Assembly: GCA_017624955.1 (NCBI GenBank)
Contig: JAGAMA010000001.1
Coordinates: 79,463 to 143,462 of the forward strand
Reading direction: 5' to 3'
Source of the DNA: Alistipes sp.
GTDB taxonomy: Bacteria > Bacteroidota > Bacteroidia > Bacteroidales > Rikenellaceae
DNA length: 64,000 bases
This document shows positions 1 to 64,000 of the stretch, in pieces. The notes under the pieces are model-generated. The model worked only from the letters and a program-made list of their open reading frames with translations, did not search any database and was not told where the DNA came from. Positions within the stretch are counted from its first letter, which is position 1, and each line of letters begins with the position of its first letter. A program made the translations under genes and the position numbers.

Positions 1-912
1 GATGCGTACCTTGTCACCCTCCTGCTGCGCCTTGAGCTTACCGCCTACAAGCGAGTCGATGCGGGCACCGGCAATTACCTTGTAGTACTGCGGAGCCTCG
101 ACCTCCGAACCTGCGAGGGCTACGATCTTCTGCATATCGACCTTACCCTCCGTGAAGAGGCGGCCGATGATGGCTACATCCTGGATATTCACGGTCCATA
201 CCACCTCGCCCTTGTTTACGGGGTCGATGTGGTGGATCTGTACACCCACGTTACCTGCGGGGTGCTTACCGGCGAAGGTGTGCAGCTCGGCACCCTTCAA
301 AGCGGCAAACTTGCCCTCCGAGCCCTTGAGCATCGAGAGGTGCACCTTACCCTCGGTGAGGCGACCCAGCACGGCGATACCGGCCTCTACGGCTGCCATC
401 TCGTTCTCCAGCACAAAGCCGTAGTCGGGAGCCAGCGGAGCCGAATCGAACGCCGAAATAAAGATTGCCTTCGGCTGATCCGAAGGGTTGGCAATAATGC
501 CATAGGGACGCTGCTGGATCATCGGCCACAGACCGGACTTGAGCAGCACCTCGACCACCTCCTCGCGCGATGCCTTCTTTGCATCGAGCTTGGGGAACTC
601 CTCATAGGTTTGCTTTTCGGCGGGCGTAACCGTCACGGAGAGCACCTTGCGCTTCTCACCGCGGTTGATGGCCGAAACCACACCGCTGACGGGCGACGTA
701 AAGAGGATGCGCTCGTCTGCCTTGTTGAAGAAGAGCGGCGTACCTGCCTTTACCTCATCGCCTACTTTAACCAGCAACTTCGGCGTCACGCCCTCGAAAT
801 CGAGGGGCGAGAGGCCGTACTCCGAAGCCATCGGCAGTGCCGACAGCTGCTTCGAAGCAGCACCTGCGAGGTTGATGTCGAGACCCTTGCGTAAAGTAAT
901 GATTTTCGACAT
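1..912 (-). CDS. nqrA: Na+-translocating NADH:quinone reductase subunit A (3' end cut by window edge)
   Basis: Subunit A of the Na+-NQR complex, which oxidises NADH, reduces quinone and pumps Na+ across the inner membrane. NqrA is the cytoplasmic-side subunit implicated in quinone binding. The visible 304 codons begin MSKIITLRKGLDINLAGA and include the family's early stretch LLVKVGDEVKAGTPLFFNK and later HTFAGKHPAGNVGVQIHHI. Full-length NqrA is about 450 residues, so roughly the last third lies beyond position 1, where nqrB-F would be expected. The ATG at 912 matches the usual N-terminus. The gene is divergent from the TatD-like gene at 1052. Identity is clear from length, start and motifs. 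Confidence 0.95.
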   Translation of the reverse strand, partial: MSKIITLRKGLDINLAGAASKQLSALPMASEYGLSPLDFEGVTPKLLVKVGDEVKAGTPLFFNKADERILFTSPVSGVVSAINRGEKRKVLSVTVTPAEKQTYEEFPKLDAKKASREEVVEVLLKSGLWPMIQQRPYGIIANPSDQPKAIFISAFDSAPLAPDYGFVLENEMAAVEAGIAVLGRLTEGKVHLSMLKGSEGKFAALKGAELHTFAGKHPAGNVGVQIHHIDPVNKGEVVWTVNIQDVAIIGRLFTEGKVDMQKIVALAGSEVEAPQYYKVIAGARIDSLVGGKLKAQQEGDKVRI

Positions 913-1039
913 GGTTAATGTGTTTGAAATTGTAAAATTTATGTTGAGTTTTGTTGTTAGCTGTCTAACACTGCATAATTCGCGGGCGAAAATACAAAAA
1001 AAATCCCGAATAACCGCATAAAAAGGTAATTAAATATCG

Positions 1040-1047
1040 TATCTTTG
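1040..1047 (+). promoter_or_regulatory. Bacteroidetes -7 box (TATCTTTG) of the tatD-like/tcdA operon
   Basis: TATCTTTG matches the TAnnTTTG -7 consensus of Bacteroidetes primary-sigma promoters. It ends 4 bases before the ATG at 1052, so the transcript would start at or just inside the start codon: very short-leadered or leaderless. No clear TTG -33 element is visible. Confidence 0.6.
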
Positions 1048-1051
1048 TCCT

Positions 1052-1627
1052 ATGCTTATCGATATCCACACCCACCGACCCACCGAGGCTATGACCATCC
1101 GCGCTGTAGGGGTGCACCCGTGGCACGCCGCCGAGTGCTCATTGCCGAGTGCCGAGGAGATCATGAAAGCCGATGCCGTGGGCGAAATCGGATTGGACAA
1201 GGCCTGCGGGGTCGATTTCGAGATGCAGCGAGCGCTTTTCGTCAAGCAGTTGGAGCTGGCCGAAAGGTTTGAAAAGCCGGTCGTTCTGCACTGCGTTCGC
1301 GCCTTCGAGGAGGTGATGACGTTGCTCGAAAGGTACACGCTTCGTGCCGTGCTTTTTCATGGCTTTATCGGCTCGCGCGAGCAGGCCTCAAGGGCTGTCA
1401 AAAAGGGATATTACCTCTCCTTTGGCGCACGCACCGAGGGCTCAAACAAGACCATAGAGGCCCTGCGCGAAACGCCACTCGAAAGGCTCTTCGTCGAGAC
1501 CGACGAGGCGGATACGACGATCGAGGCCATGTACCTCACAATCGCCCGTTTGCGAGGCACGGAGGTCGAGGAGTTGGAGGAGGCGACGGCAGAAAACTAC
1601 AAACGGATTTTTACTTTCAAAAGATGA
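1052..1627 (+). CDS. TatD-family metal-dependent hydrolase, short form
   Basis: A 191-residue member of the TatD/YcfH amidohydrolase-fold family, metal-dependent phosphoesterases or DNases. Visible family marks are the N-terminal HTH metal ligands (IDIHTHRP), GVHPW, the metal-ligand Glu in AVGEIGLDKA, VVLHCVRAFEE, VLFHGFIGS and the C-terminal LFVETDEAD. Usual TatD proteins are 250-265 residues. This one lacks part of the barrel between strands, as a Bacteroidales short form does. It overlaps the next gene by 4 bases (ATGA), so the two are translationally coupled. The substrate is unknown. Confidence 0.82.
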   Translation: MLIDIHTHRPTEAMTIRAVGVHPWHAAECSLPSAEEIMKADAVGEIGLDKACGVDFEMQRALFVKQLELAERFEKPVVLHCVRAFEEVMTLLERYTLRAVLFHGFIGSREQASRAVKKGYYLSFGARTEGSNKTIEALRETPLERLFVETDEADTTIEAMYLTIARLRGTEVEELEEATAENYKRIFTFKR

Positions 1628-2343
1628 ATAATTGGCTGGAGCGCACCGAGTTACTGCTCGGAAGCGAGAAGTTGGAAATGTTAAAAAACGCCCATGTCCT
1701 GGTTGTTGGTCTGGGAGGTGTCGGAGCGTATGCCGCCGAGATGATTGCCCGTGCGGGGGTGGGTAGCATGACCCTGGCCGATGCCGATGTGGTGGGTCTG
1801 ACGAACATCAACCGCCAGCTTCTGGCCCTGCACTCGACCATCGGACGAAAGAAGGTCGAGGTCTTGGCCGAGCGTATCAAAGATATAAATCCCGATATTC
1901 AGCTCACGCTTTGTGACCGCTTCGTGAAGGACGAGGAGACCTACCGCCTGCTGGATGCCGCCCAGTATGACTATGTGGTCGATTGCATCGACACGCTCTC
2001 GCCCAAATTGGCCCTGATCGTGGCTGCTTTGGAGCGCAAACTACCCTTAGTCAGTTCGATGGGGGCAGGTGCCAAGATGGACCCTACGCAGCTCGAAATC
2101 AAGGATATATCCAAGACCCACCACTGCCCCCTGGCGCACATGCTCCGCAAGCGACTGCACAAAATGGGCATCTACAAGGGTTTCAAGGCGGTCTTCTCGC
2201 CCGAGGCGATCCGCGAGGGGGCGATGATCATCGAGGAGGAGCAGAACAAGAAATCGCAGGTCGGCACGATCAGCTACATCCCTGCCCTATTCGGCATCGG
2301 GTGTGCCTCGGTGGTGATCCGCGGGTTGATTGATGAATTATAA
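1624..2343 (+). CDS. tcdA: tRNA threonylcarbamoyladenosine dehydratase (TcdA/ThiF-fold)
   Basis: An E1-like ThiF/MoeB-fold enzyme that uses ATP to cyclise t6A37 of ANN-decoding tRNAs to ct6A. Visible are the Rossmann nucleotide motif VVGLGGVGAYAAEM, the acidic DADVVGLTNINRQ stretch typical of the superfamily, YDYVVDCIDTLSPK, and SSMGAGAKMDPT. At 239 residues it is slightly shorter than E. coli TcdA (about 268) and matches the Bacteroidetes form. The start ATG overlaps the stop of the TatD-like gene. The next gene also acts on tRNA quality (trans-editing), so this is a small tRNA-maintenance cluster. Confidence 0.88.
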   Translation: MNNWLERTELLLGSEKLEMLKNAHVLVVGLGGVGAYAAEMIARAGVGSMTLADADVVGLTNINRQLLALHSTIGRKKVEVLAERIKDINPDIQLTLCDRFVKDEETYRLLDAAQYDYVVDCIDTLSPKLALIVAALERKLPLVSSMGAGAKMDPTQLEIKDISKTHHCPLAHMLRKRLHKMGIYKGFKAVFSPEAIREGAMIIEEEQNKKSQVGTISYIPALFGIGCASVVIRGLIDEL

Positions 2344-2358
2344 GCGACTTTATATAGT

Positions 2359-2856
2359 ATGGTAAGCGAACGTATGCAGGTGGTCTTTGACTTTCTCGAC
2401 AGCCACCAAATCCGCTACTCGTGGTACGAACATCCCGAAGCACCCACGATCGAGATTGCCCGCCAATATTGGCACGCCGACGGCTCGAAGCACTGCAAGA
2501 ACCTCTTCTTCCGCAACCACAAGGGCAACCGCCACTACCTGGTCTGCTTCGATTGTGAGCAGTCGATGGCCATTCACGACCTGGAGCACCTGCTGCATCA
2601 GGGGAAGCTCTCCTTCGCCTCGGAGCAACGCATGGAGCGGTGGCTGGGGCTGAAGCCCGGCTCGGTATCGCCCTTCGGGCTCATCAACGACACGGAGAAC
2701 CATGTACATCTCTTCCTCGACAGCAAGCTCCGCGACTACCCCTCACTCTCGTTCCACCCGAACGACAACCGCGCCACGGTGGTCATCGAACTTAAGGAGT
2801 TTCTCCGCTACCTCGAAATCGTAGGGAACACTTACGAGTTCATAGAACTCTATTAA
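2359..2856 (+). CDS. Prolyl-tRNA deacylase, YbaK/ProXp-ala family (PrdX-like)
   Basis: A free-standing editing domain of 165 residues that hydrolyses mischarged (for example Ala-) tRNA-Pro. The YbaK-type fold is seen in the sequence: an early YEHPEAPTIE, then the key-lysine segment KHCKNLFFRNHKGNRHYLVC, then the C-terminal GSVSPFGLIND and FHPNDNRATVVI. These match the PrdX/ProXp-ala type better than YbaK-CysPro deacylases. It lies 15 bases after tcdA, likely in the same transcript. A large 8-bp-unit hairpin follows the stop. Confidence 0.87.
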   Translation: MVSERMQVVFDFLDSHQIRYSWYEHPEAPTIEIARQYWHADGSKHCKNLFFRNHKGNRHYLVCFDCEQSMAIHDLEHLLHQGKLSFASEQRMERWLGLKPGSVSPFGLINDTENHVHLFLDSKLRDYPSLSFHPNDNRATVVIELKEFLRYLEIVGNTYEFIELY

Positions 2857-2857
2857 A

Positions 2858-2943
2858 GTAGTTACTGTAGTTACAAAGTTACAGAGTTACACTGTTACAG
2901 GGGTGCATGACCTGTAACAGCATAACTCTGTAACTACTGTAAC
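2858..2943 (+). repeat. Hairpin-forming array of 8-bp gttacaNN units
   Basis: Tandem units of the type gttacaga/gttacaaa on the left and their reverse complement (tgtaactc, tgtaacag) on the right, folding about the centre near 2905. It begins directly after the stop codon at 2856, in the convergent gap with gpmI, where it could act as a transcription end signal. Two related arrays lie at 9913-9995 and 10603-10700. Confidence 0.85.
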
Positions 2944-2984
2944 TGCTCAAAGAGAGGTGCTGAGATAGTGGCGAGTTATCGGGC

Positions 2985-3066
2985 TTATGCCTTGAGCCCA
3001 CTGAGGCTACTGAAAACTCTTCACTCTTATCTCTCCCTGCTCTTTGCTCTTTGCTCTTTCCTCTTT
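2985..3066 (+). repeat. 9-bp cagtggcct-type remnant and 7-bp ctctttg repeats
   Basis: Left part: a short copy of the 9-bp family (gagcccactgaggctactga) preceded by the family's characteristic gggcttatgcc flank. Right part: a run of 7-bp units ctctttg/ctctttc abutting the stop of gpmI. No ORF or promoter is visible here. Confidence 0.7.
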
Positions 3067-3070
3067 CCTC

Positions 3071-4597
3071 TTACTTCAGCTCAACGAGCGACTTTCCGGT
3101 CATCTCGGCGGGCTTCTCGAGACCCATCAGGTCGAGCACCGTGGGGGCTACATCGGCCAGGATGCCGTTGTGAACCTCCTTCACGCGGTCCGAAACAACC
3201 ACAATAGGCACGGGGTTGAGCGAGTGTGCCGTATTGGGCGTGCCATCGGCATTCACAGCGTTGTCGGCGTTGCCGTGGTCGGCAATCTGGATCACCTCGT
3301 AACCATTCTTCTTGGCAGCCTCCACCACCTTCTCTACGCACTGATCCACCGCCTTTACGGCCGTTACGATCGCCTCGTAGATACCCGTGTGGCCCACCAT
3401 GTCGCCATTGGCAAAGTTCAGGCAGATGAAGTCGAACTGCTGCGTATTGAGCGCCTCCACCAGCTTATCGGCCACCTCGGGAGCCGACATCTCGGGCTGC
3501 AGGTCGTAGGTAGCCACCTTGGGCGAAGCTACCAGGATACGATCCTCGCCCTCGAACTTCTCCTCACGACCACCATTGAGGAAGAAGGTAACGTGTGCGT
3601 ACTTCTCCGTCTCAGCAATGCGCAGCTGGCTCAAGCCCTGCTTCGATACCCACTCGCCAATCGTGTTCTGCACATTCTCCTTATCGAACAAGATGTGCAA
3701 GCCCTCGAACTTGGCATCGTAGGGGGTCATGCAACAGTAGTAGAGGGGCATCGTGTGCATACCCTCGGCCTCCATATCCTCCTGCGTGAGGACGATGGTC
3801 AGTTCCTTGGCGCGGTCGTTGCGGTAGTTGAAGAAGATCACGACATCGTTGGGCTGAATAAGGCCCACGGCCTTGCCCTCGGCATCGACACGCACGATCG
3901 GTTTGATGAACTCGTCGGTTACCTCCTCGTCATACGAAGCCTGCACGGCAGCCACCATATCCGTAGCGGCCTTGCCCTCGCCCTTTACCAAGGCATCGTA
4001 GGCCACCTTCACACGCTCCCAACGCTTATCGCGGTCCATGGCGTAGTAGCGACCGATGATCGTGGCAATCTCGCCCGTCGAAGCGGCCATCTTCGCCTCC
4101 AGCTGCTCGATGAAACCCTTACCGCTGCGGGGGTCGGTATCTCGACCATCCATGAAGCAGTGGGCATAGGTCTTCTCGATCTGGTACTCGGCAGCAATGT
4201 CGCAGAGCTTGAAGAGGTGCTCGAGCGAAGAGTGCACGCCACCATCCGACGTAAGACCCATGAAGTGCACGGCCGAGCCGTTCTTCTTGGCATACTCAAA
4301 GGCGGCTACCACCTCCTTGTTCTGCATGATCGAGTTGTCGCGACAGGCGCGGTTGATCTTCACCAGGTCCTGGTACACCACGCGACCGGCACCGATATTG
4401 AGGTGACCCACCTCCGAGTTACCCATCTGACCCTCGGGCAGACCTACATTCTCACCGTCGGTGCGCAGCTCGGCATGAGGATACTCCTCGGTCATCTTCG
4501 AGATATAGGCAGGATGGACCGTCGAGATCACATCCGAGTGATCCTTGCGGCCATTACCCCAGCCGTCGAGGATCATTAATAAAACTTTGTTAGCCAT
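3071..4597 (-). CDS. gpmI: 2,3-bisphosphoglycerate-independent phosphoglycerate mutase
   Basis: A glycolytic/gluconeogenic Mn2+ enzyme interconverting 3- and 2-phosphoglycerate, of the alkaline-phosphatase superfamily. The 508-residue length is typical. The start [16 protein letters not shown] gives the first metal Asp, [17 protein letters not shown] contains the phospho-accepting Ser, [12 protein letters not shown] and DGRDTDP are substrate-binding blocks, and [10 protein letters not shown] and QIADHGNAD hold the C-terminal metal ligands. It lies 26 bases downstream of alaS on the same strand and may be co-transcribed with it. Confidence 0.97.
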
Positions 4598-4623
4598 TTC
4601 TTTATTCTGGTTTATCTTATCTA

Positions 4624-7245
4624 CTACTTTACTTGAGCTGCGATCAGTTCCACAGCCTTATCCATGGCAGCCTTCAGGCCATCGGGGTTCTTACCACCGG
4701 CCGTAGCAAAGAAGGCCTGACCACCACCGCCACCCTGCATGAGCTTGGCAGCCTCGCGAATCACGGCACCTGCATTGACACCCTGAGCCGTAATCTCGTC
4801 GCCGAGCATGATCGTCAGGTTGGGCTTGCCGTCATTCACGACACCCACCACAAAGACGAGCTTCGGAGCGCGTGCGCGCAAATTGTAGGCCAAATCCTTC
4901 ACGAAGTCGGCACGACGCGGCATCACGGCGCTTACGACCTGCATGCCGTCCTGCTCCTGCAGATTCGAGAAGAAGCGGTCGGCAACCTGCGAAATCTGCT
5001 CCTTGCGCATCTCCTCTACCTCCTTCGAAAGGGCCTCGTTGCTCTCGATCATCTTCTTCACGGCCACCATCACCTGCGAGTTGTGCAGCGACTCCGAAAG
5101 CGAGGTCATCGTATCTTCCACAGCGTAGAGCATCTCCTCGGCCTTCTCGCCCGTCACGGCCTCGATACGGCGTACACCGGCCGAAATGGCACCCTCCGAA
5201 AGGATCTTGAACATACCGATCGTACCCGTGGCGCTCGTGTGCGTACCACCGCAAAGCTCCACCGACGACCCAAACTTCACCATACGCACCTTGTCGCCAT
5301 ACTTCTCGCCAAAGAGCATCATGGCACCGGCTGCCTCGGCCTCCTCCTTCGTGGCCTCGCGGTTCTCAACGAGGGGATAGTTGGCGCGAATCTTGCGATT
5401 CACCAAACGCTCCACCTTGCGAAGCTCCTCCGGAGTTACCTTCTGGAAGTGCGAGAAGTCGAAACGCAGCGACTGGGGCGTTACGAGCGAACCCTTCTGC
5501 TCGACATGCGTACCCAGCACCTCGCGCAGAGCCTCGTGCATGAGGTGCGTAGCCGAGTGGTTGTTGGCCGCAGCCTGACGCTCCTCGGCATTGACCTTGG
5601 CCGTAAACTGTGCCTCGGGATTCTCGGGCAGCTGATTTACGATGTGGATAATCAGGCCGTTCTCCTTATCCGTGGCAACAATCTCGATGCGCTCGTTGGC
5701 GCTCTCAATCACACCCGTATCGCCAACCTGACCACCCGAATTGCCATAGAACGGGGTCTTGTCGAAGACGAGCTGATAGGTCGTCTTGCCCTTCGAGGTT
5801 ACGCGACGGTAGCGGGCAATCTTCACCTCATCTACCAGCGTATCGTAACCCGTAAACTCACTCTGGGGCAGCGGGAAGAGCTCCACCCAGTCGTCCGTAT
5901 CGATGGCGGCAGCGTTGCGCGAACGCGCCTTCTGGGCGGCAAGCTCCTCATCAAAGGCCGGAAGATCGACACCTACACCCTGCTCACGGGCGATAAGTTC
6001 CGTCAGGTCGATCGGGAAGCCGAACGTATCATAGAGCACAAAGGCATCCTTACCCGAGATGAGCTCCTTACCCTCCTTCTTCGTGCGGGCAATCACACCA
6101 TCCAAGAGGTTGATACCCGTGGCCAAGGTGCGGAGGAACGATGCCTCCTCCTCCTCGATTACCTTCTCGACAAGGGTCTGCTGGGCCTTGAGCTCGGGGA
6201 ACTGATCACCCATCTGGGCCACCAGCACGGGCACCAGCTTGCAGAGCATCGGCTCGTTGAAGCCGAGGTAGGTATAGCCGTAACGCACGGCACGGCGCAG
6301 GATGCGACGGATCACATAACCTGCCTTGACGTTCGAGGGCAGCTGACCATCGGCAATCGAGAAGGCGATGGCGCGCAGGTGGTCGGCCATGACACGCATC
6401 GCCACGTCGCACTTCTCATCCACGCCGTACTGCTTGCCCGAAAGGGCGGCAATGCGCTGAATCGTGGGCTGGAAGACATCCGTATCGTAGTTCGACTTCT
6501 TGCCCTGCATCACCATACAGAGGCGCTCGAAGCCCATTCCCGTATCGACATTGCGGGCGGGCAGCTCCTCCAACGAACCGTTGGCCTTGCGGTTGAACTG
6601 CATGAACACCAGGTTCCAGATCTCGATCACCTGGGGGTGGCTCATGTTTACCATCTCACGACCAGGGATCTTGGCGATCTCCTCCTCGTCGCGCAGGTCG
6701 AAGTGAATCTCCGAGCAGGGGCCGCAGGGACCCGTCTCGCCCATCTCCCAGAAGTTGTCGTGCTTGTTACCGCGGATGATGTGGTCCGCAGGCAGGAATT
6801 GCAGCCAATAGTCGTAGGCCTCCTGGTCGAACGGCACGCCGTCCTCCTCCGAACCCTCGAAGACCGTGGCATACATGCGCTCGGCAGGGAGCTTATAGAT
6901 ATCGTGCAGCAGCTCCCAGGCCCACTCGATGGCCTCCTTCTTGAAGTAGTCGCCATAGGACCAGTTGCCGAGCATCTCGAACATCGTGTGGTGGTAGGTA
7001 TCGTGACCTACCTCCTCCAAATCGTTGTGCTTACCCGACACGCGCAGACACTTCTGCGTATCGGCGGCACGGGGGTACTTGCGCGGCGCATTGCCCAGGA
7101 AGATATCCTTAAACTGGTTCATACCGGCGTTGGTAAACATCAACGTCGGGTCGCCCTTGACGACCATCGGAGCCGAGGGCACGATGGCATGCTCCTTCGA
7201 GGCGAAGAAGTCCAAAAAGGCTTGGCGAATTTCTTTTGATTGCAT
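4624..7245 (-). CDS. alaS: Alanyl-tRNA synthetase
   Basis: Charges tRNA-Ala and edits Ser/Gly mischarging. The 873-residue protein starts [19 protein letters not shown], the normal N-terminus. The reading frame stays open 50 codons upstream, but that part has no family similarity. Class II motif 1 and 2 regions ([32 protein letters not shown]) are present. The editing domain has [13 protein letters not shown] and the Cys-His zinc site in [14 protein letters not shown]. The C-terminal glycine-rich [14 protein letters not shown] block is intact. It is divergent from the M23 peptidase gene. Confidence 0.97.
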
Positions 7246-7340
7246 AGCGATATACGTTTTTAACTTGTTTTTCGTTCTATCAAAAATCACTCGCGCACAC
7301 ACGCGACGCGATTCGGGTTGCAAAATTACACATTTTACGC

Positions 7341-7348
7341 TAAATTTG
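7341..7348 (+). promoter_or_regulatory. -7 box (TAAATTTG) for the M23 peptidase operon
   Basis: TAAATTTG fits TAnnTTTG and lies 28 bases before the ATG at 7377, in the divergent alaS/M23 gap. A start about 7 bases downstream would give a leader of roughly 20 nt. Confidence 0.6.
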
Positions 7349-7376
7349 CACCATAAACGAGTGAGTTTTTTAACCC

Positions 7377-8360
7377 ATGCGCCAAAAAGAGTCACAACAG
7401 CACACCCCGCAGGAGGTCACCCGGCAGGAATCGACGACCCCGATGCGCCTTCGCGCCTATCGGTTGATTCGGAAAATTCTGCTGGGCTTCATCCTCGTAT
7501 CGTTTGCCAACGTGCTCTTCTCGTTCTTCTTCCTCACGCCCAAGATGTACTCGATCCACCGCGAGAACCGCGACATGGTGATCAAATACCGCATCCTGCA
7601 GGACCGCATCCGCACCGCCCAGCAGCAGGTCGAGGAGATCCGCCACCGCGACCGCAACGTCTATCGTTCGCTCTTCTCGAGCGACACGCTTACTTTGCAG
7701 GGCATCTACCAGGAGTACCCCTCCGAGAAGTACGCCTCGATGCGGGGCGACGAGTACGAGCAGCTGATGATTCCGACCTGGAAGCAGCTCGACCAGCTCG
7801 CCCGTTCGCTCTATGCCACCTCCCTCTCGCTCGATGAGTTGCAACAACTCTCGTCGGACAAGGAGCAGATGACGACGGCCATTCCGGCCATCTGGCCCAT
7901 GGATCGCTCGGCACTGAAGAGCCACATCGGCGCCTTCAATCCGCGCCGCTACCACCCCATTCTGCACCGCATACAGCCCCACAACGGCGTTGATCTGCCG
8001 TGTGCACGGGGTACGTTGATCTACGCCACGGGCGATGCCGTGGTGGATAAGGCCTACCCGCAGGGCTACAACGGAGGCTTTGGTCGTCAGGTGATTCTCG
8101 ACCACGGCTTCGGCTACAAGACCCGCTACGCCCACTTAGACAAGGTGTTGGTCGAGCGGGGCGACACGATTCGTCGCGGTCAGGTGATCGGCCATGCCGG
8201 CAACACGGGTCGTTCGACCTCCACGCACCTGCACTACGAGGTGCTCTACAAGGGTCGTCCGGTCAATCCGATCAACTACTTCAACAAGGACCTCACCGAG
8301 GCCGAATACACGAAGCTCATGGAGAACATGCGCGAAACGAACTACGAAAAGCTCGAATAA
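7377..8360 (+). CDS. M23 family metallopeptidase (membrane-anchored murein endopeptidase), copy 1
   Basis: A 327-residue zinc peptidase likely cleaving peptidoglycan cross-links in the periplasm. It has a short cytoplasmic N-terminus, one membrane segment (about residues 35-55, [19 protein letters not shown]), a coiled-coil-prone helix ([20 protein letters not shown]) and a C-terminal LytM domain. That domain carries the zinc ligands in HNGVDL (HxxxD) and the catalytic HLHYEV motif, so it appears active. A paralogue follows 3 bases later, which suggests one transcript and partly redundant or cooperating enzymes. Confidence 0.9.
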
Positions 8361-8363
8361 ACG

Positions 8364-9311
8364 ATGGCAAAACGCATCCCACATAACACCCCTCGCAAGC
8401 ACCTGAGCCGCAAGCAGCAGGTAGCTCGTTTCGTGGTCAGCGCCTTCGCCTGGCTGGGTGCCGCCATCCTCTACTACCTCTTCTTCTCGATCTTTGTCGA
8501 TACGCCGATGGAGTATGAGCTCAAGCACCGCGCCGACCGCATGAAGTCGGAGTACGAGGCGCTCGAGGGGCGTTACGATACGCTGATGCTTGTCCTGGAG
8601 AACCTCTCGGAGCGTGACCGCGGTGTCTTCCGCTCACTCTTCGAGTCCGACCCCTACAACTTCGACACGGCCTATGCCGAGGAGCGCGATGCGACCTACG
8701 AGGCGATGTTCAGCCGCTCGACCCGCCGCCTGAAGCGCGACCTGAGGGATCGCACGACGGCCCTCGAAAAGCGCATGGAGGAGCTCAACGAGAGCTACCG
8801 CACCCTGCACGAGGCGATCGAACGACGGGGCACGGAGAGCCACAACATCCCCTCGATTCAACCCGTCATCAACCCCGAGCTTTCGCTCCTTACGACCTCC
8901 TACGGCATGCACATCCACCCCTTCTACAAGACCCTGACTTCGCACCAGGGGGTCGATTACGCCATCCCCGAGGGTTCGCGCGTATTCGCTACGGCCGACG
9001 GCAAGGTCAAGGAGGTACATCGTTCCTCGACGCAGGGGCAGACCGTCATCATCGACCACGGCAACGGCTACGAGACTTCGTACAGCCACCTGCAACGTAT
9101 CTCGGTGGTGCGCAACCAGCAGGTGCGCCGTGGCGACATCATTGCCCTGTCGGGCGACACGGGTCTTTCGTTAGCCCCCCACCTGCACTACGAGGTGCGC
9201 CTGAACGGCATGCGTGTAGATCCGATTCACTACTTCTTCCAGGAGCTCAATCCGATCGAGTACGAGCGCCTGATCCGCATCGCCCAATCGGGTATGCAGG
9301 CTTTTGACTAA
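8364..9311 (+). CDS. M23 family metallopeptidase (membrane-anchored murein endopeptidase), copy 2
   Basis: A 315-residue paralogue of the preceding gene with the same layout: a TM segment near residues 28-48 (FVVSAFAWLGAAILYYLFFSI), a long charged helical region (about 55-155) and a C-terminal LytM domain. Zinc ligands and catalytic residues are intact in HQGVDYAIPEGS and LAPHLHYEVRL. The coiled region is longer than in copy 1, which may set a different reach or partner (FtsX-type regulators bind such coiled coils in related enzymes; inference). The HAD gene follows after 15 bases. Confidence 0.9.
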   Translation: MAKRIPHNTPRKHLSRKQQVARFVVSAFAWLGAAILYYLFFSIFVDTPMEYELKHRADRMKSEYEALEGRYDTLMLVLENLSERDRGVFRSLFESDPYNFDTAYAEERDATYEAMFSRSTRRLKRDLRDRTTALEKRMEELNESYRTLHEAIERRGTESHNIPSIQPVINPELSLLTTSYGMHIHPFYKTLTSHQGVDYAIPEGSRVFATADGKVKEVHRSSTQGQTVIIDHGNGYETSYSHLQRISVVRNQQVRRGDIIALSGDTGLSLAPHLHYEVRLNGMRVDPIHYFFQELNPIEYERLIRIAQSGMQAFD

Positions 9312-9326
9312 CAACGGTTTACAAGG

Positions 9327-9908
9327 ATGGAAAGAAAGCCCGTACGCCTCCTGCTCTGCGACTTCGACGGCACGCTGGTCGATACGCGCATGGCCAACGC
9401 CCTGGCCTACATCGAGACCCTCCGCGAGGTGGGCATCGAGTTGGGCGTGGAGGAGTACCTGGCCACCTATTTCGGGATGCGCTGCAACGAGTTTATGCGC
9501 CGCATGGGGATCGAAGACCCTGCGGAGCGGGAGCGGCTGCGCCTGCGCAAAATCGCGCTCTACCCCACCTATTTCGACACGTTAAGGCTCAACGAGGCGC
9601 TGTGGCACTTTACCCAATCGGTACGCCGACAAGGGGGTAAATTGTGGATCGTATCGACGGGCAGTCGCGCCAACATCGACAACGTAATCAACCATTTAGG
9701 CATTGGCGAGGGGATCGACGGCATCCTGTCGGGTTTGGAGATCGAACGCCCGAAGCCTGCCCCCGACTGCTTCCTGGAGGTGCTCCGTCGTGAGGGGTGC
9801 TCGAAAGAGGAGGCGCTCATCTTCGAGGATTCGCCCGTGGGCCTGGCCGCGGCCGAGGCCAGCGGAATCCCCTACTTCAAAGTGGACTTTGCGGCACTCG
9901 CCGAGTAA
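9327..9908 (+). CDS. HAD-superfamily hydrolase (phosphoglycolate phosphatase/beta-phosphoglucomutase-like)
   Basis: A 193-residue HAD phosphatase of the subfamily with a helical cap. Motif I is LLCDFDGTLVD (nucleophile and acid/base Asp both present), motif II is the Ser/Thr in IVSTGSRAN, and the motif III Lys followed by motif IV is RPKPAPDC...ALIFEDSPVGLAAAEASG. The cap is small. The substrate cannot be told from sequence. It is the last gene of the M23 operon and is followed directly by a large repeat hairpin. Confidence 0.85.
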   Translation: MERKPVRLLLCDFDGTLVDTRMANALAYIETLREVGIELGVEEYLATYFGMRCNEFMRRMGIEDPAERERLRLRKIALYPTYFDTLRLNEALWHFTQSVRRQGGKLWIVSTGSRANIDNVINHLGIGEGIDGILSGLEIERPKPAPDCFLEVLRREGCSKEEALIFEDSPVGLAAAEASGIPYFKVDFAALAE

Positions 9909-9912
9909 GGAG

Positions 9913-9995
9913 AGTTACTTAGTTACAGAGTTACAAAGTTACACGGTTACAGGTCATGCACCCCTGTAACCGTGTAACTTTGTAACTAAAGTAAC
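9913..9995. repeat. 8-bp gttacaNN hairpin array, second copy
   Basis: Four left units (agttacag, agttacaa, agttacac, ggttacag) and four inverted right units about a gtcatgcaccc centre. The centre is the reverse complement of that in the 2858-2943 array, so the two are copies in opposite orientation. It starts right after the HAD stop codon. Confidence 0.85.
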
Positions 9996-10326
9996 CACGA
10001 GCAGTCAGCTATCAGCAGTCAGCAGTCAGCGGTCAGCAGTCAGCTAAAGGAGCTGGGGCGACTGAGCCTACTGAGCCTACTGAAAAAAAGTCAGTGGCCT
10101 CAGTGGCCTCAGTAGCCCCAGTGGGCGCAGGCCATAAGCCCGACTACCGCCCACAGCCTTACCGACGGCTTACCTTCAGCAGCCACGGTAAGTATATTAA
10201 GGTGAATCATCGCAGATGTATGAACATACGCTCCCGTAGCTAATTCTATATAATTAGCCACGTATGCTACGGTATCGTACCACAAATATACAAAAATTTA
10301 ACGCCAAAGTCAAGTATTTTGACGAT

Positions 10327-10345
10327 TATTTTTGTATTACCTTTG
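10327..10345 (+). promoter_or_regulatory. Two overlapping -7-like boxes inside the repeat core
   Basis: TATTTTTG (10327-10334) and TACCTTTG (10338-10345) both match TAnnTTTG and point into the right-hand repeat arrays. If used, they would transcribe a non-coding, highly structured RNA beginning near 10352. There is no direct evidence of use. Confidence 0.35.
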
Positions 10346-10431
10346 ACAGGACGGCCTATGAGGCTTATGAGGCTACTGAGCCCACTGAGGCCACTGAGCC
10401 GACTGAGCCGACTGGGGCCACTGACAGCATC

Positions 10432-10518
10432 GTCATTCTGAGCCGTAGGCGAAGAATCTCTATGCAAGCAGACTGACACAGTAGAGATCCTTCGGTCGTA
10501 CCTCCCTCAGGATGACGG
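10432..10518. repeat. gtcattctgag-type inverted repeat
   Basis: The left arm begins gtcattctgag and continues through gcgaagaatctct. The right arm is the reverse complement of a variant beginning gtcatcctgag and ending ggatctct. The arms are about 30 bp, separated by roughly 20 bp. Dispersed elements with this wording (tcattctgagcg-aagcgaagaatc) are common in Bacteroidetes intergenic DNA. Confidence 0.75.
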
Positions 10519-10602
10519 TTCTCGTTCAGTGGGCCCAGCTGTCCCAGTAGCCCCAGTGGGCCCTGACCTAAAGCCCGACAACCGTCCACTACCTTCCGAC
10601 GG

Positions 10603-10700
10603 TAGTTACTTTAGTTACAAAGTTACAAAGTTACAAAGTTACACGGTTACAGGGGGTGCACCTGTGTAACCGTGTAACTCTGTAACCGTGTAACTCTGTT
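10603..10700. repeat. 8-bp gttacaNN hairpin array, third copy
   Basis: Left units agttac-tt/aa repeated about five times, a centre around gggggtgcacc, then inverted tgtaac units. It ends just before the stop codon of the AddB-like gene on the minus strand, so it is positioned as that gene's 3' signal. Confidence 0.85.
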
Positions 10701-10707
10701 ACCGAAG

Positions 10708-13569
10708 CTACCTCCTGCAGATTAGCTTGAAATCACAATATTGACACGCCTTCGGATCCTCCGTCTGGCGGAAGGGAATCGAGGGGTCGTAGAGCGCTGC
10801 CAGGGTTTCGCGCAGCAGCTCCTCGAAGTGCTCGGCGTAGCGACTATACGCAGCGCCCTGCAGCTGCAACTCCCGATCGAAGAGCAGCGGGCTGTACTCC
10901 TCGCGGTGCATGTTACGCACATAGTAGAGCGACGGCACGGCATCGCGCCCCTCGCTGTGGCTCAGCATCATGGCATAGAGCAGCGTTTGGAGCGTATTCG
11001 ACTGCCGATCGCGTGCCTCGCCGCGGAACAGCGCCTCGACCCCCTTAAAGTCGAGATGGGGCGTTCCGGTCTTGTAATCCACCACGCGCAACGTGCCGTC
11101 ATCCAGGCGATCGATGCGGTCGGCAATACCGCCCAATTTGAGCCGATAATCTACGCCTGCGGCCGTAAAGGGGAAGCAATACTTCACCTCATGCTCACAC
11201 GCCTGCACCGTAAAGTGATCGTTGCGTGCATCGTAGGCCATCACGCCACGCTTCAGGTAGCGAATCACGATGTTGCGCACCAGCAGCAGGTTACCCGGGT
11301 ACTCCTCCAACTTCACCTCGCTGCGATTGAGGAAGTTCTCCTCGATGGCCCTTTCCACGGCTCGTTCCACCTCGCCCGTCTTGAGCATCGCCTGCAAGGT
11401 CTTGGCGGGGTGATGCTCCCCCTGAATCCGCCCGTAGAGGCTCTGCACGGCGGCATGGAGAATCGTTCCGAACATCGGGGCATCGACCTCCTCGGCCACC
11501 GTATCCTCGGTGCGCAGGCGCGCCACGGAGTGGAAATAGAAGCGCATCGGGCAGGCCACATAGCGGTAGAGCGCCGTGGGAGAAAGTGTCCCCTTGCGCT
11601 CGGCATCGACAAAGCGCAGCAGGGAGTGCATCACGCGCGCATCCTTCTCAACCTCAATCTCCTCCTGAGGCACCAGATTGACATCCACGCCCACCTCGAA
11701 GTGCTCCACCGTGTGGGGGCTTTCGTAGTCCAACTGACGGATGTAGCGGCTCGGTTCGCCCGTCGATTTATCGTCGGCATGCGAAGTGTAGAGCATCGTC
11801 ACCTCCTCGGCACGCTGAATGAGGCGGTAGAAGTAGTAGGCATAGACACCCTCGTGGTGTTCGGGGGTCGGCAGGTCAAACGCCGCACGCAGCCCGTAAG
11901 GGATAAACGACCCCTGTTGCAGGTGGTTACCGGGGAAGTTATCGTCGGTCATCGAGAGAATCACGACACGCCGAAAATCGAGGTTGCGCGTCTCAAGGAT
12001 TCCCATCACCTGAATACCCTCCAAGGGTTCGCCACGGAAGGGGATACGGATCGTCTGCAGATGCCGTCTCAGGAGCGAGCAATAGACCTCTACGGTTAGC
12101 TCCAAATCGCACTGCAAGAGGGAGTTATAGAGCTTGCGTATCTCGTTCGAAGTAACCGTCAGGAACTCCATCCACAGCCGTCGTTCCTCCTCGTCATCGC
12201 CCTTTATCGTCACCGCCTCCACCGAGCGAACAAGCCACTCGGAGAGCCCTTGCCACCCCTCTGTGGGTTGGAAGATCAGCTCCAGCAACGGATGGCGACC
12301 CAGCGCCGATTGGCGGATGCGGATCAACCGCTTCTCGACCACCTCGCGCTGCAGCTCGTCGAGCAGCTCCGCCCCCACCGAAGCGAGGAACGGATGGCCC
12401 AAAAGCCCCGTCACATCGGCATGGTAGAAGCTCCACTCCTCGCCCTCACGACGGGCGTGGTGCTGCAGCTCGATAAGGCGTTCGACAAAGGTGTAGGCTA
12501 AGGTTTGGCGCAGGGGGTAACCCATCGTCACATTGACCTTGCCTAACTCCTTGGGCAGGGCATAGAGGAGCGGCATCAGGAGATTCTCATCGGTCAGGAC
12601 CACCGCCGTCTGCTTATCCAATTTACCCTCCTCGGCCCACGCGGTCAGCACCTCGGCCACCTGCTTACACTGCACGGCATTCGACACGGCAGCCACCGAG
12701 CGGATGACCTTCCGTCGGCGCATACCCTCCTCCACAAGGCGCTTGGCAGGGGGAAAATCGACCCGATTGCGGCGCAGGAACATACCCGCCTCCTGCTCCT
12801 CGTGGTCGGTATAATAGCGGTCGGAATCCCAATAAAAGTCCGTCTTGGCGTGGCTTTGAAGGTAGCGGAAAAGGGCTCTTTCGCAGGTCGAGAGGGCGTT
12901 GAAGCCCGCAATAACAAAGTGCTGATTATCGGGCAGTTGATACTCCCCGCTTTCGATGCGTTCGATCGCTCTGCGCTGCATCATGCCGCCATAGGCGATG
13001 CCGAGTGTCAAGAGGCGTTCACGGAAGCGCGTATAGACCTCGTGGAGCGTGCGCCAAATCTCCAGGAAGCGCCGCTTCTCACGACTCAGGTCCGCCTCGG
13101 GACCCAGCGATGACCAGAAGCGCGTGATGATCTCCTGCTGACGGGGCGTGAGGTACGAAAGGTCGGCCTCCAACTCCTTCAACTCGCTGATGTTGCTGAA
13201 GAGCTGCGCCGCATCGATGCGGTATTTGTCGATCATGTCGAAGTCCGCCAAGAGCATCTCGCCCCAGAAGTAGAACTTATCGAAGGACTCCTTATGGAGC
13301 GTGCTATAGACCTTGTAAAGCTCCGTGATGAGGCGGAGTTTATCCCCCTGATGAAGCCCCGAAATCTCGCTCATCAGCTCCTCGATCGTCGTATAGCGGG
13401 GTTGCCACAAGGGACGATTGATCCGTGACGAGAGGGCCTCCACAAAGAAGATGCGGGCACGCCGCGAGGGGAAGAGTACCCGACACGACGAAAGGGCCGC
13501 TCCATAGCGGTCGTAGAGGTCTGCAGCGACCTCCTCCAAAAAGCTCGGCATCGGTTCTTGGCTCTTCAT
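10708..13569 (-). CDS. AddB-like PD-(D/E)XK nuclease / inactive helicase subunit
   Basis: A 953-residue partner of the AddA-like helicase in double-strand-break end resection. The N-terminus shows an SF1-like but degenerate ATP site (LFPSRRARIFFVEAL). The C-terminal third has the RecB-type nuclease with the catalytic Asp-Lys pair in RVVDYKTG. The Fe-S cysteines follow the AddB pattern: one Cys in YRYVACPMRFYFH and three in CQYCDFKLIC at the extreme C-terminus. It is divergent from the AddA-like gene across a 104-bp gap, an unusual arrangement since addB and addA are often co-directional. Confidence 0.85.
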   Translation of the reverse strand: MKSQEPMPSFLEEVAADLYDRYGAALSSCRVLFPSRRARIFFVEALSSRINRPLWQPRYTTIEELMSEISGLHQGDKLRLITELYKVYSTLHKESFDKFYFWGEMLLADFDMIDKYRIDAAQLFSNISELKELEADLSYLTPRQQEIITRFWSSLGPEADLSREKRRFLEIWRTLHEVYTRFRERLLTLGIAYGGMMQRRAIERIESGEYQLPDNQHFVIAGFNALSTCERALFRYLQSHAKTDFYWDSDRYYTDHEEQEAGMFLRRNRVDFPPAKRLVEEGMRRRKVIRSVAAVSNAVQCKQVAEVLTAWAEEGKLDKQTAVVLTDENLLMPLLYALPKELGKVNVTMGYPLRQTLAYTFVERLIELQHHARREGEEWSFYHADVTGLLGHPFLASVGAELLDELQREVVEKRLIRIRQSALGRHPLLELIFQPTEGWQGLSEWLVRSVEAVTIKGDDEEERRLWMEFLTVTSNEIRKLYNSLLQCDLELTVEVYCSLLRRHLQTIRIPFRGEPLEGIQVMGILETRNLDFRRVVILSMTDDNFPGNHLQQGSFIPYGLRAAFDLPTPEHHEGVYAYYFYRLIQRAEEVTMLYTSHADDKSTGEPSRYIRQLDYESPHTVEHFEVGVDVNLVPQEEIEVEKDARVMHSLLRFVDAERKGTLSPTALYRYVACPMRFYFHSVARLRTEDTVAEEVDAPMFGTILHAAVQSLYGRIQGEHHPAKTLQAMLKTGEVERAVERAIEENFLNRSEVKLEEYPGNLLLVRNIVIRYLKRGVMAYDARNDHFTVQACEHEVKYCFPFTAAGVDYRLKLGGIADRIDRLDDGTLRVVDYKTGTPHLDFKGVEALFRGEARDRQSNTLQTLLYAMMLSHSEGRDAVPSLYYVRNMHREEYSPLLFDRELQLQGAAYSRYAEHFEELLRETLAALYDPSIPFRQTEDPKACQYCDFKLICRR

Positions 13570-13673
13570 GATCTCTTTTTCGAGGTTTAGCGATGCTAAT
13601 TTACAAAATTTACCGCAAAATGCACGGCATTCGGGAATTAATTTGTATTTTTACAAATTAAACAACGCAATCC

Positions 13674-16600
13674 ATGGCCGTCAAAGCGAAGATCCTCAAT
13701 GCAAGTGCCGGGTCGGGCAAGACCTATCAGCTGGCCTATAACTATGTCCGCGAGCTGATCAAAGAGCCTGCCGCCTACCGGCATATCCTCGCCGTCACCT
13801 TTACGAACAAGGCGACCGAGGAGATGAAGAGCCGCATCCTGAAGGAGTTGCACCGCTTAGCGGCCAACTACCGCTCCTCGTATAGGCGGATGCTCATGGA
13901 GGACCTGCGGCTTTCGGCCGAGGAGATCGGACGGCGTGCCGTGGATGCCCGTGCCAAGATTCTGCACGACTACTCGCGCTTCACGGTGCTCACGATCGAC
14001 ACCTTCTTTCAGCGCATCCTGCGCGCCTTTATCAAGGAGCTGGGCATCGACCTGAACTACAACATCGAACTCGAAACGGCCTCCATCCTTACGAAGAGTG
14101 CCGACACGCTCATCGAGCAGATCACGACCAACCGCGACCTGTTGAGTTGGCTCACGCGCTTTGTCGAGGAGCGCATCGAGGAGGGCAAGAGTTGGGATGT
14201 GAAGGAGGGTATCCTCTCGCTGGGCGGGGAGCTCTTCAAGGAGCGTAACCGCAAGGCGCTCCTATCGGCCCGCTCACGCGAGGAGCTGAGCGAGATTGTC
14301 GAGCGCACCACGCGCCGGGCCGAAAAGTCGAAGGCCGAGCTGGTGGCCGCAGCCGACCGCTTCATGGAGGAGCTGGACAAGGCCTCGCTGTCGGTTGCCG
14401 ACTTTCCCTACAAATACAGCGGCTTTGCCAACTGGCCCAACGCCATCTCACTCGACCGCGAACCCATCCCCTACGGCAAGCGTGTCCTAACGGCTACCGA
14501 GGAGGAGAAGGCCTGGGGCAAGGCGGGGTCGGATTCCGCCGTGATGCGCCCCACCCTGCAGCCGATCCTGCAGCAGATGCGCAGCATCTACGATAAGAAC
14601 CTCAAAAGTTGGAACACGGCAACCCTCTTGCGCGAAACATACCGCAGCTTTGCCCTGCTGGGCGATCTCTACGACAAGGTGCAGCAGCTCTGCAACGAGC
14701 AGCAGCTCATGCTGCTCTCGGAGACGAAATACCTCCTGGCCGAATTCGTGACCGAGCTCGATGCCCCCTTTATTTATGAGAAGGTGGGCAACCGCTTCGA
14801 GCACTTCATGATCGACGAGTTCCAGGATACCTCGGCGCGTGAGTGGGAGAATTTCCTCCCCCTGCTGCGCAACGCCCTCTCGCAAACCGAGCGACAAGCC
14901 GTCCTGCTGGTGGGCGATATCAAGCAGTCGATCTACCGCTGGCGTGGTGGCGACTGGAAGATTCTGCACCGCGATGCGGCCCAAGCCTTAGGCACGGAGC
15001 AGACGGAGGTGGTCAACCTCAAGGAGAACTTCCGCAGCCTGGAGGAGGTGGTGCGCTTCAACAACCGCATCATCGAGAAGGTGGTGGCCATCGACAACGC
15101 CTACCTGAATATCCAACTCGAGGAGGCCGTGGAGGGGCGCACGCTCTCACCGCAAAGTGCCCTGGAGCTGCGCGACACCCTGCAGGATGCCTACCGCAAC
15201 GCTGCGCAGGAGCCTCGCCGCAAGAACCGCCATGCGGGCTATGTCTCGGTCGAGGAGTACGACGAGGAGCCGCCTATTATCGAGCGCATCTGCCAACTCA
15301 TCGACTTAGGCTACCGACCCTCGGATATCATGATTCTGGTACGCGGAGCTACGGATGGAGCCCGTGTAGCGACCAAGCTCTTGGACTTCAAGCGCGAGAA
15401 CTGCGATCCGCGCTACCGCTTCGATGTGATGACGCAGGAGGCGCTTGTGATCGGTTCTGCGCCGATTTGCGGCTTTGTGATGGCCGTGATGCGCCTGGCC
15501 TTGTCGCCCGACGAGAGCATCCACCGTGCCCTCTACAACCAATATTTGGAGCTGCCGTTTGATGCCGCACTCGATGAGGAGTGCCGTCAATTCCTGCGCG
15601 AAATTGCCCTCCTTTCGCCCATGGAGGCCTTCGAGCGCATCGTACTACGCTATCGACTCGACGAGCGCACGCAGGAGGTGGCCTACCTCCAGGCACTGCA
15701 CAACGAGGTGATCACCTTCAGCGTCAAGCGCATTGCCGATCTGCAACTCTTCATCACCTGGTGGGAGGAGGAGGGATCGCTCAAATCGCTCTCTATCGAG
15801 GAGAGCCAAACCACGATCGAGATTCTGACGATCCACAAAGCCAAGGGATTGGAGAAGCGCGTGGTGTTGATTCCCTACTGCAACTGGCCGATGAATCCCC
15901 CCTCGAACCGCAACATCATCTGGGCCGAGGCAAACGAAGGCGAGGCGGCTGCGTTAGGCGAGATTCCGATCAGCTACCGCCAGCAGATGGGCGCATCGGG
16001 CTTCTCGGAGGCCTACTACCGCGAGTTGGTCTATACGCATGTCGATAACATCAACCTGCTCTATGTCGCCCTGACGCGTGCCGTGGAGTCGCTGCATGTC
16101 TTCATCCCCGAGGGTGGCGAGAAGCACATCGGTTCGCTATTGGCCGCAGCCCTCATTGACGGAGATCGGAAGAGCCATTATACATTCGGCCGATTCGAAG
16201 GCCCTGCACCGAAGGATGAACGCCGCACCGAGGAGCCGAGTGAGGCAGCGCGCAGCGAGGAGCCGGAGCGCAAACCGCGACACCTGTTGCAGACGACCTA
16301 CCCCACCTCCGAGACGGAGATGCTCCTGAGCTTCCCCTCGGAGCGTTACCTCGCAGCAAATGAGGAGGAGGCACTCTCGCCCCGCAACTTCGGTATTCTG
16401 ATGCACCAGGCCTTTGAGGAGGCCACCGACCGCGAGTCGATCTATCGCGCCATTCAACAGATGGAGCAGGATGCCCGCCTGAGTCGGGAGGAGGCCGAGG
16501 AGCTGCGCCGACAGATTGACCAGGCCCTCGAGGATGCCACCGTAGCCGCCTGGTTCGACGGCTCGTGGGAGGAGGTGCGCACCGAGGAGGTGATCCTGAG

Positions 16601-16811
16601 TTCGGGTGCGAAGATGCTGCACCGCCCCGACCGTGTGATGATTCGTGGCACGGAGGCCGTGGTGGTGGATTATAAGTTTGGCGAAAAGGATGCCTCCACC
16701 TACCGTTCGCAGCTGCGCCGCTACGAAAAGCTGTTGCGCGAAATGGGCTACACGACCGTCAGCGGCTACCTGTGGTATGTCCGACAAGGAAAGATTGAAC
16801 AAGTGATATAA
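13674..16811 (+). CDS. AddA-like UvrD-family helicase-nuclease
   Basis: A 1,045-residue SF1A helicase with a C-terminal RecB-like nuclease. Motif I is LNASAGSGKTYQ, motif Ia is AVTFTNKATEEMK, motif II is FMIDEFQDTS, the motif III region is GDIKQSIYRWRGGD, motif V/VI is LTIHKAKGLEKRVV and LYVALTRA, and the nuclease motif VVVDYKFG lies near residue 1000. With the divergent AddB-like gene it would make an AddAB-type resection enzyme. It is the first gene of a plus-strand run into the ABC transporter (15-bp gap). Confidence 0.9.
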   Translation: MAVKAKILNASAGSGKTYQLAYNYVRELIKEPAAYRHILAVTFTNKATEEMKSRILKELHRLAANYRSSYRRMLMEDLRLSAEEIGRRAVDARAKILHDYSRFTVLTIDTFFQRILRAFIKELGIDLNYNIELETASILTKSADTLIEQITTNRDLLSWLTRFVEERIEEGKSWDVKEGILSLGGELFKERNRKALLSARSREELSEIVERTTRRAEKSKAELVAAADRFMEELDKASLSVADFPYKYSGFANWPNAISLDREPIPYGKRVLTATEEEKAWGKAGSDSAVMRPTLQPILQQMRSIYDKNLKSWNTATLLRETYRSFALLGDLYDKVQQLCNEQQLMLLSETKYLLAEFVTELDAPFIYEKVGNRFEHFMIDEFQDTSAREWENFLPLLRNALSQTERQAVLLVGDIKQSIYRWRGGDWKILHRDAAQALGTEQTEVVNLKENFRSLEEVVRFNNRIIEKVVAIDNAYLNIQLEEAVEGRTLSPQSALELRDTLQDAYRNAAQEPRRKNRHAGYVSVEEYDEEPPIIERICQLIDLGYRPSDIMILVRGATDGARVATKLLDFKRENCDPRYRFDVMTQEALVIGSAPICGFVMAVMRLALSPDESIHRALYNQYLELPFDAALDEECRQFLREIALLSPMEAFERIVLRYRLDERTQEVAYLQALHNEVITFSVKRIADLQLFITWWEEEGSLKSLSIEESQTTIEILTIHKAKGLEKRVVLIPYCNWPMNPPSNRNIIWAEANEGEAAALGEIPISYRQQMGASGFSEAYYRELVYTHVDNINLLYVALTRAVESLHVFIPEGGEKHIGSLLAAALIDGDRKSHYTFGRFEGPAPKDERRTEEPSEAARSEEPERKPRHLLQTTYPTSETEMLLSFPSERYLAANEEEALSPRNFGILMHQAFEEATDRESIYRAIQQMEQDARLSREEAEELRRQIDQALEDATVAAWFDGSWEEVRTEEVILSSGAKMLHRPDRVMIRGTEAVVVDYKFGEKDASTYRSQLRRYEKLLREMGYTTVSGYLWYVRQGKIEQVI

Positions 16812-16826
16812 CGTACGATATAAGGT

Positions 16827-18548
16827 ATGAAACAGACCCTGAAACTCATTCCCGAACCGTTCCGTCGGCGGGGTATCGGCGTAGCCTTCTCGCTCTTCGT
16901 AAAGGCGGGGCTGAACCTCGTGGGGTTGGCTATGTTGCTCCCCGTTCTGGCCCTGGCACTCGATCCCGACTCGCTCACGGGCGAGGGATATATGGCCCGT
17001 TGCTACGAGGCGCTGGGCTTCCACTCCACGAAGCAGTTCGCCTGGTTTACGGCCGGCGTTATTGTCGGGGTCATCGCCCTGAAATCGCTCCTCACGATTG
17101 CCCTCTCACGCATCGAGCGTCGCTACATCTACGACCTCTACGCTACCCTCTCGCGCCGACTCTACACGACCTACCACCGTCGGGGTCTGCCCTTTATCAA
17201 GAGCCAAAATTCGGCCGTGCTGGCCCGCAACGTCAATGTCGTCTGCCTCTCGTTTACGGCCGGTGTGTTGAAGCCTGCCGCCACGATTCTCTCCGAAACG
17301 ATGCTCCTCGTGTTGCTCTTCTCGGCCCTGGCCCTCTATGCTCCGCTTGCTTCGCTCTTGACCATCGCCATCTTCTTCCCCTCGATGTGGGGCTATTGGC
17401 GCTATGTACGTCGCCGCATCAACCGCTACGGCGAGGAGGAGAACCGCGCCCAGCGCGAGAAGTCGCGCGTGGTGGCCGAGACCTTCCGCGGATTTACGGA
17501 TGTCGAGCTCAACGATGCCTTCCCGATGATGCTCCGCCGCTTCGAGCGTTCGATGCAGGAGGTGGTGCGCACACGCTCCAAGGAGGCCGATATTGCCCTT
17601 CTGCCGCAGGTCGTAACCGAGATGGGATTGGCCGTCGGTATCGCCCTGCTGGCTGCCCTCTCGCTCTCGCTCAACATGGCCGAGGGCAGCTCGCAGATGC
17701 TCTTTGGTGTCTTTGCCGTGGCGGCCATCCGCCTGATGCCGTCGGTGAGAAATATCCTTTCGAGCTGGACCACGATCCGCTACAACCGCTATACGATTCA
17801 AATTCTGAAGGATGCTCCGACCGAAGAGCCGATCGAGGAGCAGATGCAGCAAATCGCTCCCCTGAAGTTCACGCAGCAGATCGAGATTCGTGATCTGCAA
17901 TTCCGCTTCTGGGATGGTGAGGAGGAGCTTTTCGATGGGCTGAACCTGACGATCCACAAGGGCGAACACATCGGTTTCCGTGGTGTTTCGGGTGCAGGTA
18001 AAACCACGCTCTTCAACCTCCTGCTGGGCTTCTACACCCCGACCGGAGGCGAGATTGTGATCGACGGCGTACGCCTCACGAAGGAGAATCGCCGTGCCTG
18101 GCAGCAGCGCGTAGGCTATGTGTCGCAAAGCCTCTTCCTCACGGATGGCACCTTTGCGCAGAATGTGGCCCTCGGCCTGGCAGATGAAGCGATCGACCGC
18201 AAGCGGGTCGAGGAGGTGCTCGAAATGGCCCAGCTGGGCGACTTTGTACGCTCCCTCGCCAAGGGAATCGACACCCCCGTCGGGGAGTGCGGCTGCCGTC
18301 TTTCGGGGGGTCAGCGCCAGCGTATCGGCATCGCCCGTGCCCTCTATCGCCACGCCGACGTACTCTTCTTTGACGAGGCCACCTCGTCGCTCGACTCGGC
18401 CACGGAGCAGGAGATCAACCACTCGATTGCCCGTCTGGCCTCGGAGAACAAGGCCCTCACGCTCCTCGTGATTGCCCACCGTGAAACGTCGCTCGAAGCG
18501 TGCGACCGCATTATTACCATTGATTCAACCCTTTCCGACCATGCCTAA
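16827..18548 (+). CDS. ABC transporter, fused permease and ATPase (exporter type)
   Basis: A 573-residue half-transporter of the MsbA/peptide-exporter fold. Transmembrane helices lie at about residues 15-45, 60-85, 140-190 and 260-300. The ATPase follows from about 350, with Walker A GVSGAGKTT, Q-loop YVSQSLF, signature LSGGQRQRIGIARAL, Walker B VLFFDEATSSLD and H-loop VIAHRE. No N-terminal C39 peptidase is present. It overlaps the HPr-kinase-like gene by 8 bases. Together with that gene and the S26-like gene it suggests export of a modified peptide or small molecule (inference). Confidence 0.9.
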   Translation: MKQTLKLIPEPFRRRGIGVAFSLFVKAGLNLVGLAMLLPVLALALDPDSLTGEGYMARCYEALGFHSTKQFAWFTAGVIVGVIALKSLLTIALSRIERRYIYDLYATLSRRLYTTYHRRGLPFIKSQNSAVLARNVNVVCLSFTAGVLKPAATILSETMLLVLLFSALALYAPLASLLTIAIFFPSMWGYWRYVRRRINRYGEEENRAQREKSRVVAETFRGFTDVELNDAFPMMLRRFERSMQEVVRTRSKEADIALLPQVVTEMGLAVGIALLAALSLSLNMAEGSSQMLFGVFAVAAIRLMPSVRNILSSWTTIRYNRYTIQILKDAPTEEPIEEQMQQIAPLKFTQQIEIRDLQFRFWDGEEELFDGLNLTIHKGEHIGFRGVSGAGKTTLFNLLLGFYTPTGGEIVIDGVRLTKENRRAWQQRVGYVSQSLFLTDGTFAQNVALGLADEAIDRKRVEEVLEMAQLGDFVRSLAKGIDTPVGECGCRLSGGQRQRIGIARALYRHADVLFFDEATSSLDSATEQEINHSIARLASENKALTLLVIAHRETSLEACDRIITIDSTLSDHA

Positions 18549-19404
18549 AGCATACCGCATTGCCCATATAGAGCTGCTGCTCGATGCGCCCCAATTTCGT
18601 TTTTCGGGGCTTGCTCCCTTTGAGATTGACCCGACAACGACAACCAACCCCATAGAGCTGATCTTTGACCCCGAAACGCCTGCACCGACGGCTACGGATC
18701 AGCTGCTCGACACGTTCGATTTCCCCGATGCCGAGGCGGTGTGTCGCCTCTACAAAAACGAGGCGGGCCACCTCTTCACGATGAGCCGCCACGAGAAACC
18801 GCTCTGCATCTTCGAGATTCCGCTTCAGGGCACGACCCGCACGAACTTCGCTCCGGGGGAGGATGTGTCGCTCTTTCGCTTTGGTCTTTGGATCCTCTTC
18901 AACCTCCGCGCTGTCCGATTGGGAGCGGTAGCGATCCACTCCTCGGTGCTCATCCACCGCAATCGGGCGGTGCTCTGCCTCGGAGAATCGGGGACGGGCA
19001 AGAGTACCCACACGCGCCTTTGGCGAGAAAATATCGAGGGTACGGAGCTACTCAACGACGACTCGCCGATCCTGGCACTCAAGGAGGGCGTAGCGACGGT
19101 TTACGGTTCGCCGTGGAGTGGCAAGACCCCCTGCTACCGCAACCTACACTACCCCATTCAGGGCTTCCTGCGCCTTTCGCAAGCGCCTGTTAATGAGATT
19201 CGTGCACTCTCAACGCTCATGGCCTACGGTTCGTTGCAGCCCTCCATGCCCCCTTCGTTTTCATACGATAGTGAGCTCTTCGACTGCATCAACAACCTGC
19301 TCTCGGCCATCCTCCGCCAGACGAAGGTCTATCACCTCCGTTGTCTGCCCAATGCCGAGGCTGCGGAGCTGGCACGTCAAACCATCTACACCGAAACGCG
19401 ATGA
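18541..19404 (+). CDS. HPr-kinase-like P-loop protein (serine kinase of HPr type)
   Basis: A 287-residue member of the HprK C-terminal-domain-like family often found in Bacteroidetes peptide-maturation loci. The P-loop CLGESGTGKSTHTRLWREN (about residue 155) and the nearby acidic LLNDDSPILAL, followed by VYGSPWSGKT, are the HprK-like hallmarks. The usual HprK N-terminal domain is replaced by about 130 residues of other sequence. The start at 18541 is chosen because the frame's earlier ATG lies deep inside the transporter gene. The 8-base overlap upstream and 4-base overlap downstream imply coupled translation. Confidence 0.8.
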   Translation: MPKAYRIAHIELLLDAPQFRFSGLAPFEIDPTTTTNPIELIFDPETPAPTATDQLLDTFDFPDAEAVCRLYKNEAGHLFTMSRHEKPLCIFEIPLQGTTRTNFAPGEDVSLFRFGLWILFNLRAVRLGAVAIHSSVLIHRNRAVLCLGESGTGKSTHTRLWRENIEGTELLNDDSPILALKEGVATVYGSPWSGKTPCYRNLHYPIQGFLRLSQAPVNEIRALSTLMAYGSLQPSMPPSFSYDSELFDCINNLLSAILRQTKVYHLRCLPNAEAAELARQTIYTETR

Positions 19405-19865
19405 AAATCAGCAACGAAATCTTCTTTGAGGAGGTCGAGCGACTGCTCGGCGAGGGGTTAGAGGCGGAGTTTCTGCTGCGCGGATTCAGCATGCGCCCCC
19501 TGCTGCGCGACGGGCGCGATCGGGTCATTGTAGCCCCCTGCACGGCTGAAGACCCCCTGGAGGGCGAAGTCTATCTCTTCCGCTATCGGGGTCGTCATTT
19601 CCTGCACCGCCTCCACCGCATCGAGGGGGAGGAGCTGGTGATGCGGGGCGACGGAAATTACCGCCTGGAAGAGCGTTGCAAAGCAACAGATCTCGTGGCA
19701 CGCCTACGGTGCGTGCGTCGTCCTTCGGGAAAAGTAATCGACTGCTCATCACGCAGTTGGCGCACAAAGTCGGCTATCTGGTGCGCACTGCCGGCCATCG
19801 TAAGGCGCGTGATTCTGGGCGTACTGCGAAGAGTAAAAAAACTAACGGGAACTAAAGGAAACTAA
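19401..19865 (+). CDS. S24/S26 signal-peptidase-like protein
   Basis: A 154-residue protein with a LexA/signal-peptidase fold. The nucleophile Ser lies in LRGFSMRPLLRDG. Further on, FLHRLHRIEG and LVMRGDGNYR match the SipW/archaeal-type signal peptidases, which use His rather than Lys as base. It has no clear N-terminal TM helix, and the C-terminus is basic and hydrophobic (IWCALPAIVRRVILGVLRRV), perhaps a membrane-surface helix. The start ATG overlaps the stop of the kinase-like gene. It could process a peptide made elsewhere; no precursor gene is visible nearby. Confidence 0.75.
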   Translation: MKISNEIFFEEVERLLGEGLEAEFLLRGFSMRPLLRDGRDRVIVAPCTAEDPLEGEVYLFRYRGRHFLHRLHRIEGEELVMRGDGNYRLEERCKATDLVARLRCVRRPSGKVIDCSSRSWRTKSAIWCALPAIVRRVILGVLRRVKKLTGTKGN

Positions 19866-19946
19866 AGGAGACTAAGGGGAACTAAAGTTCAACCTACCCC
19901 CTTAGCAACCCTTAATAACCCTTAGCTACCCTTAGCACCCTTTTCA
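19850..19946. repeat. 10-bp ctaaagg hairpin array at a convergent gap
   Basis: Units of about 10 bp (aactaaagga, gactaagggg) run into the last codons of the S26-like gene. They are followed by inverted units (cccttagcaa, cccttaataa). The arms can pair over tens of bases. Its sequence class recurs at 27300-27395, 27778-27920 and 41073-41168. Confidence 0.8.
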
Positions 19947-19963
19947 ACTCCCACCGAAACAAA

Positions 19964-19998
19964 AAACCGAGGCTCTTTCGAACCTCGGTTTTCTTTAT
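19964..19998. terminator. Bidirectional intrinsic terminator between S26-like gene and tsf
   Basis: A 9-bp perfect stem, aaaccgagg / cctcggttt, with a 10-nt loop. It is flanked by an A-run on the left and a T-run on the right, so it can terminate both converging transcripts. Confidence 0.85.
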
Positions 19999-20012
19999 GG
20001 GAGTTATCGGAA

Positions 20013-20843
20013 TTACTCACCCAGCGCGAAACGCTTGTAAGCAACTACCGTAGCCTCCTTGTCGGCCTTGTGGATGAAGTCGGCGATCGACTCCTTCTCG
20101 CCTACCACGCACTGGTTCAGCAGCGTGTTCTCCTCGAAGAACTTGCGCATCTTACCCTCGGCGATCTTCTCCAGAATAGCCTCCGGCTTGTTGGCATTCT
20201 TCGGATCCTGCTTCATGGCCTCGATAGCGATCTTACGCTCGTGCTCAACCGTCTCGGCGGGGCAATCGGCAACGTCGATCGAGATGGGAGCCATAGCCGT
20301 AGCCTGCATAGCAACGGTGTGAGCTACCTCCTCGGGAACCTCCTTGTTGAAACCGAGAACCGTACCGAGCTTCTTGTTGAAGTGTACATAGGCGTTGCAG
20401 TAGGGAGCCTCGATGCGGGCGTAGTATGCCAGCTCGATCTTCTCACCCGTCTGACCCGACTTCTCGGTTACCATCTCCTCTACGGTGTGACCCTCGGCGT
20501 TCTTCACAGCCAGCAGGGCCTCACGATCAGCAGCGTCGGCAGCAACAGCCAACTCGAGCATCTCGTTTACCGAAGCCGAGTACTCCTCGTTCTGAGCAAC
20601 GAAGTCGGTCTCGCAAGCCAGGCAGATGATATAGGCCTTCGTGCCTACAACCTTCGTGGCAACAACACCCTCCGTAGCGTTGCGATCGGCACGCTTGGCA
20701 ACAACCAGCTTACCCTTCTCGCGGATGATATCCTGGGCACGGGCGAAATCACCCTCAGCCTCCATCAGAGCCTTCTTGCAGTCCATCATGCCGGCACCCG
20801 TCATCTTACGGAGCTTCATGACATCAGCAGCCTTGATTTCCAT
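20013..20843 (-). CDS. tsf: Translation elongation factor Ts
   Basis: Guanine-nucleotide exchange factor for EF-Tu, 276 residues. The start MEIKAADVMKLRKMTGAGMMDCKKAL is the canonical N-terminal module, and the TDFV motif contacting EF-Tu is seen in ACETDFVAQNEEY. The frame runs 15 codons further upstream without conservation, so the start at 20843 was chosen. It lies 34 bases downstream of rpsB on the same strand, the usual rpsB-tsf pair. Confidence 0.97.
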   Translation of the reverse strand: MEIKAADVMKLRKMTGAGMMDCKKALMEAEGDFARAQDIIREKGKLVVAKRADRNATEGVVATKVVGTKAYIICLACETDFVAQNEEYSASVNEMLELAVAADAADREALLAVKNAEGHTVEEMVTEKSGQTGEKIELAYYARIEAPYCNAYVHFNKKLGTVLGFNKEVPEEVAHTVAMQATAMAPISIDVADCPAETVEHERKIAIEAMKQDPKNANKPEAILEKIAEGKMRKFFEENTLLNQCVVGEKESIADFIHKADKEATVVAYKRFALGE

Positions 20844-20877
20844 AGTCTTTGTGTGTTTAAGGTTTATTGTCAATAAT

Positions 20878-21717
20878 TTACTCGGCATCGGCAGCAGCCT
20901 CCGTAGCGGCGACTACCTCCTTAACAGCCTCCTCCTGGGCATCAACCGTAGCCTTTACAGCCTTCTTGATGCGGGGCTTGGCCTCCTTCTTGGGAGCAGC
21001 AGCCTCAGCCTCCTGAGCCTCCTTCTCCAGGCGACGCTCCTCCGAACCCTCGGCGATGGCAGCGCACATCACGTCGAGAACGACAGCAATCGACTTCGAA
21101 GCATCATCGTTTGCAGGGATAACGTAATCAATGTTGGTCGGATCACAACAAGTATCAACCATTGCAAATACGGGGATGTTGAGTCGCTTTGCCTCCTTCA
21201 CGGCGTTTGCCTCCTTCTGTACGTCGATGACGAACAGAGCTGCCGGCAGACGGGTCAGGTCAGCGATCGAACCGAGGTTCTTCTCCAACTTGGCGCGCTG
21301 GCGCTCGATCTGGAGCTTCTCTCGCTTCGAGAAATTATCGAAAGTACCGTCCGAGGCCATCTTGTCGATCGTGGCCATCTTCTTAACGGCTTTGCGTATG
21401 GTGGGGAAGTTCGTCAGCATACCGCCTGCCCAACGCTCAGTAACGTAAGGCATGCCTACTGCTGCCACCTTCTCGGCAACAATATCCTTTGCTTGTTTCT
21501 TGGTGGCTACGAACAGCACGCGACGACCGCTCTTAGCGATCTGCTTGATGGCTGCAGCAGCCTCATCGAGCTTGAGCACGGTCTTGTGCAGGTCGATGAT
21601 GTGGATGCCGTTCTTCTCCATGAAGATGTAGGGAGCCATTTTGGGGTTCCACTTACGCTTCAGGTGACCGAAGTGTGCACCGGCCTCCAGTAATGTATTA
21701 AAATCTGTACGTGACAT
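20878..21717 (-). CDS. rpsB: 30S ribosomal protein S2
   Basis: 279 residues. The N-terminus LLEAGAHFGHLKRKWNPKMAPYIF and blocks such as GRRVLFVATKKQA, ERWAGGMLTNF and IPANDDASKSI are diagnostic. The last 50 residues are an Ala/Glu/Lys-rich tail (EAQEAEAAAPKKEAKPRIKK) beyond the core S2 fold, seen in various Bacteroidetes. It follows rpsI after a 195-bp gap that may hold a leader or its own promoter. Confidence 0.97.
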   Translation of the reverse strand: MSRTDFNTLLEAGAHFGHLKRKWNPKMAPYIFMEKNGIHIIDLHKTVLKLDEAAAAIKQIAKSGRRVLFVATKKQAKDIVAEKVAAVGMPYVTERWAGGMLTNFPTIRKAVKKMATIDKMASDGTFDNFSKREKLQIERQRAKLEKNLGSIADLTRLPAALFVIDVQKEANAVKEAKRLNIPVFAMVDTCCDPTNIDYVIPANDDASKSIAVVLDVMCAAIAEGSEERRLEKEAQEAEAAAPKKEAKPRIKKAVKATVDAQEEAVKEVVAATEAAADAE

Positions 21718-21912
21718 TTTAATTCAAATGGTTATAAATTTTAATTCTCTTTTCTTCAATCAACCGAGTAGCGGCCTCTTCACGAGGTGAGTCTCAGTCG
21801 ATTTTCCGCGGACGAGCAACACCGGGGCAGTACATATATAATATAAGGTGTAGTCCCTCGCTGTTTGAAACTCGATCCGTGCGTTGCCGAAATTCGGTCC
21901 AGGGCGATAATA

Positions 21913-22299
21913 TTAACGCTTGCTGAACTGGAACTTGCGACGTGCTCCGGGCTGTCCGGGCTTCTTACGCTCAACCACGCGCGAATCACGCGTCAGGAAA
22001 CCGGCCTTCTTCAGTGCCGGACGCATCTCGGCGTCGATCTCGCAAAGAGCACGAGCGATACCCAGACGGGCAGCCTCGGCCTGACCCTTGATGCCACCAC
22101 CCACGAGGTTGATCGTGATGTCGTAGTTCTCCAGCGTGTTGGTAGCCAGCAGCGGCTGCTTAACCTGGAAACGAAGGATGTCGAGCGAGAAATAGTCGGC
22201 CAGAGCCTTGTGGTTGATTGTAATCTGACCATTACCCGGCTTCACATATACGCGAGCCACAGCTGCCTTACGGCGACCTACGGTGTTTACAACTTCCAT
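21913..22299 (-). CDS. rpsI: 30S ribosomal protein S9
   Basis: 128 residues, starting MEVVNTVGRRKAAVARVYV and ending in the conserved C-terminal RKFQFSKR, whose basic tail reaches the P-site tRNA. GGGIKGQAEAARLGIARAL is the S9 signature. It lies 8 bases downstream of rplM, the standard rplM-rpsI pair. Confidence 0.97.
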   Translation of the reverse strand: MEVVNTVGRRKAAVARVYVKPGNGQITINHKALADYFSLDILRFQVKQPLLATNTLENYDITINLVGGGIKGQAEAARLGIARALCEIDAEMRPALKKAGFLTRDSRVVERKKPGQPGARRKFQFSKR

Positions 22300-22307
22300 C
22301 TTCTTTC

Positions 22308-22763
22308 TTACTTAATCTCGTTTAACTTAATTGCCTTGGGGTTCTGAGCGGCGTGCGGATGCTCCTCGCCGGCATAAACCTTCAGGTTCTTGATAATGTG
22401 CTCGCCCAGACGCGTCTTGGGGAGCATACCCTTCACGGCCTTCTCAATTACGAAGGTCGGCTTCTTCTTCAGGTAATCGGCCGGGGTAGCGAAACGCTGA
22501 CCACCGGGATAACCCGTGTGACGCACATAGACCTTGTCGGTCATCTTCTTGCCCGTGAGCTTCACCTTCTCAGCGTTGATCACGATGACATAGTCACCAC
22601 AATCGGCGTGGGGAGTAAAGCAGGGCTTGTTCTTGCCTCGGAGGATCTTCGCGATCTGCGATGCAAGACGTCCCAGTACCTCGTTCGTTGCATCGATAAC
22701 GTACCACTCCTTGGTAACGCCCTCTGCAGTAGCCGAGATAGTCTTGTAGCTTAATGAATCCAC
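22308..22763 (-). CDS. rplM: 50S ribosomal protein L13
   Basis: 151 residues with WYVIDATNEVLGRLASQIAKIL, YVRHTGYPGG and AVKGMLPKTRLG, all L13 hallmarks. It is the first gene of rplM-rpsI. A promoter box lies about 60 bases upstream. Confidence 0.97.
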   Translation of the reverse strand: MDSLSYKTISATAEGVTKEWYVIDATNEVLGRLASQIAKILRGKNKPCFTPHADCGDYVIVINAEKVKLTGKKMTDKVYVRHTGYPGGQRFATPADYLKKKPTFVIEKAVKGMLPKTRLGEHIIKNLKVYAGEEHPHAAQNPKAIKLNEIK

Positions 22764-22820
22764 TGTGTTTTACGTTTAATTTAACTTGTTGTAATCCTAA
22801 TCCCGCACTTTGCGGGTGCG

Positions 22821-22828
22821 CAAAGGTA
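22821..22828 (-). promoter_or_regulatory. -7 box (TACCTTTG) of rplM-rpsI with leader hairpin
   Basis: Read on the minus strand the site is TACCTTTG. The leader then contains a perfect 5-bp cccgc/gcggg hairpin (22802-22815) close to the expected start, a possible 5'-end stability or feedback element. Confidence 0.6.
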
Positions 22829-22865
22829 CGAAAAAGTTTTGGATTTACAAAATAAATTAAAAATT

Positions 22866-22976
22866 AATTAAAGGGCGAAAAGGGCAACAAGGGCGAGAAA
22901 GGAAAAGGGAAAAGGGAAAAGGCGCAAAGGAAAAAACCTTTACGCCTTTATCGCCTTTAACGCCTTTGTCAAAATC
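22866..22976. repeat. Purine-rich 9-10-bp unit hairpin array
   Basis: Units aagggcgaa, aagggcaac, aagggaaaa on the left. The right arm is the inverted form (cctttacg, cctttatcg, cctttaacg). It sits directly downstream of the decarboxylase beta gene and upstream of the rplM promoter, consistent with a large 3' hairpin. Confidence 0.75.
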
Positions 22977-22996
22977 AAAGGCTATAAAATCGGAAA

Positions 22997-24217
22997 CTAT
23001 CCGAGGAACGACAGCAACAGACCTGCTGCCACGGCCGAACCAACCACACCGGCTACATTCGGGCCCATGGCGTGCATCAGGAGGAAGTTAGAAGGATTCT
23101 CCTCCTGGCCCACCTTCTGCGATACACGGGCAGCCATCGGCACAGCCGACACACCGGCCGAACCAATCAGCGGGTTGATCTTGTTACCCTCCTTGAGGAA
23201 GCAGTTCATCAGCTTAGCGAAGAGTACACCGCAAGCCGAAGCTACACCGAAGGCAACCACACCCATCACCATAATCTTGATGGTCGAGGGGCTGAGGAAG
23301 GTATTAGCCGTAGCCGTAGCACCTACCGTAAGACCCAGGAAGATTACCACGATGTTCATCAGCTCGTTCTGCACGGTCTTCGAGAGACGCTCCACCACGC
23401 CCGACTCCTTCATCAGGTTACCCAGCATGAGGCAGCCAATCAGCGGAGCAGCATCGGGAAGCAGCAGCGAGATGATCGAAGCGATCACGATCGGGAAGAG
23501 GATGCGCTCCTTCTTCGACACCTGACGCAGGGTGCTCATCTTGATCTGGCGCTCCTTCTTCGTGGTCAGCGCACGCATGATGGGCGGCTGAATCACCGGC
23601 ACGAGGGCCATGTACGAGTAGGCAGCCACAGCGATCGGGCCAAGGAGCTCGGGAGCGAGCTTGGCAGTCAGGAAGATGGCCGTCGGGCCGTCAGCACCGC
23701 CGATGATACCGATCGAACCGGCCTGCTCGGGGGTAAAGCCCAGGGCATAAGCAGCCAGGAAGGTAGCGAAGATACCGATCTGGGCAGCAGCACCCAGCAG
23801 GAAGCTCTTGGGGTTGGCGATCAGCGGACCGAAGTCGGTCATGGCGCCCACACCCACGAAGATCAAGCAGGGATAGATACCGAGCTTAACACCCAGGTAG
23901 AGGTAGTCCAAAAGGCCGGGAGCGATCGGGCCGTCGTGCGAAGTGAAGACATCCCAATGCACATGGCCACCGGCGAAGAGCTCCTCATGGAAGAGACCCG
24001 CACCGGGGAGGTTCGTCAGGAGCATACCGAAGGCGATGGTCATCATCAGCATCGGCTCATACTCCTTCTTGATGGCCAGGTAGAGCAGGAAGAAGGCGAT
24101 CAGAATCATCACCAGGTTACCCCAGCCCATCTCCGAGAAGAAGGCGGTGAAACCCATCGATGAGAAGAACTTCTCCAGGCTCTCCAGCGCGAAATTCGAT
24201 TGCAGGAGATTCAACAT
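22997..24217 (-). CDS. Na+-translocating decarboxylase beta subunit (membrane carboxyl-biotin decarboxylase)
   Basis: A 406-residue integral membrane protein that decarboxylates carboxybiotin and exports Na+ (OadB/MmdB/GcdB family). It has about ten hydrophobic segments. Conserved blocks include [18 protein letters not shown], the Na+-path motif [25 protein letters not shown], and the final SVGSAVAAG-like stretch in [17 protein letters not shown]. It lies 3 bases after the biotin carrier gene. Context (mce, carboxyltransferase) favours methylmalonyl-CoA as the substrate over oxaloacetate. Confidence 0.93.
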
Positions 24218-24220
24218 AGC

Positions 24221-24682
24221 TTACTCGATCACGATTAAGTTGTCACCCTCCATCACCGTAGCACCCTGCTGTACGCAGATCTGCTTAACGACACCGGCGC
24301 GGTCCGAGTCAATGTTGTTCTCCATCTTCATAGCCTCCAGCACGAGGAGCGTCTGGCCTACGGCTACCGTGTCACCCACGGCTACCTTCACGGCCATTAC
24401 CGTACCGGGCAGCGGGCACTTGATAGCACCTGCAGCGGCAGCAGCGGGACGCTGTACGGGAGCCGACGGAGCGGCCGTCTGAGGCGTAATCTGGGCACTG
24501 TTGGCCGTCTTGGGGGCAGCAGCTACCTGGGGCTTCACGGCCGGTGCAGCCTTGCCTCCCTCGATCTCTACCTCGTAGTGCGTACCGTTTACAGTCACAC
24601 GAGCCAGCGTCGAAGCCTCATTCACCTCGTCGATCTGGACATTGTAGGTATGACCGTTGATTTTCAATGTGTAGTCTTTCAT
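24221..24682 (-). CDS. Biotin carboxyl carrier subunit (gamma) of the decarboxylase
   Basis: A 153-residue carrier. The N-terminal half is a beta domain (MKDYTLKINGHTYNVQIDEV), followed by an Ala/Pro linker (about residues 50-85). The C-terminal biotinyl domain has the biotin-accepting Lys in VLEAMKMENNI at about residue 119. It shuttles the carboxyl group from the carboxyltransferase to the membrane subunit. It lies within the mmd-type operon, 8 bases after the small membrane subunit. Confidence 0.92.
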   Translation of the reverse strand: MKDYTLKINGHTYNVQIDEVNEASTLARVTVNGTHYEVEIEGGKAAPAVKPQVAAAPKTANSAQITPQTAAPSAPVQRPAAAAAGAIKCPLPGTVMAVKVAVGDTVAVGQTLLVLEAMKMENNIDSDRAGVVKQICVQQGATVMEGDNLIVIE

Positions 24683-24690
24683 AGTTTTGC

Positions 24691-25047
24691 TTATTTTCTA
24701 TCGGGTAACTGGGTTAAACCGTGAATCTTCGAGTTCCACGGCGAGTAGGCACGCTTCGCGCTCATGATCGTCAGCACCTCCGACTCACGGTCGTGCAGGG
24801 CGCTCTTGTAGAGCTTCAAAGCGGCGGTAATGGCGGCGATCTCCTCCTCATGGAGCTGAGCATCCGAAACGGGCTTCGACTCCACGGCGGCCATCTTGCG
24901 CTTCGGCTGAGCGGTAAAGATCACACCGAAGAGCTTCATGACAAAGACCAGAAGAACCAGCACAGCGAAGACCAGACATACGCTGATCACCGTGCACCAG
25001 ATCATCTCCGTCCATCCCCAGCCTGTAACAGCTAACATGTTCATCAT
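24691..25047 (-). CDS. OadG-family small membrane subunit (delta) of the decarboxylase
   Basis: 118 residues with one N-terminal TM helix (about 13-38, EMIWCTVISVCLVFAVLVLLVFVMKLFG) and a polar C-terminal part. This matches the OadG/MmdD subunits that anchor and stabilise the complex. Two adjacent ATGs (25047, 25044) could start it. The C-terminal AAITAALKLYKSALHDRE segment resembles the helix seen in Bacteroidales forms. Confidence 0.85.
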   Translation of the reverse strand: MMNMLAVTGWGWTEMIWCTVISVCLVFAVLVLLVFVMKLFGVIFTAQPKRKMAAVESKPVSDAQLHEEEIAAITAALKLYKSALHDRESEVLTIMSAKRAYSPWNSKIHGLTQLPDRK

Positions 25048-25059
25048 AGCCTAACGGGA

Positions 25060-26625
25060 TTACAAAGGAATGTTCGAGTGTTTCTTCGCGGGGTTCTGCA
25101 GGCGCTTCGTAGCGAGCGACTGGAGGGCACGAATCACGCGGAAGCGCGTGTTGCGCGGCTCGATTACATCGTCGATGTAGCCGTAGCGGGCTGCGTTGTA
25201 GGGGTTCGAGAACTTCTCGTTGTACTCGGCCTCCTTCTCGGCGATGAACTTTGCCTTCTCCTCGGGCTTGTCGGCCAGCTCCTTGAGCTCCTTGCCATAC
25301 AATACCTCGACAGCACCGCTGGCACCCATTACGGCGATCTCGGCCGACGGCCAAGCGTAGTTGATATCGCCACGGATGTGCTTCGACGACATCACGATAT
25401 AGGCACCACCATAAGCCTTACGCAGCGTCACGGTCACCTTGGGTACCGTAGCCTCGCAGTAGGCAAAGAGGAGCTTCGCACCGTGCGTGATCACACCACC
25501 ATACTCCTGGGTCGTACCCGGCAGGAAGCCCGGCACATCCACGAGCGTCACGAGCGGAATGTTGAAGGCATCGCAGAAGCGCACGAAGCGGGCAGCCTTG
25601 CGCGAAGCGTTGATGTCCAGCACACCGGCCATGAACTTGGGCTGGTTGGCGATGATACCCACCGACTGACCGTTGAAACGGGCAAAGCAGGTGATGATGT
25701 TCTTGGCATAGCCTGCGGCCTGCTCCAGGTACTCGCCGTTATCGACGATGGCCTTGATTACCTCGGTCATGTCGTAGGGCTTGTTGATGTTGTCGGGGAT
25801 GATCTCGTTGAGCGAATCCTCCAGACGGGTCGGCAGATCGGTGCATACGGCCAGCGGCGTATCCTCCATGTTGTTCTGCGGCATGTACGACAAGAGGTCC
25901 TTGATGATCTTGATACCCTCCTCCTCGGTATCGACAGCGAACTGGGCAACACCCGAGCGCGTGGTGTGCATCGTAGCACCACCCAACTGCTCCTGCGTTA
26001 CGTCCTCACCCGTCACGGTCTTCACCACCTTCGGGCCCGTGAGGAACATGTTCGAGGTCTCCTTCTTCATGATGATAAAGTCGGTCAGCGCGGGCGAGTA
26101 CACGGCACCACCGGCGCAAGGACCGAAGATGGCCGAGATCTGGGGAATCACACCCGAAGCCATCACGTTACGCTGGAAGATGTTGGCGTAACCTGCCAGG
26201 GCGTTCACACCCTCCTGGATACGGGCACCACCCGAGTCATTCAGACCGATGCAGGGGGCACCGTTGCGCATCGCCATATCCATAATCTTGCAGATCTTGT
26301 CGGCCATCGAGAGCGACAGCGAACCTGCCGTCACGGTGAAGTCCTGTGCAAAAACATAGACCAGACGACCGGCGATCGTACCGTAACCGGTTACCACACC
26401 GTCACCGAACGTATGGCTCTTGTCCATACCGAAGTCGTAACAGCGGTGCGTTACGAACATGTCGAACTCCTCGAACGAACCCTCGTCCAGGAGCATCTCG
26501 ATACGCTCACGAGCCGTGTACTTGCCTTTGGCATGCTGCGCCTCGATGCGCTTCTGACCGCCACCCATGCGAGCCGTCTCGCGGTTTTCGATCAGTTTGT
26601 TGATTTTAGCTTGAATTTCGCTCAT
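25060..26625 (-). CDS. Carboxyltransferase subunit (alpha), methylmalonyl-CoA decarboxylase/propionyl-CoA carboxylase type
   Basis: A 521-residue crotonase-fold carboxyltransferase that moves the carboxyl group from methylmalonyl-CoA to biotin. Visible blocks are [48 protein letters not shown] (oxyanion/biotin region), [34 protein letters not shown] and [15 protein letters not shown]. Length and blocks match MmdA/PccB. It lies between mce and the membrane subunits, completing an alpha-delta-gamma-beta order, and there is no biotin carboxylase gene. This supports a Na+-pumping decarboxylase rather than a carboxylase. Confidence 0.93.
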
Positions 26626-26658
26626 TGCTAAATGTGTTGTTATTGAATTGTGTTGGGT

Positions 26659-27069
26659 TTATTTGTTCTTATTCTCGCACAGCTCGGTGAGGATGCCCTG
26701 CGTCGATTTCGGGTGCAGGAAGGCGATCGTCAGACCCTCGGCACCCTTGCGGGGGGTCTTGTCGATGAGGCGGATGCCCTGCTGCTCGGCATCGGCCAGC
26801 TGTGCCTCGATATCCTCGCAGGCGAGGGCCATGTGGTGGATACCTACGCCCTTGTTCTCGATGTACTTGGCGATGGTCGAATCCTCCGACGTGGGCTCCA
26901 GCAGCTCGATCTTCGTCTGACCCAGCTGGAAGAAGGCCGTCTTTACCTTCTGATCAGCCACCTCCTCGATGGCATAACACTTCAGACCCAGTACGTTCTC
27001 CCAGTAGGGAATTGCCTCGTCGAGGCTCTTTACAGCAACGCCAAGGTGCTCAATGTGAGATACTTTCAT
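26659..27069 (-). CDS. mce: Methylmalonyl-CoA epimerase
   Basis: A 136-residue vicinal-oxygen-chelate protein interconverting (R)- and (S)-methylmalonyl-CoA in the succinate-propionate pathway. KVSHIEHLGVAVKSLDEAI carries the first metal His, and GVGIHHMALACEDIEAQL and LIDKTPRKGAEG are family blocks, with the terminal ILTELCE Glu ligand. It is the first gene of the decarboxylase operon, which fixes the operon's role as propionate formation from succinyl-CoA. Confidence 0.95.
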   Translation of the reverse strand: MKVSHIEHLGVAVKSLDEAIPYWENVLGLKCYAIEEVADQKVKTAFFQLGQTKIELLEPTSEDSTIAKYIENKGVGIHHMALACEDIEAQLADAEQQGIRLIDKTPRKGAEGLTIAFLHPKSTQGILTELCENKNK

Positions 27070-27136
27070 GATGAAAATAAATTTTTATGGTTAATGTTTT
27101 GTGAAAATTGTTCGCTTAAACCCGTTTTTGGGCACA

Positions 27137-27144
27137 CAAAGATA
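27137..27144 (-). promoter_or_regulatory. -7 box (TATCTTTG) of the mce/decarboxylase operon
   Basis: A minus-strand TATCTTTG 67 bases before the mce start codon, giving a leader of about 60 nt. A perfect TAnnTTTG match. Confidence 0.65.
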
Positions 27145-27179
27145 CAAAATTAAGCGCAAAGCACCAAGCAAAAAGCGGA

Positions 27180-28010
27180 AAGTTTTTCTTTAGAAAAAGG
27201 GGCAGTGAGAAAAGGTGTCACAGGTGTCACAGGTGTCACGGGTGTCACGGGTGTCACGCCCTGTGACACTGTGACAGTGTGACACCCGAGGAATTAAAAT
27301 TAAAGGGCAGCTAAAGGCGACTAAAGGCAACTAAAGGCAACTAAAGGCGATTAACGCGCCCCCTTAGCAACCTTTAGCCCCCCTTACCACCCCTTCCTCC
27401 CCCCCCGCAACCGTAAGACTCCCCAAACCACCCGATAGGCATGTTCAATGATTGTACGATAGCGTGGCCGTGGTTTTACCCACCACACAACACGCTACCC
27501 TACACACTACATACGGCACAACACGACAGCCTACGCAATACGGCACCGACTTGTCGCGTAGTTACCCAAGGCAACCGTGCTTGCCGTAAGTCTAATAGGG
27601 AGAGCCGATAGCGAAGCCTATACACACCTAATATTTATAAATAATATTTATATATATTAGTTCTTATATAAGCACATGCAGCGCTATGCAACCAGGCAGC
27701 AGTGCTTGCTCACGACCGGACTCGGTGGTGAGCCGTAAGGAAGGCAAAAGTTCAATGGTTGTACTTTTTGTGTAGGCGACTGGAGGGAGCTGAAGGCGAC
27801 TAAAGGCGACTAAAGGGTGCTAAAGGTTACTAAAGGTTGCTAAAGGTTGCTAAAGGCGTTCTTTAATAACCCTTAGTCACCCTTAATAACCCTTAGTCTC
27901 CCTTAGTCTCCCTTTAATTCTTAATCCCAAGGTGTCACGGTGTCACGCTGTCACAGGGCGTGACACCTGTTACACCTGTGACACCTGTGACACCTGTGAC
28001 ACTTTCAACG
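27180..28010. repeat. Gene-free mirrored composite of 9-bp and 10-bp hairpin repeats around an AT-rich core
   Basis: Order: 9-bp aggtgtcac array folding on itself (27213-27288), 10-bp ctaaaggcaa array with inverted cccttagc arm (about 27300-27395), a core (about 27400-27775), a second 10-bp array with inverted arm (27778-27920), and a second 9-bp array (27929-28008). The order on one side mirrors the other. The core has an AT-rich palindromic patch (ctaatatttataaataatatt, near 27632) and a direct repeat gttcaatgRttgtac at 27441 and 27750. No protein gene, tRNA or known RNA family was recognised. Confidence 0.8.
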
Positions 28011-28039
28011 AAAGGCCGCTCAAGGGGGTGGTCGATAAT

Positions 28040-30736
28040 CTACTTCGGATCGCGGTCGTTACCGAGCAGCGCGACCCACACCACGCGCCTCTCCTGGTCG
28101 ATCTTGGTGATCCGTGCCCGCAACGGGGCTTTGGGGAGCAAAAAGCCGCCACCCAAGGCGCGATAACGCGTCATCAGCGCCACGGGGTCCTTCACGCGAA
28201 TAGAGGCATAATTAATGGTTTCGGAGAGTAAAATAATATACTCCTTGCCCGTCGTCGGATCCTTGCGGGCGTGCAGCGTAACATAAATCTCCTGCTTTGC
28301 AAGACGTTGCAGGGGATCGGGCAACGTGCGACGGATCGAGAGCTGATAACTCTCCTTCTCCTCATTCACACCGCTTACGATCACCTCCACGCGGTCGCCC
28401 GCCTTATAGCGCGTATTCCAATCCGAGCCGATAAGGCCCCAGCCCAACTCATGACGCGGAACAAAGCCCCACGCGCCACCATCCAAATTCACACCGTAGC
28501 CCTTCGTATAGCTGCGTTGAATCGTGCCCCACACGCGCGCTCCGATTTTCAACTCGACGGGTTCAGCCGTCGCAATCGGCTGCGGCTCGGGGGCCTCGGA
28601 GGGCTCCTCAGCAGGCGCTTCCTGCTCGGCAACGGCCTCGACAGGAGGTTGCACCTCGGCGACTGCGGCAGCGGCACGCTCGGTCGGTTTTTTCAACAAC
28701 AGATATTGGATCGAGGGATCGATCTTATCCACCTGCAAAAGGATGCGATCCCCCTTGGACGGCAGTGGCTCTTTCTCCCACACCTTACCCCTTGTCCACA
28801 GGCCCGTCAAGAATCCGCGGCAGCGCACCAACATACTGTTTACCGCTACGCGCACCACCTCAACCTCCACCTGCTCATCGGGCTGCAGATCACACACCTG
28901 ATCCCACATCGAATCGATGCGCACGCTACGCCCCATGCGTGCCACATCCGACACGGGATTGTAGTTCAAACACTTCAAGTCATAGAGCACCTCCCCGACC
29001 TGATAAAGTCCCACAAACGAAAAATCGTTATGCAGGCCGAAGTCGGTACGCGTCAGGGTTGCCGATGCCCCTTGGCAATCCAGCAACAGCGCACTATCGG
29101 TCACCTGACGGACCACACCGCGGTAGGAACACCCTACCTGCAGCGCCGGATGGGGCACACGCGGGATACCGGGGTGCAAACCGGCATTGGTCAGCACGAC
29201 AGGCATCGTGAAGCTCATTCCGAGCGCAATACACCTCTCCTCGGCAGGTTCGGCCTCGCCCTCGTCGGAGCTGCAACCCGTCTGCTGATAGTCGGCATAC
29301 CACGCCTGCAAAATATCCTTCAGGAAATAGTAGTAGTGGTAATCATCGTAGCGCAGGACATAGTTCGCGCCCTCCTCGGCTACCACCGTAAAGGTCGCCT
29401 CATCGCCCTCATGCAGCGGGTAGCGCTCCGTAGCAAGCGCCACACGGCTCACCCACATCACCTCGGGCGCGGAATCGATCACCTGCACCTGCATCCGATC
29501 GCCCACCTTGACCAACAATTTGGGATCCACCTTGCCAAAGGCGTAAAGATCCTTGCGCAGGCTTGCCTTTCGGCCGCCGGGGGTCTCGAGCAAGATACCC
29601 TTATCATTCATGGCCAACACCGTAGCATCCACCACCTCGGCATCCTCCACGGGCGACACGTCCCAAATCGACGGGAAGGCGATCTGTTCGTTACGATCGA
29701 TCGTGCGTAAATGTTCGAAGGCTTCGAGGCGTTTTGCGCCACACTGCCCGGCCGACAACGGAACGACAAACGCCGTTTCGTCGGGTTGCAAAATCGGGGT
29801 CATCGAGAAGCTGAAACGCTCCTTATCGGCATCGATACCGGTTATATAGGCCGTAAAGGTTTGGGTGCGATCAATATTCTTGCGCTTCGGGAAAATGGCT
29901 CGATCCTCGGGTCTGAACCACGCCCAGCCGACACATCCGCGATACGAGAGCACCGCCAAATTGATCGACTTAAAGAGGCGCACGATGTGGGTCTGCACGG
30001 CACTGCCAATCGCCACATTCAGCAACGAGAAATCGGCCTCGCGCTCGTTGGGAATCGGATAGGAGAACTGGATCATCGTACCCGTAGCGCCATAGGCCAA
30101 CGCACGCCAACGGCTTCCCACGGGATAGGCCTCGGCAAGGCTCTCCTTCCCCCACAACGACAACGGATACTCCTTCGTCGAGGCGATATAGCCACGATGG
30201 CCACGCCACTCCACCAAGATAGCAAGCGGGATGGGCAGGTCGCTCTTCACGACCGTGACGACCGCTTCGTTCCACTGCTTGAGGCCGACCTCCTCCAACG
30301 TGATGGTTCGCTCGGGAGCGGGATAGACCAAGTGCAGCTTTTGATTCTCCTTATCGGGCAACACGAGCAGCTCCTCATCGGCCATCAGGCGCAGCGTTTG
30401 ATCAAATCGAAGCACCTCGCGTTTCATGCGAAACTTACGATGCAGGAAGCGCGAAGCCATCGTATTGATCTGCTTGACGCGATCGTACGAATCCCGATAC
30501 ATCGGCATCGGCTGCGGATCCTCCTCCAGCTCCCAGGCCTGCGACTGATCGATCTCCACACGCTCCTGCTCCTGCTGCTGCTCCACGATCGGCTCGTCGA
30601 TCTGTATCACCGTTCCGACCTTCTCATGGATCTCCTGCACCGCGATCTGCTCCTGCAGGCCAAACGCCACATCAGCCGCCGAATTCGCACTTTTCGACTC
30701 GCCTCGGACAACGCCCCAAAACTCTTTGCTCTTCAT
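28040..30736 (-). CDS. Large multi-S1/OB-fold protein, last gene of the NACHT operon
   Basis: 898 residues with no enzyme motif. After a Gln/Glu-rich N-terminus (EQQQEQERVEI), at least five S1/OB-like modules can be picked out by their start-Gly-turn-GDR pattern, near residues 240-305, 362-430, 530-600, 620-680 and 728-800. The last is the clearest (GARVWGTIQRSYTKGYGVNL, then GWGFVPRHELG-like text and YKAGDRVEVIVSGVN). An Ala/Glu/Pro linker (about 685-725) precedes it. S1 modules usually bind RNA, so this may be an RNA-binding sensor or scaffold (inference). The start at 30736 leaves 1 base after the NACHT stop; an ATG 15 bases earlier would overlap it. Confidence 0.75.
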   Translation of the reverse strand: MKSKEFWGVVRGESKSANSAADVAFGLQEQIAVQEIHEKVGTVIQIDEPIVEQQQEQERVEIDQSQAWELEEDPQPMPMYRDSYDRVKQINTMASRFLHRKFRMKREVLRFDQTLRLMADEELLVLPDKENQKLHLVYPAPERTITLEEVGLKQWNEAVVTVVKSDLPIPLAILVEWRGHRGYIASTKEYPLSLWGKESLAEAYPVGSRWRALAYGATGTMIQFSYPIPNEREADFSLLNVAIGSAVQTHIVRLFKSINLAVLSYRGCVGWAWFRPEDRAIFPKRKNIDRTQTFTAYITGIDADKERFSFSMTPILQPDETAFVVPLSAGQCGAKRLEAFEHLRTIDRNEQIAFPSIWDVSPVEDAEVVDATVLAMNDKGILLETPGGRKASLRKDLYAFGKVDPKLLVKVGDRMQVQVIDSAPEVMWVSRVALATERYPLHEGDEATFTVVAEEGANYVLRYDDYHYYYFLKDILQAWYADYQQTGCSSDEGEAEPAEERCIALGMSFTMPVVLTNAGLHPGIPRVPHPALQVGCSYRGVVRQVTDSALLLDCQGASATLTRTDFGLHNDFSFVGLYQVGEVLYDLKCLNYNPVSDVARMGRSVRIDSMWDQVCDLQPDEQVEVEVVRVAVNSMLVRCRGFLTGLWTRGKVWEKEPLPSKGDRILLQVDKIDPSIQYLLLKKPTERAAAAVAEVQPPVEAVAEQEAPAEEPSEAPEPQPIATAEPVELKIGARVWGTIQRSYTKGYGVNLDGGAWGFVPRHELGWGLIGSDWNTRYKAGDRVEVIVSGVNEEKESYQLSIRRTLPDPLQRLAKQEIYVTLHARKDPTTGKEYIILLSETINYASIRVKDPVALMTRYRALGGGFLLPKAPLRARITKIDQERRVVWVALLGNDRDPK

Positions 30737-30737
30737 C

Positions 30738-33700
30738 CTATTCAAACTCATTTAAGGATTCAACCATCTCGTTCTTCGCGAACGATTTATTCGACGCTCC
30801 GCCTTGCCAATTTTTGGGAGGTGCAGATGGTACATACGACACATAATTCACGCGCTTGTTCTCGATCGCAAAGCGCGGCACATAACGGCAGCGATCGCCC
30901 ACCTTCAGGGCGTGGAACGAAGCCCACTTCCACGAGTTGGGATCGCCATACTCCTTCGACATGCGCATCGAAACACGCACGTTGGATAGCACATCGTGAC
31001 CAAGCAGGACGACAAAGCCGTTCTGATCGGTCGTTATCTGGTCAATCTCGGCCTGACGATAGGCCGACTCGATATAAGACACCCGCAGGGCCAACGGTCG
31101 ATTCTTATAGCGGACATTATTGTTGCGCGAGGGGAAGAACCACACCGAATCGTAGTACGAGGGGGTGTAGTCATCAGCCCCGTAATGGTAGTAGTAATCG
31201 ACATCCTTCGGGCAGGCCTCCTGATGGCGCATACTATCGGCGTACGACACCATGGGACGTATATAGGCATCCTGCTGACCATGTTTGACGGTCATCACCA
31301 GGCCGCGCAGGTAGCCCAACTTACGCGAAGGTCGATGCGGCTCGGGCAGGAGCGTCAGCTTGTGGTTATACTCCACCAACACCATATCGCCGCTGCGCAG
31401 CTCCCGACCCTTGGGCAGATCACCCGAAACGACCATCCGCCCGACTAAACGGGGATTTGAATCGGGCACATAGACCGCAGCAAGGGTTGCCGAGGCGTAC
31501 GACACCACACCCACCATCAGCCGCTGCTCGGGATTGTTCAGTTGCAGGTAGCGATCCAGGATCAGGTAGGAGCGACTCTTGGCCATAAAGAAGGTAACGA
31601 AACTCTCATCGAAGCGATCCACCTCCTTCAACTCGGCGATCAACAAATCACAAATCGAGGCGTGGTAACGCTTCGGCGTGGCCACATCGATCAAAGGCGT
31701 AATACGAGGTACGCCCACCTTCACGGGTCGGGTGCACGCCTCATCGACATAGAAATAGAGCGTACCCCGATCGTTCGGACGATGAATCGAGCCATCGGCA
31801 TCCACCGTACGCAACGTGCAGTAGTGCTCCTGCGCACAGGCAGCGAGCTGCACGGCAAAGGGCTGTTCAAACTGATCGAGACGATACCACAAGTGGTCGA
31901 TGCGGTCGGTCGGTCGAGGAATCAGAATCTCCCCTCGGCCGATCCAACGATACGGCAGCGCCGCCAGGCGATATTGGCGCGCCACGCTCTTCGCACTCTC
32001 GGCCTGCTCACGCAATCGATTCACCACCGGATGATGACTCCACAGCTCAAAGGTCAATCCCTCGGCCGTCATCCGCTTAATCGACTCCAACGGCTGATCC
32101 ATCGACACATGCAGCAACTCGTAATGCGCTTCCGAGGGTGTCGGCACACCATTCAGCGCGAAGATTCGGTCGTTAAAACGCACCTGCTGCGCGGCAAGGG
32201 CCTCCATAAAGGCCTCCTTCGACAGCCCCTTGACATTGGGTTGAATCAACCGCACGCTCTTTTGCTCACCGCGCACGAAGGGAATGGCCTCGTTTGCCTC
32301 CCCCACATACATCACACCACTCAACGGCAACGAGCCGAACGACTCCGGCAGCTCTCCCTCCAGCACCCACGCTGCACGATGGACATGGGATAAAATATGC
32401 ATAAAGCGGGTCGGGTGCTCCGCCTCGTGCAGGAAGAGCCGCGTATAATCGGCATACTTCGGTTGCTTGGGCAGCACCACCCAGACCGTCTTATCGTTAG
32501 CCTGGCAGCAGAGAGCCTGTGTCAGTTGATTGCGCAAACTGCGCATACCGCGACGAATACGCAGCTTCTCCACCTGCTTGCTGTCCGTTCCGAAGAAACT
32601 TACCACGCCCTCCAACGGAACGGCATCATAGTCGATGCGCTTGACCGACTGCAAGGTCAGGATCGAAAGCTGGTTATTGGGGATCATGTAGCGCCCCATC
32701 TCAAAGCGCAGGTAGCAATCCTTCACTTTGCAGCGGGCACCATGCAACAGCTGCTTCAAATTGCCCTTCTTCCAAGCCGTGATCCACTCCTCGGAGACGA
32801 CACGCAGCGTGTGGCTATGCTGATTCGAGATGGCAAAATGGTAGGGAATCTGTTGGGGCTGACCCTCGCCATAGAGCAACACCACGCCACACACAGGCAG
32901 CGTAACGGCCACCTGCGAACGGAACGTAAGTTCGATAAAGCCCTGCGTCTGGGGTGCGGACTGCTTCACCACAAAGCGGTTCTCGCCCACCGTGCACTGC
33001 AACTCCTCCAACTCGTTGTGCACCGTCTCGGTCAGCAGCAACAGGTTCTGCTTATCAAATCCTAAAACACTATATTTCAGTTGGTTGTTCTTGTCAATAA
33101 AGGCATAGGGCACATCTTTGTTGTTGGTAATACTCAACGTACCACTCATCTCAAGTTCACGCGCCACATTCTCCATCTCGACCTCGATGTAGGTCATACG
33201 GCGAATCTCATTCAGCAGACCGGCATAGCGCCCCTCCGTATCATGCTGATCGCCCAGCAGCACACGCGCACCTTTGAGGTGGGCTTTACTCGACTCCAAC
33301 CACGCAATCTGCCCTTTTTGGAACAGATGCAGGAAGCGGGCATCGGATGCTTCATCCACCGCCAGGCGCTGCCACTCGTAATCGATCCCGTAACGAGCAC
33401 CATTTTCGAGTACGCAGATAATCTTACCGCGTTGCGGCAATACCGTTTCACGCGGGCAGTGCACCTCCAATACGCGCCCCGCGCCATCGGCCATGCGCAC
33501 ACGACTGATCTTGCCTGCGCCCAAGCCGGCAAGGGTAAATTTGCGCTGCTCCAACGTGCGCGACAAGACCTTATTCGTACCAAGGCGCAAAACCTTTTCA
33601 TCCGCCCAACCCAAGATTGTATAGGGGATAGCTATCTGCGTTTCACGCTGTGCGGCATCGACACGGCTCAAGGTCACACGGCGGAAAAGTTCGGGCGAGT

Positions 33701-36700
33701 GATAATAGGGCGTACGCACCTCACAATCGGGCAACACACCCACCCCGTCGGCGCCGACCAACAAGCAACGACCATGCACATTGGGCAGGGGATCATCCGC
33801 CTGCAGACGCAAGGTCAGGGTGCGATGCGGCTCATAAAGGGTACGCGACGGTTGCTGCACAAAGCGGCAGGCAATCTCTCCGATTTGCAATGCGCGCTGA
33901 TTTTTATACCAACCATACACCCGATAGGCCTGTGTTTCATTGGTCAAGACAATACGCAAACCATCATCCAGGTATCGTTCGGCCACATAGGGCAACGGCT
34001 CAACCTCGCCTTCGGCCATCAACTCGCCTTCGAGCGGCAGGGTTGTATGCTCCTCAACCGCCTCCAGCCAATAGGTCGAAGTGCGCTCATAGGTCATCTG
34101 ATCACGCACGACCTCATAGCGCAACACCGCATCGTCCGCACCGCGGAACAGCCACGCCGATTTGTCGAAATCGCCTTGCAGGTCGGGAATCGAGATCGTA
34201 AAGGAGCGGAAGTCGCGCGACAGAATCCGATAGCGCACACCATCCGTCTCCTTCATCTCGGAGAATTGGTATTGACAATCGAGAATCGAGGGATCGAAGT
34301 GTTTTTGCTGAATCTCGGCAGGGATATACTGCAACGGGAAGAGGTCGAGAATGGCAATGGCAAATTCGGTCTTCGACTTTTCCCCTTCGGCCAAGCGATA
34401 GATACCCTTCCGATTCCACAAGAAGTCGGCCATCGGAGCCAGGTCATAGCACTGCCTGAAGAGGAAGAAACGAACCAACCGACGGCGCAACATCATCGGC
34501 ATCATCTCGATCAGCTCCTCCGAGAAGAGCAGCTCGGCCACCTGCGGATCCTGCTCCCAGCGACGCAACAATTTCGAGAGTTGCTGGGTGAAGAAGCCCG
34601 TCAGCAGCTTCGTTTGAAGGTGTTGGCGGATATAGGCCGTATTATCGGAATAGAGCAACAGCGTCTGGGCATCGGAGCGAACCTCGAGCCGTGCATCCTG
34701 CTCCATCTGCTCGAAGAAGGCGCGACGATCCTTCTCGGTCAGAGACTGGAACAGCATGCGCTTATAGAGGAAGAGCTCGCTGCTGTAGGTCTTAACCGTA
34801 CGCCCCGACTTGACCATCGGAAGCTGCTCAATGGCACGATTCAACAGCTCATAGAGCGCCTCATAATCGGTCGTCGTGAGCATCATCTCGCGGTAGAGCA
34901 AACGGGCCGCAACGAGATTGGGCACACCGATTCCATGCATGTTCCATGTCGGGTACAGATCGCGTTCCACCAGCCAGAAGCGCAACCAGAAGCGATCCAG
35001 CAACCGCTCGACGATGCGCTCCGAGAGGAGCATACCGAACATCGAGAAGAGCTGACGTACCATCGGAAGGCCCTCCTCATAGGTCGGCCTGCTCATTGCA
35101 TACGCGCGTGCATAATTCAGCACCAACGCCTCCACCAGATCGCGTGCCGTGAGTTTGCCTATAACGCTATACCCCGAGCGTTCGCTCTTCGTCAGCTCCT
35201 TCTGCAACGGAAGTCGTGCCACGAGGCGCGCGGCCAACGGCAGGAGCGGATTCATCGGCGGCACCTCACCCACGCGGACCTCCACATCGTATTTCTCCTC
35301 GGCAGAGCGTCGATAGATATGCATAAAGGCCGCATCGGGTAGTTGGGGCGTTTCGCCCAAGGCCAAGAGATCGCTCACAAAGCTCAGAATCGCTTTCCGC
35401 TTGTTGGTCACCAGCTTACCCAGCAGATCGACACACATCTGCAACATATCGTAGTGCTGCTCGAAGGCCGTGGCACTATCCACGACGATTTCGCGCAAGA
35501 GTTTCTCGGCTTCGGGAGCCTTTGCCGCATTAACCATCGCCTCGGCATAGCGCTGATGAAGTCGCTTGGCACAATAGAACTCCATGAACGAGTCGTGATA
35601 GAAACTCACGGTTTGTGTCACTTCATCGACCTTCAGAATCTGCAGACGGGAGAGCAACTGCACCAAATCGCTGGGCCCTTTACCACCGGTACATACATGG
35701 CACTTACGGACTACTTCCCGCTCGATTTGGCGACCGTAGATCTGACTATGCACAGCCAAATCGCCCAACATATTGACACAATCCTCGCGCAGGTCGATCG
35801 ATTGGCGCAGCTCGGGATCACGCGCCGTATTTTCATTCTCCAACACCTCGGCAAAGAATCGCATATAGAGCTCGCCTCGGCTGCTGATGCCGTGGGCATC
35901 GGCATTGGAGAGCACCTCGACGATCATCTTCAGGTGCATCGGATTGGTCGCCAGCTTGGTCAAATCGGCATCGTCATCGATCTTATCGCGGATGGCGCGT
36001 TGCCACTCGGGATGCTCGTCGCCATTCGGATTGCTTTGTGCCAGGAATTGGTCGATGAGCAGACTATTCAACGGAGCAACCTCATACTTGGCACACTCCG
36101 AAAAATGGTTGCTGACGCGCGCAAACTCCACGATACGCCCCGTGAAGAGGTAGTGGTTATTCGGGTATTGACGGACATAATCCAACAATGGGGTCAGCTC
36201 CATGCCCTGCTGCAACTCATTCAGACCATCGAACAGGAAGAGCACACGCCCCTGATCGACCAGCGACTGGAGGTAGTTACCGATTGCCGACTTAAGCTCT
36301 TCGCTATCGTACGAACGCTTCAGGCTGGTTACCGCCTCGAAGAGGTAATCGAAGATCTTCTTGTTGGGGCGCATCTCGCTCACGCGAATCAGCACGGGCA
36401 ACATCGCCAGATCCGAGAGTGAGTTTTCACGCCAATTGCAAGCCTCCTCGAGCAGGATGCGGTCGAGCATCGTACTCTTACCCGAACCCGAGCCACCGAG
36501 CACACAGCAACAGGCATTTTCGCTAATCACATCGCGCGGATGGAGCTCCGCCTCTGCCAAAACGACATTGTCGTTTACCTCCTCGCCATTATCATCCTCT
36601 TCGTCGTCATCCTCCTTATCGTCCTCTTTCCACTCGAGGAGCATACTCTCCACCTCGGCTACCAGCTGCTCCTTACGACGGGCTACCGCCTCCTCGATGT

Positions 36701-37478
36701 GCTCGACATAGGTTTCGCGCACATACTTCTCCGCCTCGGCCGTGAGATCTGTCTGCCGACGGGGCGACAGTGTTGTCGTAGGAGCTGTGCCCACCAACGC
36801 CTGCAGGGGATCGTACCAATAATCCACTATCGCCAAGAAGACCGAAAGCAGACAACGATAGACTGCGGACTGATTTTGTTCCAAAATTACAAAGCCATGG
36901 TCTTTGATATTACGCGACTCGACACTAACTTTTACAGCCGATTTTAGCTCTTTTTTGGAGGGATCAACAGCCCCTCTTCGACCCTCAATGGCAGGCAACG
37001 CAATATACTTCAAATCCCCATAAGCTGCTACCAATTGGCCATTGAGCAGCGGGGCCAGAGTCAGTTTGTTGCCATCCACACCGGGCACTCGTTTCGTACC
37101 CTCAAGACAAGCGCACTCCTCACCGTCAATCACCATCTTCCGATCGGCATAGAGTGCCTTATAAAGGCATCGCAGAAACGACTCCAACGTATCAGGAATA
37201 GCATCCACCGTGGTGTCCGACATCAAATTATTCCAAAAAGCCTCATCGCGAAAAGAGGGAACTTTACCTTGAACCTCAAGGCGTTGATCAATACACCAAT
37301 GCCTGAATCGAGCCAAAAGATCCAACAAATCCTCCACGGCGTGATCCAAACACCGATCATAAGATTCCAACCTGATTGGCATACGATCATCTTCAAACAA
37401 AAGGAACAGTTTCTTCTGCGACAACTCTTTATAGAGGTCACAGATCTCTTGTAGTTCTTGGGGTGTAGGTCGTTTCAT
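30738..37478 (-). CDS. Giant NACHT (STAND) NTPase with about 1,600-residue C-terminal extension
   Basis: 2,246 residues. Residues 1-275 form a novel N-terminal region, and about 278-302 is a strongly acidic linker (EDDKEDDDEEDDNGEE). The NACHT ATPase follows, with Walker A GGSGSGKST at 328-336, Walker B with the NACHT-type FLFDGLNEL (Asp near 417) and the sensor arginine in YLFTGRIVEF. The winged-helix end motif FYHDSFMEFYCAKRL lies near 625. Residues about 650-1000 are helical; about 1000-2246 are beta-rich with Gly/Asp-turn patterns resembling OB modules. The ATG at 37478 is preferred over a TTG at 37511. Bacterial NACHT proteins are known antiphage sensors. The N-terminal coding part is visibly AT-richer than the rest. 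Confidence 0.85.
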   Translation of the reverse strand: MKRPTPQELQEICDLYKELSQKKLFLLFEDDRMPIRLESYDRCLDHAVEDLLDLLARFRHWCIDQRLEVQGKVPSFRDEAFWNNLMSDTTVDAIPDTLESFLRCLYKALYADRKMVIDGEECACLEGTKRVPGVDGNKLTLAPLLNGQLVAAYGDLKYIALPAIEGRRGAVDPSKKELKSAVKVSVESRNIKDHGFVILEQNQSAVYRCLLSVFLAIVDYWYDPLQALVGTAPTTTLSPRRQTDLTAEAEKYVRETYVEHIEEAVARRKEQLVAEVESMLLEWKEDDKEDDDEEDDNGEEVNDNVVLAEAELHPRDVISENACCCVLGGSGSGKSTMLDRILLEEACNWRENSLSDLAMLPVLIRVSEMRPNKKIFDYLFEAVTSLKRSYDSEELKSAIGNYLQSLVDQGRVLFLFDGLNELQQGMELTPLLDYVRQYPNNHYLFTGRIVEFARVSNHFSECAKYEVAPLNSLLIDQFLAQSNPNGDEHPEWQRAIRDKIDDDADLTKLATNPMHLKMIVEVLSNADAHGISSRGELYMRFFAEVLENENTARDPELRQSIDLREDCVNMLGDLAVHSQIYGRQIEREVVRKCHVCTGGKGPSDLVQLLSRLQILKVDEVTQTVSFYHDSFMEFYCAKRLHQRYAEAMVNAAKAPEAEKLLREIVVDSATAFEQHYDMLQMCVDLLGKLVTNKRKAILSFVSDLLALGETPQLPDAAFMHIYRRSAEEKYDVEVRVGEVPPMNPLLPLAARLVARLPLQKELTKSERSGYSVIGKLTARDLVEALVLNYARAYAMSRPTYEEGLPMVRQLFSMFGMLLSERIVERLLDRFWLRFWLVERDLYPTWNMHGIGVPNLVAARLLYREMMLTTTDYEALYELLNRAIEQLPMVKSGRTVKTYSSELFLYKRMLFQSLTEKDRRAFFEQMEQDARLEVRSDAQTLLLYSDNTAYIRQHLQTKLLTGFFTQQLSKLLRRWEQDPQVAELLFSEELIEMMPMMLRRRLVRFFLFRQCYDLAPMADFLWNRKGIYRLAEGEKSKTEFAIAILDLFPLQYIPAEIQQKHFDPSILDCQYQFSEMKETDGVRYRILSRDFRSFTISIPDLQGDFDKSAWLFRGADDAVLRYEVVRDQMTYERTSTYWLEAVEEHTTLPLEGELMAEGEVEPLPYVAERYLDDGLRIVLTNETQAYRVYGWYKNQRALQIGEIACRFVQQPSRTLYEPHRTLTLRLQADDPLPNVHGRCLLVGADGVGVLPDCEVRTPYYHSPELFRRVTLSRVDAAQRETQIAIPYTILGWADEKVLRLGTNKVLSRTLEQRKFTLAGLGAGKISRVRMADGAGRVLEVHCPRETVLPQRGKIICVLENGARYGIDYEWQRLAVDEASDARFLHLFQKGQIAWLESSKAHLKGARVLLGDQHDTEGRYAGLLNEIRRMTYIEVEMENVARELEMSGTLSITNNKDVPYAFIDKNNQLKYSVLGFDKQNLLLLTETVHNELEELQCTVGENRFVVKQSAPQTQGFIELTFRSQVAVTLPVCGVVLLYGEGQPQQIPYHFAISNQHSHTLRVVSEEWITAWKKGNLKQLLHGARCKVKDCYLRFEMGRYMIPNNQLSILTLQSVKRIDYDAVPLEGVVSFFGTDSKQVEKLRIRRGMRSLRNQLTQALCCQANDKTVWVVLPKQPKYADYTRLFLHEAEHPTRFMHILSHVHRAAWVLEGELPESFGSLPLSGVMYVGEANEAIPFVRGEQKSVRLIQPNVKGLSKEAFMEALAAQQVRFNDRIFALNGVPTPSEAHYELLHVSMDQPLESIKRMTAEGLTFELWSHHPVVNRLREQAESAKSVARQYRLAALPYRWIGRGEILIPRPTDRIDHLWYRLDQFEQPFAVQLAACAQEHYCTLRTVDADGSIHRPNDRGTLYFYVDEACTRPVKVGVPRITPLIDVATPKRYHASICDLLIAELKEVDRFDESFVTFFMAKSRSYLILDRYLQLNNPEQRLMVGVVSYASATLAAVYVPDSNPRLVGRMVVSGDLPKGRELRSGDMVLVEYNHKLTLLPEPHRPSRKLGYLRGLVMTVKHGQQDAYIRPMVSYADSMRHQEACPKDVDYYYHYGADDYTPSYYDSVWFFPSRNNNVRYKNRPLALRVSYIESAYRQAEIDQITTDQNGFVVLLGHDVLSNVRVSMRMSKEYGDPNSWKWASFHALKVGDRCRYVPRFAIENKRVNYVSYVPSAPPKNWQGGASNKSFAKNEMVESLNEFE

Positions 37479-37517
37479 CGGGTCAGTTATTTGACGGTAG
37501 GTAGTGATCAAAAAAAG

Positions 37518-38072
37518 TCAGTCGTTATCTCGTATAAAAAGGTGGGTCTGCCAATAGGGATCGGGCGTTTCACCCGGACGGGACAGCTTCGGGGCTGCTT
37601 CGCCCGCAAAGAGCGAAATGAAGGTAAAGGCGGGGGTACTCCCCTCCAGGATCAGTTGGCACTCATCGGTCGAAAACATACGCTCGGAAAGCACGGTACG
37701 CACCTCGCAACCATCGCGCAATTCGGTGCGAATCGTGGCGCGCTCCTCCTCGGTCAATGCCTCCTCGGCCACCACACGCGAAGTGCCGATCGGAGCATTC
37801 AACCGAAAGCTCAATCGCAGACGACCATCCGCCTCACTCGCTTGGCTAAATCGGTCGGGGTACTGTGCCACCAAACGGCTTACCGCCTCACGAGGCGAGC
37901 GGGCAAACGCGCCATCGAACTTCGAGCCGACACGCCGGCATTGCTCCTCGATACGGGACTCCTCATAGCCCCCTCGGCGCAACTCCTCAAGCAACGCTTC
38001 GTCGGGTTGCTCGAAATGCGACAGGCTATGAAACAAGGCCCACAGCGGATAGTGGATCGAGATCGGCTCCAT
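37518..38072 (-). CDS. Uncharacterised 184-residue protein of the NACHT operon
   Basis: I do not recognise a family. The sequence is soluble with no signal peptide or TM segment. It has an acidic-helical first half (DEALLEELRRGGYEESRIEEQ) and a beta-strand-rich second half (LRLSFRLNAP, CQLILEGSTPAFTFISLFAG). It starts one base after the stop of the membrane protein gene and ends 39 bases before the NACHT start, so it is locked into the operon. It may be an adaptor, inhibitor or effector partner; nothing in the sequence decides among these. Confidence 0.7.
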   Translation of the reverse strand: MEPISIHYPLWALFHSLSHFEQPDEALLEELRRGGYEESRIEEQCRRVGSKFDGAFARSPREAVSRLVAQYPDRFSQASEADGRLRLSFRLNAPIGTSRVVAEEALTEEERATIRTELRDGCEVRTVLSERMFSTDECQLILEGSTPAFTFISLFAGEAAPKLSRPGETPDPYWQTHLFIRDND

Positions 38073-38073
38073 G

Positions 38074-39336
38074 TTAAACCTTGCGGTGACGATTGTGATA
38101 TATAATGTAGAGAATCAGACTGAAGGCGATAAGGGCCAAACCGACGGCAATGGCACGATACCAGCACGAACCGGTTTCGATGCCACCTGCTTCCGTCAGG
38201 AGCGAAGTGCCGTCATAGAGGGTCGAGGCAAGAGTCAGGAAGGTCAAGAGCACAATCACGCGATTCAATTTGCGCTCCGATACCTGGTTGCGCATCTGCT
38301 CCACCTGCTCGATATGTTGATGCAGCGCCTGGCGCTCACGCTCCATACCCATACCTCGGTCGATTGCCTCATAGAGGGTCTGCGGCAGGAAGTTGTAGGA
38401 GATGTTTGAGAAGTTGTAATAGTGTTCCAGTTCACGAATATCGTACATCAACTCCTCGATATTGACCCCCTTACTGCGGAAGCGGCGATTGAAGTAGAAA
38501 AGCAGCGTTTTTTGGTAGAGCACATGGATATAGATCATCCGGAAATAGCTCTCGCGCCAGGTCCACGAATCGACGGCCGTAAGTTTGGTTGAAAGCATCG
38601 TCATCGTATCGAAGAGGGCCAAAGCGCGCCAGTTGCGGAAAACCGCAATTTTGTGTTGTTTGAGCAAGGATTGCAAATAGGCCGGGTCGGGGGAGTTGCG
38701 ATCCTCGCTATTATCCACACACCCGATCGGCGCCAATGCTCCCAACTCATAGAGCAGCGAGTCGTTCGAATCCTTCACCTCGAAGAGCTGAAAGAGTTTC
38801 AGTTTATTTCCCGTATCCGTCAGGTCGGTATAGTTGCCCTTGTGCTCGGGAGTCGTACACAAAGCAAGCAGCGGCTGAAGCGTGGCGAGATACTCCGAAG
38901 CCTGCAACCGATCATAGCCATTCACCTCACGCAACCGCCCGAAGGCCTCGGTCCAGCCATTCAGATCGGCTCCTGCGGCATCTATTTCAAGGGCAAAGAG
39001 CACAATACCGAGCGGAAGAAAGTAGAGATGAATCCGCTCAAAGTCAAACAAAAAGTCACCCGCAGCCAATGTCACGGAGCACCTTTTCCCCACCTCCGCC
39101 ACCAAGTGGGCGATCTGCTGACCCTTGGATGCAGGGAGCTGTTTGCGCGGCAAGATGGAATCGACAAAACTCTCGTAGTAGAAACGGCACGAATTGCGAT
39201 AGGCACTATCGTCCACCGCTTTGGACACCCAACCGGCATCGGTTGCCAGCAACGATTCGGGAGTCTGCGCCGTCACCAAGTGACCGCAGAGAAAACCATG
39301 CGCATAAGAGGCTGTAATCGAAGTCATAACATCCAT
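38074..39336 (-). CDS. CorA-like membrane protein (soluble N-domain, two C-terminal TM helices)
   Basis: 420 residues. A soluble domain of about 310 residues is followed by a long charged helix (MERERQALHQHIEQVEQMRNQ). Two C-terminal TM helices lie at about 357-374 and 392-413, joined by a short loop, with a basic tail NRHRKV. This is the topology of CorA/ZntB channels, but the GMN motif at the end of TM1 is absent (YDGTSLL occupies the loop), so metal transport is doubtful. In a NACHT operon it is a plausible membrane effector. First gene of the operon; the leader upstream is unusual. Confidence 0.65.
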   Translation of the reverse strand: MDVMTSITASYAHGFLCGHLVTAQTPESLLATDAGWVSKAVDDSAYRNSCRFYYESFVDSILPRKQLPASKGQQIAHLVAEVGKRCSVTLAAGDFLFDFERIHLYFLPLGIVLFALEIDAAGADLNGWTEAFGRLREVNGYDRLQASEYLATLQPLLALCTTPEHKGNYTDLTDTGNKLKLFQLFEVKDSNDSLLYELGALAPIGCVDNSEDRNSPDPAYLQSLLKQHKIAVFRNWRALALFDTMTMLSTKLTAVDSWTWRESYFRMIYIHVLYQKTLLFYFNRRFRSKGVNIEELMYDIRELEHYYNFSNISYNFLPQTLYEAIDRGMGMERERQALHQHIEQVEQMRNQVSERKLNRVIVLLTFLTLASTLYDGTSLLTEAGGIETGSCWYRAIAVGLALIAFSLILYIIYHNRHRKV

Positions 39337-39375
39337 AATTTCAAGTTAAGCAACCGCCCACCAAAGAATAAAATC

Positions 39376-39412
39376 CTCTACACTCCACAGCTTGCAGCCT
39401 TGAGTCGTAGAG
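39376..39412 (-). promoter_or_regulatory. Leader hairpin ahead of the NACHT operon (possible attenuator)
   Basis: On the minus strand ctctacgactc pairs with gagtgtagag (10 bp with one bulge), followed by gattttattcttt, a weak U-rich tract. It lies between the mini-ORF and the first gene, the position expected for a transcription attenuator. Function is inferred only from position and shape. Confidence 0.4.
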
Positions 39413-39426
39413 AACGTAAGCCATAC

Positions 39427-39459
39427 TTATTCGTTGTGGCCGATCTTCGCGAAAGACAT
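39427..39459 (-). CDS. Leader mini-ORF MSFAKIGHNE, remnant of a meaB 5' end
   Basis: Ten codons then TAA, 14-20 bases after the predicted transcription start of the NACHT operon. The peptide matches the first residues of MeaB (MSFTKINHYE), and the DNA around it is an inverted copy of the meaB promoter and start. It may be a duplication remnant or a translated leader peptide. Whether it is translated is unknown. Confidence 0.4.
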   Translation of the reverse strand: MSFAKIGHNE

Positions 39460-39503
39460 CGGATTGCTTTTGCTACACAAAAATAGCAAAAGAAGTTGAA
39501 AGT
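39430..39503 (-). repeat. Inverted copy of the meaB promoter and first ten codons
   Basis: The reverse complement of this segment aligns with 41164-41237 over about 74 positions with eight mismatches and a two-base gap. The match covers the promoter, palindrome, spacer and start codons. The two copies face each other across the 1.4-kb glutamate decarboxylase gene. Confidence 0.85.
39468..39491 (-). promoter_or_regulatory. Predicted promoter/operator of the NACHT operon
   Basis: The minus strand carries the -7 box TATTTTTG (39478-39485), embedded in an 8-bp inverted repeat ttttgcta/tagcaaaa. The same box and palindrome lie at 41174-41197 before meaB, so the two operons may share a regulator. 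Confidence 0.55.
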
Positions 39504-39662
39504 AAAAAGTGAAATGTTGAAAGTTTTTCAGTGGGCTCAGTGGCCTCAGCAGCCTCGGTGGCCTCAGGCCCAAAAGCCCGATAACTTTGAGCTACCTGCA
39601 CTACGCTCCGATCTTTGGCATAGTTTCTGCCGTGGAGGGCGTGTTTCACCAATAAAAAAAAG

Positions 39663-41072
39663 ATGATCATGAGAAAACACGACAACCTCACGACCGACAT
39701 CTACGCCACGGAGGCAATGCGCGCACAAGCACCCGTAGAGTGCATTCCCGAGCAGGGCACGACCCCGCAGGTGGCCTATCGCATGGTCAAGGATGAGACC
39801 TATGCCGAGACGCGTCCCGAGCTGAACCTCGCCACCTTCGTCACGACACACATGGACGAGGAGGCAACGCGCCTGATGAACGAGGCGATTGCGATCAACT
39901 ACATCGACGAAACGGAGTATCCGCGTGTGGCGGTGATGTGCGGCCGTTGCATCAACATCGTGGCCAACCTCTGGAACACCCCCGAGAAGAGCACCTGGAA
40001 GACCGGAGCACTCGGCATCGGTTCGTCGGAGGCCTGCATGTTGGGCGGTGTGGCTGCCTGGTTACGCTGGCGCGAGCGGCGCAAGGCGCAGGGCAAGCCG
40101 TGCGATAAGCCCAACTTAGTGATGAGTTCGGCCTACCAGGTCGTGTGGGAGAAGTTCTGCCAGCTGTGGCAGATCGAGCTGCGCACCGTGCCCCTCACAC
40201 CCGACCACCTGACGCTCGACATCGAGGAGACGATCAAGCGTTGCGACGAAAACACGATCTGCGTCGTTCCCGTATGCGGGGTGACCTGGACGGGGTTGGA
40301 CGACGATGTGGAGGCACTCGACCGCGCCCTCACGAAGTACCACAAGGAGTCGGGCAACGATATCCCGATCCATGTCGATGCCGCCTCGGGAGGCTTCATC
40401 CTCCCCTTCCTCAAACCCCACAAGAAGTGGGACTTCCGCCTCGACCGCGTCCTCTCGATCTCCACTTCGGGACACAAATACGGCCTGGTCTATCCGGGTC
40501 TTGGATGGGTCATCTGGAAGGATAAAAAGTACCTCCCGAAGGAGATGTCCTTCTCGGTCAATTACCTCGGTGCCTCGATTACGCAGGTGGGGCTCAACTT
40601 CTCACGCCCTGCCGCGCAAATCTTGGGGCAGTACTACAACTTCATCCGCTACGGGCGCGAGGGCTACTGCGCCATTCAGCAGGCAGCCATGGAGGTTGCC
40701 GAGTATTGCCACACGGAGATTGGCAAGATGAAGTGCTTTGCCAACTACTCCGAGAAGGTCGAGAATCCGCTCTTTATCTGGAAGATGTGCTCGACCTACG
40801 AGAAGACAGCCAAATGGACCCTCTTCGACCTGCAGGACAAGCTCAAGCAGAGCGGTTGGATGGTCCCCGCCTACACGATGCCGGCCAACATCCAGCAGAC
40901 GGTCGTCATGCGCGTTGTGGTGCGCCACGGCTTCTCGCGCGACATGGCCGAGGAGCTGCTCACCGATATCCGCAATGCCGTCGCAGAGTTCGAGGCGCTG
41001 AAGTACCCCACCACCTCACGCCTCAAATTCGAGCACGAGGAGAAGCAGTGCGGTAAGGTATATACACATTAA
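39663..41072 (+). CDS. gadB: Glutamate decarboxylase
   Basis: A PLP enzyme converting glutamate to GABA, consuming a proton (acid resistance; GABA release by gut Bacteroidetes). 469 residues. The PLP lysine lies in SISTSGHKYGLVYPG, the cofactor Asp in IPIHVDAASGGF, and GIGSSEACMLGG and LGASITQVGLNFSRP are Gad blocks. It ends in QCGKVYTH, similar to the GadB C-terminus that folds over the active site at neutral pH. A second ATG two codons in is possible. No antiporter gene (gadC) or glutaminase is adjacent. It sits between the two inverted promoter copies. Confidence 0.95.
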   Translation: MIMRKHDNLTTDIYATEAMRAQAPVECIPEQGTTPQVAYRMVKDETYAETRPELNLATFVTTHMDEEATRLMNEAIAINYIDETEYPRVAVMCGRCINIVANLWNTPEKSTWKTGALGIGSSEACMLGGVAAWLRWRERRKAQGKPCDKPNLVMSSAYQVVWEKFCQLWQIELRTVPLTPDHLTLDIEETIKRCDENTICVVPVCGVTWTGLDDDVEALDRALTKYHKESGNDIPIHVDAASGGFILPFLKPHKKWDFRLDRVLSISTSGHKYGLVYPGLGWVIWKDKKYLPKEMSFSVNYLGASITQVGLNFSRPAAQILGQYYNFIRYGREGYCAIQQAAMEVAEYCHTEIGKMKCFANYSEKVENPLFIWKMCSTYEKTAKWTLFDLQDKLKQSGWMVPAYTMPANIQQTVVMRVVVRHGFSRDMAEELLTDIRNAVAEFEALKYPTTSRLKFEHEEKQCGKVYTH

Positions 41073-41168
41073 CGGAGGCTAAAGGCTATTAAAGGCAGCT
41101 AAAGGCGTGAAGGGTTTTTCCCTTTGCGCCTTTTTTGCCCTTTTCGCCCTTTTCTCTTTCGCCTTTCA
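41073..41168. repeat. 10-bp ctaaaggc hairpin array downstream of gadB
   Basis: Left units (ggaggctaaa, ggctattaaa, ggcagctaaa), a tttttccc turn, then pyrimidine-rich inverted units (gcccttttc). It begins right after the gadB stop and ends at the meaB promoter, a position fitting a terminator-like hairpin. Confidence 0.75.
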
Positions 41169-41237
41169 ACTTCTTTTGCTATTTTTGCATAGCAAAAAAG
41201 CAATACTATGTCTTTCACGAAGATCAACCACTACGAA
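41164..41237 (+). repeat. meaB promoter/start segment duplicated in inverted orientation at 39430-39503
   Basis: Source or sister copy of the leader segment of the NACHT operon. It includes the meaB start codon and ten codons. Confidence 0.85.
41174..41197 (+). promoter_or_regulatory. Predicted promoter/operator of the meaB operon
   Basis: The -7 box TATTTTTG (41180-41187) lies inside a perfect 9-bp inverted repeat, ttttgctat/atagcaaaa with a 6-nt spacer. This looks like a repressor site overlapping the promoter. The transcription start would be near 41194, 14 bases before the ATG. Confidence 0.6.
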
Positions 41238-42320
41238 CACGAATACCTCGACCATCACCACGACTCGGCCTTGCAGGTCACGGAAGGTGTCGAGGATCAG
41301 CCCGTTGTAAACCCCTACCTCAAGCGCCGCAAGAAGCGCCAGCTCTCGACCGAAGAGTATATCGAGGGTATCCTGAAGGGCGATATCACGATTCTTTCGC
41401 GCGCCATCACGCTCATCGAGAGCTCCAACCCTGCCCACTACGCCCAGGCGCAGGAGATCATCGAGGGGTGTCTGCCCTATGCCGGCAAGTCGATCCGCAT
41501 CGGCATCACAGGTGTTCCGGGCGCCGGTAAATCGACCTGGATCGAGGCCGTGGGTAACATGGTGACCCGCCTGAAGCACAAGCTGGCCGTGCTGGCCATC
41601 GACCCCTCGTCGGAGCGTTCGGGTGGTTCGATTCTGGGCGACAAGACCCGCATGACCACCATCACGACCAACCCCGACATCTTTGTCCGCCCCTCCCCCT
41701 CGGCAGGTTCGCTGGGCGGCGTGGCGCGCAAGACACGCGAGACGATCGTGCTCTGCGAGGCGGCAGGTTTCGATGTGATCTTCATCGAGACGGTGGGTGT
41801 CGGTCAATCCGAGACGGCCGTACACTCGATGGTCGATATGTTCCTGCTGTTGCAGATTTCGGGTGCCGGAGATGACCTGCAAGGCATCAAGCGCGGCATT
41901 ATGGAGATGGCCGACCTGATGGTCATCACGAAGGCCGACGGCGAGAATATCCACAAGGCGGAGCTGGCGCGTGTGCAGTATCAGGGTGCCCTGCGCCTCT
42001 TCCCGATGCCCGAGTCGGGGATGCGCCCCGAGGTTTACTGCTGCTCGTCGGTGGCCGAGACGGGATTGGAGGAGGTATGGAAGGGGGTCGAGAACTACAT
42101 CGACCACATCCAGGCCAACGGCTACTTCCGCCACAACCGCAACCGCCAAAACAAGTATTGGATGTACGAGACAATCAACGAGGCGCTCAAGTCGTCGTTC
42201 TACCACAACCCCACGATTGAGCCGCTGATTGCCGAGATGGAGGCGCGCGTGCTGGAGGAGAAGACCTCGTCGTTCACCGCCGCACACGAACTGCTCGACA
42301 CCTACTTTGCTCAAAAATAG
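41208..42320 (+). CDS. meaB: Methylmalonyl-CoA mutase-associated GTPase
   Basis: A G3E-family GTPase that gates adenosylcobalamin delivery to, and protects, methylmalonyl-CoA mutase. 370 residues: Walker A GITGVPGAGKST, the DPSSERSGGSILGDKTRM block that defines MeaB/ArgK, Walker B-like VIFIETVGVGQSE, and the specificity motif VITKADGEN. It ties functionally to mce and the decarboxylase at 23-27 kb. The mutase genes are not in the window. First gene of a five-gene operon that continues with steroid-type reductases, an unexpected neighbourhood. Confidence 0.95.
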   Translation: MSFTKINHYEHEYLDHHHDSALQVTEGVEDQPVVNPYLKRRKKRQLSTEEYIEGILKGDITILSRAITLIESSNPAHYAQAQEIIEGCLPYAGKSIRIGITGVPGAGKSTWIEAVGNMVTRLKHKLAVLAIDPSSERSGGSILGDKTRMTTITTNPDIFVRPSPSAGSLGGVARKTRETIVLCEAAGFDVIFIETVGVGQSETAVHSMVDMFLLLQISGAGDDLQGIKRGIMEMADLMVITKADGENIHKAELARVQYQGALRLFPMPESGMRPEVYCCSSVAETGLEEVWKGVENYIDHIQANGYFRHNRNRQNKYWMYETINEALKSSFYHNPTIEPLIAEMEARVLEEKTSSFTAAHELLDTYFAQK

Positions 42321-42335
42321 CCCTCGTAACGCACC

Positions 42336-43097
42336 ATGTTGGAAACCTACTACACCTTTCTTTGGGTGATGGCCGCCGTGGCCGTCGTGGTCTTCGTGGC
42401 CCTGCACTTTGTCGAGGCGGGCTACGGCTACCTCTTCAACCCCCGTTTTGGCCGTCCGATCTCGAACAAGGTGGGCTGGGTGCTGATGGAGAGCCCCGTA
42501 TTTGTGGCCATGGCCCTGCTGTGGGCCCTGTCGGATCGCCGATTTGAGGCCGCTCCGTTGGTGCTCTTCCTCCTCTTTGAACTACACTACTTCCACCGCT
42601 CGTTCATCTTCCCGATGCGCCTGCGTGGTCAGTCGAAGATGCCCCTGGGCATTGTCCTGATGGGCATCCTCTTCAACACGCTCAACGCCCTGATGCAGGG
42701 TGGCTGGATCTTCTACCTCGCCCCCGAAGGGTTCTATACCGATTGGTTCACTAAGCCCATGTTTTGGATCGGCATTGTGATCTTCTTTGCGGGCATGGGG
42801 ATCAACCTCCAAGCCGACCACATCATCCGCACGCTCCGCAAGGAGGGCGACACGCGCCACTACATCCCCTACGGAGGCATGTTCCGCTATGTGACCTCGG
42901 CCAACTACTTTGGCGAATTGGTCGAGTGGACGGGCTTTGCCATCGCCTCCTCGTCGTGGGCAGGTGCGGTCTTTGTCCTCTGGACCTTTGCCAACCTCGC
43001 CCCGCGTGCCGCCTCGCTCCGTAAGCGCTATGAGCGGGAGTTTGGCGAGGAGTTTACGCGCCTTAAGCGTAAGCGCATCATTCCCTTTATCTACTAA
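42336..43097 (+). CDS. Steroid 5-alpha-reductase family membrane enzyme (putative bile acid 5AR)
   Basis: 253 residues, about six TM helices, 3-oxo-5-alpha-steroid 4-dehydrogenase C-terminal domain. Family blocks seen are FELHYFHRSFIFPMRL, GMGINLQADHIIRTLRK, YIPYGGMFRYVTSANYFGE (NADPH/substrate region), and the terminal YEREFGEEFTRLKRKRIIPFIY. It reduces the delta-4 bond of 3-oxosteroids to the 5-alpha (allo) form. It lies 15 bases after meaB and 9 before the OYE-type reductase. In gut Bacteroidales, homologues with this neighbourhood make allo bile acids; substrate here is inferred. Confidence 0.88.
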   Translation: MLETYYTFLWVMAAVAVVVFVALHFVEAGYGYLFNPRFGRPISNKVGWVLMESPVFVAMALLWALSDRRFEAAPLVLFLLFELHYFHRSFIFPMRLRGQSKMPLGIVLMGILFNTLNALMQGGWIFYLAPEGFYTDWFTKPMFWIGIVIFFAGMGINLQADHIIRTLRKEGDTRHYIPYGGMFRYVTSANYFGELVEWTGFAIASSSWAGAVFVLWTFANLAPRAASLRKRYEREFGEEFTRLKRKRIIPFIY

Positions 43098-43106
43098 GCT
43101 GTCGCT

Positions 43107-44333
43107 ATGGATTCCAAGCTATTTACCCCCTTTCAGTTAGGCCCTCTGACGCTCCGCAACCGCACGATTCGTTCGGCGGCCTTCGAGTCGATGGGTAAGG
43201 ACTTCGGCCCGACCCAAAAGCTCAAGGATTACCATGTCAGCGTGGCGCGTGGCGGTGTGGGCATGACCACCTTAGCCTATGCCTCGATCAACCGCAGTGG
43301 TGTGTCGTTCAACTCGCAACTTTGGCTGCGCGATGAGATCATCCCTGCGCTGAAGGATATCACGGATGCCATCCACCGCGAGGGTGCTGCCGCAGCCATC
43401 CAGATCGGCCACTGCGGCAACATGACCCACTGGTCCACCGCAGGGTCGTTCCCCGTCTCGGCCTCGAACGGATTTAACCTCTACTCCCCCACCTTTCACC
43501 GCCGCATGTCGCATGCCGAGATTGCAGAGACGGCCAAGGACTTCGGGCGTGCCGTCAAGACGGCTCACGAGGCGGGCTTCGACTCGGTCGAGGTGCACGC
43601 CGGTCACGGCTACCTCATCTCGCAGTTCCTCTCGCCCTGGACGAATCGTCGTCGTGACTCGTATGGCGGCTCGCTCACGAACCGCATGCGCTTTATGCAG
43701 GAGTGTCTCACGGAGGTCCTGGAGGAGGCCGCAAAGCTAAAGATGGCCGTTGTCGTGAAGCACAACATGGAGGATGGCTTCAAGGGGGGTATCGAGGTGC
43801 CCGAAAGCATCGAGATTGCCCGTGAAATCGAACGCCTGGGCGTGCATGGATTGGTACTCTCGTCGGGCTTCGTGTCGCGTGCCCCGATGGCCGTGATGCG
43901 CGGTCGCATCCCCACCAAGACGATGGGCTACTACATGGGGTGGAACGAGTGGTTGCAGAAGATTGTCGTCTCGCTGTTCGGTCAGTGGATGATCAAGCAG
44001 TACGACTTCGAGGAGTGCTTCTTCCTCGAAAATGCCAAGAAGTTCCGCGAGGCACTCAAGATGCCGCTGATCTATGTCGGCGGTCTGGTGTCACGTGAGG
44101 GTATTGAGCGGGTGCTCGGCGAGGGTTTCGAGCTGGTGCAGATGGCGCGTGCCCTGATCAACGACCCCGCGTTTGTGAATAAGATGCGCGAAGGTGACCT
44201 TACGACCCGCTCGGGTTGCGACCACCGCGACTACTGCATTGCCCGCATGTATTCGCGCGATATGCAATGTTGCCACAACTGCACGGAGGCGATTCCCGAC
44301 CGCCTGTGGCGCGAACTTAAGAAGATCAAATAA
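43107..44333 (+). CDS. NADH:flavin oxidoreductase, Old Yellow Enzyme family (putative bile acid 5BR)
   Basis: A 408-residue FMN-dependent TIM-barrel ene-reductase. Visible blocks are FTPFQLGPLTLRNRTIRSA, the FMN/substrate residues in IQIGHCGNMTH, the HAGHGYLISQFLSPWTNRR signature, YGGSLTNRMRF and VGGLVSREGIERVL. The C-terminal Cys-rich SGCDHRDYC...MQCCHNC may hold a cluster like those in BaiCD-type enzymes, but the spacing differs, and no FAD/NAD domain follows. It is proposed as the 5-beta-reductase partner of the adjacent 5-alpha-reductase. Its stop shares one base with the SDR start. Confidence 0.85.
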   Translation: MDSKLFTPFQLGPLTLRNRTIRSAAFESMGKDFGPTQKLKDYHVSVARGGVGMTTLAYASINRSGVSFNSQLWLRDEIIPALKDITDAIHREGAAAAIQIGHCGNMTHWSTAGSFPVSASNGFNLYSPTFHRRMSHAEIAETAKDFGRAVKTAHEAGFDSVEVHAGHGYLISQFLSPWTNRRRDSYGGSLTNRMRFMQECLTEVLEEAAKLKMAVVVKHNMEDGFKGGIEVPESIEIAREIERLGVHGLVLSSGFVSRAPMAVMRGRIPTKTMGYYMGWNEWLQKIVVSLFGQWMIKQYDFEECFFLENAKKFREALKMPLIYVGGLVSREGIERVLGEGFELVQMARALINDPAFVNKMREGDLTTRSGCDHRDYCIARMYSRDMQCCHNCTEAIPDRLWRELKKIK

Positions 44334-45145
44334 TGAGCCGTCCGAAGATAGAGCCTGCCCACACATGGGCCTTGGTGACGGGTGCCGGATCGGGCATCGG
44401 TCGCTGCTTTGCGTTGCGCCTGGCCGCGATGGGTTACAACCTTGTTCTGGTGGGTAACCGCGAAGAGCCGTTAAAGGGCGTTATCGGGGAGTTACAGCCC
44501 CTCGTGAAGCAGCAGCAGTTTCGCCCCTTGGCGATGGATTTAGCCCGTCTGGAGGCCGCCGAAGAGCTCTACGAGGCGATCGGTGCGGCAGGTATCGAGA
44601 TCGACCTGGTGATTAACAATGCCGGCATCTTCTCGTTCTGCGACGTACTGAAGACGGAGGAGAAGAAGATCGAGCGCATGCTCCTGCTACACGACATGAC
44701 CACCACGAAGCTCTGCCGTCGCTATGCGCAACGGATGGCGGAGCGTGGCGTGAAGGGCCATATCCTCAACATGAGCTCCTACTCGCTCTGGATGCCCTAC
44801 CCGGGGTTGGCTGTTTACAGCGCCTCGAAAGCCTACCTCAAAGCCTTCTCGGTGGCCTTCTCGAAGGAGGTTCGGGAGCAGGGCGTGACCGTCACGGCCA
44901 TCTGCCCGGCAGGCGTGGCGACCGACCTCTACGGCCTCAGCCCCCAGCTCCAAAAGTTGGGCGTACGGATTGGCGGCCTGATTACCCCCGACCGTTGCGC
45001 CAAACGTGCCCTGAAAGCCCTCTGGCGAGGCGCGCGATGCTCCGTGCCCGATTGGTGGAACAGGCTGTGGATTCCCCTTTTAGTGGTGCTTCCGATGTGG
45101 ATTCTCCGCCCGATTCGCCGCTATACGATGCAATTTCAAAAGTAA
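44333..45145 (+). CDS. Short-chain dehydrogenase/reductase (putative 3-beta-hydroxysteroid dehydrogenase)
   Basis: A 270-residue classical SDR. The cofactor motif is VTGAGSGIGRCFAL, the structural NNAGIF is present, and the catalytic Ser (NMSSYSLW) and YSASKAY dyad are intact. A hydrophobic C-terminus (WIPLLVVLPMWIL) suggests membrane association, as in several hydroxysteroid-type SDRs. Position after 5AR- and 5BR-like genes supports action on the 3-oxo/3-hydroxy group of steroids or bile acids. A general SDR role (fatty or ketone substrates) remains possible. Confidence 0.82.
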   Translation: MSRPKIEPAHTWALVTGAGSGIGRCFALRLAAMGYNLVLVGNREEPLKGVIGELQPLVKQQQFRPLAMDLARLEAAEELYEAIGAAGIEIDLVINNAGIFSFCDVLKTEEKKIERMLLLHDMTTTKLCRRYAQRMAERGVKGHILNMSSYSLWMPYPGLAVYSASKAYLKAFSVAFSKEVREQGVTVTAICPAGVATDLYGLSPQLQKLGVRIGGLITPDRCAKRALKALWRGARCSVPDWWNRLWIPLLVVLPMWILRPIRRYTMQFQK

Positions 45146-45152
45146 AAACAAG

Positions 45153-45785
45153 ATGCTCAAAGCGATAAAAAATGTAGTCTTCGACCTCGGAGGTGTGATT
45201 TGCGACCTGGAGGTGGAGCGTGTCGTGGAGGCTTTCCGCGAAATCGGCATGCCCAAGATGGCTGCCCTGATGGACCCCTGCTACCCTGCCGAGGTAAACG
45301 AACGCATGGAGAGCGGTCGAATCAGTTGGGAGGAGGCGTGCGACGAGATGCGCCACATCGACAACCGACCCGAGGTAAGCAATGCACAAATCGAGTGGGT
45401 CTACCGCGAGTTCCTTTCGCGGGTGGATAGCTCGAAGCTGGCCACCATCGACCGCCTGCGTGCGCGCAGTATCCGCACCTATGTCCTCTCGAATACGAAC
45501 CCCACGGCCATCGAGATTGTCCGCGACCGCGTGCGCGAAGCCACGGGGCGTGCGTTGGAGAGCTACTTCGACGGCATCTTCCTATCGTACCAACTCAAGA
45601 TTCTGAAGCCCTCGCCGGCCATCTTCGAAAAGATGATTGCATTGAGCGGTCTGAACCCCAAAGAGACACTCTTTATCGACGACGGCAGCCGCAATGCCGA
45701 CACGGCCCATGAGCTCGGCTTCGCGGTCTATTGCCCACCGACGAATGGTGCCTGGCAGCAGATTTTCGAGGAGACAGAAAATTAA
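45153..45785 (+). CDS. HAD-superfamily hydrolase (YihX-like)
   Basis: 210 residues. Motif I FDLGGVICDLE keeps the nucleophile Asp but has Gly at the +2 position, as in YihX-like sugar-phosphate phosphatases. Motif II is the Ser in VLSNTNP, motif III is the Lys in LKPSPAIFEK, and motif IV is FIDDGSRNADTA. It lies 7 bases after the SDR gene and is followed by a strong terminator, so it is the last gene of the meaB operon. The substrate is unknown. Confidence 0.83.
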   Translation: MLKAIKNVVFDLGGVICDLEVERVVEAFREIGMPKMAALMDPCYPAEVNERMESGRISWEEACDEMRHIDNRPEVSNAQIEWVYREFLSRVDSSKLATIDRLRARSIRTYVLSNTNPTAIEIVRDRVREATGRALESYFDGIFLSYQLKILKPSPAIFEKMIALSGLNPKETLFIDDGSRNADTAHELGFAVYCPPTNGAWQQIFEETEN

Positions 45786-45795
45786 GCATTAGAAA

Positions 45796-45832
45796 AGAAA
45801 CGAGCCGCAGGTTTTCTGCGGCTCGTTTCTTT
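45796..45832. terminator. Strong bidirectional terminator between the HAD gene and tRNA-Pro
   Basis: A 14-bp near-perfect stem, gaaacgagccgcag / ctgcggctcgtttc, with a short loop and a T-rich right side (tttatt). The left flank is A-rich, so it can also end the tRNA transcript. Confidence 0.88.
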
Positions 45833-45836
45833 ATTG

Positions 45837-45911
45837 TCGGGGAGACTGGATTCGAACCAGCGACCCTCTGCTCCCAAAGCAGATACGCTAACCGGACTGC
45901 GCTACACCCCG
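45837..45911 (-). tRNA. tRNA-Pro (anticodon TGG)
   Basis: A full cloverleaf reads on the minus strand. The acceptor is CGGGGTG with 3' CTCCCCG, the anticodon loop is TTTGGGA within TCTGC/GCAGA, and the T-loop is TTCGAAT with a GCTGG/CCAGT stem. The discriminator is A and no CCA is encoded. Position 6 faces position 67 as a T-T (U-U) mismatch in the acceptor stem, where tRNA-Pro usually has a T-A pair. Confidence 0.93.
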
Positions 45912-45924
45912 AACATTTCGACGA

Positions 45925-45932
45925 CAAAGATA
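45925..45932 (-). promoter_or_regulatory. -7 box (TATCTTTG) of tRNA-Pro
   Basis: A minus-strand TATCTTTG 13 bases before the 5' end of the tRNA, giving a start about 7 bases before the mature end. Confidence 0.65.
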
Positions 45933-45960
45933 GTATTTTTTTTCATTCCCACCAAATCAC

Positions 45961-46000
45961 AAAAATCGGGGTCGCAGCCTTTAGCCACAACCCCGATTTT
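45961..46000 (-). terminator. Terminator of the secreted nuclease/receptor operon
   Basis: A 10-bp stem, aaaatcgggg / ccccgatttt, with a long loop, followed on the minus strand by a T-run. It lies about 50 bases after the DUF5689 stop codon. Confidence 0.75.
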
Positions 46001-46050
46001 CACTCCAAGAATTCTGAATTCTTAATTTATAATTCTTAATTCTTAATTTC

Positions 46051-47085
46051 CTATCGCGCTACCACATCGTTGCCGTCGTTGAGCGTGAGCTGATAGGTTA
46101 CATAGCGACCCGACGAGTTGGTGTACTTAACCAGAATGGCCGTCAGATCGACCTTCGTGCCGTCGGCCGGAATTGCCTCCTCCATAAAGCGGGCATAGCC
46201 ACTCGTGCGCACCACATAGTTACCCGGTGCAGCATTCGTATTCTGACCCGGATCCGTAGCATCGTAGGTAAACCAAGCCGAACCGTAGAAGTAGGTATCC
46301 TTCTTATCGTCGCCGAGCTTGCCCTTTGCGGCCCAGGTCGGCGTGCCCTGGATCATCTCCCGGAAGCTCACGCCATTGAGCTTCTCGGTCGAATTGACAT
46401 CATACGAGGTCTGGTTGGCAAAGTAGTTCGGGAAGGAGTTGTTGTAGCCCCAGGGAGCCGTGCCGAACTTGCTCTCGATGTTCTCGAAGCGCACCAGGCG
46501 ACCCAGCGCATCCTCCGTCAGCGCCATGTAGTTCGAAGCATCCACCACAAGCGTATCGCTCTGCTCCATACCGAGGTTGCGGCCACGGAAGACATGGTCG
46601 GCAATCATCACCGGAAGCTCCAAATTGTCGTTCGAATACTCGGGGTTGCCCGACTTCGTGCCGATGCTCACCATGCCGCGGTAGTTACCCAGCACGAGGC
46701 CCTCGAGCTTGACGAAGAGCTCACGACCTGCACCATAGAATACATAGGTGCCGCTGTTGAGCTTGAGCTCGATAGCCGACTCAGTCTCTGCATCGTAGAG
46801 GTAAACCGACTTATAGATCGAACCGTAGCGATCCGACGAAATAACCTTACCGCGCGTGTAGAGGGGCTCGGTGATCTCCCACGAAGCCACAGCACCCGTA
46901 CCGGCACCCGTCGTGCGCCAGAAGTCGGCCTTGAGCTGCTTGATCGAGATATACTCCAACCCCTCGGCCGTGAAGTCCTCATCGGTGAAGACCTTACCCT
47001 CCGCAGGGTTCTCAAAGTCGTTATAACAACCCGTCATGAGAAGTGCCACGAGCGCCACCAGAAACATATTTGCAATCTTTTTCAT
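46051..47085 (-). CDS. DUF5689 domain lipoprotein
   Basis: 344 residues with a lipoprotein signal (MKKIANMFLVALVALLMTGC, Cys at 20). The DUF5689 type is suggested by the YISIKQLKADFW start of the mature part, then GKVISSDRYGSIYKSVYLYDAE and FVKLEGLVLGNYRGMVSIG, an OB-like beta fold found in Bacteroidetes surface proteins. It is the last gene of the operon, 24 bases after the TonB-dependent receptor, and is probably an outer-surface partner of it. Exact binding role unknown. Confidence 0.82.
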   Translation of the reverse strand: MKKIANMFLVALVALLMTGCYNDFENPAEGKVFTDEDFTAEGLEYISIKQLKADFWRTTGAGTGAVASWEITEPLYTRGKVISSDRYGSIYKSVYLYDAETESAIELKLNSGTYVFYGAGRELFVKLEGLVLGNYRGMVSIGTKSGNPEYSNDNLELPVMIADHVFRGRNLGMEQSDTLVVDASNYMALTEDALGRLVRFENIESKFGTAPWGYNNSFPNYFANQTSYDVNSTEKLNGVSFREMIQGTPTWAAKGKLGDDKKDTYFYGSAWFTYDATDPGQNTNAAPGNYVVRTSGYARFMEEAIPADGTKVDLTAILVKYTNSSGRYVTYQLTLNDGNDVVAR

Positions 47086-47109
47086 AGCTTAAAATCGTTT
47101 TCGAGGTTG

Positions 47110-49869
47110 TTAGAATCGGAAATAAACATTCAGGTAATAGGTCGTGCCGAACATGTAGAAGTACTTCGAGTCGAAGGGCTGGTAGGAATCCACCGTCGTC
47201 TCTGTATTCTTCACCAGACGCGTCTGCTCGTAACCGCCCGTCTTGATATCCTGATTGTTCAGCAGGTTATCGACATTGAGGCTGAAGCCGAGCGTGTACT
47301 TGTACTTGATCGACCAGTTCTTACCAATCGAGGCGTTGAGCACAAAGGCATCGTCGAAACGCTCCTTACGACGCATGTAGGCGATATCGGCATCGGTCAT
47401 CGAGCTCGAGATCACCTCATCGGTGCGATAAACGGGGCTCATCGAGAGGTACATGTGGTCGTAGTAGTTGCAGTCGGCCGAGAGGAACCAATTGTTGTTC
47501 GAACGGAAGTTCAGGCCGATGCTGGCAGCCAGCTGCGGCGTGCTCTCCACGCGGAAATCCTCCCAATAAACCTTACCCTCCGAGATCACCTCGGCGCTGT
47601 TATCACGCGTCTGCACATAGTCCGGATTCGAGGTGTAGGTGTACTGACCCCAGCTCAGGGCACCACGCAGCGAGAGACCGCGATAAATGGGCACCTGCAC
47701 GGCAGCCTCCAAACCGAAGTGGAGCTTGTCGATGCCGCTCATGGCAAAGTTCGTGAAGCTCGAGTTCACATCGTCGTAGTAGGACATGAGCTTCGTCTGA
47801 TCCTTGATTACGGTGTAGTAACCCGAAATGCGGGCTCTCAAATCGCCATAACGGAGGTTGTACGAAGCATCCACGCCCAGCACCTTCTCCTCCTCCAGAT
47901 TCGGCGTTACGGAGTTGCGCGTACGCGGCGATACGAAGGCATTCTTAAAGTCGGGAGCCTGCTGCATGTAGAGGAAGTTGGCCTCCAGCGAGTGAGCCGC
48001 CGAGAAACGGTATGCCAGGTTCACCTTGCCCTTGTAATTGAGGAAGTCGAGCTTCTCGGAGTCGCCCTTCGAGTTATCGGCAAAGAGACCCTTCTGCCAC
48101 AGACCCTCACGCCAGAGCTTCGTAGCACCGATCTCGCCACCGAGGGTCATCGCAAAGCCACCCCACTGCATCTGGTACGAAAGCCATGCACCACCCTTCA
48201 GGACGTGGGCGTAGTAGTCGTAGCTGTACTTGTCGCCCACCTTGGCTGCGTGTGCGTGGCCATACTTATTATAATACTCCAGGTTGTTCTGCTTGGCCGT
48301 CGGCGAGGCAAAGTCGCGCTCGGCAAACTTATCCTCATCGACCCAATAGTCGCCACCCAAGAGGTCCTTGACCTCCGAATAGTACTCCGTGCGGTTGCGA
48401 CGGAGGTTCAGACCGGCATTCAGCTTCGAACCGTTCTTGAAGAGGTGGTGGAAAGTCATCACCAGATTCCAATCACGCTGATCGGTGTGACGCTCCTCCA
48501 CCATGTAGTTCGAGCGGGCACCCGGGCCGTAGATCTCGCTATCGGTGGGGTTCTCGCGCGTGTAGTTCGTCTCGTAGAACTTATCCCACTGCAGGTGGCG
48601 CACATTCTCGTAGTTGGCTCTCCAACGCTCATACTGCCAGGCTGCACCCTCCAAATTGTTGTCGCGCACGAAGTACGACGGGAGGTAGCGGTAGTAGTCG
48701 GGGCGCGGGTCGGCACCATCCTGCCACGTCAGAGCCGAGTAGCCGTTGCGACCGAAGCGGAACGAGGAGGCCAGGTCAAACTTCGTGCGATCCGAGATGT
48801 TGAACGTATAGTTCAGCATCAAAAGCGGCTCGTGGTTATCACGCACACGGGCGTTGCGCTTCTTATCGCCCTGGTAGCCCCAGTTCGAGTTGTAGTAGTT
48901 GTTGCCCACCAGGTCATAGACCTCCTGCACCGAAGCCTGCTGTGCGCCACGCTCGGTGGGTGCGCCCAACAGGGTCAAAGCCAAACGATGACGACCTGCA
49001 AGGAACTGCTTCTCGACCGAAGCGAAGTAACCGTAGGCGTTGTAATAGACACCCTCCACATAGTCGTTACCGCCCTGACGGGTCGAGAGCGAGAAGGCGT
49101 AAGCCCAGCCGTTGTCCTGCAGACCCGAAGCATAGGTTACCATGGCGCGGAAACGGTAGGTCTGGTTGGCCGAAACGAGGCTCGTACGCAGACCTTTACG
49201 CATCTGCGAGGGGAGCGTATTCACGTTCGTCGTACCGCCGATACCGCCCAAGCCCTGCTCCGAAGCAATCAGGCCGGTGGTCACCTCCTGGTTGCGCGTT
49301 GCATCGTTCAGACCCGTCCACAACGACCAAGGCGAGTAGCCTGTCATGGCATCGTTGAGACGGATGCCGTTCATATAGACATCCTGATACTGCGAATCGT
49401 AACCGCGCACATTGAAGCGCATCTCGCTGAAGTTGTACGAAGCGATGTTGTTGAAGATATCCTTCGAAGCCGACAACGAGGTAGGCAGGGCGTGCGAATC
49501 GTCCGCCGACTCGGTATCGAACTCCGTGAAGATGGCATCATCCAACACCTCCTGCTGCACCTCGGGCACCAGGATCACCGTGCGCAGGTCATGCACCAGC
49601 TTTCCGACACGCACCTGCAGGGTCAGCGGCTCGAACTCATCGGCCTCAAAGTGCACCTGATAGATGCCCTCCTCGACCAGGTCGAACGAGAAATTACCCT
49701 CCTCGTCGCTCGTGGCGGTTGCCTCGCCCGGGGTCATCGTAATCGTTACTCCGCTCAGCGCCGTGCGTCCCGAACGCGAAACGACACGACCCTTCACGCC
49801 ACCCACCTGAGCCGTGGCCGTCAGGGTGACGAGTGCGAGTAAAAGCGTTAGTAAACTTTTGATTTTCAT
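47110..49869 (-). CDS. TonB-dependent outer membrane receptor with carboxypeptidase-like N-domain
   Basis: A 919-residue active importer. Signal peptide MKIKSLLTLLLALVTLTATAQ, a carboxypeptidase regulatory-like beta domain (about 25-100, VSRSGRTALSGVTITMTPGE), a plug domain (FNNIASYNFSEMRFNVRGYD, GGIGGTTNVNT), and a beta-barrel ending YYLNVYFRF with the C-terminal Phe of outer membrane barrels. Unlike SusC it has no SusD neighbour and is shorter. With nuclease and phosphatase genes upstream, nucleosides, nucleotides or phosphate-rich fragments are likely cargo (inference). Confidence 0.92.
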   Translation of the reverse strand: MKIKSLLTLLLALVTLTATAQVGGVKGRVVSRSGRTALSGVTITMTPGEATATSDEEGNFSFDLVEEGIYQVHFEADEFEPLTLQVRVGKLVHDLRTVILVPEVQQEVLDDAIFTEFDTESADDSHALPTSLSASKDIFNNIASYNFSEMRFNVRGYDSQYQDVYMNGIRLNDAMTGYSPWSLWTGLNDATRNQEVTTGLIASEQGLGGIGGTTNVNTLPSQMRKGLRTSLVSANQTYRFRAMVTYASGLQDNGWAYAFSLSTRQGGNDYVEGVYYNAYGYFASVEKQFLAGRHRLALTLLGAPTERGAQQASVQEVYDLVGNNYYNSNWGYQGDKKRNARVRDNHEPLLMLNYTFNISDRTKFDLASSFRFGRNGYSALTWQDGADPRPDYYRYLPSYFVRDNNLEGAAWQYERWRANYENVRHLQWDKFYETNYTRENPTDSEIYGPGARSNYMVEERHTDQRDWNLVMTFHHLFKNGSKLNAGLNLRRNRTEYYSEVKDLLGGDYWVDEDKFAERDFASPTAKQNNLEYYNKYGHAHAAKVGDKYSYDYYAHVLKGGAWLSYQMQWGGFAMTLGGEIGATKLWREGLWQKGLFADNSKGDSEKLDFLNYKGKVNLAYRFSAAHSLEANFLYMQQAPDFKNAFVSPRTRNSVTPNLEEEKVLGVDASYNLRYGDLRARISGYYTVIKDQTKLMSYYDDVNSSFTNFAMSGIDKLHFGLEAAVQVPIYRGLSLRGALSWGQYTYTSNPDYVQTRDNSAEVISEGKVYWEDFRVESTPQLAASIGLNFRSNNNWFLSADCNYYDHMYLSMSPVYRTDEVISSSMTDADIAYMRRKERFDDAFVLNASIGKNWSIKYKYTLGFSLNVDNLLNNQDIKTGGYEQTRLVKNTETTVDSYQPFDSKYFYMFGTTYYLNVYFRF

Positions 49870-49883
49870 ATCGTTTGAATTAT

Positions 49884-50918
49884 TTATTTGGCAATATAGA
49901 TATAGACCGGCAGGTGGTCCGAGAAACCGCCCTGGAAGCTATTGCTGACATAGGTGCGCAGCGGATAACCCTTATACTGCCCCTCCTTCTGGAAGAGGTA
50001 GTGGGCACGGAAGATCGAACCATAGAATTTCGATCCCTTCGCCTTCTGCAACTTCAGCTCGCCCTTCGCAGCCGAGAGGAGGTTCTCCGTCACGACAATG
50101 TTGTCGAAGATATTCCACGCATCGCCATAGGCCAGCGTACCCATGCCAGCCTTGAGCATCTTGTAGTAGGGGTTGAAGAAGTCGCCTTCGATAAGCTCCT
50201 TCACATCTCCCTTGGCACCCAGCGCCTCCTCCAAACTCGGATCGGTCGGATCGTCGTTGAAGTCGCCCATGGCCACAATCTTTGTCTTGGGGTTCTGCAT
50301 CAAGACCGAATCGGCCAGGCGGCGCATCTGCTCACCCAGGGCCACACGCTTAAACTCCGAGGCATCCTTACCGCCGAGACGCGAGGGCCAGTGCACCACC
50401 ATAAAGTAGAAGGGCTCGCTGTCGATCGTGCCCCACATCGTGAGGATGTCGCGCGTGCGGAACTCGGGCAACTGCGGCACATCGGCCTTCACCGGGAAAC
50501 TACCCTCCAGCTTAAACTGGTCGGGGCGATAGATAAAGGCCACATCCACACCACGCGCCTCGGGCGAGTCGTAATGCACCACGCGGTACGAGGCGGGAGC
50601 CAGCTTCGGGGTCGAGACGATATCCTCCAACACGGAGCGATTCTCCACCTCCGAGAAGCCGATCACGGCGGGATAGATGCGGTCCTGCGCAGCGATATCG
50701 AAGATGACGCGCTCGACATTCGAGAGCTTCTTCGCGTACTTGGCTTCGTTCCAGGCCTTCACGCCATCGGGGGTAAACTCCTCGTCGCGCGTTTCGGGGT
50801 CATCGACCGTATCGAAGAAGTTTTCGATGTTCCAGAACATCACCTTATAGGGCTTCTGCGCCACGGCAGTCGTAACCGCCACAGCCATCAGGAGCAGGAT
50901 TGATGCTATTTTCTTCAT
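49884..50918 (-). CDS. Secreted endonuclease/exonuclease/phosphatase-family enzyme
   Basis: 344 residues with signal peptide MKKIASILLLMAVAVTTAVA. The EEP (DNase I-like) fold is shown by VMFWNIENFFD, the metal Glu in GFSEVENR, VVHWPSRLGG, VAMGDFNDDP and the C-terminal SDHLP with the catalytic His. Such enzymes hydrolyse phosphodiesters or phosphomonoesters. It lies 14 bases before the receptor start and 20 after the NUC1 gene. It may finish the breakdown of oligonucleotides made by the endonuclease. The start at 50918 fits the signal peptide. Confidence 0.9.
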   Translation of the reverse strand: MKKIASILLLMAVAVTTAVAQKPYKVMFWNIENFFDTVDDPETRDEEFTPDGVKAWNEAKYAKKLSNVERVIFDIAAQDRIYPAVIGFSEVENRSVLEDIVSTPKLAPASYRVVHYDSPEARGVDVAFIYRPDQFKLEGSFPVKADVPQLPEFRTRDILTMWGTIDSEPFYFMVVHWPSRLGGKDASEFKRVALGEQMRRLADSVLMQNPKTKIVAMGDFNDDPTDPSLEEALGAKGDVKELIEGDFFNPYYKMLKAGMGTLAYGDAWNIFDNIVVTENLLSAAKGELKLQKAKGSKFYGSIFRAHYLFQKEGQYKGYPLRTYVSNSFQGGFSDHLPVYIYIAK

Positions 50919-50938
50919 CGTTAAAATCATTTATTGGG

Positions 50939-52165
50939 TTAGAACCAACGGTTTTTGTCTTTCTGCTGCTTGGCCTCCTTCGGGAGCGTGGGGAAGAAGG
51001 TAAAACCAGTCTTCTGCTCGATCTCCTCAACCGACATCACCCACTGATCCGCTTCGGTTGCGACATCCTTATTCTCGACCCAGAAACCGATCGTCTGCAA
51101 CTCGTCAGCCTTGTAGTCGCCCAGCCTATCGCCCGCCTTGCGGACATTGCCCTTGACGGTGCGGGCCAAGACCTTGAAGTAGTGGGTCGGCACGGGGCAG
51201 GTGTTGCCTGCCTTGTCGGTCGTCGTATTCTTCGACGAGGGGTCCCAATAGGCACCCGTCACGACATAGAGCGTGTCGCTACACCTCCAGCCTCGCACCT
51301 TTGACTCCAAACGCATCCAGCCCTCGCCATTGAGGTCGTAGTTCTGCGGCGTGCAGTTCGAGTTGTAGAAGGTCTGCAACTGCATCGAGCGGTTGGCATT
51401 GCGATCGGCATTGGCAATCTGGTGACCACGCGCCAAGGCGTAGGTTCGATAGCTGCCGAGCGCCAGGTTGGCCTGCCACGAGGATTCGATCTTCGGGTCA
51501 TAGGTCCACGGCTCATCGGGGCGCGGTGTCGAACCGAGGTAGGCCGAGTGCATCGGATAGGCCACCCACCACGAAGCGCGCTTCGTACGGTCGAAGCAGA
51601 GCGTAAAGTTGCGCTTCGTGAGCTCCTTACCCTGGGTCTGGTCATAGACCGGAGCAAAGTGCGTGACATAGCTCAGCTCCTCACGCTCCACCTTGGCCGG
51701 CAACTCGGGCCAGGCCCACGAGGTCTCACGGTCGATCGCTGCCCCACTGCCACCCGTCGCGGGTTGCGAGAGCGACAGCTCGATCGGTTCGCGCCCCTCG
51801 AAGCTAAAACGTACGGTCAGCTCTCGGGCCTTCGTGCCTACGTTGTCGAGGTAGTAGATATCGATCAGGCGGGATGCGAGGGTCGTACCGACCTTACCCG
51901 TTAAAGTCTGCTGATAGCTGCTCCAATTACCAAACGAAGCCCAGTCGCCGCTCGTAATCTCGGCCGACCAGCCGAGGCCGGGTGTGGCACCGTCCGCAAT
52001 ACGCAGACGGGCCACATCAGCCATCGAACTCATCGTTGCTTGCTCCCAGCCGACCGTTGCCGACCCCGTATCGGGATCATCCGACCCACCCGAGCAGGCC
52101 ACAAGTAAACCGGCGAGGGCGATTATCGCCCAGCTTTGCATCGTTTGACAAATCGTTTTCCGCAT
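50939..52165 (-). CDS. DNA/RNA non-specific endonuclease (NUC1 family) lipoprotein
   Basis: 408 residues. A lipoprotein signal ends LAGLLVACSGG. A BACON-like or other beta region (about 35-145) precedes the betabetaalpha-metal nuclease. The active-site block near residue 245 reads LARGHQIANADR, where the family usually has DRGH; the general-base His is kept but the Asp is Ala. The metal-binding Asn lies in FYNSNCTPQN. The nuclease would sit on the cell surface or in the periplasm and cut extracellular DNA or RNA. Second gene of the operon. Confidence 0.85.
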   Translation of the reverse strand: MRKTICQTMQSWAIIALAGLLVACSGGSDDPDTGSATVGWEQATMSSMADVARLRIADGATPGLGWSAEITSGDWASFGNWSSYQQTLTGKVGTTLASRLIDIYYLDNVGTKARELTVRFSFEGREPIELSLSQPATGGSGAAIDRETSWAWPELPAKVEREELSYVTHFAPVYDQTQGKELTKRNFTLCFDRTKRASWWVAYPMHSAYLGSTPRPDEPWTYDPKIESSWQANLALGSYRTYALARGHQIANADRNANRSMQLQTFYNSNCTPQNYDLNGEGWMRLESKVRGWRCSDTLYVVTGAYWDPSSKNTTTDKAGNTCPVPTHYFKVLARTVKGNVRKAGDRLGDYKADELQTIGFWVENKDVATEADQWVMSVEEIEQKTGFTFFPTLPKEAKQQKDKNRWF

Positions 52166-52188
52166 GATTCCAACCGAGATCTAACCGA

Positions 52189-55100
52189 TTATTTCTGCTG
52201 TACCTTGAGGTTGTCGAGGTAGTAGCGGCACTTCGATGCCGTGGCCGCCTCAAAGGTGATGGTCGTGGCCGACGACACACCCGAAAGCGTGTAGGTGTAG
52301 CTCTTCATCGTACCATCCAGGGCCACCGTCACCGAGGCAGCACCGTCAATCGTACCGCCATTGACCGTAATAACCACCTTGGCCGAATCCGTAGCACCCG
52401 TCGAGGCGTTCGCCCAGGCTGCCAAATCAACCGTCAGCGTGGCATCCACCGTAGCCGTAGCCTTCAGGGCCGGCGTAGTCAGCGTACCCTTCTTCGACGA
52501 CGAGCCGAGCTTAATCTTACCGACAGCCGAATAGACCTTCGAACCCGAATAGGCATCCTTGAAGCCCTCGAGCGAACCGGTCAGCGAGGTGCCGATATCG
52601 GCCTTACCGTCAGCCGTCTCGTTGTCAAACTGCGAGAAGTCATCGTTCCACAGTACCGCACCCGTGCCCGGCGTCGGATCGGGATCGGGGGTCGAGCCAC
52701 CCGTCGAGGGGAGCTCCGAGATAGCCTCGTAAGCCGAACCTGCGGCGTTGAGCTTGAAGAGATATACATAAAGACCCTTCACGCTGTCATATACGCCATA
52801 CGAGTTGTACTGCGTATCGTACTGCATCGTCTTCGAGTTCGCCAGGTTAGTCAGCGTATAGGTGTTGTCGCTATTCTTCGTCACCGACCAGAAGTAGCCA
52901 TCCGTACCCGCCTCAGCCGCAACATTGAACGAGTTGTAGGTACCCGTCATGTAGTAGTAGCGGCCATCGGCACCATAGAGCGTGTACTGACCCGTCGTCG
53001 CGCCCTGCTTGAGGGTGAAGGCCAGCGTCTTGGCCGTAGCATCTGCCGAGACGGCATTGCCGGCAACCGTTACGTCGGTCGGCTGGAGGTAGCCGTAGTT
53101 CTTCGTGGCATCTACCGGCGTAGCGGCCTTCCAGACACCATCCACCAAAGCCACCATCAGGTACTCGCCATCGTACTCGCCTGCCGTCGGGGTCGGCGGC
53201 GTGGGCGTTTCGCCCATATCGGCACCCGTTACCTTCACATAGGCCGTACCCTCGGCATTGAGCTTGTAGAGATCGGTCATCAGACCGCGCGTATCGGGAT
53301 AAGCACCATAGGAGCTGTACTGCGTATCGTATTGCAGGGTCTTCTGCATCGTGACATTCTTCACGGCATAGGTACCATCCGTATTCTTCGTAAATACCCA
53401 GGCGTAGCCATCCGTACCTGCCGAGCCGTTCACGTTGAACGAGTTGTAGGTACCCGTCATGTAGTAGTAGCGATTATCGGCACCGAGCAGCGTAAACTGA
53501 CCCTCCGTCGAGGCGGCAGCCACCGTCCAAGCCAGGGCGTTCGACGTGCCGTCGGCAGCGATCTGATCGTTCGATACCGTTACCTCCGTACCGCTCAGGT
53601 AGCCGTAGTTCTTATCGGCCGTCAGGGCCGTTGCAGCCAACGCCTTACCATCGGCCGTAGCCACCATGAGGTACTTACCTGCACCCGGGAAGTCGGTCGA
53701 AACATCGGTCGAGGGGGTCGGAGGCGTAGGCGTCTCGCCACCCGAACCGGCTGCGAGGTCGATCTCCGTACCGCCGTTACCCTTCACGATGGTCGGGTCA
53801 TCCAGACGGCAACCACCCGTCGTCTCCGACGAGAACTTCACATAGAACTCGGCAGGCGACTCCTTGAGCGTTACCGAAGCCGTAGCCACCTTCCAGGTGC
53901 TCTCTGCAGCCTCGGCAATCGAGCCCGTCGTGAAGGCTACCGTAGTCCACTTCTCGCCATCGGCCGAGAGTTGCAGCACCACATCACCCTCCTTGTAGGG
54001 CTCAGTATTGCCGTGGAGGTAGAAGGTAAAGTCGAGGTTCTTCTCGCCATTCAAATTCAGCTTCTGCACCTCAAAGAAGTTCTTATCGGCCGTCTTGCCT
54101 GCGGGGAACCAGATGTGACCTTCACCCGATGCGGGAGGATTGGGCGAGGTGTAGGTGCCCACCGTGCGGGCCGTCACGCCATAACCCTTGTAGGTCGTCG
54201 TGCCGGCTACGACACCCGTACCCGACATGATGTTCGTGGTGCTCTCGTTGGCATAGGGCCAATAACCCGTCGAGGCATCCTTCTGGGGCGTACCGAACGA
54301 CTCGTAGAAGATCTTATCGCCGGAGGGAACAACAGGCGTATCGCCACCCGTTGAACCGCCATCCTCCTTGCCTTGTGCCAGGTCGATTTCGGTAGCCGTA
54401 CCGTTGAAGGTCTCCAGGCGGATATCATCCAGACGGAAGGCCGAAGCGAACGAAGCCGTGAAGCGGATCGAAAGCTGCTCGGGAACCTCCGTGAGGATAA
54501 ACTTCGACTCGGCAGCAATCCAGTAGGGATGCTCCGTATCGCCGTTATCCTTCGTGCACTCGAGCTTCGACCACTTCTTGCCGTCGCCGCTGATCTCTAC
54601 CGTGAAGTTATCGAAGTTGAACGTGTTGTCATACTCCGACGAACCCTCCGGCTTGTACGAGAAGCTGCCGAGGAACGAAAGTGCTAAGCGCTGGTGCTGC
54701 GGCTGCAGCGTAATGGTGTTCACCTGGAAGTAAGCGGGCAGCGTGCCGAAGAAGATCACGTTCGGACCCGAACCGGCATTGGCCAGACCCGAGGCGCGTA
54801 CCGAAGCGCTCTTACCCGAGTAGGTAACCGTCGAAGCACCCGTACCGTCGGTCTGCCACGAGGTGTAAGCATCAACATAGGGATAGGGGCTCGATACCGA
54901 CTGCGTACCCACCGTCTCGGAGTAGATCACCTCGACCTCCTCCACCTCGCCCTGCTTTACCTGCAGGGTCTTGGTCTCATAAACGGCATAGGTATTTGCC
55001 AAGTGGAACTGCACCTCGCCCACACGGCCATAGGTCGTGGCGGGTACCGAGAGCTCCACCTCGGTCGTACCCTCGCCCTGCATGGGCGAAATCGAGATCC

Positions 55101-55317
55101 ACTCGCTACCCTCGGCTACGGTAGCCGTCCAGGGGCGGTTGGTCGAAACGGTGAAGGTAGCACCGCCACCCTCCACGGTCAGGGGCAACTCCTCGACGTC
55201 GAGCTCGAGGAAGGGCATGCCCACATCTTCGTTGTCATCCACGCAGGCGGTAAACGACACGGCCGAAAGCAGCATCACCACCAGGAGCGACAACTTCATC
55301 CAAAGCATTTTTTTCAT
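52189..55317 (-). CDS. Large modular surface lipoprotein with BACON-like domain and internal duplications
   Basis: 1,042 residues, lipoprotein signal ending VSFTAC. A BACON-like beta domain (about 30-125, LTVEGGGATFTVSTNRPWTA) comes first. Two jelly-roll-like modules follow, each ending in a TEIDLA-G block (about 130-320 and 335-530), then two copies of a roughly 170-residue module sharing YYYMTGTYNSFNV and QYDTQY-SYG (about 545-870), and a last jelly-roll-like module to the end. No enzyme motif. First gene of the nuclease operon; likely the cell-surface capture protein in place of SusD, which is inference. Confidence 0.78.
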   Translation of the reverse strand: MKKMLWMKLSLLVVMLLSAVSFTACVDDNEDVGMPFLELDVEELPLTVEGGGATFTVSTNRPWTATVAEGSEWISISPMQGEGTTEVELSVPATTYGRVGEVQFHLANTYAVYETKTLQVKQGEVEEVEVIYSETVGTQSVSSPYPYVDAYTSWQTDGTGASTVTYSGKSASVRASGLANAGSGPNVIFFGTLPAYFQVNTITLQPQHQRLALSFLGSFSYKPEGSSEYDNTFNFDNFTVEISGDGKKWSKLECTKDNGDTEHPYWIAAESKFILTEVPEQLSIRFTASFASAFRLDDIRLETFNGTATEIDLAQGKEDGGSTGGDTPVVPSGDKIFYESFGTPQKDASTGYWPYANESTTNIMSGTGVVAGTTTYKGYGVTARTVGTYTSPNPPASGEGHIWFPAGKTADKNFFEVQKLNLNGEKNLDFTFYLHGNTEPYKEGDVVLQLSADGEKWTTVAFTTGSIAEAAESTWKVATASVTLKESPAEFYVKFSSETTGGCRLDDPTIVKGNGGTEIDLAAGSGGETPTPPTPSTDVSTDFPGAGKYLMVATADGKALAATALTADKNYGYLSGTEVTVSNDQIAADGTSNALAWTVAAASTEGQFTLLGADNRYYYMTGTYNSFNVNGSAGTDGYAWVFTKNTDGTYAVKNVTMQKTLQYDTQYSSYGAYPDTRGLMTDLYKLNAEGTAYVKVTGADMGETPTPPTPTAGEYDGEYLMVALVDGVWKAATPVDATKNYGYLQPTDVTVAGNAVSADATAKTLAFTLKQGATTGQYTLYGADGRYYYMTGTYNSFNVAAEAGTDGYFWSVTKNSDNTYTLTNLANSKTMQYDTQYNSYGVYDSVKGLYVYLFKLNAAGSAYEAISELPSTGGSTPDPDPTPGTGAVLWNDDFSQFDNETADGKADIGTSLTGSLEGFKDAYSGSKVYSAVGKIKLGSSSKKGTLTTPALKATATVDATLTVDLAAWANASTGATDSAKVVITVNGGTIDGAASVTVALDGTMKSYTYTLSGVSSATTITFEAATASKCRYYLDNLKVQQK

Positions 55318-55446
55318 ACTTCTTGTTTGTTGTTAGTTTGTTAATATTTTGTTGTTGTTCGTTTAGTCCGCAAAGTCGGATTTTACCCCGTAGGGGTATT
55401 AGCTTTCAAAAGTACGGTTTTTTAGCGAAACTGCCAACGAAATTGC

Positions 55447-55486
55447 AACAAAAAAGGTTGCCGACCGCAAAAATCGACAACCTTTC
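55447..55486 (-). terminator. Terminator of the 113-residue membrane protein gene
   Basis: An 8-bp stem aaaggttg / caaccttt with a 16-17-nt loop, followed on the minus strand by a T-run. It is about 30 bases past the stop at 55513. Confidence 0.8.
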
Positions 55487-55512
55487 CTAACACACAAAGG
55501 TTTTGAAGCCTC

Positions 55513-55854
55513 CTATTTGATGAGCGGAGCAATCCAAATATACCAGATAATTATCAGGAAACAAATCACCAGCCAAACGACCCACAACGTGCCCTCAAGC
55601 TGTCCAATAATTGGATAGCGATTCTTGGGCATTTCCTTGCCGGCACGCTCCTTGCCAATATTACGAAACACGGCAATAAGCGCCACCACAAACGACACAA
55701 CACCAATAACCACCACCCTCGTTTGCCAAGGCTCAGGCACGAAGCTCAACGGGAAAATGCAGAGCGTACAAACTAACAAAGGGACACTATACCATAGGTC
55801 GGCCTCGCATCTTCGCATCAAGCGAATCATAAAATGATCCTGATTTTCATTCAT
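55513..55854 (-). CDS. Small three-TM membrane protein, unknown
   Basis: 113 residues with hydrophobic segments at about 21-39, 46-65 and 90-110. A conserved-looking basic loop (RNIGKERAGKEMPKNRYP) lies between helices 2 and 3. No family recognised. It is monocistronic, between two terminators, and unrelated in strand order to the surface operon start. Its GC content is lower than its neighbours' by eye. Confidence 0.65.
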   Translation of the reverse strand: MNENQDHFMIRLMRRCEADLWYSVPLLVCTLCIFPLSFVPEPWQTRVVVIGVVSFVVALIAVFRNIGKERAGKEMPKNRYPIIGQLEGTLWVVWLVICFLIIIWYIWIAPLIK

Positions 55855-55929
55855 AAGCCAAGATTTTAGCGTTATACATTAAGTGTCGTTTGCAATATAA
55901 CGAAATATTTCGATTTTTCCAACAGGTCA

Positions 55930-55964
55930 CACAAAAAAAGAGCATCCGACAAAGTCGAATGCTC
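55930..55964 (-). terminator. Terminator of the DUF4199-GT2-DUF4293 operon
   Basis: Stem gagcat-ccgac / gtcg-aatgctc with an aaa loop. On the minus strand it runs into seven T's. It is 30 bases after the DUF4293 stop. Confidence 0.82.
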
Positions 55965-55992
55965 AACACTTAATAAATAATTTGGCGCACGC

Positions 55993-56460
55993 CTATCGGA
56001 TGCGGTCGGCGGCACGCACCAACATCTCATCCTTAAAGATGGCACGCATGGCCAAATAGCTAAAAAGCACCGCCACAAGGGGGCAGGCAATCGTCCAACG
56101 GATCGAGATAGCCACCAACTCGTAGGTCTGGCCGAAGAGTTCGTAAAGGCGGTAGCAGTATAGACCTGCCACAAGCAATACGCCCACCAGCAGCACCATC
56201 TCCACGACACAGAAACGAATCTGCGAAAGGCGCTTCTTATAGAGGAAGACAATATAGAGCGGCAACCACATAGCCACCAGCATCAAGAACATGAGGTAGG
56301 AGGGTACTTTCTCGACCACACCATCGGTACCGATCAGTTCATAAGCCTTAAAAGTGGCCGTACCGGCTTCGGTCGTAAAGAGGGCAAGCGGAAGGAAAAA
56401 TGCAAGCGCCATCAATACGACAGCACCCAGCAGATAGAGGGTTTGAACACGTTGAATCAT
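55993..56460 (-). CDS. DUF4293 family membrane protein
   Basis: 155 residues, four TM helices, starting MIQRVQTLYLLGAVVLMALA, the DUF4293 signature start; an in-frame ATG 11 codons upstream lacks conservation. Found across Bacteroidetes, function unknown. It is the last gene of a three-gene operon, 16 bases after the GT2 gene. Confidence 0.85.
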   Translation of the reverse strand: MIQRVQTLYLLGAVVLMALAFFLPLALFTTEAGTATFKAYELIGTDGVVEKVPSYLMFLMLVAMWLPLYIVFLYKKRLSQIRFCVVEMVLLVGVLLVAGLYCYRLYELFGQTYELVAISIRWTIACPLVAVLFSYLAMRAIFKDEMLVRAADRIR

Positions 56461-56476
56461 TACTTTAAGTATTTTT

Positions 56477-57445
56477 TTATATCTCTTTATCAATCAAATA
56501 TTTATTTCTATCTGTCGCATTGCGGTTGATCAGCTCGCCAAGGAAGCCCGCCAGGAACAACTGCACACCCAGGATGACTGCCAAAATCGCCAGGTAGAAG
56601 AGCGGCTGCTCGGTCACGCCACGCAACGGAAGGCCATGCGCCTGCTTCCATAATTTGGCCGCGATGACCCACACGGTCGTACCGCCACCGAGGAGGAACA
56701 TCACCGTACCGAGCGACCCGAAGAGGTACATCGGCGAACGGCCGAAGTGCGACATAAACATCACCGAAATCAGATCTAAGTAGCCCTTCACCATGCGTTC
56801 CAGGCCGAATTTCGAGTAGCCGTATTTACGGGCGCGGTGCTCCACGACCTTCTCGCCGATGCGCTTAAAGCCCGCCTGCTTGGCCAGGATCGGGATAAAG
56901 CGGTGCATCTCGCCATAGACCTCGATCGACTTAACGACCTTCTTGCGATAGGCCTTCAGTCCGCAGTTGAAATCGTGCAGCTTGATACCTGATGCGAGGC
57001 GCGCCGTGCCGTTGAAAAATTTACTCGGCCAACGCTTCCCGATCGGGTCGTAGCGCTTCTTCTTCCACCCCGAAACCAGGTCGTAGTCCTCCTCCAGGAT
57101 CATACGGCGAAGTTCCGGAATCTCATCGGGTGAGTCCTGCAGGTCGGCATCCATCGTCACGACCACCTCCCCCACGGCGGCATCAAAACCGCAATAGAGG
57201 GCGGCCGATTTGCCGTAGTTGCGACGGAAGGCGATACCGCGCACCGTGTCGTACTGTGCGGCCAACTGCTCGACCACCTCCCACGAACGATCCGTCGAGC
57301 CGTCGTCGATCATGATCACCTCATAGGTCAGCTTATGCTCCGTAGCTACGCGATCGATCCACGCCACCAATTCGAGCAGCGACTCCTCCTCGTTATAGAG
57401 GGGTACAACGATCGAAAGATCGAGCTTCTTCTCCTCGCTCATCAT
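56477..57445 (-). CDS. Polyisoprenyl-phosphate glycosyltransferase, GT2 family (DPM1/GtrB-like)
   Basis: 322 residues. A GT-A domain has LSIVVPLYNEEESLLEL, IMIDDGSTDRSWEV, the DADLQDSPDEIPEL metal/nucleotide motif, and the FNCGLKAYRKKV block. Two C-terminal TM helices (about 235-260 and 280-305) follow, as in GtrB-type enzymes that load a sugar onto undecaprenyl phosphate at the inner membrane. The start at 57445 is one base after the DUF4199 stop. Confidence 0.9.
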   Translation of the reverse strand: MMSEEKKLDLSIVVPLYNEEESLLELVAWIDRVATEHKLTYEVIMIDDGSTDRSWEVVEQLAAQYDTVRGIAFRRNYGKSAALYCGFDAAVGEVVVTMDADLQDSPDEIPELRRMILEEDYDLVSGWKKKRYDPIGKRWPSKFFNGTARLASGIKLHDFNCGLKAYRKKVVKSIEVYGEMHRFIPILAKQAGFKRIGEKVVEHRARKYGYSKFGLERMVKGYLDLISVMFMSHFGRSPMYLFGSLGTVMFLLGGGTTVWVIAAKLWKQAHGLPLRGVTEQPLFYLAILAVILGVQLFLAGFLGELINRNATDRNKYLIDKEI

Positions 57446-57446
57446 G

Positions 57447-58022
57447 CTACTCCTCGCTTTTCGGGGTAAAGAGTTCCGGACGGCGCGAACGCACACCGGC
57501 GATGATCAGGCCGAAGAGACCACCAAAGAGGATCGAGCCTGTCACACCATTCCAGGCGGTCTGCAGCACCGAGGGTACGGGGGCAGCCTCCAGCTGGGCG
57601 AACATCTGCTTGAGCATCGGCTCCATCTGCGACGAGGCGGGCGACTGGCTCAGGATTTGCTTCAGCGAGGCGGCATACTGCTCCAGATAGGCACCGTAGC
57701 CCATCACGCCATGCAGGTAGACGGCCTGCGCCAGACCGAGAATCACACCGGCAAAGGCCGAGAGAATCAGCACATAACCATAACCGCGGAAGAAGGGGAA
57801 GCCCTCCTCGGCGGGGAATTGGGCGGCATATTGCTTCGTATAGCGATTAAGGAGCCAATAGTGCAGAACCACCACGGCGATCCACTCCACGAGCATCAAT
57901 CCCATCAGGCCGGTACGCCCCGAGAGCGATGCGTAGGTTTCAAACCACATCGATGCGGCCAACACAAGGCCGATTACGCCACCCTGCGTGGCTGCGGTGC
58001 TCCAAAATGTCTTCTGTTCCAT
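57447..58022 (-). CDS. DUF4199 family membrane protein
   Basis: 191 residues with four TM helices, starting MEQKTFWSTAATQGGVIGLV, the usual DUF4199 start. It sits immediately before the GT2 gene, the common Bacteroidetes pairing. Function is unknown; co-occurrence suggests a role in lipid-linked sugar metabolism. The promoter box lies 22 bases upstream. Confidence 0.87.
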   Translation of the reverse strand: MEQKTFWSTAATQGGVIGLVLAASMWFETYASLSGRTGLMGLMLVEWIAVVVLHYWLLNRYTKQYAAQFPAEEGFPFFRGYGYVLILSAFAGVILGLAQAVYLHGVMGYGAYLEQYAASLKQILSQSPASSQMEPMLKQMFAQLEAAPVPSVLQTAWNGVTGSILFGGLFGLIIAGVRSRRPELFTPKSEE

Positions 58023-58043
58023 AATGCAATGTTTTAGCAAGGG

Positions 58044-58051
58044 CAAAGATA
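58044..58051 (-). promoter_or_regulatory. -7 box (TATCTTTG) of the DUF4199-GT2-DUF4293 operon
   Basis: A minus-strand TATCTTTG 22 bases before the start codon at 58022, directly after the mltG stop codon. Confidence 0.65.
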
Positions 58052-58057
58052 GTACTT

Positions 58058-59083
58058 TTATTTAATTTTGCGACGATTCAGCTCGGCCGAATAGGCACGG
58101 GCATTCTTCAGGTGGTCGCTATAATTGGCTGCAAAGTTATGATAGCCGTCAAACGTGGGACGAGCGCAGAAGAAGAGGTAGTTGTGCTTCTCGTAGTTCA
58201 GCACCGCCTCGATGGCATTCTTGCCCGGCATGCAGATCGGCGTGGGCGGAAGTCCCTTATTAATATAAGTATTGTAGGGCGAGGGATATTTCAGGTGCTT
58301 GTGCAGGATGCGGCGCAGGCCGAAATCCTGCATGGCATATTTGATTGTCGGGTCGGCCTGCAGGGGCATCCCCTTCTTCAGACGATTCATATAGACACCC
58401 GCCACGCGCGGCATCTCGTCCGTTTGGCGCGTCTCCTCATAGACGATCGAGGCGAGGGTCATCACCTCCAGGCGCGAAAGTCCCGTGCGCTTGCGCTTCG
58501 CCTCGCGCTCCTCATTCCAGAAACGGTCCCACTCGCGCTTCATGCGATCCACCCACTCGTCGGGCGTGGTGGTCCAGTAGCACTCGTAGGTGTCGGGCAG
58601 GAAGATCGAAAAGAGCGTTTTGGTGCTCATTCCGACCCGTTTGGCCGTCGCGGGGTTCTGCAACACCGAGAGAATCTCCACCGAGTCGGCATCGATCTGT
58701 CCGGCGAGCTTTCCGGCCAGCTGCTGAGGGATGCGGACATTATTTACCGTCACACGCACGGGGGTCTGCTCGCCGAGCTTAAGGATGCGCACCAGGCGGA
58801 TGACATCCATCTTGGGCTCGAGACGATAGTAACCCGGCTTGAAGCTCTCTTCGAGGTTTAAGCGCTTGGCATAGAGGTTGAAAGCCGCCTTGTAGCGCAC
58901 CTTCCCGAGCAGCGAATCGCAGAGGGTTTGGTAGTCGGCCTTACGGCTCACATAGAGTTCTACGGGCTCCTTGAGGGCATTGGTCTTAAACATCACAAAG
59001 CCCGCCACGGCCACCACACCGCCGAGCAAAACGCCCACCACAAACGAGCGCACCAAAAGAGTTCGAAAGCTATTTTTTGCCAT
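58058..59083 (-). CDS. mltG: Endolytic transglycosylase MltG
   Basis: 341 residues. One N-terminal TM helix (about 13-32), a LysM-like region, then the YceG catalytic domain with the conserved Glu in TLASIVYEETRQTDEMPRVAGVYMNRL, plus PLQADPTIKYA and SPYNTYINKGLPPTPICMPG. It cleaves nascent glycan strands at the inner membrane and is thought to set chain length. It is divergent from ffs, sharing a 50-bp promoter region. Confidence 0.95.
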   Translation of the reverse strand: MAKNSFRTLLVRSFVVGVLLGGVVAVAGFVMFKTNALKEPVELYVSRKADYQTLCDSLLGKVRYKAAFNLYAKRLNLEESFKPGYYRLEPKMDVIRLVRILKLGEQTPVRVTVNNVRIPQQLAGKLAGQIDADSVEILSVLQNPATAKRVGMSTKTLFSIFLPDTYECYWTTTPDEWVDRMKREWDRFWNEEREAKRKRTGLSRLEVMTLASIVYEETRQTDEMPRVAGVYMNRLKKGMPLQADPTIKYAMQDFGLRRILHKHLKYPSPYNTYINKGLPPTPICMPGKNAIEAVLNYEKHNYLFFCARPTFDGYHNFAANYSDHLKNARAYSAELNRRKIK

Positions 59084-59101
59084 CTTTTTTCATTTTTTTT
59101 G

Positions 59102-59109
59102 CAAAGATA
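59102..59109 (-). promoter_or_regulatory. -7 box (TATCTTTG) of mltG
   Basis: A minus-strand TATCTTTG 18 bases before the mltG start codon. It lies back-to-back with the ffs box, 12 bases apart. Confidence 0.65.
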
Positions 59110-59121
59110 AGAAAATTTCTC

Positions 59122-59129
59122 TACTTTTG
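59122..59129 (+). promoter_or_regulatory. -7 box (TACTTTTG) of ffs
   Basis: TACTTTTG fits TAnnTTTG and ends 6 bases before the predicted 5' end of the SRP RNA, the spacing expected for this promoter class. Confidence 0.7.
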
Positions 59130-59135
59130 TCCCCC

Positions 59136-59233
59136 GGTGTGAGTCTTATACGACCAGCTCCTGCAGAACCCCCCAGGTGCGGAAGCAAGCAAGGGTATGC
59201 GGTTGTAGCGGTGCGATATAAACAGCTCACACC
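59136..59233 (+). ncRNA. ffs: Signal recognition particle RNA, small bacterial (4.5S) type
   Basis: A 98-nt hairpin closed by ggtgtgag at the 5' end and ctcacacc at the 3' end. The apical domain reads ccccccaggtgcggaagcaa then gcaaggg, matching the universal SRP loop (GGAA tetraloop and asymmetric internal loop that binds Ffh), with a slightly divergent closing of the tetraloop. A T-run follows at once, and a promoter box precedes. Confidence 0.9.
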
Positions 59234-59270
59234 TTTTTTTATTGCCTATGGGCAATAAAAAAAGGTGTGA
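59227..59270. terminator. Perfect 20-bp palindrome overlapping the ffs 3' end
   Basis: The arms 59227-59246 and 59251-59270 are exact inverted copies around a TATG loop, including the last seven bases of ffs and its T-run. Symmetry allows termination in both directions. Confidence 0.8.
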
Positions 59271-59298
59271 TACCACACCCATACCCACATTCCCTCCT

Positions 59299-59335
59299 AA
59301 GTCCTCCCTTTGCAAAAGGGAGGACTTTTTATTTC
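59299..59335 (+). terminator. Intrinsic terminator downstream of ffs
   Basis: A 12-bp perfect stem, aagtcctccctt / aagggaggactt, with a 5-nt loop, then tttttattt. A backup terminator for ffs or for a transcript reading through. Confidence 0.8.
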
Positions 59336-59345
59336 CAATAAGGAT

Positions 59346-59526
59346 CAGTGGCCTCAGTAGGCTCAGTAGTCCCGGCAACACGTTTGAGGATTGGGAGCTC
59401 GGCGCCACGACCGTTTTTTCATTTTAGGCGAGAAGATTCTGCGCTTCGTGAAGGAAGCCCCGGATGGGTAGTACTTGACGTACGTCCCATTCGGGGCTTG
59501 CAATGAAAGTGCGGAAGGTTCCGCAT
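59346..59526. repeat. 9-bp repeat copy followed by two hairpins, gene-free
   Basis: A short copy of the cagtggcct family (59346-59372) is followed by a 14-bp stem with one wobble pair (59455-59499, arms aagccccggatggg and cccattcggggctt). A 7-bp tgcggaa/ttccgca hairpin (59510-59525) comes next. No gene is visible; the hairpins lie just past the guanine deaminase stop on the minus strand. Confidence 0.65.
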
Positions 59527-59541
59527 AAAATGGAAAACCCT

Positions 59542-60060
59542 CTAATATTCGATTTTGTCGGCTTTCGCCGCCCACTTTTGGAAGGCCTTCAGGGCACGGT
59601 CACGCATGAAGTGTTCGCAGCGAATTTGGCGCTCCGAGTAGTCGAGTTCGAGCTGGTCGTAGATGAACGAATCGTCGAAGTCGATCCCCTTGGCATCCTC
59701 CTTCGTATTGCCGTAGCAGATGCGTTTCACACCCGCCCAATAGAGCGCCGAGAGGCACATGGGGCAGGGTTCACACGAGGAGTAAACCGTACAGCCGTCG
59801 AGCTGAAACGTGCCGAGTTTTTGGCAGGCGTTGCGGATGGCCGTCACCTCGGCATGAGCCGTGGGGTCGTTATTCGGCACAACACGGTTCGTACCCGTGG
59901 CAATCAACTCGCCATCGCGTACAATAACGGCACCAAAGGGGCCGCCACCCAGATCGACGTTCTCCTCCGAGAGCTTAATGGCCAACTCCATGAATCGGGC
60001 ATCCTCCTCCGTGTAGTCGTGACGTTCGGGCAAGAAATCCTCTTTCTTCGTGATTTTCAT
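59542..60060 (-). CDS. guaD: Guanine deaminase, cytidine-deaminase fold
   Basis: 172 residues. Zinc ligands and catalytic Glu are in DPTAHAEVTAIRNAC (HAE), with SSCEPCPMCLSALYWAGV (PCxxC). GGGPFGAVIVRDGE and the C-terminal FMRDRALKAFQKW follow the B. subtilis GuaD type, a domain-swapped dimer converting guanine to xanthine, rather than the tRNA deaminase TadA. It lies 11 bases after dusB, so it is probably co-transcribed. Confidence 0.87.
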   Translation of the reverse strand: MKITKKEDFLPERHDYTEEDARFMELAIKLSEENVDLGGGPFGAVIVRDGELIATGTNRVVPNNDPTAHAEVTAIRNACQKLGTFQLDGCTVYSSCEPCPMCLSALYWAGVKRICYGNTKEDAKGIDFDDSFIYDQLELDYSERQIRCEHFMRDRALKAFQKWAAKADKIEY

Positions 60061-60071
60061 AGCGGTATGGT

Positions 60072-61094
60072 TTATATATCATGTGACAGCGGGGCGGGAA
60101 CGGTTTGGCTCATATCCCAATCGCCCCATCGCTCGGCCACATAGTCCAGCGTGGTGTACAGCTCCTCGACATCGAGCGAGGTGACGAGCTTCATGCGCGT
60201 AGACTTAAAGTCGGGCAGCCCCTTGAAATAGTTCGTCAGGTGGCGGCGCATCTCCAGGATGCCGACATAATCGCCCTTGACCTCCAAGGATTTTGCCAAA
60301 TGCTCCTTGGCAATCTTCACACGCTCCACCACCGAGGGTTGGGGCATGCGTTCGCCCGTTCGGAGGAAGTGTTTGCACTCCTCGAAGATCCAGGGACGGC
60401 CATAGGTGGCACGGCCGATCATCACGCCATCCACGCCATATCGGTCGAACATCTCGGCCGCCTTCTCGCCCGAATCGACATCGCCGTTGCCGATGATCGG
60501 GATTTTGATCAGCGGGTTATTCTTTACCTTGCCGATCAGGGTCCAATCCGCCTCGCCGCGATACATCTGGGCGCGCGTGCGACCATGAATCGTCAGCGCC
60601 GCGATGCCCACATCCTGCAGACGCAGGGCGATCTCCTCGATATTCTTCGACTCCTCGTCCCAACCCAGGCGCGTCTTCACCGTGACGGGCTTCTTCACCG
60701 CCTCTACAATCTGGCGGGTCATCTCGACCATCAGAGGCACATCGCGCATCATACCCGACCCTGCCCCACGGCCCGCGATCTTCTTCACCGGACAGCCGAA
60801 GTTGATATCGATCACCTCCGGACCCGCCGCCTCGGCCATCTTGGCCGCCTCGACCATCGGTTCGATGCGGTTGCCGTAGATCTGAATCCCCACGGGGCGC
60901 TCGCCATCGTCGATGTTGAGTTTACGCAGCGATTTGGCCGCCTCGTGCATCAATCCGTCCGAGGAGATAAACTCCGTATAGACCATATCCGCCCCGAATC
61001 GTTTGCACATATAGCGAAACGAAGGGTCGGTCACATCCTCCATCGGAGCGAGCAAGAGGGGCTTATCCCCCAAATCAAGATCGGCAATTTTCAT
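60072..61094 (-). CDS. dusB: tRNA-dihydrouridine synthase DusB
   Basis: A 340-residue FMN enzyme reducing uridines in the tRNA D-loop. LLLAPMEDVTDPSFRYMC, VIDINFGCPVKKIAGRGAGS (catalytic Cys in NFGCP), TLKTRLGWDEE-like TVKTRLGWDEE, and IGNGDVDSGEKA are the Dus blocks. It is divergent from argS. Confidence 0.95.
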   Translation of the reverse strand: MKIADLDLGDKPLLLAPMEDVTDPSFRYMCKRFGADMVYTEFISSDGLMHEAAKSLRKLNIDDGERPVGIQIYGNRIEPMVEAAKMAEAAGPEVIDINFGCPVKKIAGRGAGSGMMRDVPLMVEMTRQIVEAVKKPVTVKTRLGWDEESKNIEEIALRLQDVGIAALTIHGRTRAQMYRGEADWTLIGKVKNNPLIKIPIIGNGDVDSGEKAAEMFDRYGVDGVMIGRATYGRPWIFEECKHFLRTGERMPQPSVVERVKIAKEHLAKSLEVKGDYVGILEMRRHLTNYFKGLPDFKSTRMKLVTSLDVEELYTTLDYVAERWGDWDMSQTVPAPLSHDI

Positions 61095-61115
61095 TACTTA
61101 AGCGGTTTTCTTGCG

Positions 61116-61123
61116 CAAAAATA
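61116..61123 (-). promoter_or_regulatory. -7 box (TATTTTTG) of dusB-guaD
   Basis: A minus-strand TATTTTTG 21 bases before the dusB start codon. Confidence 0.6.
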
Positions 61124-61146
61124 GTGGATTATTGGCAATAAAACGC

Positions 61147-61154
61147 TAAATTTG
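61147..61154 (+). promoter_or_regulatory. -7 box (TAAATTTG) of argS
   Basis: A TAAATTTG 17 bases before the argS ATG. The same octamer serves the M23 operon at 7341. Confidence 0.65.
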
Positions 61155-61171
61155 TACCCAAATTTTGACTT

Positions 61172-62953
61172 ATGAACATCGAAAAATTTATAGCCGACAC
61201 TGTGCAAGGTGCAGTCGAGGCACTCTACGGCCCGCTCACGGGTGAGCAGCTGCAGATTCAGAAGACCCGCAAAGAGTTCGCCGGCGACTACACGCTGGTC
61301 ACCTTCCCGCTCCTCAAGAAGAGCCGCAAGAGCCCCGAGATGACCGCCAACGAGATTGGCGCATGGCTCAAGGAGAACAAGGCCGAGATCAAGGATTTCA
61401 ACGTGATCAAGGGCTTCCTCAACCTGGAGCTCGACCCCTCGTTCTGGGCCGATCGCTTCACGGAGATCATTGCCGACAAGGAGTTCGGCTATGGTCAGCC
61501 GACGGGTCGTACGATCATGATCGAGTACTCGTCGCCCAACACAAACAAGCCCCTGCACCTGGGTCACATCCGCAACAACCTTCTGGGTTACTCGGTAGCC
61601 GAGATCCTGAAGGCCAACGGTCACTCGGTCATCAAGGCCAACCTGGTAAACGACCGCGGTATCCACATCTGCAAGTCGATGCTTGCCTGGCAGCTCTACG
61701 GCGAGGGCGAAACGCCTGCCTCGTCGGGCATGAAGGGCGACCACCTCGTGGGTAAGTACTATGTAGAGTTCGACAAGCACTACAAGGCCGAGATCAAGGA
61801 GCTCATGGCCGAGGGCATGAGCGAGGAGGAGGCCAAGAAGCAGGCTCCGATCATGCGCGGTGCGCAGGAGATGCTGCGCAAGTGGGAGACGGGCGATGAG
61901 GAGGTTCGCGCCCTGTGGAGCACGATGAACGGCTGGGTATATGACGGCTTCGATGTAACGTACAAGGCCCTGGGTGTCGATTTCGACAAAGTTTACTACG
62001 AGTCGCAGACCTACCTCTTGGGCAAATCGCTCGTCGAGGAGGGTCTTGCAAAGGAGGTCTTCTACCGCCGTGAGGATAACTCGGTATGGATCGACCTGAC
62101 GGGTGACGGACTGGACGAGAAGCTCCTGCTGCGTGGCGACGGCACGTCGGTCTACATGACGCAGGACCTCGGCACGGCCTTCCGCCGTTTCGAGGACAAC
62201 AAGCTCGACGATATGATCTACGTTGTGGGTAACGAGCAAAACTACCACTTCCAGGTGCTGAAGCTCGTGCTGAAGAAGCTCGGCTATGCAGCGTGGAGCG
62301 ACCACATCACCCACCTCTCGTATGGTATGGTGGAACTGCCCGAGGGCAAGATGAAGTCGCGCGAGGGTACGGTAGTCGATGCCGATGACCTGATCGCCGA
62401 TATGGTCAAGACGGCCCGCGAGATGTCGGCCGAGCTGGGTAAATTGGACGGTTGCACGGAGGAGGAGGCCGAGGCTGTATCGACGATGGTCGGCCTGGGT
62501 GCGCTGAAGTACTTCATCCTCAAGGTCGATCCCAAGAAGACGATGTTATTCGATCCGCGCGAGTCGATCGACTTCAACGGCAACACGGGTCCCTTCATCC
62601 AGTACACCCACGCCCGCATCTGCTCCGTGCTGCGCAAGGCGGCCGATCAGGGCATCGCCTACGACACGAAGGCCGAGGCTGCGCTGATTCCGGAGGAGAT
62701 CGAGCTCGTGAAGATGCTCTCGGACTACCCCGCCACGGTAGCCGCTGCCGGCGAGAACTTCGCCCCCTCGATCATCGGTGCCTACATCTACGAGCTGGCC
62801 AAGAGCTTCAACGGCTACTACCACGACCACTCGATTCTCCGCGAGGAGAACGTGGAGGTGCGCAAGCTCCGTCTGCAGATGGCCGCCACGGTGGCTTCGG
62901 TGATCCGCAAGGGCATGAAGCTCCTGGGTATCGATGTCCCCGAGCGCATGTAG
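61172..62953 (+). CDS. argS: Arginyl-tRNA synthetase
   Basis: 593 residues, class I. An N-terminal Add1 domain is followed by the HIGH-type site in NTNKPLHLGHIRNNLLG, LVNDRGIHICKSMLAW, the KMSK-equivalent region EGKMKSREGTVV, and the DALR anticodon-binding domain (YIYELAKSFNGYYHDHSIL). The canonical start is MNIEKFIADTVQGAVEALYG. Confidence 0.97.
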   Translation: MNIEKFIADTVQGAVEALYGPLTGEQLQIQKTRKEFAGDYTLVTFPLLKKSRKSPEMTANEIGAWLKENKAEIKDFNVIKGFLNLELDPSFWADRFTEIIADKEFGYGQPTGRTIMIEYSSPNTNKPLHLGHIRNNLLGYSVAEILKANGHSVIKANLVNDRGIHICKSMLAWQLYGEGETPASSGMKGDHLVGKYYVEFDKHYKAEIKELMAEGMSEEEAKKQAPIMRGAQEMLRKWETGDEEVRALWSTMNGWVYDGFDVTYKALGVDFDKVYYESQTYLLGKSLVEEGLAKEVFYRREDNSVWIDLTGDGLDEKLLLRGDGTSVYMTQDLGTAFRRFEDNKLDDMIYVVGNEQNYHFQVLKLVLKKLGYAAWSDHITHLSYGMVELPEGKMKSREGTVVDADDLIADMVKTAREMSAELGKLDGCTEEEAEAVSTMVGLGALKYFILKVDPKKTMLFDPRESIDFNGNTGPFIQYTHARICSVLRKAADQGIAYDTKAEAALIPEEIELVKMLSDYPATVAAAGENFAPSIIGAYIYELAKSFNGYYHDHSILREENVEVRKLRLQMAATVASVIRKGMKLLGIDVPERM

Positions 62954-63007
62954 GGACTTTAGATGCCCCTTTTGAGGTGAGTTTGCAAGGACAAAAAGCA
63001 AGAAGCC

Positions 63008-63424
63008 ATGAGATCGTTGGTCGGGCTGGTCATTTTGTTGCTCTTTGTGGCGTGTGGCAGCAAGCCGCAACCCAAGGAGGCAACGCCTTACGGCCAAAAG
63101 ATCATCCTTACAGACTCGATTGCTCGCCTGGGCGGTGCGGATACGATTCGTTTCGGGCGGATGCACGAGGGCGAGATTGCCGAAAAGCCGTTGCAGCTTG
63201 TGAATAAAAGCGCAACCCCGATCGTCATCCGACAGGTGGAGCGCACCTGCGGATGCACAACGCTCGAGCATGAGAATCAGCCTCTTATGCCGGGCGAAAA
63301 GCGGCAGATGATGCTCCGCTTCGATGCGCGTGGCGAGTGGGGATGGCAACTCAAGCTCCTTAGGCTCTACCTCAACGAAGGCTCCAAGCCGCTCCGACTC
63401 TATGTCGAGGCCGATATCGAGTAG
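63008..63424 (+). CDS. DUF1573 domain lipoprotein
   Basis: 138 residues, lipoprotein signal MRSLVGLVILLLFVACGSK (Cys 16). The DUF1573 Ig-like fold is shown by DTIRFGRMHEGEIAEKPLQLVNKS-type text and the paired cysteines in VERTCGCTTLEHEN. Common in Bacteroidetes, role unknown. 54 bases after argS, probably read from the argS promoter. Confidence 0.85.
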   Translation: MRSLVGLVILLLFVACGSKPQPKEATPYGQKIILTDSIARLGGADTIRFGRMHEGEIAEKPLQLVNKSATPIVIRQVERTCGCTTLEHENQPLMPGEKRQMMLRFDARGEWGWQLKLLRLYLNEGSKPLRLYVEADIE

Positions 63425-63451
63425 CGGTTTTGCCAAACCAAGAAAAAAGTG

Positions 63452-63459
63452 TATATTTG
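63452..63459 (+). promoter_or_regulatory. -7 box (TATATTTG) of yajC
   Basis: TATATTTG 32 bases before the yajC start codon, giving a leader of about 25 nt. Confidence 0.65.
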
Positions 63460-63491
63460 CATAATTGACAAACCTAATAAACAAGAAAGCA

Positions 63492-63812
63492 ATGATTAAT
63501 TTCCTTCAGGCTGCCCCCGTTGAGCCGCAACCCGGCTTCATGCAGCAGTACAGTTTCCTGATCATGATCGGTCTGATGTTCCTCGTGATGTGGCTCTTCA
63601 TGTGGCGTCCCGAGGCCAAGCGCCGCAAGCAGATGCAGGAGTTCCGCAACAACCTCAAGAAGGGCGACAAGGTGATCACCGCCGGCGGTATCTACGCCAC
63701 GGTCAAGGAGGTCAAGGAGACGACGCTCCTCTTGGAGGTGGACAGCAACGTGACGCTGCGCATCGACAAGAACATGGTTGTAGCCGATCCTACGGGTCTG
63801 CAGCAGCAGTAA
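63492..63812 (+). CDS. yajC: Preprotein translocase subunit YajC
   Basis: A 106-residue SecDF-associated inner membrane protein. One TM helix (about 18-38, FLIMIGLMFLVMWLFMW), then the RPEAKRRKQMQEFRNNLKKGD block and VITAGGIYATVKEV, both diagnostic. The start MINFLQAAP was chosen over an upstream in-frame ATG that lies within the leader. Confidence 0.95.
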   Translation: MINFLQAAPVEPQPGFMQQYSFLIMIGLMFLVMWLFMWRPEAKRRKQMQEFRNNLKKGDKVITAGGIYATVKEVKETTLLLEVDSNVTLRIDKNMVVADPTGLQQQ

Positions 63813-63834
63813 TCGGTTGAGCCGAAAATAAGAC

Positions 63835-63863
63835 AGGTGGTTCCTCATCGAGCCACCTTTTTT
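63835..63863 (+). terminator. Intrinsic terminator of yajC
   Basis: A 9-bp stem aggtggttc / gagccacct (one wobble pair) and a 6-nt loop, then a T-run. Confidence 0.83.
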
Positions 63864-63867
63864 GGCT

Positions 63868-63957
63868 TATTGGTCAAAATAGTAGATAAAATCGGGGCAG
63901 TTTTTGTTTATTGGTCAAAATTAGTAGATAAATGCGGGTATTTGCCCGCATTTTCTA
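63868..63957. repeat. Two direct repeats and a long hairpin at the window edge
   Basis: ttattggtcaaaat(t)agtagata occurs twice, about 40 bases apart (63868-63890 and 63908-63932). The second copy runs into a hairpin (63923-63957) whose arms include agtaga/tctact and aatgcggg/cccgcatt. The hairpin's right foot contains the stop codon of the convergent gene. Confidence 0.7.
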
Positions 63958-64000
63958 CTTGTATTTGAGCTTGAAATATTCATCTATAAAGAGCTTTCGA
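63955..64000 (-). CDS. C-terminal tail of a gene entering from the right edge
   Basis: On the minus strand the open frame ends in RKLFIDEYFKLKYK and a TAG at 63955-63957. Only 14 codons are visible, too few for a family call. The converging orientation with yajC and the hairpin exactly at the stop support a real gene end. Confidence 0.4.
   Translation of the reverse strand, partial: RKLFIDEYFKLKYK

Follow-up and report, generated by a model that had tools for sequence, protein, structure and literature searches.

Both STAND sensors and CorA effectors have precedents in bacterial defence. As set out in the accessible part of the report on the type III CRISPR system of B. fragilis, SAM-AMP binds CorA and was proposed as its opener; type III CRISPR CorA was toxic, and immunity was obtained only with the partner NrN (PMC10600005). 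A messenger-degrading enzyme (NrN, DEDD or SAM-AMP lyase) accompanies the majority of CRISPR CorA genes, and the membrane action of these effectors is left open in the accessible text of the two reports (PMC10600005, PMC11229360). Ternary conflict systems are described, again in the accessible text, as built on a modular core whose parts can be exchanged, and S1 OB folds are noted in certain TERNS3 effector modules; 'CorA' as a whole word is absent from that text (Kaur, Aravind; PMC7159879, PMC8195603). Among the matches listed in a literature search that left subscription journals mostly uncovered, no title or abstract opening named the four-gene set, or a STAND protein and a CorA protein joined by a small partner outside CRISPR. 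What appears new in the locus presented here is this linkage of a STAND protein, as putative sensor, with a CorA-like candidate effector through a small partner, outside CRISPR.

The window, the whole stretch of DNA that was analysed, comprises 64,000 nt of Alistipes sp. (Rikenellaceae; GCA_017624955.1, contig JAGAMA010000001.1, positions 79,463-143,462, forward strand). An operon of four minus-strand genes, encoding a CorA-like protein, a small protein, a NACHT protein and an S1 protein, was located in it (Table 1). Gaps of 1 base (38073), 39 bases (37479-37517) and 1 base (30737) separate the genes, and these coordinates agree with those of the sequence-only reading. That reading had also placed the operon under a single promoter; a TAnnTTTG box was found on the minus strand at 39485, 5' of the operon, and a good -33 partner was missing by eye.

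Table 1. Features of the four-gene operon and of adjacent DNA, in positions of the window
Feature	Position	Strand	Basis
Gene 1, CorA-like, 420 aa	38074-39336	-	PADLOC CorA, membrane segment, no GMN
Gene 2, 184 aa, unnamed small family	37518-38072	-	Alignment of 11 sequences
Gene 3, NACHT/STAND NTPase, 2246 aa	30738-37478	-	Pfam and motifs
Gene 4, S1-domain protein, 898 aa	28040-30736	-	Pfam S1
Degenerate copy of meaB 5' region, upstream of gene 1	39442..39502	-	Sequence comparison
Tract alike to G636, gene 2 end through gene 3 N-terminus, ~0.8 kb	36930..37709	-	Third codon positions
RNxxxH, residues 189-194, N-terminal domain of gene 3	36897..36914	-	Kept in G636
NACHT domain of gene 3, about residues 323-479	36042..36512	-	Pfam PF05729
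Possible S1/CSD-like module of gene 3, residues about 2027-2149	31032..31400	-	Likeness to G077 NACHT C-terminus
Confident S1 domain of gene 4, residues 729-802	28331..28552	-	Pfam E 5e-14

Gene 1 matched the CorA models of PADLOC with E-values of 1.5e-9 and 1.5e-7; these models presumably derive from CRISPR loci. The GMN motif defines the CorA Mg2+ transporter family, and from such a transporter both this motif and a Pfam CorA match would be expected. Gene 1 has neither, GMN being absent near its C-terminal membrane segment, and its earlier description as a CorA-like protein without GMN was thus borne out. By hydropathy, its sole C-terminal membrane segment above threshold spans residues 395-413 and is preceded by a weaker one; two such segments were obtained for seven of the nine CorA proteins computed. 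A PDB search with CorA alignments returned nothing usable.

Like type III CRISPR CorA in the accessible description (PMC10600005), gene 1 has a C-terminal CorA-type half after a large N-terminal part, and a constant neighbour gene. Unlike there, the partner belongs to an unrelated small family, and the signalling protein nearby is of STAND or TPR-SpoIIE type. Gene 2 matched no NrN, DEDD or SAM-AMP lyase family, no cas gene was recognised among the four operon genes and 8 flanking genes, and the genome itself (93.5% complete) gave no match to the Cas10 palm (PF22335). The locus resembles ternary conflict systems in having a modular core with interchangeable parts; unlike the MoxR-vWA ternary systems, it gave no Pfam match to MoxR or vWA in its four proteins.

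Using an alignment of two CorA proteins as query, matches were obtained in 14 of 393 order genomes. Clear homologues beyond the window numbered seven in this collection (E 1e-23 to 1e-86), and a phylum sample of 218 genomes added one (G696). Ten loci were accepted as clear: the window, G636, G301, G199, G170, G026, G304, G157, G344 and G696. A gene 2 homologue lies directly 3' of the CorA gene, overlapping it or at most 3 bases away, at all ten, so that gene 2, formerly labelled an orphan, is instead a constant partner. Six weak CorA matches (E 0.0016-0.009; G005, G042, G267, G282, G297 and G366) were excluded from this set. Since none of them had a gene 2 in the stretches examined (~3 kb for G005, G267 and G282), a distant CorA-like protein can occur without gene 2; the neighbours of the G366 match were housekeeping-like by eye. 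Within the phylum sample, gene 2 was found in three genomes, namely the window's own, G696 and G805. The G805 homologue (L079:4675-5289) has no adjacent CorA gene and lies next to a 603-aa gene for which Pfam gave no match.

All 11 aligned gene 2 sequences keep an HF near the N-terminus, an S-K/R and a C-terminal F-x-G. No family match above noise was obtained in Pfam, PADLOC or NCBIfam. A match to EmrA chains in the PDB sequence search (E 0.006) was judged noise, and the predicted structure was poor (pLDDT 50) and unusable. The motif pattern, with the helix-then-strand order of that model, gave the idea that gene 2 might be a BECR-type RNase, for which Pfam and PDB sequence searches gave no support. 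Pairwise identities of CorA and gene 2 were correlated (Mantel r 0.50; 35 of 5000 permutations as high), a result that co-evolution and shared species history could both produce. The TPR-SpoIIE loci group together in the CorA tree and not in the gene 2 tree, where G199 falls among them, as it does not in the CorA tree.

While the pair is constant, its signalling neighbour changes: giant NACHT plus S1 at two loci (window and G636), NACHT plus GDPD at two, TPR-SpoIIE at five and none recognised at one. At G199, the CorA gene and gene 2 are followed by a SAM-domain NACHT (PADLOC Avs2, 1.8e-14) and GDPD, and at G301 the pair is convergent to an opposite-strand NACHT gene (Pfam 6e-5, below cut-off) with GDPD. 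The association of a NACHT protein with a CorA-like protein, claimed earlier for the window, recurs at G636, G199 and G301. TPR-SpoIIE genes lie directly upstream of the pair at G170, G026, G304, G157 and G344, the CorA part being fused to the TPR-SpoIIE protein at G026. An nSTAND1-WD40 gene is found further upstream at G026 and G304, past an opposite-strand gene in the latter, and at G344 a WD40 gene truncated at the end of the contig lies two genes away. No signalling protein was recognised among the three neighbours scanned at G696. Because the window NACHT has little in common with the G199 and G301 NACHT proteins past the P-loop, the sensors look exchanged. At these two loci, the GDPD phosphodiesterase gene is directly 3' of the NACHT gene (L063:10136-11002 and L062:4096-4926).

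Assignment of gene 3 to the NACHT-class STAND NTPases was upheld by Pfam (E 2e-10) and by the motifs read in the sequence: Walker A (GGSGSGKST), Walker B (FLFDGLNEL) and a downstream winged-helix end motif (HDSFMEFYCA), which aligns with HESYLEFFTA of another NACHT protein. Like the bacterial NACHT/Avs antiphage proteins, it combines a NACHT STAND NTPase with a long tail, and the G199 sensor matches PADLOC Avs2; unlike Avs, the window NACHT gave no match to the PADLOC Avs models, and the presumed effector is encoded in separate conserved genes. Two weak matches to P-loop models of PADLOC were recorded (mad3, E 0.007; mad8, 0.04). A stand-alone NACHT protein of G077 (L005:1523-4933; Pfam NACHT 8e-9) has a NACHT core in common with gene 3 (blastp E 4e-15). 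The C-termini of the two proteins are also alike (search E 7e-5; blastp E 0.002), at an hhalign probability of only 0.1%. This C-terminal module of gene 3 is possibly S1/CSD-like, a name taken from a sub-threshold Pfam match (S1CSD-TOTE-1, E 0.039) of the G077 copy; the window copy had no Pfam match.

Gene 4 had been described as a multi-S1 protein. One S1 domain is confident, whereas a second, at residues 367-421, is weak, so that the description is upheld only in part. If translation started at an in-frame ATG at 30751, gene 4 would overlap the stop codon of the NACHT gene. Identity with 30S ribosomal protein S1 was rejected, the best NCBIfam match scoring 51 bits against an equivalog cut-off of 368. 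Matches to gene 4 were obtained in 74 of 268 family genomes: its own, G636 and 72 at the C-terminal S1 part only. G636 holds the one full-length relative. From the 72 C-terminal matches, 18 loci were taken as the S1 reference set, and the G654 locus was put aside.

Co-occurrence of the four genes outside the strain, named beforehand in the sequence-only reading as a refutation test, was found in G636, a Rikenellaceae MAG of the same genus carrying a second full operon in the same order and on the same strand; this rules out a chance cluster. For the CorA pair, a contig scan restricted to two peptide patterns returned solely the G636 record. Apart from the self-match, a search with the NACHT protein alone yielded two weak matches, both to its tail, among 393 order genomes and no match in 150 family genomes; once the two NACHT proteins were aligned and used together as query, the gene was detected in 2 of 268 family genomes, the window's own and G636. 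By tblastn (1e-6), the four proteins were absent around meaB in nine of nine related genomes, in eight of which meaB and the epimerase-type (glyoxalase-family) gene are about 0.24-2 kb apart; in the ninth, G507, the latter gene lies off the stretch examined. The operon is thus accessory, and a fixed core-genome locus, the other outcome named in advance, was ruled out by these counts. G532, G502 and G507 are closer to the window than G636 by MeaB identity, yet have no operon beside meaB.

The operon sits at one orthologous site in the two species. In G636, gene 1 begins 18 bases past meaB; in the window, the GAD-meaB block is inverted. Likeness to the meaB start region is present at 39442-39502 and 41163-41225 and marks the rearranged block. 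The degenerate copy upstream of gene 1 is probably a scar of this inversion and perhaps the promoter region of the operon. Phage, plasmid and IMG/VR collections gave no match to the NACHT and CorA proteins, and recent phage or plasmid cargo was rejected at the sensitivity of each search. As, in addition, all eight flanking genes scanned were metabolic, there is no sign of mobile-element cargo or of a defence island.

Between the window and G636, three flanking genes share 85-93% DNA identity, and the operon proteins 60% (CorA), 63% (gene 2), 45% (NACHT) and 30% (S1) protein identity. Third positions of codons for identical residues agree at 0.86-0.94 from gene 2 codon ~122 to gene 3 codon 183 against 0.29-0.77 in each of the remaining 60-codon blocks of the operon, so that the tract listed in Table 1 looks like a recent recombination. 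The S1 protein (20-45% of residues shared per 60-codon block) and the NACHT tail from residue 1053 (17-55%) are the most divergent parts; the NACHT middle (549-987) is also low, at 33-48% per block. This pattern would fit a variable sensor, and relaxed constraint on the S1 protein and the NACHT tail is an alternative explanation of it.

Our working interpretation, to which we give slightly less than an even chance, is an accessory NLR-like conflict system, probably of the abortive-infection type, in which gene 2 relays the action of the STAND sensor to a CorA-like membrane effector. Because the pair is constant and its signalling neighbour changes, genes 1 and 2 are taken as the output, a two-gene effector cassette. 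Gene 1 would form a CorA-like membrane channel, probably oligomeric, and gene 2 would be its dedicated small partner, gating it or coupling it to the sensor. Gene 3 would be the STAND switch, its fast-diverging tail sensing an infection cue with help from the S1 protein. The S1 protein, and possibly the NACHT tail as well, would make an RNA or ribonucleoprotein state the most likely cue. On NTP-driven oligomerisation, gene 3 would pass a signal from its N-terminal domain to gene 2 and on to the CorA-like channel, which would perturb the membrane and stop growth; we infer phage defence as the role. Against a conflict system stand the occurrence of the four-gene form at only two loci, the TPR-SpoIIE proteins, not specific to defence, at half of the pairs, the metabolic flanks, the lack of a phage or plasmid match, the G805 gene 2 without CorA, the differing trees of gene 2 and CorA, the unusable gene 2 model, and the weak HEPN and S1/CSD assignments.

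Several of these points would suit a stress or ion-homeostasis switch unrelated to defence, in which a CorA-like transporter is controlled by signalling ATPases and SpoIIE phosphatases and the S1 protein tunes translation. Metabolic neighbours and TPR-SpoIIE partners agree with such a switch; its rarity, its presence or absence at one site, the missing GMN motif and the strong divergence of sensor and S1 protein relative to nearby core genes make it unlikely. We consider it distinctly unlikely that a small nucleotide, made or broken by gene 2, opens the CorA-like channel as a second messenger. Gene 2 does hold the place of the CRISPR messenger-degrading enzyme at 10/10 loci, but it has no enzyme family match, Pfam detected no cyclase or nucleotidyltransferase in the four proteins, and the genome lacks a Cas10 palm match.

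More doubtful still is a killer role for the NACHT N-terminal domain, as a HEPN-type RNase freed on oligomerisation, with CorA and gene 2 only modulating it, for example by membrane anchoring. HEPN nucleases carry an R-X4-6-H motif within an all-helical domain. R189-N190-x3-H194 of gene 3 is common to the window and G636, RNxYxGH precedes the NACHT domain in the G199 and G301 proteins, and from these residues the RNxxxH might be read as HEPN-like. Pfam and PDB sequence searches gave no HEPN match, however; the stand-alone G077 relative has only ~107 residues ahead of the P-loop, and no NACHT protein was recognised among the scanned neighbours at the five TPR-SpoIIE loci.

If the favoured conflict system is correct, NLR-like bacterial proteins would gain a membrane-channel output encoded in separate genes. 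A CorA effector would be separated from the CRISPR signal, and the trigger that opens the channel could be sought in a compact setting. In a broader form, which we hold to be rather unlikely, CorA with gene 2 would be a general plug-in membrane-effector cassette of Bacteroidota serving at least three kinds of signalling protein, gene 2 would found a new family of channel gates or messenger enzymes, and the four-gene form would be a CRISPR-independent NLR responding to the state of RNA, with a CorA channel as its means of killing.

A 794-bp element (27212-28005), in which no long ORF was listed, lies in the window between the epimerase-type gene and gene 4; its 184-nt imperfect inverted arms, 78% complementary, are made of 9- and 10-base tandem units. 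The meaB-epimerase site of G603 (L039:2640-4620) holds a ~2-kb insert, in which an AAA_25 protein is encoded between short-repeat arrays that are alike by eye, and the two are possibly related mobile elements.
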